The position numbers and the translations under genes are program-made. A DNA stretch of 64,000 nucleotides from Nymphaea colorata (taxonomy: Eukaryota; Streptophyta; Magnoliopsida; Nymphaeales; Nymphaeaceae), in NCBI RefSeq assembly GCF_008831285.2, contig NC_045145.1, forward strand, positions 23,124,802 through 23,188,801, read 5' to 3'. Position 1 is the first letter of the stretch. Every line of letters begins with the position of its first letter. Below the pieces are notes generated by a model, which was not told the origin of the DNA, did no database searches, and saw nothing but the letters and a program-made list of their open reading frames with translations. Shown one piece after another: positions 1-64,000 of the stretch.

Positions 1-2474
1 CCTTGTATCATACCCGTTCGGCTCCACCACCTCTTTCAGACGAGGAGGAAGCTGATCTTCAATTGGCTCATAAGAGACTAGAGAGACTTGCTAGAAAATG
101 CAGTGAATTGTATCTGCCTCTTCTAGTTGATGCAGAGTACACATCAGTACAGCCTGCGATCGATTACTTCACCTACTCTGCTTCCATTTCCTTTAACAAG
201 GGAGATGTGCCAATAGTTTTTGGGACGATCCAGGCCTACTTGAAAGATGCAAAAGAGCGACTTGTCAAAGTGGCAGAGGACGCAGAGAGGAGAGGCGTTA
301 TGGTGGGTCTGAAATTGGTTAGGGGTGCTTACATTAGTAGAGAAACCAAGTTGGCATCGTCTCTGCAAGCTGATTCTCCTATTCATTCATGCATCCGGGA
401 CACACATGAATGTTATGATTCATGTGCAGCCTTCATGCTTGAGAAGGTTGCAAAAGGTTCTGGATCTGTGGTGCTCGCCACCCACAACATCAACTCTGGT
501 TGGTAGTTTCAACTCCCTGTCTTCCTCCAACTTTTCTTGATTGTTGACTCCACAGAAGGTTTTGGAATTCTAATTCTTCACCATATATTACTGTTGCATA
601 ACACGCTATTTCTGTGTGTCAACTGCAGAGAATTTGCAGAAAATTGTGTCCTCAAGCACTTTCCAAATGTGATTTTTTGGATCAGTACTTATGATCTTCT
701 TTGCTCTTGTTTTGAAATTAATCATTTCCTCACGCCAGGGCTCCTCTCTGATTAGGAACCATGTTCATTTTGGCAGCCATGAATCTCACCGTATCTCAAG
801 GGATACTATTTTCTTACGTCTGCAATCATGCGAGAAATTGATTACAGACTCCTTAACTTCCCCTTTGGTGTGTCCTACCAAGTGCATGTTGCTACCTTAG
901 ATAAACCAATTGCAGTTCCCAACACGGTCGACAGATTCCAAATTGACAACTATTGGTGAAGGCACCAACTCCATGATTTATTTAGTCCACAGTCAAAAAA
1001 GTTGTTGATTCCACAGCGTGCTTTGAATATTCGAAATATGGAAAGACGGCAGAAGATTCCTGCCGATCCCCATTATGAAAATGACGGTACAAGCATTTTT
1101 TTTTTTTGAAAATTTCCAGTTGACTATTCTTGAGATTTGACAAATCGAGTGAGAAAGTTCTTTTAAGCACTACCATCCCTGTGTTTTTCCTTTTTTTGCA
1201 TCCAAACCTCTGACTTCAACTGTTTATACTCACAAACAAGAAGTAAACTGATCTGTAATACTTGTTTTTTGAAGTCTAACAAGCTCACCATATCTATGAC
1301 TGTAATTACAGGAAAAGCAGCTGCTGCAAAGGCAGAGGAGCTAGGAATAAGCAAGGGAAATGAAAATCTCCACTTTTCACAGCTCAAGGGCATGGCAGAC
1401 ACCCTCTCCCTTGGGTTGAGAAATGCAGGTTTCCAAGTGAGCAAGTACCTGCCCTTTGGCCCCCTGGAGAAGGTCATCCCTTATCTCCTAAGGAGAGCAG
1501 AGGAGAACAGGGGCCTGCTGTCTACTTCTGCTGCGGACAGGAATCTCATCACGTATGTATCTTCAAACCTTTTCTCTACCACTCAAATTGGTGATTCTCC
1601 TTCTCTTTCTTGAGATTCTGGAATTCTCTTGGGACCCTCCATTCTTTTTGGGTAGCAGTTGGAATCAGCCTTATTGTCTGAACCCCATTTCTGCTGATGG
1701 CTGCTTGTGGGAGCCACTAGCCATTGGAAGCCCTTTGATAAGCACAAGCAATTAAGATATCCTTTAATATTTGGGATATCCTCTCTTCTGGGAAATGAAG
1801 CGATAAAGTAAAAAGGTGTACCACCTCTTGACACTATCTTGCTGACGCCTCTGCTTCAATTCCTAGCTGTATATGATTCAGCACTACCTTATCACGTGTT
1901 TCGTGAAGAACCCGCAAAGATAATCTACAAAATTCGCTGATGGTTTCTGGTACGACCACTTAATGCATGAGTCACACATGACGCAGCACCCACTATCTTA
2001 TCACCTGTTTGGTAAAGGATTGGAAAATAGTATCTGAAACTTTCTAGGAACTGTTTGGGAGTTTTTTTTTTCCTTTGAGCGTTCCATGAATATGCCTCAA
2101 AATTAAAGTAAATTAGTACAAATTTTGAACGAGTGTTTGATAAATCTACCTCAAATATTTGTCTTGTGTTACAGAAAAGGGCCTCATCTTTATGAATTTG
2201 CTGACACCAGCTTTTAATTTTTAAAAAACTGCCTGACAATGATAGTTTCATATAGTTAATTAATCTAGCTTCCAAGCTTGTAGTAAAAGAGAGGCTTTGT
2301 CTCTACGTGAAATATTTTATTGTGAGATAAGAAGGCCTTTATTTTTTTTTCCTTGAAACTGGTTAATTTTCTGTTTATTTCTGATCGCATGCTTCGTGTT
2401 TATGTATTTTATCGTTGGGTGTTTACAGGGGCGAATTGCAGAGGAGGTTGAGGGATTCGATAATCGGTGGCTGA
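1..2474 (+). CDS. ProDH: Proline dehydrogenase, copy 1 (3' three exons, cut by the window edge)
   Basis: Mitochondrial FAD enzyme that oxidises proline to pyrroline-5-carboxylate, the first step of proline catabolism. Exons read 1-498, 1312-1552 and 2429-2474; the frame starts at base 3 and both introns (phases 1 and 2) are GT-AG. The first exon covers most of the barrel domain, including LLVDAE, QPAIDY, KLVRGAY and the VLATHN segment. The second carries FGPLEKVIPYLLRRAEENRG, whose paired arginines are the proline carboxylate contacts in the PutA/ProDH family. The tiny last exon (46 bases) ends in RLRDSIIGG and a TGA at 2472-2474. Exon lengths of the last two exons equal those of the second copy at 8.2-12.3 kb. 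The 5' part lies before the window, so I cannot tell whether the gene is intact. Nothing visible disrupts it. Confidence 0.93.
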
Positions 2475-2644
2475 ATAAGAAATGTGCAGGCTGCCGGGGC
2501 GTGAGCCAGAGGCATCTCCATTTAAGAGAGAAGGGTTGGGCTTTAGATGTAGTTCTTAAATTCCAACTCTCTTGTGGCCTGTGGGGTGTGTTTGTACATA
2601 CGTATATTTATGCATGTAATTGGCAGAGATGCCGTATCTTATAA

Positions 2645-2650
2645 AATAAA
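2645..2650 (+). terminator. Candidate polyadenylation signal of ProDH copy 1
   Basis: AATAAA lies 171 bases past the stop codon of the first proline dehydrogenase copy, in an AT-rich stretch with several overlapping near-matches. Position and motif fit a 3' UTR end, but AATAAA is common in AT-rich plant DNA. Confidence 0.45.
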
Positions 2651-3119
2651 ATGAAGAAAATTTATCTCTAGACAGGAGTTAAAAAAAGAAAATGGTTTTG
2701 TTAGTTTATGTTCACAAATTAGGGTCACTCAAAATTTTGGCAATACCAATGTTAGTTTTCATAGAATGCTATCTATGCATTGTATTGAACAGTGGTGATT
2801 GCATACAACTCAAGATGAGACTGTGTGAGTGAAAGAGTGATTGAGAGAGAGAGAGACATGTTTTCAAGAAGAAAAAGAAAATTAAATTAATTCTATAGTA
2901 GGCCCATTTCGTCACAAAAGTAACTATTTCCTAATAGAATTCATTAGGAAAACTTCTCAATCGGATTAGACAAAAGCAAGCATCTGTCCCAAACATTTTC
3001 TCTTGTTTGTTTCCATACATTGATATATAATAGAGTTTGCCGATATTTCCATCCTTATCGTTGCAACCTCCTTTCTGTGTTTTTATTGCTCCCTCCTTTT
3101 GTAGGGCTGTTTATAATTT

Positions 3120-5376
3120 TCCTTGTTTGTCATGCCATTTACATTATTTTCACCACTTATAGCATTATTATTTTTTATCAACATCACCTCTATAATTGTC
3201 AACTCAGGATATCATGTCAATCAAATTGCCCACCCCCACTCATCATCTCCACATCGTGACTGACTCAACTTCCATTATTGTCACACCAATATCACTATCA
3301 TTTCAATTACACTGCCTCCTCTATTGACAATGAGCCAAAAATTAGTGGGATAACACTCCAGCACACGCTTAAGTAGATCACAGTATTTGTACCCAAAGGT
3401 CTTCAATGTGACTGTTGAGTACTGTTTAGGAAGTAAGTGGGATCTAATTAAGCTTCAAGTAGAAAGTAATGCACTTCAAATGTGTAGCACCGTAGTGCAA
3501 AGATGAAGCGTAACAATGTATTATGGTCAGCCCTATCGGTAGTTTTTCATGCATAGCATTAGGCTGCGTGCAATGTTGTGCATCGTTTAAGGCTGATTCC
3601 TTTGGTGGATGCTCTACAACTACGTATGAAGGTGCGAGGTCAAGCGAGTGAATGTTCGACATCGAGTAAAGAGATAGTCAATCATCTTGCTTAATAACAT
3701 TTAGTTAGCAACTGCCATTGGTTATGACTTTCTATCAAGGAAATCTTTTTGTATGAAAATAGATAATAGTGTTTGAACGAATATCATGTTTTGACGGAAC
3801 ATCACAGTAGCGGCTTGTCGACGGTCTATTGTCAGACAAACAAATCCTGGGTGATGGTTTGCTAAGTGCAAAAATGACTTGCACCCTCAACTCGTGACGT
3901 GACAGTGATACTCTTCACATTTATCTGTTACAACTTATAGTAATATTTCTACGTATGTTTTTCATCTCTTTCACTCCATTGATTTGAAGAGCTTGGCCCC
4001 ACCACTTAACACTTCATTTCAGGAGGTGACTTAAAATACCCAACCCTAATCTTCAGACCTGGAGACACTAAGAGGGCATTTTGTTTATATTGAAACAAGT
4101 ATATTTCAAAGTGTGCATATCCAGATTCCAAATTGAAGACTATAAATCATAAACTAATAAATTATTTCATCTTTCAAACAAAAAATTTGAAAATTTTCGA
4201 AACTAACGTAAAAGTTGATGTGACAATAAAATTCTTGACTTCGCCCTTAATATTATATATATCTGTAAAATAAAGTGGAGAAAAAAGTGGTGAATTAGAG
4301 GTGACAACTTTTTCTCCGGTTAACATCCAAGTTACAAAGTGTACGACGTTGTCTAATGGGCAACCGTACATCTCTGGCCCATCAAACACGCCATTAATTA
4401 ATTAATTAAAGCTTTTGTCCAGTTTTTCCCCAGTGACATTATTTGTCCCGTTCATGGTTTTTTCCGTCACGGTACATCATCTTATTGGTTATCCACCAAA
4501 TCGGTCCTTCCTTTATCAAGTTTTCCGAATTCAAGCTCTTACTGTTAAGCACTTCCGAACATCCATCCAATGAGTTTGAGCTTATGTGCAAGGCCGCTAG
4601 TTAACAAAAGATTACTTTACCCATCTTTATACTCCATGTTCATGTTTGAATATGTGGCATTCTACTGTGGAGCGTGAACTTTAATTCAAGATTCGTGAAA
4701 AATTCTAGCAGAAAACAAATGTGCTTGAACTTTTTAACATGTTTTGAAACTTTATTATTGAGAATAAAGTTTTATATAAATAGTGGAATTTTAAAGCCGG
4801 TTAAAATTTTTTAACCTTTTCTTTTCAGTTCTATTTACACATCAAGACTTGATGCCCATTAATAAAACTTTCATGAATAAACAAACAGGAAACTAAAAAG
4901 CCTGAAACAAAGTTCCAAGTTATCTCACAAAATCGTATATATGGAACCTGGAACTTTTGTTTTACTTGAAAGCTACCTCATATTAAATACTCAGTGTCGG
5001 TGACTTAATACTATGTGTTCAAACATTACCTATAGTTTTTCAAAATCATCTCTCTCGTCCTTGGTTTTTAATATTATTTTCTTTTTGGTATTTCAATGTT
5101 CCAAAAATTTTTCCTTTAGATTTTTGAACAAGTAACTAATATTAGACATTTTCTGAGACAAAAAAGCTATTCAGATTCAGATTCAGATTCGACGAGCCGA
5201 ATCTTCCTGCTAAAAAAAAGTTCAAAAATGGCAACATTTTCAAAAGACATATACTTGGGATTCTTTTTTTTTTTTTTTCTGGGTCAAAAGTTATCTGATA
5301 TCTTATCAAAAGGCCGGCAAAAAATTTTTGTATGCTTGATTTTGTTAATTGAAGAAGGGCAGGGGTCCATCTGGTT
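3120..5376. repeat. Diverged non-coding duplication, unit 1
   Basis: The stretch beginning CCTTGTTTGTCATG at 3121 is repeated from about 5378, and the stretch at about 4790-5376 (from GGTTAAAATTTTTTAACC to GGGGTCCATCTGG) is repeated at about 5795-6295. Both pairs keep the same order, so this is a head-to-tail duplication of non-coding DNA with many substitutions and indels. Unit 1 is much longer because about 1.2 kb (about 3578-4790) has no counterpart in unit 2. I see no gene here. Confidence 0.8.
3578..4790. other. About 1.2 kb present in repeat unit 1 only (insertion, or deletion in unit 2)
   Basis: In unit 2 the sequence runs straight from GTGCAATGTTGTG to a stretch matching unit 1 just after 4788. 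In unit 1 those flanks are separated by about 1.2 kb of AT-rich DNA. A short GTG occurs at both edges. I could not find clear terminal inverted or long terminal repeats or any coding capacity, so it may be an old insertion or simply a deletion from the other unit. Confidence 0.5.
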
Positions 5377-6295
5377 CCTTGTTTGTCATGTTATTTATTA
5401 TTAAACATTATTTTCACCACTTATAGCAACATTATGTCATTTTTGTGTCGATGCCACCTCTATCATGTCAATCAAATTGTCCTCCCTCAACTTCCATTAT
5501 TGTCACACCAATATCATTATCATTTCAATTACATTGCCTCCTCTATCACCAATTGTTCAGAATGAGCCAAAAACAGTAAGCTTTAGTGGGATAACACTCA
5601 AAAGCGCCACCTTGGGAAGCAAGTGGAATCCAATCAAGTCTCAAGTGGAAAGTAATGCACTTTAAATGTGTAGAACGGTGGTGCAAAGACAAAGCGTAAC
5701 AATGCATTATGGTCAGCAGCTCCTTCGGTAGATGCGATTCTATCGATAGTTTTTCATGTGTAGCATTAAGTTGCGTGCAATGTTGTGTGAAACTTTAACT
5801 CCAGGTAAAATTTTTTATCCTTTTGTTTGCAGTTCTATCTACACATCAAAGATGTGCAAACTTTCATTGACATGAACTAAAAGACCTACAACAAAGTTCT
5901 AACTTATCTCACAAAATGGTATATATGAAGCTTGGAACTTTTGTTCTACTTGAAAGCCACCTTATATTAAATACTCAGTATTGATTACTTAATTATGTGT
6001 TCAAGCATTACCTACACTTGGTTTTTACTATTATTTTCTTTTTGGTATTTCAATGTTCCAAAATTTTTTCCTTCGATTTTTGAACAACTAATATTATACA
6101 TTTGCTAAGACAAAAAAACGATTCAGATTCACATTAAAAAAAAAATTAAAAATTGGCACCATTTTCAAAAGGCACCTACTTGGGATTCCATTTTTTCTGT
6201 GCCAAAAGTTGTCTGCTTTATTATAAAAAAGCCGGCCAAAAATTTTGGCATACTTGATTTTGTTAATTAAAAAACTGCGAGGGGTCCCTGTGGTT
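5377..6295. repeat. Diverged non-coding duplication, unit 2
   Basis: Second, shorter copy of the sequence at 3120-5376. It starts with CCTTGTTTGTCATG and ends with GAGGGGTCCCTGTGG, matching the end of unit 1 (CAGGGGTCCATCTGG). It directly abuts unit 1, so it is tandem. No gene is visible. Confidence 0.8.
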
Positions 6296-7100
6296 CTGTT
6301 GGCAGCCCATAAGTTGACGGTCCGAAACGTTCCGGACCAGCAAGCCGACGCCCACTCGGGTAAGGACAAGTCGAGCCTTCAAATGCCAAAAACGGGGAGA
6401 CAAGAAGTACCGGAACCGGTAAGTTGGTGCGCTGAAAATTCCGCGGCGGAAATTATTTGCGGGGGGGAAGTCACGGGCGACCACCTCCGTGTTTGTACGT
6501 GAGACAAAAGAGGCGGACGAGGACGAAGGCCATCACCAAGTGGGGTATATGGTCGCTGTCCGGTCCGCCGAATTCGGGTGTCCACAGAGATCTGAATCAT
6601 GCAGTTCCTTTTGGAAGTCACCGAGGACGACCGGGTCAGGACATTTCAGGACTATTCTGCTGCTTCTTTCTTCCCCTACCTTTCTCCGTCTCTTCCTCTT
6701 AACAAATCACTACTTACACATATCGCCGTTTCAATTTTATCGGACGTCTTTGAAGATTGGCTCCTAAATTTGGTGGCAAATTGATTCAATTCACACGTGT
6801 CAAATTCTTATTTTGATTATTTCAACATATTTTAAATTATTTTTAAGACAAATATAACAATTTTTTTTTTTTTACTCAAGACTCGCGATAGTTGAGACAA
6901 ACATGGTTTTCTCCCTTATGAAACAAAGTTCACAAGGTTTGAAGGGACACCAGCCCGGGACAAGACGTCAACGTTACGCTTGCTTCCCTCGCGTCTTCGT
7001 CATTCAAACACGGTAAGAACAAAAAATTCAGAATGCTTTAGCTCAAGACAGACAGTGCGGTGATAAGAGATGAGATTGAACGAAGCGCCCGGAAGGTAAC
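6296..7100. other. Gene-free GC-richer stretch, with a diverged copy behind ProDH copy 2
   Basis: Several short overlapping reading frames occur on both strands, none with recognisable protein features or splice logic. Parts of 6300-6640 (for example GACGGTCCGAAACGTTCCGGA and AAGTCACGGGCGACCACC) resemble 13,570-13,950 (GACGGTGTGAAATGTTCCGAA, AAAGTCACGGGCTGCCACC) in the same order. It therefore looks like part of the duplicated flank of the proline dehydrogenase pair. From 6785 to 7000 the DNA is AT-rich with a poly-T run and nothing else noted. Confidence 0.5.
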
Positions 7101-7104
7101 CAGC

Positions 7105-7305
7105 TGGTGGGCCCCACATGTTCTGGGGACTGTGTTTTAGAGTGTGGCCCATAGGCGGTGGGCCCCACCGTGTTAACCGGGCCCCACCTTCTACGGGGGC
7201 CACCGGGGTAGGCGCTATCTGAAAGATTTGGATAAAGTCCCCCCTCTTAATAGGCAACATTGCTGTGGGGACCACCTGGTCCCACACCCAACTCGGTTGG
7301 GCCCA
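7105..7305. promoter_or_regulatory. Cluster of GGGCCCAC / GTGGTCCCAC-like motifs (TCP-type sites)
   Basis: Within about 200 bases there are at least five close matches to TCP-factor or site II type motifs: GGGCCCCAC near 7109, 7163 and 7183, GTGGGGACCACCTGGTCCCAC near 7265-7285, and GGGCCCACC near 7300. They lie 0.9-1.1 kb upstream of the start codon of ProDH copy 2. The motifs are visible; binding and any role in that gene are inferred. Confidence 0.4.
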
Positions 7306-7309
7306 CCTG

Positions 7310-7944
7310 CGTCGATGCACCAGGCGGCCTCCCCCGACTCTTCCCTCGCGCAAAAGACCCTTTGTCTTTGAGAAATAATGTGTGTTTTTTCTCATTCGTT
7401 TAACCTGATTTTCTACTATCTTTTAAATTAAATCCATGTGAACGTGTTCTTATCAATCAGTGTATTATGTATGCAAGCAAAACTAAGTGTGGTTCAGTTA
7501 TACCAGAAATTCTAGTTTTGTTCTTTCCTCTTTAGTTAGTTTGTTTATTTTCTTTTTCATCTAACTCTACATTTGTGGTCTTTAGATCCCTTACTGTATC
7601 TTAAAAGCAATAAGCCGATTCCAAACTTTCATTTGCTGCGCCGGCTGCTCTCTCATTAGAAAAAGACATGCATGGAAATCTTCTTTCCTTCAAATCTGCG
7701 ACCAATTCATATCTACCAAGATTCATGCATCTTAAACTTAACGCCTGTCAATTTGAGAATCTAGTTAGCATTCGCTCGTCTTTAATTAAAATGAGGATCA
7801 ATAAGGCTTTTCTTGTCAATATATGTCCTTTTTACAAGTTTTCCACCTCTTTTCATGTTTCTTCTTCAAAATTTTATCAAATATTGTTAGCTAAATCAAA
7901 CTTGATACCAACTAAACGGGGCACATCCTGAGTTCATGCAAAGA
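7310..7944. other. AT-rich upstream region of ProDH copy 2
   Basis: No gene is supported here. An 87-codon open frame at 7668-7931 shows no protein family features. The segment is best read as distal promoter and spacer of the proline dehydrogenase gene that starts at 8244. Confidence 0.5.
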
Positions 7945-7950
7945 ACTCAT
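7945..7950 (+). promoter_or_regulatory. ACTCAT, proline/hypo-osmolarity response-like element
   Basis: The hexamer ACTCAT lies about 208 bases upstream of the TATA box and 294 bases upstream of the ATG of ProDH copy 2. In Arabidopsis this element, bound by group S bZIP factors, mediates induction of ProDH by proline and hypo-osmolarity. Only the match and its position are seen here; a six-base motif can occur by chance. Confidence 0.45.
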
Positions 7951-8039
7951 CTTAATTTAAACGCAGAAGAAAGACATGGTAAAAAAACAAAAGAGAGGGG
8001 CCATCCGCACATGGGGAAAAGTCTCATCAGCTGGCTTTT

Positions 8040-8094
8040 ACGTGGTGAAATTTAGAGAGAGAGATTTTTCTTTATATTTTGATGACAGTACGTG
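8040..8094 (+). promoter_or_regulatory. Two ACGTG cores (ABRE/bZIP-like) in the ProDH copy 2 promoter
   Basis: ACGTG occurs at 8040-8044 and 8090-8094, between the ACTCAT element and the TATA box. These cores are bound by bZIP factors in general. Two copies within 55 bases of a bZIP-regulated gene are suggestive only. Confidence 0.3.
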
Positions 8095-8152
8095 GAGAGT
8101 GAATAAATAATGGCTTCATGGTCATGTGCAACATCCGAACAGCGAACGATGC

Positions 8153-8160
8153 TATATATA
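8153..8160 (+). promoter_or_regulatory. TATA box of ProDH copy 2
   Basis: TATATATA lies 84 bases before the chosen start codon at 8244. That spacing leaves room for a transcription start near 8185 and a short CT-rich leader (CCCATCCCTTCCCTTCCCC), as is usual for plant genes. Confidence 0.65.
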
Positions 8161-8243
8161 CCCTGCTAAGCTCGCCAACCTATGTCGTAGAGAAAGCCCA
8201 TCCCTTCCCTTCCCCTGCTTCTTCTCTCTTCCATTGTTTTTGC

Positions 8244-11200
8244 ATGGCAAACAGACTCTCCCTCGCCCTGAGGAACAGGATCCCTGCCCATTCCACTGCC
8301 CGCCTACTCTCCTCCTCCTCCTCCTCGCCGTTTCAGTTGGCGGCGGCCACCGCCCCTCCGTTAGTGCACACGGACGTTGTCGACCGGCGGTCGGATATCC
8401 TCGGGCTCGACGACCCCCAGGCCTTGTTCGCGTCCGTGCCTTCGTCCGAGCTCCTGCGATCCGCTTTTAACCTGTACCTCGCGTCATGCGGGCCGCTCGT
8501 TGATGTGGGGTCATGGTTGATGGCCTCGCCGTTGATGAGGATTCCGGTGGTCCGGCGGGCGGTGAAGGTGACTGTGTATGAGCATTTCTGTGCGGGGGAG
8601 GGAGTCGAGGAGGCAGGGAAGACGCTGAGGAGGATGTGGGACAGGGGACTGCGGGGGATCCTCGACTACGGGTTGGAGGACGCCGAGGGGAACGAGGATT
8701 GCGATCGGAACCTGGAGGAGTTCCTCCAGACGGTGGAGATGACGCCTTCTTTGCCGCCTTCCTCTGTCAGCTCTCTCTCTCCCCCTCATTTTTCTGATTA
8801 TTTTTTTCATTTTTGTTTTCATGTTCCATGTGCTTTTGATTTGGCAACTGATCCGGACAATGTGGGATATGTTGGGATGTCTGATCGGACAGAAGGATTG
8901 ATTCTCCGGTCATTTAGGACACGTTGGTATTTGAGAGTGAATCTTCTTCTTAGTGTTTAAAAAACAAGTTATTCCCTTTTTTCTTGGTGTCCCCTCCTCT
9001 TTGTCCATTTTATAGCTATTTTAATATTAGTTATCCTTCTTTTATGTTACTTTTCAGAAAGCGATTTTCTAGCTCATTCAATAGTCTCTCCTTTTTCGTT
9101 ATAATTTCTTCAACGCATTCTCTTTTCCCTCTCCGTTTAGCTTCGCATTTTTATTTTTATTGAAAGCACGCAGCATTAGTTTGTTGTTGCGGTAAGCCTC
9201 CTGGACCTGTACGTGTTTCATGGGGATATTTCAGAAAGCTGCTTGAGAACAAAATGATCTTCAGGTCTTGTTCTTGATGAAGAAAATCTTTGTTTAGTTG
9301 CACTTTTTATTATCTTTTTTTTTTTCTTGGTAGAACCATGGAATCTTGATCCTAATCGCTCCAAAAAAAAAGGATGCTAAAGAAAATGAGAAAATAAATT
9401 TAGGTTTATGACTCTGGCGTTTTAAGAAAGAAGAAGGAAAGGCAGAAGAATTGCTGAAGATGGTTTATGTTTCACATATGGCAGGTTAGTTTTGCTTGTG
9501 TGAAAGTCACAGCCATTTGCCCGATACGTTTACTGGAGAGAGTAAGTGATCTATTGAGATGGCAGCACAGACACCCTTCGTTTCATCTTCCATGGAAGGT
9601 TGATTGCATGCCAATTTTGACGGACTCGAGTCCCTTGTATCATACCCGTTCGGCTCCACCACCTCTTTCAGACAAGGAGGAAGCTGATCTTCAATTAGCT
9701 CACAAGAGACTAGAGAAACTTGCTAGCAAATGCAGTGAATTGTATCTACCTCTTCTAGTTGATGCAGAGTACACTTCAGTACAGCCTGCGATCGATTACT
9801 TCACCTACTCTGCTTCCATTTCCTTTAACAAGAGAGATGTTCCAATAGTTTTTGGGACGATTCAGGCCTACTTGAAAGATGCAGAAGAGCGAGTTGTCAA
9901 AGTGGCAGAGGACGCAGAGAGGAGAGGCATTATGGTGGGTTTGAAATTGGTTAGAGGTGCTTACATTAGTAGAGAAACTAAGTTGGCATCGTCCCTGCAA
10001 GCTGATTCTCCTATTCATTCATGCATTCGGGACACACATGAATGTTATGATTCATGTGCAGCATTCATGCTCGAGAAGGTTGCAAAAGGTTCTGGATCTG
10101 TGGTACTTGCAACCCACAACATTAACTCTGGTAGGTATCTCGAACTCCCTGTTTTTCTTTTGGTTTTCTTAATTGTTGATTCCGGGAAAGTTTTTCTGAA
10201 TTCGAACTCTTCCTGATGTATGACTGGTGCACAACTGTGTATTTATATGTGTCAATTGCAGAGAATATGAAGTTCTATTCTCATCACACTTTTGGGAAGT
10301 AATATATTTTAGATCTTCTATGATCTTTTTTCCTTGTTTATAATTCAATCATTCTTCAACTTATTTTGCAAATCCGATCTCTGGGAAGCTAGTGCCTTAG
10401 CTCTGTAATTATGTAAGAAACTGGTTCTCACTCAGTATCTCTCTCCCATGACTGGACAAAACATTTCTCGTAGGAGCTCGACATACGCCATCATAGTGAG
10501 CATTGCCAGGAGAAAATGCTTTTTTAAATAAAAGCACTTGCACAGCATGGTTAGTAGCATTATGTGCACATTTTGTTTCACAAAAGATAGCTTCTGGTTT
10601 CTGTGGTTTCCACTAAACAAAATGACTGCACAAGTTTTTCGTTGAACTTTGTGCTGTTCCTTATCTACGAGAATTTGACAAACAAAGTGAAGGAAGTTCC
10701 CTCATTCTTTCCACCTTTAGATTATACTTGAGTTTTGCATGTAAGCTCCAGACACAACAAAAGTTATTTGGAAGCTTAAAGCTGACGATCTACGGCAATT
10801 ATCACAGGCAAGGCAGCAGCCTCCAAGGCAGAGGAATTGGGAATAAGCAAAAGAAATGAGAACCTTCACTTTGCTCAACTCAAAGGCATGGCAGACACCC
10901 TCTCGCTTGGATTAAAAAGTGCAGGCTTCCAAGTGAGCAAGTACCTGCCCTTTGGCCCCTTGGAGAAGGTCATCCCTTACCTTCTTAGGAGAGCAGAGGA
11001 AAACAAGGGCCTCCTCTTGGCCTCATCTGCAGACAGGCTGCTCATAAGGTTTGAATCTTGATGCCCTTTATGACCGTTCAAATTGGTGATTCTTTTTTTA
11101 GATTCAAGAATTCTCTCTTGGGAGCTTTCCATTTTTTAGCATAGTTGAATTAGTCTTGTGGTATATAGGAATTGCAACAGAAATCAGAGAGGCTCAATGT

Positions 11201-12334
11201 GGAGCTCCACTTGCCGATGGTTGCTTGGAGAGCCATCTAGCCGCTAAAAACCCTTTAGATAAGGACAAACAATTAGCTTGCAAGCAAACGAAATCGTCCT
11301 CTAGATTTGGAGTATCTGTCCTCCTGGGACATGTATCCAGTAAAATAAATCTGTGGGTCCTCTGCTGACTGTGTCTTGCTGACATACTTCAACTTCACGC
11401 ATGAGTCTTATATGACTCGGGAGCACATCACTATCATATGTTTAGCGTCTCTTTAAAAGATAAGATATTAAATGCGTCTGTTTGATTCATGAGTCATATA
11501 TGACTCAGCACTGCAATATCACATGTCCTGGTGAGTGATCTAGAGAGAAGTAGCATGTGAAGCTTAAAGAGTGGTTTGGTAGCAGCTCTCATACGTCCAA
11601 GAAACTCGGTGGTTTCTGTCTTCCTCTTGTTTAAAACAGTAAAGAAATAGGTAGAACGAAATCCCAAGAAACTGGGTAGCATCTTTCTTCCTCTAGAAGA
11701 CGCAATTAGTTTTAAATATTGCTACTTTATGAGTGGCATGATCTAATTCCGTGTCTTTGCTAAGCAAGTCTAAATCGACTACCAAGTTTCTTGCTTATTG
11801 ACATGGGTTGCTGCTGCTTGTCCCTGCACAAACTTTCCAGTAAAATCGTGGGTCGAAGAGATGCTTAAAAAAAAAAAAACTTTACTCTGGTCGTCGGCCT
11901 TTTGTCCTCAAATACAAAAAGGTCCTTACCTTTTTGACGTTCTTGATGATGGCTATTAAACAACGGCGGAATAAAGGTGTGGGCATGTGTGGTCAGCTGC
12001 CCACACAAAACCCAAGCATGTTTCACATTTAGTTGGGTTCAGCTATATGGGGCGCCACCATGGACATGGGGCCAAAATTCTTGAATTCCCCCTTTCTTCA
12101 CGTCTGAAGCCCAAGCAATGTTTTTATTGCCCCTCAGCCAAGGACTTCTGAGTCTGCCATTAAGTTTCTTCCAAGAGTGAACCAAGCTTTAATTGGTTCC
12201 CCCTGCATCAATGTAGAAAGAAGCTGGTTTTTTTCTATTTCTCAAACCAAACGTCGTATTTACATGCTTTATTATTGGGTGGTTACAGAGACGAGCTGCT
12301 GAGAAGGTTGAAGTATTTAATGATCGGTGGCTGA
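8244..12334 (+). CDS. ProDH: Proline dehydrogenase, mitochondrial, copy 2 (complete)
   Basis: Oxidises L-proline to pyrroline-5-carboxylate with FAD in mitochondria. Exons are 8244-8765, 9485-10130, 10808-11048 and 12289-12334, joined in phases 0, 1 and 2 with GT-AG introns, giving 484 residues (Arabidopsis ProDH1 has 499). The start is the ATG after a CT-rich leader; an upstream in-frame ATG at 8118 lies before the TATA box. Residues 1-40 are Ser/Arg/Ala-rich with no acidic residue, as expected for a mitochondrial presequence. Barrel motifs follow: VKVTAICP, LLVDAE, QPAIDY, KLVRGAY, LATHN and FGPLEKVIPYLLRRAEEN, with the substrate-binding arginine pair. The C-terminus is RRLKYLMIGG. Exon 2 is nearly identical to the first exon of copy 1 and introns are partly alignable, so the two genes arose by tandem duplication. 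Regulation is probably through the upstream ACTCAT and ACGTG motifs. Confidence 0.95.
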
Positions 12335-12462
12335 AGGAGGAATGGACGGCTGCACAGGTCTAGGCCTACTAAGATAGTAGGGTTGGGCTAGATGTAATCT
12401 GTAGAATTTTCTTCCGTTGTGTGTGTATTACATATAACGACACAGCTGTCGTTAACTAATGA

Positions 12463-12468
12463 AATAAA
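12463..12468 (+). terminator. Candidate polyadenylation signal of ProDH copy 2
   Basis: AATAAA lies 129 bases after the TGA at 12332-12334, at a distance similar to the matching signal of copy 1 (171 bases). Confidence 0.5.
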
Positions 12469-12469
12469 G

Positions 12470-15400
12470 CAGATTTTAACTAGATGGGAGTCAAAAACAA
12501 TGTGTTTTTGCTTGTCTCAAGTTCACTGCGGCCCTGAGATTTGTTCTGAATGTTTGTTTTCTCTTTCTTGCTTTGGGAAGTGCAGGGCCCTTGTTGTGTG
12601 TTATCTGTTGTCATGGCAGAGCTAGAAGTGTTTGTGGCCTTATGGATGACCTCGTAGGCATCTGCTACACCAACGGACAGTCACACAAACCTCCGCAGAA
12701 ACTCAGTGCTTTTCTTCTTTTAACCCAAGAAAAGGTTTCCGGGGTAGTTACTGAGGTGGAATTGTTGATTCAGCCGTACAGTCTCCCTGTAGGTGAAGAC
12801 AATTTGAGAAACGGGTAGGTTGATTTGTCCAAATGTATTACAAACTTTTACTATCGATGTTCCATTAATTTTCCTGTCAGAACTGTTAGAAAATTTCGCC
12901 TGGACGCTTCTCTAACATCACTAGATCACTTTTCCCACCCCACTTTTCCCACCATTGCCATCTCTATCGTCACCTCTGCTTCCATTTACCTTTTCATCAT
13001 TGACGCGACTTTCATTACAGTAACACTGCCGCTACCATCACTTCAGTTTCACCATCTCCTCTATCATTCGTAACTTCTTTTGACAATCTTATTTTTTTAT
13101 GTTAATTTGTTTTGATAATCTGTTCATTTGAAAGTTTTGCTAAAACTTAGAGATCAAAATTTTCACTTTGGTTTAGCCGGAACTTTCCCACGCCAAATTA
13201 GGTGTTAATCTGGTTATTGAACTCTTGGCGGCCTCCAACTTAAGGTGGGCATGCAGGAATTTACAGTACTACTCAGTGAATAGTTGCCAAGGAGTATCAC
13301 GTAAAACATTTATTTAAGTATCAAATCTGAGGAAACGAACAAAAAATGAAGTTTGATGTTATGCAGGGGTCTGGAAGTCTCTGCAAGTAAGAACGAAAAA
13401 TGACACCATTCTTTAGGATGGTTGGGCCGTTCTCTGTTTTCGTTTTCTGCCAACCAAATAGCAGCCTGGTTTCTTTTTATTTCTTTTCTTTTTCCCGGTA
13501 GCAGGTTGAAGGCACACCTGGTTCTGTAAAAGCCAGATAATGCTTCTATCATTTGATCAGAGACTAAACGCCCAAGTTATAAGACGTTAAACGGACGGTG
13601 TGAAATGTTCCGAATCTGCAGTAAGTGAAGACAAAACACACTTACAGAGGAGCCTTTAAATTCAATGACAGAATGAGGAAAAGAAAAAAGAGGTTCTGAA
13701 TCGGTAGAAGCGGACTAAAACAAAACAAGAGGAGAAGAGCTTCATGCAACTGCTGCCATCATACAATTTTGGATGCTGAATTGTTTATGCAAAGTCACGG
13801 GCTGCCACCACCGCCGTCCCATGGTGAAAGAGAAAGAAGGGGATGACGAGGAGGAAGGTTGAAGACACGAATATGTGAAGTCAGGTTATCCTAGTGGCCT
13901 TCCACAAATGGAGGTGCGTCGACAAATGGGAATCTTTTCAGTTCCTTATGAAGCTTCTTGAAGCAAAACCTATGGCATAGCCGCTGCTTTCCTTGCTCAC
14001 CATCCTCACAGAGAGACCAAATGTTTTCTGTAAGCAAAAACACGTTTTCTCAACTTCAGACTCTGCAAATGCATCTTTTCAACCTCATGTACCTAAACAG
14101 AACTTTGGTATTTCTTTATGTAAATTATCTTTTCCTTAGGCAAGCTGGGTCAAGCAGACCTTTACCAGCTTATGCACCTGTAGCAACAGAACGCTTACCT
14201 TGTTCTTCTCGGCAGGTGGATAGAGCTCCTTTTGGTATTTTTTTCTTATTTTTTTGTTTTAATTGCTAGATTAACCTGAATACTTCTACGGTTTTGAGTT
14301 GTGAAATGTACATAAAATTTGTGGTCTCCCTTGCTAGTGAACTTTCTTTTTTGTGAATGAATTTTTGCAGGGGAGTAGTCTGGGTTATGGCTACTGGTTT
14401 TTCTTTGGTCTGATGTTCTGCATCCGCTGTAATTCTTTTTTGTACATATGTTACTAAACAAAGGTCGGGAACCTACCTCCCAGCAGTCCTCCACCGAAAT
14501 GAATTTTTGCAGCAGAAAGGTAAAGCCTGTTTAATTCAATGAAGCTTCGCATGGACGTGTGTGCGCTGGTGGTGTTTGGGAGAAGGCAATATATCAGAGG
14601 ATTTCCAGGAAAGATCGAGGGACCCCGATATACTGGCATCTTTTTATTGGGAAAAAGGATTCCAAAAGAAGCGGATGATTAATCAGTCTTCCAAAACGTT
14701 ATTTTCAAAAAATGGTGAGGCAAGGATCCTTCTGAACAAATTTTGGAACTCGGCTTTTAAATTGGACATTAATGCAACTTTAGTGATGAATATGAGAAGA
14801 AAACAAAACTTTTTCCTGGACTTCTGAGCATGCCATAGTCTTTGATTTCTCTATAGTTTTGAGGGAGTTTATGTATAGACATTTGGTTGATGAAAACGAA
14901 GTATGAAAAAACAAGAATTGCGCTTAAATATAAGAGATAAAGCCGGTTCTTCTCATCTAGGGGCTGCACCGTGAGTTAAGTGACTGGAGCTCAACTCCTT
15001 TCTTAAATGAAGCGACTTTGAAATGAAAATTATTGAAGTCGTCCAGTTCCAGCGACCTAGACTTGACTCATTTAAGCTCAATTAAGTTGGTCGAAAGAGC
15101 ATATATCGAGTATGATTTGTAATTTTGTAACACTATCACAAAGGTGCTTTTGATTTAATGATTTTGCGTGGTTAGCTACAAGCCTTTTTGTTTCTTTGAA
15201 TTTCAAGTCTCAATGTGCTCTTTGTATATGTCAAACAAAGTTTCAGCTACTAGTTTCTTGTTCAACCCCAGCTCAGTCTGTACTCAAATTCTTGGTTCTA
15301 TAACTTGAGCCATATGTTTGATTAAGCCAAGGCCTCCTAGGACTCGAGCGAAGTTTAAATTCTGCTTGGATGCAAAAGCTTGCGTTTGGCCAAAAAAACA

Positions 15401-16100
15401 CCTAAAAGTTAAAGAAACAGTAAACGAAAAAGGCAATATAACAAAATTTTCAGTCTACGTGAAGCCTGCATGAGAAATACGTCCTTGTATTGGCACATAT
15501 ATTACCAAAGTAATATTATTAATATAACCATCTTCTATGTATTTTCCTTTTTGTGGCAATACAACACGATGCAGACCGATGCGTGTCAGTGATGCACATC
15601 GGTTCTTAAGAATTTCGAGACGATTCAGAAGTAATGTGCAGCAGCACTGATCTGTTGCTCCGCTGCGTAGTGCTTAATTAGTATTTCTTGATGGATCTTT
15701 TGAAGCACATGCTACCGAGATGCAGTTGTACATCACGAGTGGACTGTGAAACCCTCGTCTCTTTTAATATCAGCTGGTGCTTGCTTGGTTGATCAACTCA
15801 AACTCTTGGATGAACAGACTCAACCTGATCAGAATTTAACTAAAATCTTCATTCCTTATTGATGCATCGATGACGGGGAGAAGATAAAATCCTCTTCCTC
15901 TTTCTCCTTGCTGCTCCTAGTGTCTGAAGCGACTTTGGGTGGAGAACGATACACCCGTCAACTAGTTTGCACATCTATGATGGGAGATCCAATGGCTTTT
16001 CATCCGAGATTTAATGGATGCATTCCATCCATCCTTACCAATGGCAGCCTGAAAATGTAAATTTTGGTTACAATATTTGAGGCTTTACTTTTCTTTTCTT
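12470..16100. other. Intergenic region behind ProDH copy 2, with remnants of the duplicated flank
   Basis: No gene is supported. 12,900-13,080 (a CCAT/TCAC-rich stretch ending CACCATCTCCTCTATCATTC) resembles the flank unit at 3230-3330, and 13,570-13,950 resembles 6300-6640. The order is the same as behind copy 1, so the tandem duplication probably included several kilobases of 3' flank. Open frames at 13,958-14,269 and 14,561-14,827 show no recognisable domain and no splice-linked partners. Nothing else was noted between 14,000 and 16,100. Confidence 0.5.
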
Positions 16101-16167
16101 TTCTTGGGTGTGCTCTATAGAACTTTTAAGGCACTCAGCAAGTGTTGATATAAATGACGTTAAGGGG

Positions 16168-16169
<2 letters not shown>

Positions 16170-16239
<70 letters not shown>

Positions 16240-16244
16240 GTATA
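16170..16244. repeat. (TA)n-(TATG)n compound microsatellite
   Basis: About 58 bases of uninterrupted TA are followed by four TATG/TGTA units. The open frames across it, Tyr-Ile repeats on both strands, are artefacts of the repeat. Confidence 0.95.
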
Positions 16245-17070
16245 CATTACAAGAATGAGCAGTATGGACATCATCTCCGCACAGCAGAGTTTTTTCTTCT
16301 TTGGGATCAAGATTAAATTGTCTCCCTTTTTCTTCTACCATTTTTTTGGGGTCAAATTTTCACATGTTTGGATTATGCAATTGTGATGGAACAACATTTT
16401 TCAAGAGACTCGGAATTCATGAATTGGTGTATGATGGTAGTTTGAGAGCGATGCATAAAATCTAGATGTTGGTCTTTTTGAAGAATTCTAAGCAGTACAT
16501 GTAAAATTTTTATTTTATCTAAATTATTGCACGCTTCTTTTTAATTTAAGTTTTATCTTATAATTTTTATTGATCACAAGCAAACAATGGACTTTCATTC
16601 AATTTCAAACACGGTGACCGTAGACAAATGGCATGCAACAAAAGTTTTCACGTGTTAGACCATGTGTTATGGCCCAAAGGAACAAAGACGTTTAGAAGGT
16701 TATTTAAGAATAGAGAGAGAAGTACTTTGTGAGTGTCTAGTGCAAATTTATAGAATACTAGAACTATTATTTCATGAACCTACTTCAGTTTTTTAGTAGA
16801 TTCATGAAATACTCATTTATTTTTTAGTAGATTGATGAGATACTAACAAAGTGTCTCAACGATTTGTTAAAAGTTGTTTGCCCCCATAACATATTATTAT
16901 CCTCCAATAATTATGCTTAAAATTTTAAGTAGACTTATGAAACACTATGTACCGGATAAATATGCTCTAATTTTTTAAACAATTTCGCTGATAAGCTCAG
17001 CCTCTTAAGAAGCTATGATGAAGCGTTGGCCAGTTATTTTGTATCGGGGCGGATTCGGGTCACTGTCCAA
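16245..17070. other. Gene-free AT-rich spacer
   Basis: No coding, RNA or structured repeat features could be supported. It runs up to the NHP2 promoter. A near-direct repeat TTTTTTAGTAGATTCATGAAATACT / TTTTTAGTAGATTGATGAGATACT occurs around 16,790-16,855. Confidence 0.5.
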
Positions 17071-17076
17071 CACATC

Positions 17077-17133
17077 AGGCCCATAGCTGATTCTCTCTCC
17101 CTCTTTCTGTCTAAAATCCCTCCCTAAAACCCT
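17077..17133 (+). promoter_or_regulatory. Site II plus telo-box-like promoter of NHP2
   Basis: AGGCCCA (reverse complement TGGGCCT, a site II element) is at 17077-17083 and AAACCCT (telo-box core) at 17127-17133. Both lie within 135 bases upstream of the NHP2 start codon. This pair is typical of plant promoters for ribosomal proteins and ribosome biogenesis factors, which agrees with the gene downstream. No clear TATA box is seen. Confidence 0.6.
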
Positions 17134-17210
17134 TGGATGCAGGCAACACTGGCAACGCAAGGCGCCGCTTCGATCAGAGAAAAGAGGGAGTCTGAGAGAG
17201 AGGGAGAGAG

Positions 17211-18573
17211 ATGGGTAGCGACAGCGACACAGAGAAAACGTTGAAGGAGAAGAAAAAGAGGTTGGCCGTGTCCCCCATCGCCGACCCTCTCGCCGGCAAG
17301 AAGCTCTGCAAAAGGCTCCTCAAGCTCGTTAGGAGAGGTTCTCTCTCTCTCTCGCTGTGTCCCTGTTTGTGTTTGTGTTTGTGTGTGTGAGTGTGCACGC
17401 TCGGTATTACTACGCCTTTCCGACAACCAAATAACGACGTTGGGTCTTCTATTCTCTGCAGCTTCCGAGTCGAAATGCTTGAAGAGAGGCGTGAAGGAAG
17501 TGGTGAAAAGCATCAGACGTGGCAATAAAGGGTCCTTTCTCCTTCCTCTTTCTTATGCCATCCCGCTGAAAACCAATTTACTTTATCAAATTTTTGTTCA
17601 TATGCTTAGATTTTCTTACAGAATATGAAGGTTCTTCTTATTACACCATTGCTAAGTAATGCCCACCTTTATTTTCCGTTTCTCTGTCTCAGTATAATTG
17701 AGAGAAGCAACAATTCCTTTCCTTTATATAGTATTTTGTGCGGTCTCGTTGGTTGGTTTTCAAGTGTTTTCTTTTCAGTTGTTTTTAAGACAAGAAAAAG
17801 GGTTTCTGAGATTTATGTGGATCAAAGTTTCTGATATTTCTCGGTGTGTGATTTTCAAGACTTTGCTTTTCAAAGTTTTTCTTTAGGAAAAAAGATAACA
17901 ACTTGGTTTTGGTCTTAATGTGGACCAAAGTTTATGATTGTCTGGGTTCGTGCAGGTTATGTGTCATTGCAGGGAATATTTCACCCATTGATGTCATTAC
18001 ACACGTACCAGTTTTATGCGAAGAAGCTGATATACCATATGTATATGTGCCATCGAAAGAGGTGAGACGTTTGCTTTTTTCTTACTCATAGTCAATGTTT
18101 CTTTAATTTGATATGGTCGTTTCCTATCATCGAGTTTATCGATTCTGTTCTCTGAAAGTATTTGAAGCTAGTTCAATTTTTACTGGCTCGGCCTAAGGGA
18201 TAAGCCCTGCAAAGTTTTTTACATGCTTGACATAGTCATTCCATTGTTTTCAAGTGTAGGACTTGAGTTATCACTGCCTTGAATCTTGGACTTAGAGATG
18301 ATTTTCTTGATGCATATTAGCTCCACTAGAATGTTCGTGGGCAGATGTGCTTGAGCAATCTTGGCACTTATGGATACAGTTTGTAACTTGGTTTACTTCT
18401 TAATCATTTAGGATCTTGCCAATGCTGGAGCAACACGAAGACCCACGTGCTGTGTTCTGGTATCGACCAAACCATCTAAAGGGGAGCTGAGCCAGGAAGA
18501 GCAAGAAAAACTGCAGAGCGATTATATGCAGGTTGTGACTGAGGTCAAGGAACTGAGATTCTCTCATCTTTGA
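17211..18573 (+). CDS. NHP2: NHP2, H/ACA ribonucleoprotein subunit 2 (L7Ae family)
   Basis: Core protein of box H/ACA snoRNPs, which guide pseudouridylation and rRNA processing in the nucleolus. Exons 17211-17337, 17462-17531, 17956-18061 and 18412-18573 join in phases 1, 2 and 0 to give 154 residues (Arabidopsis NHP2 about 156). The N-terminus MGSDSDTEKTLKEKKKR is charged and basic. The L7Ae/L30e fold follows from about residue 33: CLKRGVKEVVKSIRRGNKG (RNA-contacting helix), then LCVIAGNISPIDVITHVPVL, IPYVYVPSKEDLANAGATRR and TCCVLV. The tail is KELRFSHL. Every splice junction restores the family sequence exactly. The promoter has the site II/telo-box pair expected for this functional class. 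Confidence 0.97.
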
Positions 18574-20125
18574 GTTACACTGGACCAATATAGGTTCGCA
18601 GATTGCCTCACTTGTTATCATGTGGAAGGAAGTGAAATGAAATATGACATTGTTATATTTGTTACCACTGTTTTGATTGTGCAAACAGTTCTTTTTCTCT
18701 CAGTAATAGAGCCCCTAGTTGATTTGCTCTTGTTATGTGTGTGTGTGTGTGTGTGTGTTTTGATACCTTGAGAATCGTCTGCAAGCTGATTACTACCGGA
18801 GTCTTACCTTCATCTGTGAGGTTATCTCGGATCCTCGGTAAAGGACTTAGGGACTCTATGAGCGCCCCTTTTGAGTCTCAATTTTTTTCCGTTTTACCAA
18901 ATTTGTTCGTACATTCTAATATATATCCTTCATTTTATAAGGGTCGACCTGTAAATCATAGATCGTCAATGTAAAACACCAGAACCTGTCATTGATAACT
19001 TTTGCTATAAGATCCTGTATACATGTGAGCCCGGGGATTCCTTGATTCCTTCTTTACTAAATCAACCAAGTGGTTGACATGTATAGGGACGAAGTTGAAG
19101 AAAGCAGGTTTTATTGATCTTCGTACTGTTATGGATAGTTTTGAAACTTAAATTTATATACACACACACACACTCACCAATTGCTTTATATTTATAAATT
19201 TGGACTTCACTTTTGCAAATCTATTGAAAATACAAGGCCTAGACTAGAGCCCATAAAATAGAAGTCAGGATTGCTAAAAATTTAGGACTGTTATTATCGG
19301 GATCTATTATCCTTTTATCTATGACAACCAGAGGTGTATAAACTGGATGGTATCCAGAATCGTAGGAAGCATTCCTTTCTGTGTCCCACTACAGAGATAA
19401 ACTAATTCAATTTGATGCTATGAATGGGACTACGGTATTCATTTTTGTTTCCAACTCTGCCTGCTTCAGGAGAAAGCTCAAGTTGAAGAATATGTGACAC
19501 GGTAATGAGAAGCACCTTTCAGAAAAATACACCACCAAGCAAAAGTTCCCTTCTATTAGGATGTAATTGCCAGAATATACATTCCATCTCATAGACTATA
19601 TTTTTTTTCATCACTGTCATCATCCTGTACATACCTTCCTTGCTATCAGATTAAATGAATAATTTTCCAAAAAAGAAAAAAGTAACAGGAAGACAAAATT
19701 GAGATCTGCTTAAAGGAAAAGGAATCTTTATCAATTTTCATCCCCTGTAGAGAATTGACGAAGCTATCTTTCGTATTTGCATTTTTAAGACAAATCCATC
19801 CCTTGTTTGCTTTAATCTGTTTAACTTTTTTTTTATAAAAAAAAAAAAGAACACATTGTAGTCATACATTCTGCTGACTTGGTAATCATACATTTTCAGC
19901 TTATTACAGCTGTGTAGCCAGCAGAATGGTTTGAAAATATGTGTCATTTTATTTAACTCAGTCTTTTGTTTATTCCTTTTAATAGTTTCAGTGTAATTTC
20001 CCTCAAAACTAATTCGAAATGCTCAAAAAGATAGGGATGGAATTTTCAATAGCTATAAAGTACGGTTAGATATTGTTCCATAAGGAATGAATATATGGAG
20101 GAAGCCCAAAAGAGAAGGGCAGCTG
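18574..20125. other. Intergenic spacer between convergent NHP2 and TTM genes
   Basis: The two flanking genes converge, so this holds both 3' ends. It contains a (TG)n run at about 18,736-18,759, a (AC)n run near 19,160-19,172 and poly-A/T tracts near 19,828-19,848. No further gene is supported. Confidence 0.6.
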
Positions 20126-23100
20126 CTAAAGGTTCACTCTCTGACGGCTTCTGAAGAGCATTGCGCTGATGCCGCCAACGATCAATAAAATGATCAACGG
20201 TCTCCCAAAACGGCCAGAAGTTCTTCTGTGGCTCCTGTCAACTTGTTTCTTATGGGCTTTAGGTCTCGTATTTTCATGGAGGAAGCTACTGAGATTATCT
20301 AACTGATGCATGATTTGACGCTGGCCTCTCCCAACCACAGTGATCTGGTGTTAACAGAAAAGCACTTTAAGATCACAGTGAGATTGTGAGAAGATGAGAA
20401 AAAATGGAAAAGAAAACCACACCTCTTCCATGAGAGAAGATTCCTTCAGAATTTGGGAAGTGGATGATAAGTTATGTAATCCACAATTTCCAGAGGCAGA
20501 CAAGTAAGGAGAACCACTGCAGGCTTCTACTTGTAAACCAAGGTTCTGTTGGCAGGCAGAAACATTTTTGGTGGTTAATTTGGCGTTTAGTTCCTCTATT
20601 TTCGATGTCAAATCATCCATTCTCTCATTGAGGGTTGACATCTGTTCTGAAAGCTGAGAAGTGATTTCCTGCAAAAAAGAGAAATTTTAGATGTGGATTA
20701 CTACACATTCAAAAAGGTTACATGAATGTCCAATTACTAGAAAAACACTGTCAATGCCAGTGTCATGCGTGTTTTCTCAATTTACTTATGGGCTTGCCCG
20801 ATATGTCTCTCTAGAAGCAGAACCTGATCTTAGCAAGAAATCCTACTAAAAAACCATGATGACCTTCTATTTGCTTTAACATGCAACAACTTTCCCAAGA
20901 TGGACATGCACCTCCATGCAAAAACTCTACTATTCCAAGAACACAAAAAATAATGTGGCTGAGCCGCTGAGGAGAACAAACCTGATAAAACCAGACTGAT
21001 GACCTATTTGGATAAACTAACCTGGTTTCCGAATACAGGTGCAGATGAGTCGGTGCCACGACCATCAAATCGTTTAGTGCTAACCGCAAGTTTCGTTAAG
21101 TTTGCCAGGTTTTTGTCTCTACGTGTGGAAAATGAGTGGGACATTATGCTGATAAAAGAAACATTAGTCAGCAAGAAAAATGCCAAACATTCTTCACATA
21201 AATAGCAAGAAAAAATTCAAGCTAGATCTGCCTCATTAAAACCATATGTTATGATCATGCAATGCTGAAATGAAAAAGATGTCCCTCAAAGGACGAAAAG
21301 AGAATTATAAAGCATGTCCATGTCAGAGGAACTGATCCATAAAATTGCAATTGAGTACCTTTTGAGATTTTTCCTCGTGGCCACCATATCAGCAGAAACC
21401 CTTAACAGTGCTTTTGGGCTTGAGAGTACACCCTCGTTAATGCTGAACTTTGTTTTTAAATCATCTGGTAAGGCCTGGGAGCAAAGTTGATTATTAAATA
21501 GATTTTGTAACTATATGATTCTTGAAAATTGCTTCATTCATAGTCACAGTTCAACTTTTTGTACCATAACTTCATCCACAAGCTTTTCCAGTTGAATCTG
21601 CTCAATATACGTACGTGGAACATAAGAGCCTTCTAAGTCCAGTTGCTTTGCAACATCTCTTACAATTAGACGTTCTCTTCCTTGCACCTTTCAAGTTTCC
21701 ATTCAGAGCCAGATTAAATGCATAATAACATTAAGAAACAAACTCAAGCTAATAGTTTCAAACAAGTTTGGAACCAACGATAATAATCTGAAAGTGCACC
21801 TTGAGACCATTACTTCTCTATAATAGATTTCAGTTTAGATTCCTTTGGATTTAACGCAGCTTCACATGACTATAACTTTGATATTAAGATGCAGGCTTCA
21901 CAACTTGTTTTAGATAGTCTGAGACTGCCTTAAAACTTTCATCTTAAAAACCATTTGGTGTCAAAGATTTGAAGATGCTAATAGCACAAGTTCCAGGCTT
22001 CTGTGTTCAGGAGTTGTGCACATGTATATTTATCAATGTCAACAATCATGTTTTCCATTACCAAACAGCAGATCTCTACTTCACTCCACTTGCTGTATGT
22101 TAATTAAGCACAGAAGGTGTGCCATCTCCTTGGTATATGCATAGATGTAGTATAAGTTTGTGCATCAATGTGCAGGAGGATTAACACAACAAGAAAAACA
22201 TAACAACAAGGATAACAGTGAAAACAAAGAAGCTGAGGAATGAGACATACTTGAATGTACTGGCGGTTAAGTTGTTCAAGCCAATCAATTTTTACAATGA
22301 CCCGATCATCAGAAAAAACATGGCTGTTTCTTTTCAGAATAGCAGCAATAGTGTACCCCAAAGCCATCAGTCCACCAAGAAGGCGTACACTTCCTTCAAA
22401 AGTGATTCTGGGAGAGATGACGAATGGACTATCAGTCACCCACTCCTGAAATTAAGAGTAAAAAGGTAGACAGCAGGAAAAAAGAAAACATTCAGTGACA
22501 ACAGTTGACCTACTACATTCTTCAAAGGAAAAAAAGCAGTTTAAGCAGATGACCAAAGAACAAGAATTTCTTCTTAAATGTAAGGTGAAGACTTTATCTT
22601 GCAACCATTCTAGGTTACCATTTGATTTTCCTCTTGAATACTCTTTCTTCTCACATGCTATATTATGAAGCATCCTAGAATACATCTTATCAGATGGCAA
22701 TTCATCAAGTTCAGAGGATACTATGCTATTTAACAAAACACTTTGTTTGGATAGAGAAAAGCTGATCAACTGATTAAATGTGATCATCAAAATTAATTTA
22801 GCATCAACATGGATATTTGGTTCTTTTGAACGAGGTGACCTAAAATTATACATATAGCCGGATGGCTATTTGGTTCAAGAGCAGAATAATTGTGATAAGA
22901 CAAGGTGTAGTCTTTCCCAACAAAGTGTGAAGACTAAGTGGATTTTGAACAATATATACTTGCCATTAAGAAATACTGTATAAAAGTTTAACTGATGGTC
23001 TTTGGTATTGAAAACTAATAGCATCAAAGTTACACATGCAAATGTAGGAAATGTGAACTTGGATTGCAGAAGATACCGAGATAATAAGGACAAACAACTG

Positions 23101-26100
23101 CTAATCAGACAAATAAGAGAATCACCACTAATTTCTCAGAAACTCAGACCAACCTTGAAATATCCCTTCCAATAAAAGGAAGCATGCTTCATAATATTAT
23201 ATATACCAAAGCAAACTCATGCACCACTAGTAGTTTCATTCTTTCGCGTGCAAACATTGGCAGAATAAAAAGAAAATTATGTGTGGTTATAGATGCAGAC
23301 ATGCTCTGGCATGGGGTTCCAACATGTTGTTTCTAGAGCTGTGCAATACATATTACAACTCAAGGAACTCATAAAAGTGAGTCCTGGAACACCACAAGAA
23401 CAGACCTCAAACATCAGACTGTATTTTCCATCCCTATTTCGCATCCTCAGGTATGATTGGCAAGCTTCTGGGTCTTCACCTGGAGGAAGAAGATAAATAT
23501 CATATGTCTCTTCCATGGTTTCCTTATGTTCATGCTGCATGACCGCCTTTACTTGTTCCACTGTCAAAGTCTTACGTGACTACAATGACAAAAAGCAGTA
23601 TCATTAATACGTACACACTAAAAAATGACACATAAAAGTAAAAAACTTTAGATTATCAGAAGCCAAGGCAAGCAAATAGAGTTGAAAATTGAAGAGAAAA
23701 ATAATTCACCTTCAGTATATAAGTAGGATTTTGGAATCCTGTGAAAGGATTGAACTTATTGATTATTTTTATATGAGCAGCTTGAAGATCGGGCTCGATA
23801 AAAGCTTTGTACATTGGATAGACCTATTAGAACACATAACAGGAAACCATCACAACCTGAAAATGCAGGACTGGTTGCTTAATGGATTAACTACACACAC
23901 ACACACACCAGATGCCAAACTAAACTCTGTCATTAAAAATGTCTGTACAACAATGATAAACATAGGAAGGTGAAGAAAACCGTTTCAGAAATCTGATGGA
24001 TTATTTCTTCTGGCTCTTGGCCAGCTCGTTGTATGTCCCGCAGAACCCTCTTCACCAGATCAAAGTGCACACCACCTGTAATTGACACTTGAAGATCAAG
24101 GAGAGGACGCATCTTTTCACTTAAAGCATAGATGCCTTCTATAATCACCACACGAGATGTTGGAACTTCAATGGTCCTAATAGCATTAAGAAAACCAATT
24201 ATAAAGGCAATGACTTTGTAAAGCAGCAAAATTTATCATTGATCAAATAAAAATAAAGTAGCAAGGAAGTGTTTTCACCTGTACCCTGTTCGACAACTCA
24301 ATTTGAAATCATAAACTGGTACTTGAACAGACTTGCCTTGCTTGAGACCATTGATGTTATCAAGCAAAGTATCATAATCTATCAATCGTGGATCTGTTCA
24401 AATTTTGCACGTGCAACAATTAGACAAGCCAGAAAGGGAAATGCATGAAAACTTCGGTTAGCATACAAAAAGAGAAGAAATCTAATAGATTGGAAAATTG
24501 GTTAATTAAATAAAAGCAGGAAGGAAATATATGGAAGCACAGGCATCTAAAAATTCCACAAAAAACTGGAATACTGAGATGAGTTCCTAGGCATAAATTT
24601 GTCTTGGTAACTTTCAAGAGCATGATCAAGTCATCAAACCCAGTAAAGGAGCAATGACAGCCACTACATTTAGATAATAACTCTTACCAAAAACATGGCT
24701 TGAATTTAATGGCATTAAGAAAGTCAGCAACCTTCTTAGTGTATACTTCCACAGTGACTGCACAAGAAGAAGTGGGTAAGGTGCAGGTCGGGCAGGCCCG
24801 GCCCGGGTCGGCCTGTTGGGCCCCAAAAACCGGGCCTGGGCCCGACCCAGCCTGGTCCGTTTGATAATAAAAAAATATTTTTAAATTATAAAATAAATTT
24901 GTATAAATAAAATATTTTTTAATAATAAAATACATATTATTAAATTAAAAAATATTTTTAAAATTATTATCAAGCTGGATCGGGCCCTGGCCGGGTACCC
25001 ATCGGGTACCCGAGCCGTGACCCAGGCCTAGAAGTGGGTCTGATAGGGATAATGCCCTTCCTATGGATTACAAGAAACCCTCTAAGGACCATCATCATGC
25101 CAATGCTGCCATGGATGAACTATCGGTATCATGCTTTAAAGCATAAGGGCTCTGTATGGACCGAATCTTTTATGTAAAACAAGCAAGATCTCATGTGATC
25201 TGGCTAGCAAATGATGGAAAAAAAAAGAAACAGCAAGCTGATTGCATAAGAAGAATTTAAAGACGAATACCACATCTGGAGCACGGCCAATCTCGATTAA
25301 CATGACTGTATACCTAAAAGATGTGGATAATGAGATAAGCTCCCAAGTACATCGAGAGATCAAAGCATTTACATGACAAAGTTCATGGAGCATGTGAATT
25401 AAGTAACTCTATATAGACTAATAATGAGTCATCTGATCAACTTGATTGATGGTTTAAAAGGAACCTTGTGTAAATTACTTTCTCAGAAAAAAAGATGACA
25501 ACTACTCTTCAACATTGAAAAAGTACCTTGACATGTGGTTTTTGTGAAATTCTAAATGAAATTAATAAGATGGCCAACAACAGTGCATATGAGCCTGTGT
25601 ATATACACACATGCACATGCACACACCCATGGGCCATGGACACACACACATACACACACAGTAGCAGGATGTAATGGAGAAAAAAATATCAGAAAATACA
25701 TGTCACTAAACTCTTTCAGAATGTAGGTAGGGCTACTTTATCATTAACCTAGTTGCGGTTGACTTCAGTTGCATGCAGTTGAATATAATGACCTTAAGAC
25801 CCCAAAGTTAACGATTCTTTGAAACCCAAACTACATTTTATAGGATAAGGTATATCTCCATTTTGAACCGAATAGCAAAATGGAATTTGTGATATACATA
25901 TTTGATTTTTTAGATAGGAAATGACAAGATATTATATACTTTATAGGATACATTTTGAGGTTGTTTCAGCCTTCATTCAGTTTAAGCAACCAATAGAGGC
26001 ACCAATTAGCTTATTGTTAAATTAATCCAAATAAGAACATTGTCTAATCAATGCAGTTGTTATATTAAACATATCCAACAGATTCAAGAAACTCAAGAGT

Positions 26101-26692
26101 CAAGGCCATCTCTTTCATTTCCTCTTCTTAAACAATTCAGTCACGAACTAGATATGATTTGAGTTAAGAATAGGTTAACTAAGCATCTGTTAGTTTACTT
26201 TTGGTATTCGTGGTAAGGTTATGAAAAAATTGAAAAACAACATAATTAAAAGACAGGATCCTGAATAGACTCTTAATAGATTTAATGCTTTGTCTACATG
26301 TTCAGAACAAACAAGATAAAAAAATTAAGAAATTTATCTTAAAGCTGGAGATTACCATCAAAGTTTCCATCAATGATACGACTGGCATCATTATAATTGT
26401 CCATTGATATAACCACAATGCTGGGCATAAAATTAAGAACTTTCTCAGTGAAAACAGTTTTCCCAGATCCAGATGGTCCAGCAACTCCTACTAGCACAAG
26501 ACCGTCGTTCTTCTGAGCCAATAACTGGCATGCACGGATCACAATGAAGAATCCTTTCTCAAATGAGAGTTGACCTGCTATTGGAACTATCTCATAACGA
26601 TCATTATCTGTCTTCTTTACCAACTGCACTTGATCTCTTAACAAACCCGACCTTCGCTGAGGTGAGTTGGCACTGATGTTGTCTTCTCCCAT
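20126..26692 (-). CDS. TTM1/2-like: TTM1/TTM2-type protein: uridine-kinase-like P-loop domain plus CYTH domain, tail-anchored
   Basis: Plant triphosphate tunnel metalloenzyme with a fused uridine-kinase-like domain; Arabidopsis TTM1 and TTM2 are pyrophosphatases on the mitochondrial outer membrane linked to senescence and immunity. Coding exons, 5' to 3': 26692-26356, 24393-24279, 24176-23981, 23823-23710, 23579-23406, 22445-22251, 21687-21565, 21474-21359, 21148-21022, 20668-20423 and 20344-20126. Phases agree throughout, giving 653 residues. Walker A is [11 protein letters not shown], followed by [10 protein letters not shown] and [18 protein letters not shown]. The CYTH part holds [16 protein letters not shown] and [21 protein letters not shown] coiled coil ([18 protein letters not shown]) and a C-terminal membrane segment ([16 protein letters not shown], then a short basic tail) follow, as in TTM1/2. 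The start MGEDNISA is preceded by an inferred leader intron. Intron 1 (about 2 kb) holds a GC/AT repeat element. Confidence 0.95.
24770..25035. repeat. Foldback-like repeat: GC-rich ends around an AT core, in TTM intron 1
   Basis: GC-rich ends (GGCCCGGCCCGGGTCGG near 24,797; GGATCGGGCCCTGGCCGGG near 24,978) flank about 120 bases of almost pure A/T. The right end shares AAGCTGG and GGCCGGGTAC with the three tandem units at 36.7-37.4 kb. It looks like a diverged member of the same family of non-autonomous elements. No coding capacity is seen. Confidence 0.6.
25600..25665. repeat. Interrupted CA microsatellite in TTM intron 1
   Basis: Runs of ACAC and GCACATGCACACAC lie around 25,605-25,662. 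This is simple sequence only. Confidence 0.8.
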
Positions 26693-28740
26693 TTTTAAGT
26701 GTGATGGTTTTCCCTCTGCAAAAAAAATAAAAGGCTTGAAATTAGGAAAAATGCTGAATGGAGAAGAGAAACATCAAAGTTGATTAAGCCATCTACAACA
26801 AATGAGAGAATAAAACATGAAGAGAAGGACATCTGAAGCAACATATTATAAAAAAACATCAATCAAGCAGATCTTAGTTTAAGAGATCAAAGAAGTCCAA
26901 GAAAGGAAAAATAATGTCTCTTTTGCGCTCTAAGACAACAGTAAGTATTGTGACTTTTCCTTTTCTGGAAATGCTCTTGGTCTATACGTTTCTCTTTCTT
27001 TCTTTACTGCAATCCAGCAAACTGTCACACAAGAGAGAAAGAGAGAGAGTGGGAGAGAGATTCGGAGAGTGAGTTCCTTCACTGTCTTTAGGAACCAACA
27101 CATTATTATTTTAAGTCTATTAAAGGATAGAGTGTAAATAAGAATGAGAACGATGTGCAGAATTAAACAACTTTGACCCTTCCTTATAGGAAAAAGTCCC
27201 TACTAAACTCATGTCAACATTTTATCATACAAAATTTTATCATATGACAGCCGTAATCCCCTTCAAAGTGTATGAAATACCGGAACAGGAAATGGCGGTA
27301 ATCCAACTCAATTTTCCATTACATGAAATGCATGTATTCAGACGTAATAACCTGTTTCCACATTCAATGTAAAAGGGGCTTGTATACCAGTGACACCAAT
27401 GCCAGCGACATCTTTGAAAAATGTCATGACACTTATATAAAGGAAAAAGAAAAAATATATATTTTCATTCGGAACATATTATGATTTTTTTAAGATACTG
27501 CCAAAAACGAATATTGTAATATTTTTCCCTATAAAAATCCTTTTTAATATGTATTTTAAGTTTATGTTTTCCATTTTTGGCTTCTTTTAAAATTTTAAAA
27601 GACTATCTTGACTATATAGTTTTGTCAGAAAATTAACAGAAACCACATACATATTTTTTTTTTATTCTCTATAGACTTTTTAATTTTTTATTTCCAAGAT
27701 ATTTCAGAGAGAAAGAAATTTGTGAAGAAACTTCCAAGTTCCAACTACTTCACAGTTCACACTTTTGGCCGCAAGATCTGCATAATTTTAACGAAATGAT
27801 CCAAAAATCAATGGCGCATCTAACCTTAATTTTGTTCTTCCTTTTAAAAGGTTAACTTTTCGGCTCTGAATTAAGATAGAAACACAATTTCTCTGCATTT
27901 GAAAGGCATGACTTTCAGCTTTATGGAATTGCACACCCCATGAGTTAATTAGAAGCATCTTTTGGTTTTTAAGTTACTCTGTTATTTCCATGATTCATGA
28001 TGTTTCCTGAAACCAGCATGCGAGTTCAAGCCACACTAAAGCAATGTGGTTGCTAGTCCCATACATTCAAGATGGTGGTGGACCTGCAATGCCATGTTAT
28101 GGCAGGCATTAGCGCTTCCAAACACCGGACGGCATTACAGAGAGCACAATGTACTTATCATTGGCTACAACAATTTTCTTCAAACAACGCCTACATCATT
28201 CCATCAATTACAAGAAGAACAATGCATAAGAAACCGCTCCCGAATTACAAATTTTGAAGAATGCGAGACCCTCCAAAATGCCATCATCATTCCCGAGCAA
28301 ACTTAACAAAAGAAGCATCCACGCAATCCAATTTCATAGCATTCTCCAACAAACAGGAAAGTTCATCATCAAGAAAGCAACAGAAGAACGACATCAGAAA
28401 TAGGTTACAGAGCATATCCTCAGGACTGCCAGACCAGTCCCCAAAGGAAAACTAACAAAAGGAAAGGGGATACCGGGAAAGGAAGAAACCATCATTCCAA
28501 AAGTAATCAAACGGCAACAGGTTCTGAAACAATGAAAAGAAAAAAAAAATGCGAGAAGAAAACAGAGGAGGAAAGAACAGAGGGCGACCAAACAAACCTT
28601 TCTTCCTCTAAAGATGGGGTCAATGAAGAACCAGAGCGAAAGACAGAGAAAGGTTGAGAGAGAGAGAGGTTGAGAGAGATCCTCCGTCGCGTTAGGAGGC
28701 AATCTTTCGCTGAGGGAGTGCGAGCGTTATGGCGCGCAGG
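26693..28740 (-). other. 5' leader of the TTM gene, with a leader intron (inferred)
   Basis: On the minus strand a 3' splice site (poly-T then GCAG, cutting at 26,716/26,715) precedes AGGGAAAACC and the ATG. Upstream, a CT-rich exon of about 28,598-28,735 (repeated CTCTCAACC, TTTCTCTGTC) ends in GAAAG followed by GTTTGTTTGG, a fair 5' splice site. This predicts a 5' UTR intron of about 1.88 kb (28,597-26,716). A TATTTATT motif at about 28,752-28,759 (minus strand) would be the TATA box. Arabidopsis relatives often have leader introns, but this one is inferred from motifs only. Nothing else is seen in the intron. Confidence 0.5.
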
Positions 28741-28759
28741 GTGACCACCCAATAAATAC

Positions 28760-30113
28760 ATTGCTCATATTGCCCTTTTTACATATTTTCAAATAAGTGC
28801 CTGTTGAAAAAGATTTTACATGAAAGCGCACAAAACTGGAGTTTTGCGCGCTGCCTCACGAACTATTTAGTTCTCGTCGATAACTAAAATGCTCTCCTTT
28901 GCCTTTCACATATGTCCAGACATTTTTTCTGCATAACCAGCAAAAAAATATCTTCATAACAAGCTAAATTTCATATGCTAATAAATTCATAAATTGATTA
29001 AAAAAATCATATTCTAATCATTTAACCATGGAACAAGAAATATGAACTAAAAATTGTTTTATTCTAGTGATTGTACATCGGTTCCAGCTAGATGACTTAG
29101 TGAATATAAAACACTAGTAGATGTAGCATGAACAGCATAAATTCAATAATATTAACTTCTTGTTGCAAGAAACATTAATGTGATTGTATACGTCATTTTT
29201 AGTTCCATTGCTGATCAAACATTAGGAATCGTCGTATTATATTTTTCTAAACAAAACATTATTTTCTTTAAACATGTATTATGAAAATATGTATAAGTGG
29301 GCACAGATAGTCAGTTCCAAAGAGTGGGGTTGGACATAATTTCCTTAAGTTTTGGTGGTTTTCGAAAATATTCGGTAAATATTTGAAAAAAAAAATGCTT
29401 ACAAATTTATTAACGGGCATGATTTGTGAGAATAAGTCGACACGTATCTGACTTCGCATATCATGGTAGATCTGAACGGCTTGAAATTGTTATTTTAAAA
29501 ATATTAAATATTAGGAGGCACATGCCCTTCCCTCCTGCCCTTCACAAAATATGTATATTTCAATAATTAAAAGTTTAAGGCCTTGGGATTGGGAACCTTT
29601 TCACCCAAACTATTTATAAGAAAAAAATAAAAAACAGTAATGTTAAATATTAAAAAAATTAAGTAAATGTGAGCCCAAGCCCTTTTATTTTCAAAATGAA
29701 GCTTTAAAATGTCAAGGTTTTTTTAGCATCAAAGTTTCTGTAAATAGAATTTAGCTTACCAATTAACGCTGCCATAAACTGGTTTAATGCTGTTAAATAT
29801 GATGAAATTAATTTGATCAAGTTGTGGGATGATTATGGTATGAGAAAAGATTAGAGAGGAAGTTATGATGGCACATTATTAGTAATAAATATCGAATTAA
29901 GGTAAGAAAAAAGAATCTTTAATTTACTAAGATGAGGGGTCAGCTGATTTTGAGGTGAGCGAGAGGGTAATTCACCCGAGTGAAGATTGAAGCCTCCTAG
30001 ATCGTGACATAATGCATGTAAAATTGTTTCTTTTTATCTAACCTTAAAATTGTGATATAATGAGGCAGTTGGCAATGGAAAATATGAGTATTTTGGAACA
30101 TAGTGTTTTATGA
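28760..30113. other. Gene-free AT-rich spacer upstream of TTM
   Basis: No coding or RNA gene could be supported on either strand. Open frames here are short and have no family features. Confidence 0.5.
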
Positions 30114-30389
30114 TTGATCCTGGTTCTTGTTCGGGCGAGCAAAAGGTTCATCTTACCGCCCTTGAAGACCCCTCCTATTCCTCCTTGCCATCAGGGTCTT
30201 GAGTTGCGTCTGTATCAGTGATAGTAACAACACATTTATCAACTTGAATGCCATATCCTACCACCTTAAGACACAGAAACATAGCACTCATAGAAATCGA
30301 ACTAGAGACTTGTCTTTTATACAAACTTTTAACCCGACTAACTACACTATGCCCCCTTGATCCCAGTTCCCTTGATCCCAGTTCTTGTT
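30114..30389 (-). mobile_element. SINE-like insertion with 18-bp target site duplications
   Basis: Near-identical 18-bp direct repeats flank the element: TTGATCCTGGTTCTTGTT at 30,114-30,131 and TTGATCCCAGTTCTTGTT at 30,372-30,389. Read on the minus strand, the body starts GGGGGCATAGTGTAG. It has an A-box-like AGTTAGTCGGGT (30,332-30,343) and a B-box-like AGTTCGATTTC (30,293-30,303), i.e. internal RNA polymerase III promoter motifs in tRNA-like order and spacing. The body is about 225-240 bases. A short tandem repeat of GAACTGGGATCAAGG sits at the 5' edge. The call is inferred from structure; the family is not identified. Confidence 0.6.
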
Positions 30390-31256
30390 GCCGATTTAGT
30401 GGATGGTTTTTTTGTTTATTTGTGAACAATTGACAATAAAAAAAAATGAAAGCTTAGCACAATAAGTTTTTCAATACAGATAAATAAATAGTCTATTTAA
30501 TTTATTTCTGTGTTTTAGACCACAAAGATCAAAACTCTTATAAAGTTCTACGTCTGATGCATTTTCTCGTATAATATATCGAATTCCTAGAGAATATTTA
30601 AAAATTGAGTTCCATTAGTTTAATTTTGAGAGTGTTTTTTTAGCTCTCATTTTTCACTCGCTGTCGCTCACTCATTTTTTAATGCTTTTCTGAGATTGGT
30701 AGATCTTAAATAATATAAATAACCTATAAAGTTATTCTTAAAGCTGATTTTATTAGTATTTCTCAAATTTCATATAATATGTTTATGAATCAATTCTAAT
30801 TTTTTTTGGGTAGTAACGAATATAGTCAAACCACCTACCAGTAACAATTACTATCCATTAAGTCTGTCTTAAAAGTTGAGCAGATTCATAAAACTTTATA
30901 ATATCATATCATGTTCCATGAATTTATCCAAAATTTTATGACCACCAAGTTGTTCTTTTAAATTGAAATCCGATCCAACATGGATCAACTTTTCTCCTCC
31001 AAATCAAATCCAAATATTTTGTTTGAACATTTAGTCGGACCCGTAGAGCCAGATCCTATATCCACTAGGAATCCTTGACCGGGTCTCCTCATCAAGCATA
31101 TTATCGGGTCAAGGCTCAAGAAGGAACGACCCGTTCACCCCTTCAGCTGCGCCGTCACGACTCGGTTCCGCCACACCGATATCCGACTCGTATGGAGCCA
31201 GCTTTTAAACGGCCTTCCCACCAAATTTCAAATCTTGCAGTCCAATAATAATCGGC
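30390..31256. other. Gene-free spacer and promoter region of the FAS1 gene
   Basis: AT-rich up to about 30,980, then GC rises toward the gene. Nothing coding is supported. Confidence 0.5.
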
Positions 31257-31262
31257 CACGTG
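31257..31262. promoter_or_regulatory. G-box CACGTG upstream of the FAS1 gene
   Basis: A palindromic CACGTG (context GGCCACGTGTAC) lies 83 bases before the ATG at 31,345. G-boxes bind bZIP and bHLH factors. The position is typical, the function inferred. Confidence 0.45.
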
Positions 31263-31344
31263 TACAATCGCGGGTATTTCAACCGCCGCGAGGAAGAGAA
31301 AGGACAGAAGGGAGACGGAAAAGCAAGATTCCAGAGCTCCATTA

Positions 31345-32283
31345 ATGGCGGACTCCTCCTCTTCCTCTTTCTTTTCCACTCTCCTCCTTCTTTCCTTCAT
31401 CTTTTGCTGCTCTTCTGTTCAGGATCCTCGTCTGGAACCGCTCCATGAGGCCCTCATCGTTTCGGGCTACTCCTCGATGTCCCTCACGCTTCAGCTCGCG
31501 CCAGAAACCCTCATCCCAAATGCCTCCGCCACCATCTTCGCCGCCTCCGACTCCGCCTTCTTTTTCTCCGGCCAGCCCTCCCTCCTCCTGCTCAGATACC
31601 ACGTCTCCCCCCGCAGGCTGTCCTCCGAAGAGCTCATCTCTCTGCCGTCCGGGACCCACATTTCCACCCTTCTCTCCGATCGTTTCCTCGTCGTTACTGG
31701 AAATTCGACTATCAACGGTGTCCCAGTAGCTGCATTTGCCCCGATCTACCGGGACGCGGGATTCGTCGCCTATGGAGTTGAGCGTTTCCTCAATCCTTCG
31801 TTTCCGACGTGCCCGTTGTTCGGCACCCGCCAGGACAGCGTCTTCCAGAGATCCACGGAAGCCATGGCGTCCCGAGGGTTCGGAATCTTTGCGTCTTTGC
31901 TTGATTTGCAGATCATAGGGCTTATGGGTAAGGAGCTAGGGGTAAAATTAACGGTATTCGCGGTGCCGGACATGGCTATGGAAGGAGTGGCGGCGAACCT
32001 CACGGAGCTCGCCGGGGTGCTGAGAAGACACGTCGTGCCTTGCAAGGTCTCGTGGGTGGATATCGAGGCTTTCGGTGGGGTGTTTCCGACGCTCGACAAG
32101 CGGTTTCCGGTGAACTTGACGAGGTCTGGCGTGCAGCTTGAGGCGAACGGCGTTCCGATCGTCTTTCCCGACTTGTACCCCGGCAATTCCATTGTCGTTC
32201 ACGGACTCTTAGGCGCCTTTCCCATAGCGCCTGCGCCGGCCGAGGAGGTAACGGATCTCCATTTTGACGGTCCAGATTTGTAG
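31345..32283 (+). CDS. Secreted FAS1-domain (fasciclin-like arabinogalactan-type) protein
   Basis: Intronless, 312 residues, GC-rich compared with its flanks. Residues 1-25 are a signal peptide (Ser-rich start, then FFSTLLLLSFIFCC). Two FAS1-type halves follow: about 28-150 (TIFAASDSAFF, LLLRYHVSPRRLSSEEL, STINGVPV) and about 165-300 (KLTVFAVPDMAM, VLRRHVVPCKVSW, GVQLEANGVPI, SIVVHGLLGAF). Four N-glycosylation sequons are visible (NAS, NST, NLT twice). The tail PIAPAPAEE gives only a minimal arabinogalactan motif, and there is no C-terminal hydrophobic segment, so no GPI anchor is expected. This resembles the Arabidopsis FLA19/20/21 group, whose role is in the wall or extracellular adhesion and is poorly defined. 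I give no symbol because assignment within the group is uncertain. Confidence 0.9.
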   Translation: MADSSSSSFFSTLLLLSFIFCCSSVQDPRLEPLHEALIVSGYSSMSLTLQLAPETLIPNASATIFAASDSAFFFSGQPSLLLLRYHVSPRRLSSEELISLPSGTHISTLLSDRFLVVTGNSTINGVPVAAFAPIYRDAGFVAYGVERFLNPSFPTCPLFGTRQDSVFQRSTEAMASRGFGIFASLLDLQIIGLMGKELGVKLTVFAVPDMAMEGVAANLTELAGVLRRHVVPCKVSWVDIEAFGGVFPTLDKRFPVNLTRSGVQLEANGVPIVFPDLYPGNSIVVHGLLGAFPIAPAPAEEVTDLHFDGPDL

Positions 32284-33310
32284 ATCGATTTTCTTTCAAG
32301 AACTCTTCTCTTTTCTCCTTTTACCGTGAATTGTGAATTTTTGAAACTCCATGTAAGAACTGATCTTGTCATTTCGGAATTCATCGAAATTTCTCGTCAA
32401 GAATTGAGCGTCAGTTGCTCCAAATTGTTAGATGGAATATTCCAAATATGTCATGATGGGATTTGAGAAAGGAATCTGAAACCAGGAGCGAAGTAGATCC
32501 AGGTGAGAGAGATTACACTACTGAACCAAGTAGTTTGAAGTTCTTTCTTTCTAATCACAACGCACCGTAATGTGTCTGCAGGTCCTACTAAGTGTTGTTA
32601 AAACCAGGTGAGATAGATTACACTACTGAGCTAAGTAGTTTGAAGATCTCTCTCTCCAATCAAGTGTTGTTAAGCTCACCGATTACCGATAGACATTTTT
32701 GTAAGAGGAAAAGGAACTTTGTTGAGCACTTGGTTCAAATACTGAATCCCCTCCCCAACCAGTTCTCTCTTAGGTGGCTTTTAATTCCTTCAGCTTTTGC
32801 ATCGATGGCATGCTTTTGTTGATATCATCAAACTAAAGATCTTAAGTCAGACCTAAGATCACACTTGAAATCTTCATTTATTTTTTGCATTAACGAAAGG
32901 ACTGTCCTAAGAGCAGGGGAAGAAGGTAGGATCTTAAATAAATCCATCAATCGCAAATCCGGAAGATCTGTCGTCAAAACCATGCATCAGATCTAACCCA
33001 TCTGCAACATTAAACCTTGACCATTTACTCGACAGACCAGTTGGGGGGACAGAGAGATAGAGATTGAACCAAACACAGTAGTTTTTATTATTGCTGATGT
33101 TATAAAAAGAAAAAAGAAAAAGAAAAAGGAAAGAGTAATACTGCTCAACAAGTAGGCCAGCGTTGAGATTGTAGCTATACTCTGCTTTCTAGCTTTCTTC
33201 TTGAGAATTACTCCTGCTCTCTAGAAGATTCGCAACTTCACTCAAGAATCAAACTGTGGAAGCAACAAGGGACCCAGTATGGACCTAAACAAGAAATCAA
33301 ATACCAGATC
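32284..33310. other. Spacer between convergent FAS1 and peroxidase genes, with a direct repeat
   Basis: Contains an imperfect direct repeat of about 62 bases (32,499-32,562 and 32,604-32,665, both starting CCAGGTGAGA and including GATTACACTACTGA). No gene is supported. Confidence 0.6.
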
Positions 33311-34852
33311 TCACGAGTTAACAACATTGCACTTCCTCCTCACTTCACCAGTGGCATAGCTCAGCGGGTCTGTGATGTTTCCCATCTTCAACATTGATTC
33401 TGTAAAGTGTTTGTAGAAGAGAAGCAGGTCTGCTGCATACTGAATGACGAGCGGCTTCGTGTCTCCAGACAAGAGGCTTGAGTACATCTCCTGGTCTGAA
33501 TTCAGCAGACCCTCACCTCTCACCAGGATCTGGTAGAATGAATTGTCAAAAAAAATGGGAGTGATGTTGTCCATGGGTGAGGTGTTGTCATCGCCGCCGA
33601 CCTCAGGGCATAGTGCTTTCAAGTGGAAGAGGTAGGCATGGCTTATTGGGTTCAGTCCAACTGTTTCTAGGAAGTCGCCGTAGATCCTTTCTCGGAAGCT
33701 GACACATCGAGCCACTCCAATTGTATGGGCACCTGATAGCCAGAATAGTAAGAAACAAAACGAGCGGGTACATTTATTCATGGTTCATTACAGGTGGACA
33801 ACAACAAGTTCAAGATCTTAGTTTTCTTCGTTCTTAAATGGAATGGGAACTGAGCTTCGACCATGGAGGCTTCTGAGGACAACACCACGAGAAATTAAAA
33901 TCAGGCAATAGAATGTCAGGGTTGAAACTTGACCTGGGGTTCTCAACCTGACACTTACCTGCTCATCTTAATGAAATTAGTCTTGTTTCTAGCGGTTCAG
34001 AAAGAGGAAGTAATCTTACCAACCAGAGCAACCATATCTTGCAAAGAAAGGCCTTGAAAGAGAAACTTGGCGAGAAGGGTGCCCAGATCTTGATTAGGCA
34101 ATGGAATGTTAATGTTTGCTGCTACAAAATTTGCTGTCGTCGAGTCCTTCCTCCCTAATGGAACATCCCAGTATGGCCCTCCACTCTTGTGCCACAAACA
34201 AATAAAGCAAAGTTAACAGCAACAAGTTTGCAAGAATGCACAAAGACGCACACTCAAGTTTTTGTAAGGGAAATTGAGTTTCTTATAAGGTTTGTAAGTT
34301 CATCATATGCCAAGGTTTTGCACCCTGCCATCCTTTGCTGAACTGATCAAGTTCTTACCAGGATCACTGCATCTCTAGCTGCAATAGCTAGTACATCAGC
34401 ACATGATACTACTCCTGGGCATTCGGCTTCTACAGCCGTCTTGATATTGTCGAAAGTATCAAGACCTTTAATGGAGTCCTTGTTTGGAATTGCTTCTTGC
34501 TCGCTTATCATTGTATCAGTGCTTTCAAGGAAAATAGATCCGTCACAGCCCTGTGATGGAAGATCAAGAAGAACAGAGCAAGTTAGTGTGCAGACGAGCA
34601 GCAAATATGCATGTGCATACATCTTCCTGTATATACCAACTAGCAACCAACCTGAACAAAGCAATCATGGAAATGCAATCGGAGTATCGACGCCAACTTC
34701 GGTCGGTCCACAATCGCTATTTCTATCATCTCCCTTCTAACAATATCTACCACGGAGGGGCAACTGCCGGAATAGTAATCCTGCGTTAAGTAGGGCTGGG
34801 CAAGTGCAGTCATGGCAAGCATAGCAAACAGAAAGAAAAGCAAGATCTTCAT
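33311..34852 (-). CDS. Class III (secretory) plant peroxidase
   Basis: Haem peroxidase of the apoplast or vacuole, using H2O2 to oxidise phenolics and auxin. Exons 34852-34652, 34550-34359, 34185-34020 and 33732-33311 give 326 residues. The four-exon pattern is the classical one for the family. I chose the ATG at 34,852 because it begins a clear signal peptide ([20 protein letters not shown]); an in-frame ATG at 34,924 would add 24 polar residues and lies beside a TA-repeat. Key residues: distal Arg and His in LRLHFHDCF, proximal His in AHTIGVARC, and all eight disulphide cysteines ([33 protein letters not shown]). The substrate motif [11 protein letters not shown] is present. Nothing suggests loss of function. 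The exact PRX subgroup cannot be decided. Confidence 0.96.
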
Positions 34853-34924
34853 GGCTAACTTTGGATGAAACTTGTTCAGTTGTCTCAGATGATGATAGAT
34901 GAATCTGTTGGAGTTAGAATGCAC

Positions 34925-34962
34925 ATATATGTGTGTATATATATATATATGTATGTATGTAT
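34925..34962 (-). promoter_or_regulatory. TATA-rich microsatellite in the peroxidase promoter
   Basis: A run of TATATATATATA with flanking TATG units lies about 80-110 bases before the chosen ATG. It can serve as the TATA box and is itself a length-variable microsatellite. Confidence 0.5.
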
Positions 34963-35764
34963 GGAAGTCCTGATAATCTAAAGAGGTAGGTTTCTTGAGC
35001 GTTTAATTTTCCTAAGTTAAAGAAATCTATATTGAGAGGTTGTTTACCCAAAAAATGGAAAATGGGTGCTCTGAAATTGCAGCATGTTTCTTATGGTGCA
35101 CTAAATTACATAAATTGGTTGTTTGGTAGAGAAAAGGACTGAGGAAATCTTCACGAAAGCCAGATCCTCATGGATGTCATTTGCTACGCCATTGCTGAGA
35201 CACATGACGAAATTATCAAATGACATATGAATCTTTAACAGTTACGAGCTGACTTCATTTAAAGAAATTGATTCGATACAAACGTTTCTCTTTCTACTTA
35301 GTGCTTGTGGCGAAGCCGATTTGTGTTTCATGTTGCCAACCCGGGAAACAGTGTTCCCACTGTTTAATCTGAAGAGTATTTTTGTAATTTTGTGTGGAAA
35401 AACTTCTTTGGATTCCATTTTTGTGCTTACAGAGGGAGTGTCTTCCATTTAATCGAAAGGGGCATTTTGGTCATTTAAAACTACATCCGATTTTTCGTCG
35501 TGTTAGATGTCATTTTTTAATTAATCAGGATCTTGTCTAAAAATAAAAAACTGCCCTGTTTCCAAAAGTTTGGGACAAAGATAAATCTTTAAACAATATT
35601 ATAGACACCCTTCACTTTGGAAATACTAAAATTGCTGATGCCTTATATTCTATTATTTCTTTTTTTCAGTAAACAATGGACAAAATGCTCAGCGTTCACT
35701 TTTCCATGTCGATGAGTTGTATATAACCGTAACTTGTCTTTTTTTCTCCTTTCTGTTGATTGGT

Positions 35765-35808
35765 TTAAATAATAATAATAATAATAGTAACAATAATAAT
35801 AATAATGT
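35765..35808. repeat. (AAT)n microsatellite
   Basis: Imperfect AAT/AAC trinucleotide array. The Asn-rich open frame over it is an artefact. Confidence 0.9.
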
Positions 35809-35962
35809 TATTCTCGATTCGATTTTGAACATTGGATGTCCAGCCCTATGGATGGGGTGTTTACTAGAAACTTTATTATATTTTGATAAACTAAAAACGA
35901 TTGCTTAAACTGCCGCGAAAATGTAGTAAAATTTTTTAAAATAATGTTGCGTATTGTCAAGA

Positions 35963-36130
35963 AGTAGCGGAGCCACAAAATTTAGTATGAGGGCTATTAA
36001 TTAGGAACCTTTCATATAAAGGGGCACCTACACCTATGTATATATAAAACAACAAACATTTAAAGACGCCAAAATAAAGAAACTTTGAGAGACTGGTGTC
36101 GGCAACTGTCCATGTTTAGCTCCGCCACTG
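35963..36130. mobile_element. Short MITE with AGTGGCGGAGC-type terminal inverted repeats
   Basis: The left end AGTAGCGGAGCCA and the reverse complement of the right end (CAGTGGCGGAGCTA) match over about 12 bases, and 168 bases of non-coding DNA lie between. CAAGA next to both ends may be part of a target duplication. The CAGTGGCGGAGC terminus is common among plant transposons; the superfamily (hAT-like?) is not certain. Confidence 0.6.
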
Positions 36131-36730
36131 ACAAGATGATCGATCACCACTTGTCGATCAAATTTGTTTGGTTCGTTTACCAGTTCTACTAACCAGAAGA
36201 GGGTGGGAGGAGATGGAAATTAAATGGCATATCTATGTGTGTGCTCTGGCATATGATAGAATAAGTGCAAGTGGTGAGTTGGTAGGTTTCATGAATTGAC
36301 AATTGCTATGTGTAATGTTCCCTTTTGTTGGGGACAGTGAGTTCTTAAAATAAATTTTAATGGAAGGAGAAGATGATGTTGGTCAGGTTGGCATACTTGT
36401 CTCAAACTACCATTTGATTAAATTTTTAAAGGCGTTCATTGGGTCAGGGTAAATCAGCGTTTCTATGTGGTTGTTGGACCGGTTTAGCTAAAGGTTTGAC
36501 CCCTACACTTGGTTCAGTAGATTTGTTTTAAGACTCCAAGTTGGAGATGTAGAGTTTAATATAAGATCTGCCCACATCATATGTATCCAATAATATACAA
36601 CTGAAACTGCTTGCTCGAAGTATTATACCTGAATGATCCATATAAAACTATAATCTAGAACTCAACTAGGACAAAATACAGTTATTTGAATGCAGAGTCT
36701 AGAAAAAAATGTTGCACCTGAGAGCCCGGG
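36131..36730. other. Gene-free spacer
   Basis: Nothing coding or repetitive could be supported. Confidence 0.5.
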
Positions 36731-37407
36731 CTCGGCCTGATTAAAATAAAAAACACTTTTTAATATAAAATAAAAACTTTTAAATAAAAATATTATTAAA
36801 AAAATTAATTAGGCCGAGCCCAAGCTGGTTTTTTTTTTTTGCTCGAACAGGCCGGGTACTCGCCTCCATGGTCTATAGTTGTTTTGGAACCTAGTGGACC
36901 TATAATACACCATTCAACTTCATTTTTTCTGAATGCCACGACACTCTAAGCCTGAGCTCTAGCTCGGCCCGATTAAAATAAAAAACATTTTTTAATATAA
37001 AATAAAACTTTTAAATAAAAATATTATTAAAAAAATTAATTAGGCCGGGCCCAAACTAGTTTTTTTTTCTGCCCCAACAGGCCGGGTACTCGTCTCCATG
37101 GTCTATAGTTGTTTTGCGACCTAGTGGACCTATAATACACCATTCAACTTCATTTTTTCTGAATGCCACGACACTCTAAGCCTGAGCTCTAGCTCAGCCT
37201 GATTAAAATAAAAAGCATTTTTTAAATATAAAATAAAAACTTTTAAATAAAATATTATTAAAAAAATTAATTAGGCCGAGCCCAGGCTGTTTTTTTTTTT
37301 TTGCCCGAACAAGCCGGATACTCGTCTCCATGGTCTATGGTTGTTTTGGGACTTCAGTGGACCTATAATACACCATTCAACTTCATTTTTTCTGAATGCC
37401 ACCATTT
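36731..37407. repeat. Three tandem ~230-bp units, each with a GC-ended AT hairpin
   Basis: Units begin CTCGGCCTGATTAAAA at 36,731, CTCGGCCCGATTAAAA at 36,963 and CTCAGCCTGATTAAAA at 37,193 (periods 232 and 230); the third ends early at GAATGCCAC. Each has an inverted pair CTCGGCCTGATTAA ... TTAATTAGGCCGAG around an AT-only core, then a unique part with CTCCATGGTCTATAGTTG and ATACACCATTCAACTTC. The units are highly similar, so the amplification looks recent. They are related to the element in TTM intron 1. Confidence 0.9.
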
Positions 37408-37437
37408 TTCAGTTCATAGAAATAGCATGTCCAATAT

Positions 37438-37462
37438 AAATATATATATATATATATATATG
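37438..37462. repeat. (TA)n microsatellite
   Basis: About 12 TA units directly after the 230-bp array. Confidence 0.9.
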
Positions 37463-38645
37463 TTCATACAAATGCTATAAAATAATTTTGAAAAAAAAAA
37501 TAAGCCGTTGATTTTTCAGTTCTATAGAATCGACTTGAAAGTGGATTTCTAAGTTTCCAAGCATGATGACTGCATCTATATTGTTGGAGATTTGCACAAA
37601 AAACGTTAAATTAAAATTGATTTGCAAAGTGTGTATTTAGCAATTTGATGCGAGTTTATTGCACTTGATCTGCTTTTGGCAACATATCCTATCCTTGTGG
37701 TTGGACGGAAAGTGCAACACAATTTTCCATTTTTATTTTTTTTCTATCAAACTTTTAACCATAAAAATGTGGTTCTCTACACTGTAATCAACATTAGTGT
37801 ACTCTCGAATGAGTTAATTTCTTGAATAAGAAACTGGATATCATAAGAGATGAACAATTCAACAGTCCAAAGATCAAAATTTTCATAGGTTAGCTAGAAA
37901 AATTTGTTTTGTATCTGAAGAAATAGAACTGAGTGTGAGGGTTTTAATTATAGGTTATAAATCATGGACACCGCATTCATATATAGTTAGAAATTAAAGA
38001 AAAATAAAAAGCTGTTTTCTTTGGATTACTTACCCTCCTTTCATTATACTTCTACCATTAGAGATGTCAAGGGATTGGATTCGAATCAGATATATTATTA
38101 GCAATATTCACTTTTTGAGATATTCACTCAATTTGAATTTGGATTCCAATACAAAATAAAAAAGTTATGTTCGCCAAAATCCAATTTCACAATATGAATC
38201 TGATTCAAACCCAATTTTTACACTCATATATGAATCCGAGTTCAAAATTTGAACCAAATCTGGCCAATTTTCAAAAAGTGAGAGCATTGGATACAAAATA
38301 TTTATTTAAAACTAAATCCAATCCGAAAATGAATTTGATTGGATGTCATTCCTTAAATTTGAATCCGATTTGATTACTTTTTCATATATTCTTTTTTCAT
38401 ATCTATTTTTTTTGGAATGGTTCGATCAAGTTTCCGATCCAAATAAGATATATTAACATCCCTTACCTACCACGTACTTGTGACAATATTATTTCACACA
38501 GTTAATTAAATAGTAATTATAATCAATAGGTTTCACTTATCTCTGCTTTGGTAGAGAGAGAAAAAAAAGGAAAAGATTATTTGCTTTCATGTTGTGTCTA
38601 GTGTCACCAACTTGGACTGATACCGACCTCAATCAAAGGTTAATT
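37463..38645. other. Gene-free AT-rich spacer
   Basis: No gene or clear repeat is supported. 38,060-38,460 is rich in degenerate GGATT/AATCC words (GATTGGATTCGAATC and similar) in both orientations and could be a decayed element. Confidence 0.4.
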
Positions 38646-39740
38646 TTTTTTTTAGGAGTAAAATAGTATTTTCAAATTTGTACTAAGGGCCAAATTTTTT
38701 TTCATAATTTTTACATATGTCAAAACAAAAATATTTCAAAATATAAGCATATTTTTTTTCTAAAATATGAGGGGAGGTGGCCATGTTCCCAGCCATCCGC
38801 CCGTGAAAAAAAAAAAATTGTAAGACTGTGTGGGCAACTGCACGCTCAGACAAGCCCCAAAATCGGTCTCCTACCGTCATCTATCAAACAAAGAATTTTT
38901 CGCATTTTAACTCAACGCTCTCGAGTTAGGTCTCTGTCCATTCGCTTGACGTTTCTTGCTTGAAATCAGATCGTTGAATTTTAACGAATGAAGGCGACTT
39001 AGGGCTTTAGCTAGTAGGCGACTGGTCACAGGTTCAAGCTTCACTACTGTCTTGATAGCAATGGCCATGGCCTGTATAGAAAAGCAAAGATTGTCAAAGA
39101 GAAGACCGTAGTTTCAATAAGGCTAAACGCAGGCATATCTCCCATTGGAGAATTTTCATCACATTGAACTTATGTTCTTGTGCTTCACCCAAACTGCTTC
39201 TGTGAACAATGTCTCTGCCTCAATCATTAGCTTCTTTTCTTTCAGTTCTTCCGGGCGCTACCATCAATCTTTAGCACCACTCAAAATGAAAAGAGTCCAT
39301 GAACAAGCCCGGTCACCAGTGGTGGAGTCACATGGTGGCTGGTGCGGACAGTTGCCCACACCAGCCTCACAAAATTAGTTTAATATATATGTCAATGTTT
39401 TGATGTATTTGATTGTTATACATATAAATGCCTCAAAGAAATTAAAGGTATTGAATGAGTGCCCCAACCAAAAAAAAACCTTCATAGCTTCTTTCATTTT
39501 GATTGTCTTGACTACGACTTGATTGTGGGCAGCAACAGTCAACAATGCGACAAATCAAACTCAACAGTAGTTGGTCGCCATTGCCGTTCAAGAAAGTAAA
39601 GCGTTCATGGTTTGATATTTTGATTCGAGAATGAAAGTTTCTGGAGTCGTTTGTTTGATAATTCTAATTTCTTAAAAACTGTGCATTTTGATTTTAAAAT
39701 TGGTAAGAGGCTGCCTTTTGGGACAAGAAGTCACTAGGGG
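38646..39740. repeat. Duplicated 1-kb block, copy 1 (left part)
   Basis: Starting at AATAGTATTTTCAAA, the block matches 42,020-43,150 nearly collinearly. Shared landmarks include ACTGTGTGGGCAACTGCA, GAAGGCGACTTAGGGCTTT, GATAGCAATGGCCATGGCC, AAGAGTCCATGAAC and AGGCTGCCTTTTGGG. It contains the common plant repeat motif GGTGGAGTCACATGG / GGCGGAGCCATATGG. The block is interrupted by the TIR element at 39,741-41,701 and resumes at 41,702. No gene is supported. Confidence 0.85.
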
Positions 39741-39790
39741 CCCGTTTGATGGGCGGGTGAAATCGTGTGGGGAGGGGAAAATCTATACGG

Positions 39791-39887
39791 GCGGGTGAAA
39801 TTTCACTCGCCCGGTTGAAAACCCAACAAACAGGGTGAAATTTCACCCGCTCAACGCAAAAGGGAGCGGGTGAAATTTCACCCGCTC
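39791..39887. repeat. Palindromes of the TIR sequence near the left end
   Basis: GGGTGAAATTTCACCC occurs as a perfect palindrome at 39,833-39,848 and within a longer perfect one, GAGCGGGTGAAATTTCACCC plus GCTC, at 39,864-39,887. An imperfect copy (GCGGGTGAAATTTCACTCGC) lies at 39,791-39,810. Each is two inverted copies of the subterminal GGGTGAAAT motif back to back. Confidence 0.85.
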
Positions 39888-40881
39888 GACTTCCTCCGCA
39901 GCTCTTCCTCCTTCGCATTCTCACTTCTCACCGTCGCTCACCCCGCTCGATTTCCGCTCTCACCATCGCTCACCCCGCTGGACTGCCGCTTTCACCATCG
40001 CTGCTCCGCCGTCGCAGCTCCCCTCCTCGGGCCGAGCCATTTCCAGCAGAAGGCCTTTCTTCCCCACCAAGCCTCCCATGCGTCCTCAGCAACTGAGTCC
40101 AGAGGTAATGGGGTTGAGAGAGGTGCTGTCAATGGTGGGCGGCAGCTGAGGAGCTTCCTCCGCAGTCGACGAGCTCCCTCGCGGGCATCGGGTTAGGGCT
40201 TTCCGGAGATGAGGCCATGGGAAGCAAGACTCGACGGTGCAGAGATTGGGGTTCTTCGCAATGGCCGCCGATGAGTTAACCCGTAGGCTCTCGAGGTAAA
40301 GGAGCTTGCGGCGAAAGAGGAGGCCAGAACCGGAGATGGGAGACGAAGAAAGGGAATTGGAGGACTTGAGCAGCACAACAGAATGAAGGTCAGGGATGGA
40401 GGCGAGGGATCCCCATGACGTCAATGAAGTTCATGGTGCCAAGATTGAGAAGTCAGTTTTGTCAAATCTGCAATAAATTATTTTTTTGGCATCCCTTGGT
40501 TCATCATTTTAGAATTTGTGTCTGTTCTTCTTTTCTCCCTTCAGTATGTTTCAAAATTACCAATGCATAGTTATTACATGCAGTTCTGGCTGGCCCTCTG
40601 TGGTGCATTCTCAATTGATTACATGCAGTTCTCGCTGGCCCTCTGTTCCACAGTTTATGTTGCAACCAGCTGTGGCACCCGGATTTGGAGCAGGCGAGGT
40701 AGAGGACGGGATGTGGGGAGCAGTTGGTTGGGGAAGTTGTGGAGAGAAAACAGGATGAGGAGGGGGAAGTTGTGGAGAGGAAACAGGATGAGGAGGGAGC
40801 GGGGAATTGCTGAACGGCAGCCTCAATGGTGGATGGGAGTTATCAAGGGGAAACTCGCGTTTGAGGATGAAGTTGGTCAGG

Positions 40882-41176
40882 TTTTATGCTGCTTGTGATG
40901 AAGTCCGAAGTGCAGAACACTAGTTTGATGAAATGCCTGAAGGGTCAGTTTCAGCAAATTAAAGTTGGTTTATGTTTCAACGGATGTTGTAGACATTATT
41001 GTTGGGCAAAAGCATTATTGTTGGGCTGGGAAGTTGGGTGTTCATTAGGATGTGTATGTGGCTTCTTCTCTGATCAATTTGTATGGGAAATGTGGGGCTG
41101 CTTGGGACGTGCACAAAGTGTTTGATAAAATGTTTTGCAGAGATGTTGGCTATTGGAATTCCATGAAAGGAACGAA
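40882..41176 (+). pseudogene. Pentatricopeptide-repeat (PPR) gene fragment, broken
   Basis: One frame from 40,882 reads FYAACDEVRSAEH, a stop, then FDEMPEGSVS, matching the end of one PPR motif and the linker to the next. After a frame change, from about 41,049, it reads DVYVASSLINLYGKCGAAW, then DVHKVFDKMFCRDVGYWNSM, an almost typical plant PPR unit (VASSLINLYGKCG, A-x-KVFDKM-x-RDV-x-WNSM). In-frame stops (TAG at 40,921, TAA and TAG further on) and the frameshift make it non-functional. It lies inside the TIR element, so it is probably captured cargo. Confidence 0.8.
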
Positions 41177-41701
41177 GGCATTCATTGTTGAGCATAAGGC
41201 TACAATACGAAGAAGAGCAGTTCTAATAAGGGGGAGGAGAGGAAGATGACTAAATTGATTTTTACAACTAAAAATTTGTCTGATACTGATATGGTGGTCA
41301 ATCCAATCTCTAAGATATGTTCCATAACAATTTCATTCAACACTTAGTCATTGATTTTTGTATTGCATATGCTAGCCCTCTTTTCATCAATACTTGGGAA
41401 GAACGTACCTATATCGTGCCGATCAACTGCCTTAGTGGTTGCAATAAAATCTATATCACGTCGATCAACTGCTTTAGTGGTTGCAATAAAATCATTGGAG
41501 ACGAGAAAAGAAAAAAAACAATATTTACCATGTTAAATTGTTCTTGTGCATCAAACAGGTTTAAATTTACCGCGTTAAATTCTTCTTGTGCATCAAACAG
41601 GGCTTCAGATTGGAAGAAGTAAAAATTTCATCCTATAAATTTTTCCAGAAAAATTTACCATGATAAATTTACCACGTTAAATTTCACCCGACAATCAAAC
41701 G

Positions 41702-42010
41702 AATGCGAACCTACTGGGGTGACATTATTATCATTCTGGTGCCTTATTCCTTTTGAGTTGCAGCAAACATGACAACTCGAGTTGAAACAAAAGCAACAAC
41801 AGCAGCCGCAAAAAAAGAACAGAAGAAAGAACAAGAAGAAGAAGAAACATTGCCATCTTCTAACCAGCCCTAGGGTTTTTGTGGTCCGATTTAGCTGCTT
41901 CTCTCCTAACTAGCTTTTTTTTTATGTAATAAATTGGTAAAAAGAGAAACTTTTATTGTTGTTAACCACTACTAATTCTTTTGGTCAATCCCGATCATCT
42001 GTAGCGTGGC
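41702..42010. repeat. Duplicated block, copy 1 (right part, after the TIR element)
   Basis: Resumes the block with AATGCGAACCTACT and continues with TGCCTTATTCC, GACAACTCGAGTTGAA and GAAGAAGAAACATTGCC. These match copy 2 at about 43,155, 43,326, 43,365 and 44,075, where extra sequence separates them. Confidence 0.7.
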
Positions 42011-44110
42011 AGAAATTTTTATAGGTGTACAATAGTATTTTCAAAATTTGTACTGAGGGCAAAAAAAATATTTTTCATAATTTTTACATATGTTAAAATA
42101 AAAATATTTCAAAATATAAGCATAATTTTTTTTTCTAAAATATGAGGTTAGCCGACCATGGCCCCAGCCATCTCCTCGTGAAAAAGAAAAATTGTAAGAC
42201 TGTGTGGGCAACTGCATGCTCAGACAAGCCCAAACATCGCTCTCCTATTGTCATCTATCAAACAAAGAATTTATTTCATTTTGACTCAACGCATTCACAG
42301 TAGGTATCTCCATTTGCCCGACCTTTTCTTGTTTGAAATCAGATCGTTGAATTTTAAGGTTATGAAGGCGACTTAGGGCTTTGGCAAGTAGGGTCATAGG
42401 TTCGAGCTTCACTACTGTCTTGATAGCAATGGCCATGGCCTGTATAGAAAACCAAAGTTTGTTAAAGAGAAGACCGTAGTTTCAACAAGGCTAAACGCAG
42501 GCATACTCCCGTTGAACAATTTACATGATCTTATGTTCTTGTGCTTGACCCAACCTGCTTCTGCTAACAATGTCTGCTTCAATCCTGTCAATGTCAGGTC
42601 CCCTTCCTTAGCTTCTTCTCTTTCAGTTCTCCCCGGCGCTACTGCCAATCTTTAGCACCATCGCTTAAGATGAAAAGAGTCCATGAACGAGCCATGTCAC
42701 CAGTGGCGGAGCCATATGGTGGCACACCAGCCTCACAAAATTAGTTTACTATATATGTTAATGTTTTGATACGTTTGATTGTTATACATATAAGTGTCCT
42801 AAATAAATTAAAGGTATTGAATGAGTGCCCCCACAAAAAAAAAAAATATCGCTTTGCTAGTGCTGGTCACCGCTCATAGTCTTGTCTACGACTTGATTGT
42901 GAACATCAATAGTCAACGATGAGACAAATCAAACTCAATAGTAGTTGGTCACCACTGCAGTTCAAGAAAGGAAAGTGTTTGATGGTTTAAAATTTTGATT
43001 CAGAATGAAAGTTTCAAAGACATGATTCTTCTTCAAATTGGAATGGTGTAGTTTGTTTAATGATTCTAATTTCTTAAAAATTGTGCATTTTGATTTTAAA
43101 ATTGGCAAGAGGCTGCCTTTTGGGGTAGAAAGTCAATAAGTGACCTTGCAATGCGAACCTACTAGGTGGCAAAACCAGAAAATTTTAACTGAGGGGCACT
43201 AACCGACTCAAGTTTGGTGTGGGCATCACATGCGGCTGGAGCTAGCTGAACCAAGGTTCAACTTAATCACAATATAAGATTTCAGGGGCTGGCGTGGGTA
43301 GTAGCGCACGCTATTTTTATTCTACTGCCTTATTCCTTTGAGCTGCAAATGGTAGCAAGCGTGACAACTCGAGTTGAAGACTCCACCCAAGCTTAAAGCA
43401 AAAGTTAGAACTTCAAATGCATAAGAGTAAGGCCTTGGGTGTTTTACTCTAAAGGCCGTTCCATCTACCTCAAAAACTGGATAATTTCATTTCCACAACA
43501 TTGGGATGGGATTATACAGCTGTGTGTTTTGGGGGAATATGTTTGTCCAAGCTTTGACCAGAGAATGAAATAAGAATATCAATATGAAATCTCCCTCTCT
43601 CCTCTCTCTCTTCTCTCTCTCTAAATTTATAGGAGAATTAGATAAATAAATTGTTGAGAAGCTCATTTACCTAACAAGATTCTGTCCAAGAGATTCTGCC
43701 CCCTTCCACCAACCCTATCGTGGTTTATTTGTAATTCCAATTAGAGCAGTTTGATGGGTCCAACCACGGATTGAAAAACTCGGCTCATTTTTTGCTTGAC
43801 CACAATTCAAAGTTGACTAAGCTTAAAAAGAGCTTTATATTGAGCTTCCGTTCCTAATTCAGTATACATAATTCATTCCTTAATAATTTTGTTTTTAAAT
43901 TAAAAAAAGGTCAAAAACCAGGACAATCAATCCATTAACAACTTTTTTTATAAGTTTCTTACGATTCTTCACAATTTTATATATGAGACTAAACTTTTTA
44001 AAATTCACTATTACATTATGCGTTGTCTTTCTTTAAATTGGTATAGTTTTGTTCTTTGAAGTAAAAAGAAGAAGAAACGTTGCCGTCTGATTCGTTCAAT
44101 ATAGAAATCC
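42011..44110. repeat. Duplicated block, copy 2 (lacks the TIR element)
   Basis: Second copy of the block at 38,646-42,010. It lacks the 1.96-kb TIR element but has about 145 extra bases at 43,165-43,310 and about 670 extra at 43,390-44,060, the latter including a CT-rich run near 43,590-43,622. No gene is supported; open frames at 42,251-42,648 are non-coding by all signs. Confidence 0.75.
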
Positions 44111-44628
44111 TACTTTGCTATCTCCACCATTTTTGTATGATTGGCTGAGAAGGACTCCTCATTCACACAAACCTTTCTTCTCTCCACCTAACTCACTTTT
44201 CAACTTTTTATTTTCAATTTTTTTTAGTCAGAAACAAGAATCTTCTGTAGGAGTGAATCTGTTCATATCAAATTAAAAATAGCGTGCCATACTTCCGACT
44301 TTTTTTTTTTTTTTTTTTTTTGGTACCCCACATTTAGATCAATGGCTGCAACATAAGGCTTGGTGGAGGTGGAATGCATATTCAGAGCCTAAAAATGACC
44401 ATTATAGCTATAAACAATTACTAGAAGCATTATGAAACTTTGTTATATATATATATATATATATATATACACCGAATCCGGGGGTGTTAATGGATGTTTA
44501 AAAAGTACAAATTTATTGTTAGAAGCACCCTACATTGTTGCTAAAAGCACTATAAACCTTTCATTCATGACAATAGATTTTTATTTTTATACGTTCAACA
44601 AAATTTAGCATTATAAAGATTTGGACTC

Positions 44629-44665
<37 letters not shown>

Positions 44666-45088
44666 CATTTTTTAAATGCCTTTTATTGAGAAGAAAACAA
44701 AGCTGTTGATGTCCCCTAAAATATTCAAGTTAGCCGTGGCCGACCACTTTATGCAGTGGGTGATACTTCATAAGCCACCACGTGATATGCTTTTGACATT
44801 TTCTCTTCATGGGGCTGTTTAACTATTTTTTTTAATAAAGGGCATTTTAGTCAGTTCACTTTTTATCAATGGAAAAATGATTTTTGCATGAATTATGGGA
44901 TACTAAAATTTTACATGAGTATTCATTTCAGGGAGCTTAAAATTTCCAGGATCGTATCTTTCTATGCTTTGGTTTGGTTTGAAACTTTATTGGATGTGTT
45001 ACAGACCCTTTAATTCAAATGTCGGGTTTTAATGATCAACATTAATATTGTAATGTAAAAAATGAGATGACATGCTTTAATGGACGTT
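44111..45088. other. Gene-free spacer with two TA microsatellites
   Basis: (TA)n at 44,443-44,470 and 44,633-44,661 flank about 165 bases containing AGAAGCACC / AAAAGCACTATAAACC. A poly-T run is at 44,300-44,321. Nothing coding is seen. Confidence 0.6.
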
Positions 45089-45277
45089 GATATTTCAATG
45101 CAAAAATGATTGAAGAGAGATAAAGTCAAATTAAATAAATATATTTTTAAGATGACAGGTAGAATCGTAAAATAAAGCTATTGATATTTCAATGCAAAAA
45201 TGAGAGAAGAGAAATAAAGTCAAATTAAATAAATATATTTTTTTAAGATGAAAGGTAAAATAGTAAAATAAAGCCAA
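45089..45277. repeat. Two tandem ~94-bp units upstream of agmatine iminohydrolase
   Basis: Units start GATATTTCAATGCAAAAATG at 45,089 and 45,183, and both contain ATAAAGTCAAATTAAATAAA and GTAAAATAAAGC. They differ at few bases. The array ends about 260 bases before the start codon of the gene, so it may lie in its promoter. Confidence 0.9.
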
Positions 45278-45539
45278 ATAATGTAGAAGTCAGAAGCCGT
45301 CGTTTGTAAACTAACAAGCCAGGCGGCTTTCATGAGAGCAAAAGCTGGGCCTTCACCGCAAAATGTTGAGGTATAAGTTGCTTCAGCCATTTCGCAAAAC
45401 CAGGGACTCAAGGCTCCTCTGCCATTCCATTTGGTGAATTTCCTTGAATAAGGGAAGGCGCGATTCTTTCTATCTCGCTTCTCTGCTTCTCTCTCGCTGT
45501 GTGTGGGGAATCGGGGAGGAGAAGCAAAGAAGCAGAACG

Positions 45540-50626
<5,087 letters not shown>

Positions 50627-52135
50627 ACAGATCTAGGAGCATAGTTTCTATTTAATGTTTGGCACTCGATGTCTTGCTAGTGCTCAACTCCCGATGTTTT
50701 GGTTGGTTACTGTAATATATATAATTTGTTTAGCATTAGCTTTCCTCTTAGGTTATATAGTTTCCCAAATAGTTTATCTCTACTTGAGCTTTTTTTGGTG
50801 AATTTGCAGATAAAAATCTGTCATTTTTAATGGGCAGCTTCTAAAGGTCCATTTCTATTGTTGGTGTTGCTTCTCTACCTTCTTAATCTTGTGGCAGTCA
50901 ATGCCAAAACCTGGATGGTCATTGAGCTTTTTCTAATGGTACTCTGCACTCTCCCCATGAACTCTAAGGTTGCAGTCATAAAATCTTCTGCTAGTGTAAG
51001 AACATTACTTAAGAGAACTCAATTCAAATTTCTAATGTTTATATTAGCATTTCGTAACTTTATCAATGGAATTCTCAAAAGTTTGGAATTTTACTAATTT
51101 CTCTCTCATCACACAAAACAAGCACACACAGTGGGTCGTGTTTGACAGGTGGAGAAGGCGGTCGTGTGATGCTTCGTCTTATGACCACCTTTTCCACTTT
51201 CTCACACCTCAGAAGTGTGCCAAGAAAATCCATTCATTTAAAACGACTTTTGATTGCTATGCTTGAAAGAGGTGCGCCGGACAAACAGTCTTCGGGAGAC
51301 TGTTTTCTCCAGGATCGGAACACGTCCTGTAAAAGATTCCACTGAGAAAAGTGTTTTATTTTGTTACCTGCCTGAGGGTCAAAGCTTTTGTTCAACTTTT
51401 CGTTCTCTTAAGATACAGGATTGTTTTTTGATGCTATGGGGCATTGGTTCTGCCATACTTCAACTTGTGTCGCTATACTTCGCCTACCAGCGCCCCATCT
51501 GTGACACCAAAGTGCCCCATCTGTCACACCAACCCCTCTAGAACTAGCTCCATTCACTTTCACGTTTGGAGAAAAGTAATGTCCAGAAAATGACCCTGCC
51601 TCCCAGTCTTGGTAGATTTGGCACTCCTCTCCACCATTATTGCAGGATATGGTACTGATAAAGTGTCACAGGTGAACCTTTCTGCGCACGACTTTTACGT
51701 CTACCGTAATCTCGCGGTTATGACGAGGGAACAACTTGTACCATTCAATTATTGTTAGAAGAAATATGTCAGATGAGATAAGCTTTTTAAGTTTTTTAAG
51801 TTGTAAAATGCATGGTCATTTATTACGCAGCGAAGCTCCCATGTGCCCACAATCCCATCTTGATAATTTAGGAGGATCATAGCTAAGATTAATGTACTGA
51901 TGAACCATATTAGTGCGATCGAATATATATTTTTAGAATAGCTACAAATTAAGTAAAATAAATAATAGGAGCTAAATAGCTTTCAGCTAATCACGTTCCA
52001 GTGATATAGCTTCCTGTAACATCTGATGGAGAATCTGTCTACTGTTTCCGTATCTAAAAGATGTAACTTTGTAGTGAATTTTAATTTATAAATCATGAAT
52101 AATATTAAAGTACAAACCTTCAAGAATCTAAGATG
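50627..52135. other. 3' flank and spacer behind agmatine iminohydrolase
   Basis: No gene is supported. Several 60-95 codon frames (for example 51,254-51,541) show no domain. 51,480-51,530 has a short tandem GCCCCATCTGTGACACCAA / GCCCCATCTGTCACACCAA. Confidence 0.5.
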
Positions 52136-52414
52136 TTAAGGAGTCGTTCGATTGCCTAAAAATTTAAAATCCCTAGGATTTGAGGACCGTAAATCTAAGA
52201 TCATATCCTCCTCCTGTCCTCCTCCTGATTTTAAATCAGATATTTTCGCAATACAAAAAGAAAAAATAAAGATTTCAAGTGTAGTTGTTAGACCTGACCT
52301 AGGATCCTTGGTTTGATGAACCATGAATTTTATCATGGGTCTTTTCCATATAAGTAAAAGCATACCACCTCATCTCCACAGATTTCAAATTTGAAACAAT
52401 CAAATGCCCCTTAA
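52136..52414. mobile_element. MITE with TTAA flanks (Tourist/PIF-Harbinger-like)
   Basis: Flanked on both sides by TTAA (52,136-52,139 and 52,411-52,414). The left end GGAGTCGTTCGATTG and the reverse complement of the right end, GGGGCATTTGATTG, are inverted repeats that extend with AAATTTAAAATC / AAATTTGAAATC. The 271-base interior is non-coding. A TTA or TAA target duplication and GGGGCATTTGATTG-like ends fit Tourist elements. Confidence 0.65.
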
Positions 52415-54069
52415 AAGGCATAAATTATATTGCCTACTCCTAATAGAATTCATGGTAGATGTCATTTTGAACCTTACATTTTGCTTATAATTCTAAAAAT
52501 GAGACGATGTCTCTTAATTTTCCAAATAAGGCCCTCACTTTTCATAGAAACTTCCATATAAGGGTTATAGCCGTCTCACTAGAGGGGTATCCTCATCCTT
52601 TCATAATAAACCATTTTGAATTCCACTTTTACCCTTATAAAAGTGTTATCCAAATTGATAAATTCGCCAAAATATGATCTCTTTTTCTCAAATTATAGAT
52701 TAAGAAAATAGGCCTGGAAACGAGAGTTTCCCTACATTCATTCACATAATCGAATGATGGAGTTGGAAGAAAGAATAAATGGAACGGGAAGCTCCTCATC
52801 AAAATCCACCAAACGTTTATCAACTTTCTAGTGCGATCACACACAGCCAAGCATTTTCGTTTAAAAGTTTGTCATGTGAACAAGGTCTTTTTCAGCCTGA
52901 GGGGCATAGTTCAAATGTGCCAACTTGGGGCATGTTTTGCTGTGCATCTTTGGTAAAACTTGTGATCGTCTATGTTCTTGGTGAGTCTCACGTGCAAGTT
53001 GAAGTATGTAAAGATCTTATTACTTGGTACCAAATGCAGCTTTGAACCTTGTGAACAAAGAGAAGGAGGGGGCTTCAGTTTTCTTGCAGACAGTGGGGAT
53101 TGAATCTTCCTGCCGGAACAAGGTCTTCTGCAGCAGTTTTTCATGCTATAATGTGGCGCTTGATAGTGTCCTTGTAGGGTGGAATTCTCAAGTTCTCTAT
53201 CCTTTTAAGTGAAATATTTTCACCTTGTTGCATTATAACAACTAAGATCATGGAAAAACGATTGCTTTATTTCCAATTTAGACTATCGAGGGCCTCTAAA
53301 AGGCTGATTAACCGCACGAGAGAGGAGAAAAGAAAAAAATTACCCTATGTAGGTGACATTTGAGAGGACCTCCTGAAGGCCACAGAAATTTGGCATGAAA
53401 GGTATTCGATGTGGTATTTCGCCATTTCTCTAACGCACCAAATTTAGCTTCCGTGTATTTAGTTGTTTCGAATCCCAACCATTTTGCGTTTCCCAACCTG
53501 AGGTAAGGGATGGTGATAAAAGGATATTGTCCCGACTCGACGGTTCTAGGGGGGAAATATGTTCGCTGAGCCTGCTTTTGGTATTCTATGGATAGAAAAA
53601 TTATAATTGTACTTTTAAACTGAAAAATATTCAATGTGCCTGTGAAGGCCATTCGGTTCGGCCTGCGATACTCAATCTGTCTGCGTAAGACGATTCACCT
53701 TCGATATTGGTGATATTGGTCGAACGCGGACACGGTTGTGGATTAGTTTTTGGTCTGCATCTGCGAGGAGCAAGCGTAAGCCTGGTTCGTGTCCGAATCA
53801 CAAAGCGCCAAAACACCTTCCACGCACGTGATTCTTTTGTGTAGGGAAGGGTGCAGATTCACCATCGGACGTCGGCCATGTTGGCACCGTTGAAAAATCA
53901 ATGCAAGGGAAGCAGGAAAAATAAGCGATCTTGACATCACCAGAGTGTGGAGCATACCACTCAGATTTTGGGTGTTCGTTCACAGAGATTTGGTGGTCCT
54001 GGCTGATCGGGAAGCTAGATCTTGAACGATTCTCAAATGATTTAGGCTCTGGGCACACACCAGGGGAAA
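52415..54069. other. Spacer and upstream region of the PK3-type kinase
   Basis: No gene is supported. GC rises from about 53,640. No convincing TATA box was seen upstream of the ATG at 54,070. Confidence 0.5.
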
Positions 54070-57000
54070 ATGGGTTGCACCTTTTCTGGGTTGAACGCAA
54101 TCTACGATGCTGTTAATGGAGGTGGGGACGTTTGGATCAATGAGAACAGGTTCAGAATAATCAGGCAGCTCGGAGAAGGTGGGTTTGCCTTTGTATATCT
54201 GGTGAAGGAGGTCACTCCAGAAGGATCGGGGAGCAAATTCAAAGACCCATCTCATGTTTCTGGTGAGTCTTTCCAGATTCCATGCGCTATATATAATCTG
54301 AATTTTTAGAACTTCTAAAAGTTTGGCTGTGATTCAGGCTTATCTTTGCACCTACAAGTGCTCTTTATTTCATTGTTTACAAGCGTGTTCCTTCGTTAGC
54401 ATTTTGGGTGCTTGAAGAATACATGAAGTATTTTTAATTAGGTTCACCATTCGATTTGTTTTTTCACATTGTTTTGGAAATAATGGGGGATATTATGAGA
54501 TCTGATCTTGGATTGCGAACTTTACCCTGCAAGGTAGGTAGGAATATATCGCGATATAGTGGTAGTTCTTTTTGCTTGTCAGCGGCATTTTTCATAGCGG
54601 GGGCAGTTCTTTTCTTGGATAATTTTGTCTCTATGAGTGCCAACAAAATTTTCAATAACAAACTCAGGAGTTTGTGGCTACTCTTTTCAATACTGTAAAC
54701 GCATTTTGATTTTTATCAGTTTGAGCTCAGTGCACATAACGGGTCCTTATGAGGATTTCTTTAATGACCTTGCCGGGAAGCTTGTTGCCTAGCTTGTTTA
54801 TCTGCATTTTAACAGAAATACCACCGAAGTTGCTTTTTGTGATCGATGAAACATGGAGGTTGATACACTGGTTTGGAGCCGAAACTGAAAGATCTGACTT
54901 TCCTTTAATATTGTTTTTCAAGTTCCATGCTTGCACATAAAGTGCCCAATGGGTATGAGTCTGAGGTTGCTTTTGATGCCATGGTTCCTTGACTATGGCA
55001 TCTTGGTTTCCTTTTCCGGCATTCATGGTTAAGGTTTCTGTCAAATGAATTTTATTATATATTATGCCAAGATCACGTATCATATTGATGGAGATTCATC
55101 ACCGTTTGATTTCCGAAGCATATATAGCATAGTAATGCCAGTTAGTAGCTAGTCGTGACTCGTATTAAAAGTACTTAGCCTTTCATTTAGTGAAGCACCG
55201 TCGACTGAGTAGAGTATGATTTCAATTACTTTTATTTTTCTGTTTTGCCTTTATGTTTACACGACTAATAATTTCACCGATGTAACAAATAGGTCATCAC
55301 ATTCATTCTCTTAACTTTGTCTTTCCTTAGACAATGGCATGTATGCAATGAAGAAGGTTTTGATCCAGTCAGGGGAACAACTAGAGTTGGTGAGGCAAGA
55401 AATAAGTGTTTCATCCCTTTTTAGTCATCCCAACCTGCTTCCTCTACTTGACCATGCTACTATCGCAGTGAAGGTACTTGCTTTAGATTACTTGTCTTTT
55501 CCCTTCCCCAGATATGTCTACTGTTGTATCAGCTTGATAGCATATACTGTTCAAGTGCTTGACATAGTGTGGAATTGTATGATTTTGGTATGGCAAGCAA
55601 TTTTACAAGAATTCAATTGTTTTATCCGCATTTCCTTAAAACTATTCATTTGGTGTATTACATGATTCATAAGTAATGACTGATCTCTCATTGTCTCACA
55701 TTGTTAGCTTCTATTCAAAGTGGGAACGAAATGTGTTAATGCTCTTGATGTACTTCTAAAAGAAGCTGTGTGGCTCCGAAAGCCAGATCTAGGGTATCAG
55801 GAATGAGTAGCATGCTTGTTTATATGGGGCTGGGATGTGCTTAAATCTATATTTTTTTGTTATTCTCTGCATATAAATGTGTACGTCATTTTAAACATGT
55901 TCTGCTTCATTGCATTTGTTGGTTTCCTCTTTAAAGTAATGCCATTTACTTTATCCAAATTCTGATAGCACGGAATCCAATAACTGTAGTTTGGCTTTCT
56001 GCTTCTGTGCATCTGTTTGCACCATGTTTCTTTTATGCTCATAATGCACATTCTCTGGCAGCTAGAATGAAATGCAGTTTGAAGTGTTGCACAGAGGACT
56101 TTAAACTAGCCTATATTCTTTTGAATTTATGTAGGGCCCTCAAGAAGATTCATGCCATGAGGCATATTTACTGTTCCCAGTTCATTTAGATGGGACCCTG
56201 CTTGACAATGTCAAAAGCATGAAAGCAAAGAAGGAGTACTTCCCTACTGTTACAGTTCTTCAAATTTTCCAACAGGTACCTTTTTACTGCATGGTACTAT
56301 ATGTATTTGATATGTATTATTCTTTTCAAGATTGAACACTTGTATTAATTTAGATATTTCTACTATTTTTGTTTATGATTTTCCCAAGAGAAGTGAAGCA
56401 GCAAAGTGAAACATGAACCTTTTGAGCATACTTTGAAGGTGTAACATGCTTATATTAGTGGAAAAAATTAATGATATGAAATGCCGATCTTGGGAGTGCA
56501 ACTCAAAGTAGTAGTAAAAGCAGTTCTGATGTTGCATTGAGGACAAGTAGGAGTGGGTCTCAATCATGTCAAACTAACAATCAGTCGGAGTTATTTGGTT
56601 GGCTAAATTATGACACAATAGCTTCCATAGACTTGGCATGATGCTGCTGCATGTAAAAGTGAAGGCCTGAAGGGTACTAAACTAGTGAAGCTTGTGGTGC
56701 ATAAGTCAATGTAAGCTACTTCGTTGAAGAGTAATTTTCTTTAAGTCATAGTAGATACTATATTTGGAGGTGCAACTGAGAAAACTGATACTCCATTTGT
56801 TGCGAGGAGTGAAAGAGCTGAGTGCCTTAAATATATGAGTTTCACATGTGAAGGCCTGAAGGGTACTAAACTAGTGAAGCTTGTGGTGCATAAGTCAATG
56901 TAAGCTACTTCGTTGAAGAGTAATTTTCTTTAAGTCATAGTAGATACTATATTTGGAGGTGCAACTGAGAAAACTGATACTCCATTTGTTGCGAGGAGTG

Positions 57001-60000
57001 AAAGAGCTGAGTGCCTTAAATATATGAGTTTCACATGTACACACTATATGGAGGGTCAATACCATGACAATTTCCTAACATGCCACATAGGAGGTTTGTT
57101 TTTTTCTTTTTTCCAGCTAAAAGACCTCATATGTGGCATGTTAGGAAATTGTTGTGGTATTGACCCACCATGCAGGGTCGAATTTTTTGTTTTTGTTTTT
57201 TCAGCTTGCTTCTCCTTGCATACAAACTGTACTACTTGACTTACCCAGCATAAGAATGTGCGGTCAAAAAGAGACCAAATAAATTAGACCTGTTTGGACT
57301 ATTTGTGACTGTTAAAGAACAGCCACATATTATATTTCTTGTATTTGTGATGAAGTGCAGAAAGCTGTCCATTGAAAAAACTAAGTGCAGAAATCTTTTT
57401 TGGAATAACTGAGTTGCGATACAGCTTTGTGCAGGACTGAAGTACATGCACAGTCTTGATCCTCCATATGCCCATAATGATGTTAAGCCAGGGAATGTCC
57501 TTCTAACACATAGGAAAGGGGAGATACCGCTTGCAGTTCTGATGGACTTTGGGAGTGCTGCACCTGCAAGGAGGGAAATACGTTCTCGTTCACAGTCATT
57601 GCAGTTGCAGGTATATCCAATTTAGTTCTCTCTATATGTGTCATGCAAATCCCTGCTGTTTCTGCTTTGGTCTGTCCTATTCTTTATCATCACATTAACA
57701 TGTTTCTTTTGATTTTGTAATAGGAAACAATTGTTGCAAAATACTTTCATTTGCTATTTTATGGATGACATGCACATTTCTAGGGCTTATGCTGCATTTA
57801 TTCATGGACCTAGATATTTCTTTAGGGGTATCCTTGTTGCTCTCATTTCAATTACTCTCTGTTAGCATGTCCTGTTGCACCTAGAGAACACTCGATCCCT
57901 GTCTCATGTCCACACTTTTTAACATCAACCAACTTATCCTTGTCGGTTCCAGGAATGGGCAGCTGAACATTGTTCCGCACCATATAGAGCACCTGAACTG
58001 TGGGACTGTCCAAGCCATGCTGATATTGACGAAAGAACTGATGTTTGGTCGTTGGGATGCACTCTCTATGCAATAATGTGAGAATGCTGTGTTTGTGAGT
58101 TTTAATTTTTTAAATGCACATTTTTTTCTTCATTTACAGCTTCCAGGATGTCTGTACTATAATTTGCGCTTCACTGTTTGGCATATATTCAGTTTTTGGC
58201 TGTTGTTTGTGATACTGTACAATTTACAGAATCCTGTTTACTTTTTAAATAAGATTATTCATAGCAAAGTAGAGTTCAATTCATTGGTCACTGAAATTAA
58301 ATGGAAAACTTGGGTTTTATATGTGCATGTGCCCTCATCATATCCAGCTTATTGTCATGTCTTACACATGTTTTATTCATGCATGTATTCTGCTATGCAC
58401 CACACATGATAAAGTAATATCTGATATGCTTATGACCACTATTTTTTTCTCTATCCATACTTGACTGGTTTAAGTGTCATCTTATGATGTTCTGAATGCC
58501 TTGACTCTGTAATGGAATCTGATTGCTTTTTATGAACATATAATTGCTAAAGTTCTTTATCATTTGCTAGTATTATAGAGTTCATGCCTTTCCTGTAAAT
58601 TTACATGCTTACAAATGCAAGTACTGCCCTTCATTTATGCACTTACATTTGGAAGTGTCAATATTCATTCCCCAGTGTCTTGTATGGAGCTGATAAGTAC
58701 ACCTGTATGCATTACCTTTGGTTCAATGTTCATGTGCAAACATAGAATGTTTTCTCATGTTAACCTACGACTTCAATGGCATATGAAAATCCTATTATTG
58801 CGTTGGAAACATTATTTTGTTAATTGCATGAAATCTGGATATGAAGTTTGAACAAATAGTTATATCTGCATCAAGACTCGTGTTGCATGCATTTAGAGGG
58901 TTGCATGCGCAAAGAGAAAGGATTCATTCCATAATTATTTTTAATATTTTTGCAGAATTTCCTACCTGATCCAGTGATACTTTCATTTGCCACTATTGAT
59001 GGCCTTTATCTTGGCTCTTTCGCTTGAGATTCGTAGGTGACAATTTGGAAGTGACATACATTATCCTAGTCCTATTTTCGTCTGCAAGTGTTTAAGTCAT
59101 TCATCCACACATATTTCAACAAAAGTTACACAAAATGACTAATGAAAAATCAACTATTAAATGATTGGTCTTTGAATAGCAGTTAAAGATTGTGATCAAC
59201 AAAGGATTTTGAATCCCAGGTTTCTCAGATTCTCTTCCAACTGAGGTTAGCAGTTGAAAAGGTCTGAAGACTCTGCACCATTAACAATCTTGGGAACCTG
59301 TCCGAGACAAGATCACCAAGCACTTCTATGATTCAGTTATAGAGGGTAAACTTCGAATGAGTGTATGTTTTTCACATGAAAACTAGAATCCTCATTAAAA
59401 AATGTAGTTGGAAGATTAATAAATCATATACCTATATAAAAACCACCATAATCACTGTAAAGAGTTATCCTTATGACACTAGATTTTCCAAATTTGTAAT
59501 TCAAAAAACATGATCTTATCCTAAATGGTTTTTGTATTGTTGCTTCCTGCTTCAGCTCTACTTATAAGTACCTCTTCTCTGACTTGTACTCTGATGAAAT
59601 GTATTTTCATTTCTTTAAGGCCACATACAGAATGCAATAAGGACCCATATTTTAAATTAGTCTTAGAAAATGTGTATGCATAGACACACACAGAGTCCAT
59701 TTTGCCATCAATCCATTGGGATACAGTCAGTGAAAATTAGAAACGAAGAAAGCAACAATGGACTTTGTTGCTATTTAACTTTCATGAAATATGAGCACAA
59801 GTGAGGGGCAGGGAGAAAACATGTATAATGCCTAGAGTTCCCACATTTTGGTCTCAAGTTGTTTTGCTCATGGGACATCTCAGCCATAAATTTTCTAAGT
59901 TGGATGAGGTCCATGGCAATTTCTTGTTGGCAAGCAAGTAGAAATCTGGTTCCTTTGGGTTTTTTTCACTACCTGTTTTAAGACGTCAAGTCTTCCTTGT

Positions 60001-60488
60001 TAACAAGCATTTTAGTCAGAACCTAGCCCCATTACTGCAGGGTTTACTGTTTAGTTTGTAATATTTTACTGAGCAGAATCTGTTGCCTTTTCAAGAAGCT
60101 GTTGAATTGTCTGAATTTTTTGAAAAGGTTAAAGACTAGTACTTCTTTCTTGTCCTCATGCTTTTGTTCCATGAAATCATAATTGGCATCCCTTTCACAG
60201 CTTAAATCATGAAGAAATTGCTGATTTCTGGTAACTTTTTGATATTTGATTTTTATTTTTAGGTATGGTGAATCCCCTTTTGAGTATGCCCTAGGCGAAT
60301 CTGGAGGGAGCCTTCAGCTGGCTGTGATGAATGGACAAATAAGATGGCCTTCAGGGCCTAATCCTCCTTATCCTGAACAGTTGCATCAGTTTGTGGTATG
60401 GATGCTTCAGCCTCAAGTGGCAGTTCGCCCATGGGTCGATGATATTATTATCCATGTTGATAAGTTGATATCAAAGTTCTCAAGTTGA
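54070..60488 (+). CDS. PK3: AtPK3/STK16-type serine/threonine protein kinase (NAK family)
   Basis: Predicted membrane-associated Ser/Thr kinase, orthologous to Arabidopsis ATPK3 (At5g08160) and related to animal STK16. Exons 54070-54262, 55331-55473, 56135-56275, 57425-57610, 57953-58077 and 60263-60488 join in phase to give 337 residues. The N-terminus MGCTFSGLNA is a consensus for N-myristoylation (Gly2) with a palmitoylatable Cys3. Kinase landmarks: glycine loop GEGGFAFVY, Lys in YAMKKV, catalytic loop AHNDVKPGN, MDFGSA, and YRAPELWD. The C-lobe block DERTDVWSLGCTLYAIMYGE is followed by SPFEYALGESGGSLQLAV. The loop has HND instead of HRD, a trait of this plant family, with the catalytic Asp kept. 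The second intron is replaced by the exon GPQEDSCHEAYLLFPVHLDG, which matches the family insert. Intron 3 (56,276-57,424) carries an exact tandem repeat and a hairpin; intron 5 is 2.2 kb. Confidence 0.95.
56659..57036. repeat. Exact 189-bp tandem duplication in kinase intron 3
   Basis: The unit starting GTGAAGGCCTGAAGGGTACT at 56,659 is repeated at 56,848 with no differences that I could find over 189 bases. The second copy ends at about 57,036 with GAGTTTCACAT. Identity means a very recent duplication, or possibly an assembly artefact. Confidence 0.9.
57053..57166. repeat. Near-perfect hairpin (37-bp arms) in kinase intron 3
   Basis: The left arm 57,053-57,089 and the right arm 57,130-57,166 are reverse complements at 35 of 37 positions, separated by a 40-base T-rich loop. 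Inner bases GAGGT / ACCTC may extend the stem. The arms contain CAATTTCCTAACATGCCACA and its complement. It could be a tiny MITE or a source of small RNAs. Confidence 0.85.
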
Positions 60489-62095
60489 TAAGAGAGCACT
60501 TTAGCGGAATGCACTTTGAACAAGAACAGTGATGTTGCATCACGCTTTGGTTCCAGGATTCCATTATTTTAACAAAAATGAGTTATAAGTTAGTCTGGTT
60601 CTCATCAGATCGGGTTTTGTTATGGTTTTGAGAAATGGAGTACATGTGCCTAAAGAAAAGCTCTCTCTCTCTCTCTCTCTCTTTTAACGTGATGCCATGT
60701 CTTCTTCTATTAGGCTTCTTCATGGTCCACAAATTTGCCCATATTTGGTTGTGGTTGCTGATAAACCTCAGCAGCTGGTATGTGATGAGTTCACCATGGT
60801 ATGCTAAGGTTCTTCTTTTACTGCTGTGCCCAAATCTGAACTCTCAGCAACTCGGTCCAACAATATTGTGTCCGATATCATCCTTCTCTTCGTAGATTTT
60901 CAAGATCCTCTCGTTTAGATCCTTTCTAATGGAATCAGACATTGTAAATTTAGTCTACATGGACCCTTTAGTGAGGGTCAGCATCCAAGTTATGGGAATC
61001 AGACTCGCCTACAGGATCTCCTAGCAATTAAAGAAACTGAAAACCAGAAACATTTTGAAGCAGCCAGTTCTTCAAATTTTTTGCCTTAATACGACTGGTG
61101 ATTTGTTCTTAAACAAAACAGCATGTGTATCAAATTGGTTGAATCCAGATTCATCAAAACAAGAAATTGGGAGATCTTAGAACAGGTTGTGAGGATTGGG
61201 ATGATGTTGGGGACGATACGATCCAGTCTCCGCTGTTAATTGACGTATCCCTATGCATTTTCTAACTTGAAACTTCCTGGTGGTCCTCAAGAATATGACA
61301 GCCTTCCTATTTTCATGGCTATTGCTCTTGTTGGTGGTGCACATGGACAGCTGTGGTTGAAATCCATCCAGGTCCATCCACATCTCATGAATAAATGTCT
61401 TGGCAGCAATGTTTAATTCTTCTAAATATTTATTTTCATAGCAGATTGCTGCGTTAAAGTTCCGCGTGTTCACATCGCATGTATTGCAGGGAAAAGGAAG
61501 AAAAAAGAAAAGCATTTCTGGTGCAATAATTCATGTGAGTTGAGTGTGATGTTTGTATAAAAAGATTGCGATTGCTCAACGTCGAAGACATCCGCCATTA
61601 TTGCATCAGCGCCAACTCTTGTCTTAAATAAAGTTTCTTTTCTCAACTTTTTCTTTTATGATGAAGAAAACCATTTATTTCTGTTAGATGTATTTTGTCA
61701 ATTCACATGGTGCATGCTTATCAGTATTGCCACTCGGTGTAAGGCCGTAAATTGCGAATCGGGCAGGTTGCTTGGCGTTTCCTGCGAACGTGTAATGGAG
61801 ACCACGCATATGCCTCCACAGGGCATTTGACGTGAGGAACTGAACTATTTGGCAGAAAGACGAGGAACATGTCCGGCGTTTGAATGTGTCAGCGGACTCA
61901 TGGCGCTTGTCATGACTTGATTGTGTTACACCAACTAAGAAATATGTTCTCTTTCATTGCTTTGGCCATGAAGAAATCAGAAATGGACATGTCAACGTTA
62001 GAAATTGAACTCTGCAATCCCTTCAAGTTTATGGATTTAAGCCAACCTACCTTGCTTGATGTATGCAACCTTAATTTGCCGGTGTGTAAAGCACC
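60489..62095. other. 3' flank of the kinase and gene-free spacer
   Basis: A (CT)n run lies at 60,660-60,682, possibly in the 3' UTR. No further gene is supported; the open frame at 61,177-61,515 (minus) has no recognisable features. Confidence 0.5.
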
Positions 62096-62098
62096 AAT

Positions 62099-62131
<33 letters not shown>

Positions 62132-62345
62132 GTTAGCACATAGCTATTTTACATGAAAAACGTAGGCTGGTTTGGGAACCGGTGTTGCTCGTCTTCTCTA
62201 TGTTCAGGGTTCAAGCACTGGGCCCTCCCGATGCTTCGACTCTCTTCCAAGGTAAGTGGTTTAGAGGGCCATTATTCTCGTTTTGCAGCGCCTTGTGGAT
62301 GTTAAATTGCAGCACCTGTAGAGAGAGAGAGAGAGAGAGATGCAA
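62096..62345. repeat. Microsatellites (AT)n and (GA)n
   Basis: (AT)n at about 62,099-62,130 and (GA)n at about 62,321-62,341. Confidence 0.9.
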
Positions 62346-62704
62346 ACTGTGTATAAAATATTTCAGATTTGACATCCTAAGATTTGATACCCACGGCGTA
62401 GGAGTGGATCAAAATTCAACGTTTAATGAGTTCCCGATGAACTAGAGTTCTAAACTTGAATAATTTATTTCAACATGGGGTCATCCTATATCTCTCACTC
62501 TCATGCTATTATTTGACGAACTTTATATATTATATATCGTATAATGTCTGTTCATAAAGAGAGGATCTACCACGCTTACTACTTATTCTTCCTTATAAAA
62601 GGTATATCTTACTCATGCCCCTTTGTAAAGAAATGGACATGGCGGATATTACCTTGGTAATCTATCCTAAGATATGTGAAACTGTAGGATGCAAAATCGT
62701 TTTC

Positions 62705-64000
<1,296 letters not shown>

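What the first reader, a model, noticed from the sequence alone, without database searches (positions are those of the whole stretch)
39741..41701. Pack-type TIR element carrying a PPR gene fragment, with a near-empty site 3.4 kb away
A 2-kb element with 21-bp inverted ends (19 matches), no transposase, and a recognisable but broken PPR motif inside. Copying of host gene fragments by non-autonomous elements is known for Pack-MULEs and other Pack-TYPE elements. Here the termini look Tourist-like rather than Mutator-like. The PPR piece could be transcribed and feed small RNAs against the source PPR gene.
Basis: partly seen in the sequence, partly recalled or inferred. Interest (0 to 1): 0.7.

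Follow-up and report, generated by a model that had tools for sequence, protein, structure and literature searches.

The report
Mobile DNA carrying two PPR fragments
This is a non-autonomous plant jumping gene of the PIF/Harbinger type that carries broken pieces of two different PPR genes and sits at five or more places in its genome; it is a well-documented example of a known kind of element.

Summary
The element spans 39738-41701. Copies on contigs C6 (98%) and C12 (94%) have intact GGGCCCGTTTG...CAAACGGGCCC-like ends and TTA duplications. TWAGGGCCCGTTTGAT occurs 333 times in the genome, its reversed control 0 times. Of 13 inward-facing pairs among the 100 places listed, 12 have matching TAA or TTA; three enclose PF13359 (PIF/Harbinger) transposase matches, by coordinates. 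So it is a Pack-type PIF/Harbinger (Tourist-like) element. The window copy has probably lost 18 bp at its right tip. The 'near-empty site' is the second copy of a tandem duplication and carries a TAA. The 'PPR piece' is two: module A (40849-40941) matches an intact PPR gene on C10 (88 of 93 bases); module B (41004-41166) best matches another long open frame on C1, which was not read. Two element lineages fused near 40995; five copies share that junction. Both pieces are broken as coding sequence. A small-RNA role is untested. A new member of a known kind.

The parts
39738..41701 (+). Pack-type PIF/Harbinger (Tourist-like) element, 1964 bp as it stands, right tip truncated
   Evidence: copies C6 98% and C12 94% over the whole query with intact tips and TTA duplications
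39735..39737 (.). left target-site duplication, TAG here (TAA inferred from the duplicate site)
   Evidence: flanks against copy B, TAA at 43137-43139
39738..39763 (+). left terminal inverted repeat GGGCCCGTTTGATGGGCGGGTGAAAT
   Evidence: 26 of 26 identical to the right tip (reverse complement) of a transposase-bearing place on C5; TWAGGGCCCGTTTGAT found 333 times
41681..41701 (-). right terminal inverted repeat, outer 5 bp (GGCCC) missing
   Evidence: other copies read CAAACGGGCCC or a one-base variant, then TTA or TAA, except C7 with TGC
39788..39890 (.). left subterminal palindromes (GGGTGAAATTTCACCC)
   Evidence: DNA fold of 39732-39900 z -7.0
41523..41601 (-). right subterminal tandem repeats with inward copies of the terminal motif CCTGTTTGATG
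39891..40400 (+). GC-rich module shared with C6, C12, C10, C9 and three C13 copies; original source not identified
40849..40941 (+). PPR module A, from the 5' part of an intact PPR gene (C10:9882702-9884765); one stop inside
   Evidence: 88 of 93 bases identical
40994..41026 (+). fusion junction of two element lineages, with the 14-nt word CATTATTGTTGGGC at 40994 and again at 41013
   Evidence: same junction in 5 copies; C13 copies match to its left, C7/C3/C8b to its right
41004..41166 (+). PPR module B, from a second PPR gene (best candidate C1:13925790-13925969, open frame 814 codons, not read)
   Evidence: 93% nt, 71% aa over query 43-100; longer form in the C7 copy scores 52.5 bits against PPR, cut-off 25
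42016..43390 (+). duplicate of the flanks (copy B) without the element; TAA at 43137-43139
   Evidence: the far end is approximate

Best explanation
A non-autonomous PIF/Harbinger (Tourist-like) Pack element. Shown: its ends belong to a family of hundreds of tip sites with TAA/TTA duplications, some of which enclose PIF/Harbinger transposase matches. Shown: the interior is a mosaic of a left half shared with C13 elements and a right half shared with C7/C3/C8 elements, each half carrying a fragment of a different PPR gene, and five copies share one fusion junction. Inferred: fragments were captured by repair or template switching at element copies; two such elements then fused, as neighbours or by a template switch that left the short repeat at the junction; the fused element was moved in trans by a relative's transposase and inserted at a TAA in one copy of a tandem duplication. 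Inferred: an 18-bp deletion later removed the right tip, its duplication and 10 bp of flank, so this copy is probably immobile. The PPR pieces are interrupted or in different frames and most likely do nothing as protein.
For: Full-length copies with TTA/TTA. Of 8 related copies with both tips read, 7 have matching TTA or TAA; the three C13 copies share flanking letters and are probably one insertion, which makes it 5 of 6; C7 is the miss. 333 tip sites against 0 for the reversed pattern. Among the 100 places listed: 13 inward pairs under 8 kb, 12 with matching duplications; 0 outward, 0 forward tandem, 2 reverse tandem. Of 36 PF13359 matches in the same range 5 lie within 7 kb of an exact tip, all on the inner side, 3 inside complete pairs. 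C5 place: PF13359 at E 2.8e-11 and a right end 88.5% identical over 191 bp. Mosaic: against C13 95.5-96.8% from 39891 to 40995, then 44-53% up to the shared right end (84%); against C7 95.5-98.2% from 41004 on, and 39-47% between the shared left end (78%) and the junction. Module A 88/93 to an intact gene; module B 93% to a place in an 814-codon open frame.
Against: The window copy has no visible target-site duplication; the 18-bp deletion is inferred from copy B and the other copies, and TAG needs one substitution from TAA. The three complete transposase-bearing pairs were located by coordinates only; 31 of 36 PF13359 matches are not near an exact tip; the one transposase place read (C5) is broken, its left tip was not read, and its right flank is TTC, not TTA/TAA. 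One of 13 pairs has unlike duplications. The source of the GC-rich module was not found.
Confidence: 0.94

Rival explanations
1. A local PPR pseudogene (decayed host gene) that happens to lie between chance inverted repeats.
For: The PPR stretch has stops and frameshifts.
Against: The same 2-kb unit with the same ends is at C6 and C12 with unlike flanks; the PPR similarity found lies inside the element, in two modules with different relatives.
Confidence: 0.01
2. The element belongs to another TIR superfamily (Mutator, CACTA or hAT).
For: CACTAGGGG spans the left tip in the window; dense subterminal repeats, as recalled for CACTA elements.
Against: Other copies start at GGGCCC right after TTA or TAA, with 3-bp duplications; PF13359 transposase matches lie inside family members.
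Confidence: 0.02
3. The PPR pieces are selected cargo: the family is transcribed and gives small RNAs that regulate the two PPR source genes.
For: Modules keep 93-95% identity to the candidate source genes; a PPR antisense transcript was proposed for a grapevine CACTA element (PMC2528002, passages).
Against: No expression or small-RNA data; modules of only 93 and 163 nt; the modules are not clearly better kept than the rest: window against C6 98.6 and 99.4%, other segments 94.5-99.3%.
Confidence: 0.05

Closest known systems
Pack-PIF elements of maize and rice (Gisby and Catoni 2022, PMC8903248)
   Same: Non-autonomous PIF/Harbinger elements, mostly with TTA/TAA duplications, carrying gene fragments; growth by fusion of neighbouring elements
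   Different: Here two lineages, each with a fragment of a different PPR gene, fused and the junction is kept in five copies; the host is probably a water lily (inferred), not a grass
Pifvine-3 and Cactavine-5 of grapevine (PMC2528002)
   Same: Pifvine-3 are PIF elements with captured gene pieces; two Cactavine-5 copies carry part of a PPR gene
   Different: Those families contain transposase and are longer; the PPR capture there is in a CACTA element
Pack-MULEs of rice (recalled; named in PMC8903248 passages)
   Same: Non-autonomous TIR elements carrying host gene fragments
   Different: Mutator ends and 9-bp duplications, not met here

Membership tests
PIF/Harbinger superfamily | 3-bp TWA (TTA/TAA) target-site duplication | tested here: met
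   7 of 8 related copies with both tips read; 12 of 13 inward pairs. Not visible on the window copy itself (right tip lost)
PIF/Harbinger superfamily | terminal inverted repeats shared with transposase-bearing relatives | tested here: met
   C5 place: right end 88.5% over 191 bp, tip 26/26 (left tip not read); 3 PF13359 matches inside complete tip pairs by coordinates
PIF/Harbinger superfamily | DDE_Tnp_4 type transposase in the autonomous member | tested here: inconclusive
   PF13359 E 2.8e-11 at the C5 place, a broken copy; no intact member was read
PIF/Harbinger superfamily | second ORF (MYB/SANT-like, recalled) in the autonomous member | not tested
Pack-TYPE elements | TIRs, captured host gene sequence, no transposase | tested here: met
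   no transposase match in 10 ORFs or pieces
Pack-TYPE elements | more than one copy (cluster of related elements) | tested here: met
   five copies with the same junction and further relatives
Pack-MULE | Mutator ends with 9-bp duplication | tested here: not met
   3-bp duplications
CACTA | CACTA/TAGTG termini | tested here: not met
   other copies begin TTA|GGGCCC or TAA|GGGCCC

The most novel reading that the evidence does not exclude
In this early-diverging flowering plant one PIF/Harbinger family has taken up PPR genes repeatedly (fragments of one gene lie in several elements, one with a frame open for 294 codons at C6) and shuffles PPR repeats from different genes into new combinations that could become new organelle RNA-binding proteins or small-RNA sources.
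Probability: 0.08. Interest if true: 0.6.

Novelty: new member of a known kind. Interest (0 to 1): 0.36.

Why it matters
It gives a case in which the steps of gene-fragment capture can be read in one genome: an identified source gene and a candidate for the other, the two separate lineages before fusion, the junction with a short repeat beside it, and later copies. That makes capture models for TIR elements (fusion of neighbours against template switching) testable. The PPR content is of mild interest because PPR genes act on organelle RNAs (recalled), but no function is shown.

Tried and rejected
Rejected: CACTA and hAT readings of the left tip, and a 3-bp ACT duplication with the element at 39736-41712, since AATGCGAACCT is flank, present in copy B at 43150. 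Not used as proof of nested elements: the internal CCYGTTTGWTG motifs, because the pattern was drawn from the same motifs. The exact scan of viral contigs for the ends gave 0. A 210-kb sample of the genome (21 stretches) held no exact tip; its best match was 34 bp at 85%, which read afterwards looks like a diverged tip. Relatives of the GC-rich module: three places were read, no clear source gene. Paper searches. Tool requests not answered because the genome search machine was busy: 4, 6, 11, 14, 18, 21, 25, 29, 32, 36, 39, 44, 48, 53, 56, 64, 68, 71, 73, 75, 76, 79, 81, 82, 85, 87, 88, 90, 91, 93, 95, 96, 99, 100, 102, 108, 111, 114, 115, 117, 119, 120, 122, 124, 126, 127, 132, 135, 137, 143, 145; answered: 59, 65, 66, 104, 130, 139. 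Scripts used wholly or partly to wait: 35, 43, 47, 55, 80, 86, 89, 98, 103, 113, 116, 118, 121, 123, 125, 134, 136, 144. One search failed for a search term that was too short.

Full report
Setting. The window is C8:23124802-23188801 of an assembly of 407,766,735 bases in 783 contigs. That fits the 409-Mb water lily Nymphaea colorata, 804 scaffolds, 14 pseudo-chromosomes (PMC7015852, passages seen); the species name is my inference.

The observation. Inverted ends of 21 bp with 19 matches lie at 39743-39763 and 41681-41701. Forty simulated windows have a mean of 0.1 such pairs and at most 2; the real one has 5, this one included. The broken PPR motif is real. The left subterminal region is strongly palindromic.

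The 'near-empty site'. The flanks of the element belong to a tandem duplication, 38647-39736 against 42016-43138, 87.2% identical over 1055 ungapped columns, K2P 0.141. The right flank AATGCGAACCTACT resumes exactly at 43150 in copy B. Between the two flanks copy B has TAAGTGACCTTGC where the window copy has TAG, the element, and then the flank at once. No target-site duplication is visible on the window copy.

Other copies settle the family. A copy on C6 (98%) reads CTATTA|GGGCCCGTTTGATG...CAATCAAACGGGCCC|TTAAGT, and one on C12 (94%) reads CTTTTA|GGGCCCG...CAAACGGACCC|TTAGG. Further relatives: three C13 copies, C3 and C10 have matching TTA or TAA; C7 has TTA against TGC; for C9 and C8b only the right end was read. 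The three C13 copies share flanking letters and are probably one insertion. So the true tip is at 39738, and the window copy lacks GGCCC, the TAA and 10 bp of flank on the right: an 18-bp deletion, inferred.

Family size and partner. TWAGGGCCCGTTTGAT occurs 333 times (159 forward, 174 reverse), the reversed pattern 0 times. The tool listed 100 of these places. Among neighbours under 8 kb apart there are 13 inward pairs, 12 with matching duplications; 0 outward, 0 forward tandem and 2 reverse tandem. One search lists 150 scored PF13359 matches of 307 candidates; 36 lie in the range covered by the 100 places. Of these 36, 5 are within 7 kb of an exact tip, all on its inner side, 3 of them inside complete pairs of 6347, 5957 and 4342 bp; the other 31 are not near an exact tip. 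One transposase place was read, C5:6567250-6568700: it has the end of a PIF transposase (PF13359 E 2.8e-11) in shifted frames, and a right end 88.5% like this element's over 191 bp, whose last 26 bases equal the window's left tip. Its flank reads TTC rather than TTA, and its left tip was not read.

The PPR stretch is two captures. A DNA search with 40861-41175 gave 25 matches. They fall into a left part (to 40995), shared with the C13 copies and in part with a PPR gene on C10, and a right part (41004-41166), shared with six further places, five of which also carry the element's right end (C7, C3, C8, C1:5999677, C4); the sixth is C1:13925789. Five copies have both parts: the window, C6, C12, C10 and C9. 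Gene A at C10:9882702-9884765 is open for 687 codons (671 from the first Met), with PPR repeats and an E motif; module A differs from it at 5 of 93 bases. Other places hold larger, internally deleted pieces of the same gene: L046, which has both element ends by similarity, broken at 543/1283; L047, with a tip next to a TAA, L053, with a tip at C1:21348300, and L052, not shown to lie in an element, share a break near 496/1396. Module B has its best long-frame match at C1:13925790-13925969, open for 814 codons, 93% by DNA and 71% by protein over query residues 43-100, part of which I had joined across frames; that frame was not read. Module B in its C7 form is only 42% identical to gene A at best, so it has a different source.

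Fusion. In an alignment of 11 sequences the window matches C13 at 95.5-96.8% from 39891 to 40995, then 44-53%, and again 84% in the last 200 bp, the common right end. It matches C7, C3 and C8b at 93.8-98.2% from 41004 on, 39-47% before the junction, and 77-78% in the left 150 bp, the common left end. At the junction lies CATTATTGTTGGGC, repeated 19 bases downstream; I infer a templated filler, though its last four letters also stand in the C7 sequence. Microhomology and template switching are described for animal Pack-TIR elements (PMC8277862, abstract and passages). Fusion of neighbouring elements is described for Pack-PIF and Pack-Mariner (PMC8903248, section 9). My data do not decide between the two.

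What is known. Pack-PIF elements are published (PMC8903248, passages and section 9). Grapevine PIF elements with captured gene pieces, and CACTA elements with a PPR gene fragment, are published (PMC2528002, passages). Pack-MULE features are recalled in part. This is therefore a new member of a known kind. What I find unusual is how fully the history can be read and how often PPR pieces appear in this family; I made no claim that this is absent from print.

Function. Module A has a stop; module B is in another frame and is cut short in the window copy compared with C7 and C3. I think the element is probably inert here. No expression data were available.

Noticed in passing
57048-57171: Short palindromic MITE-like stretch; about 79% complementary to itself over 127 columns, ends GGGTCAATACCATGACAATTT.
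   Followed up: no
36722-37402: About three tandem copies of a roughly 230-bp unit, 92% alike.
   Followed up: no
56659-57038: Exact tandem duplication of 191 bp; could be recent or an assembly artefact.
   Followed up: no
L046 (C6:10707900-10708700): Another element of the family in which two parts of PPR gene A are joined; the tool gives a frame open for 294 codons. A candidate new chimeric PPR reading frame.
   Followed up: partly
L052, L047, L053: Three places share the same internal break (near 496/1396) of PPR gene A, which points to one shortened copy that later spread.
   Followed up: partly
39891-40400: GC-rich module with diverged relatives on C8, C3 and C9 that share the words HFQQKAFLPHQ; source gene not identified.
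   Followed up: partly
L016:770-810 (C1 near 29.0008 Mb): Tip-like stretch GGGGCCTGTTTGATGGGC in a random sample of the genome, perhaps a diverged relative.
   Followed up: no
45540-45630: First exon that looks like agmatine deiminase (recalled, not searched), just downstream of the duplicated region.
   Followed up: no
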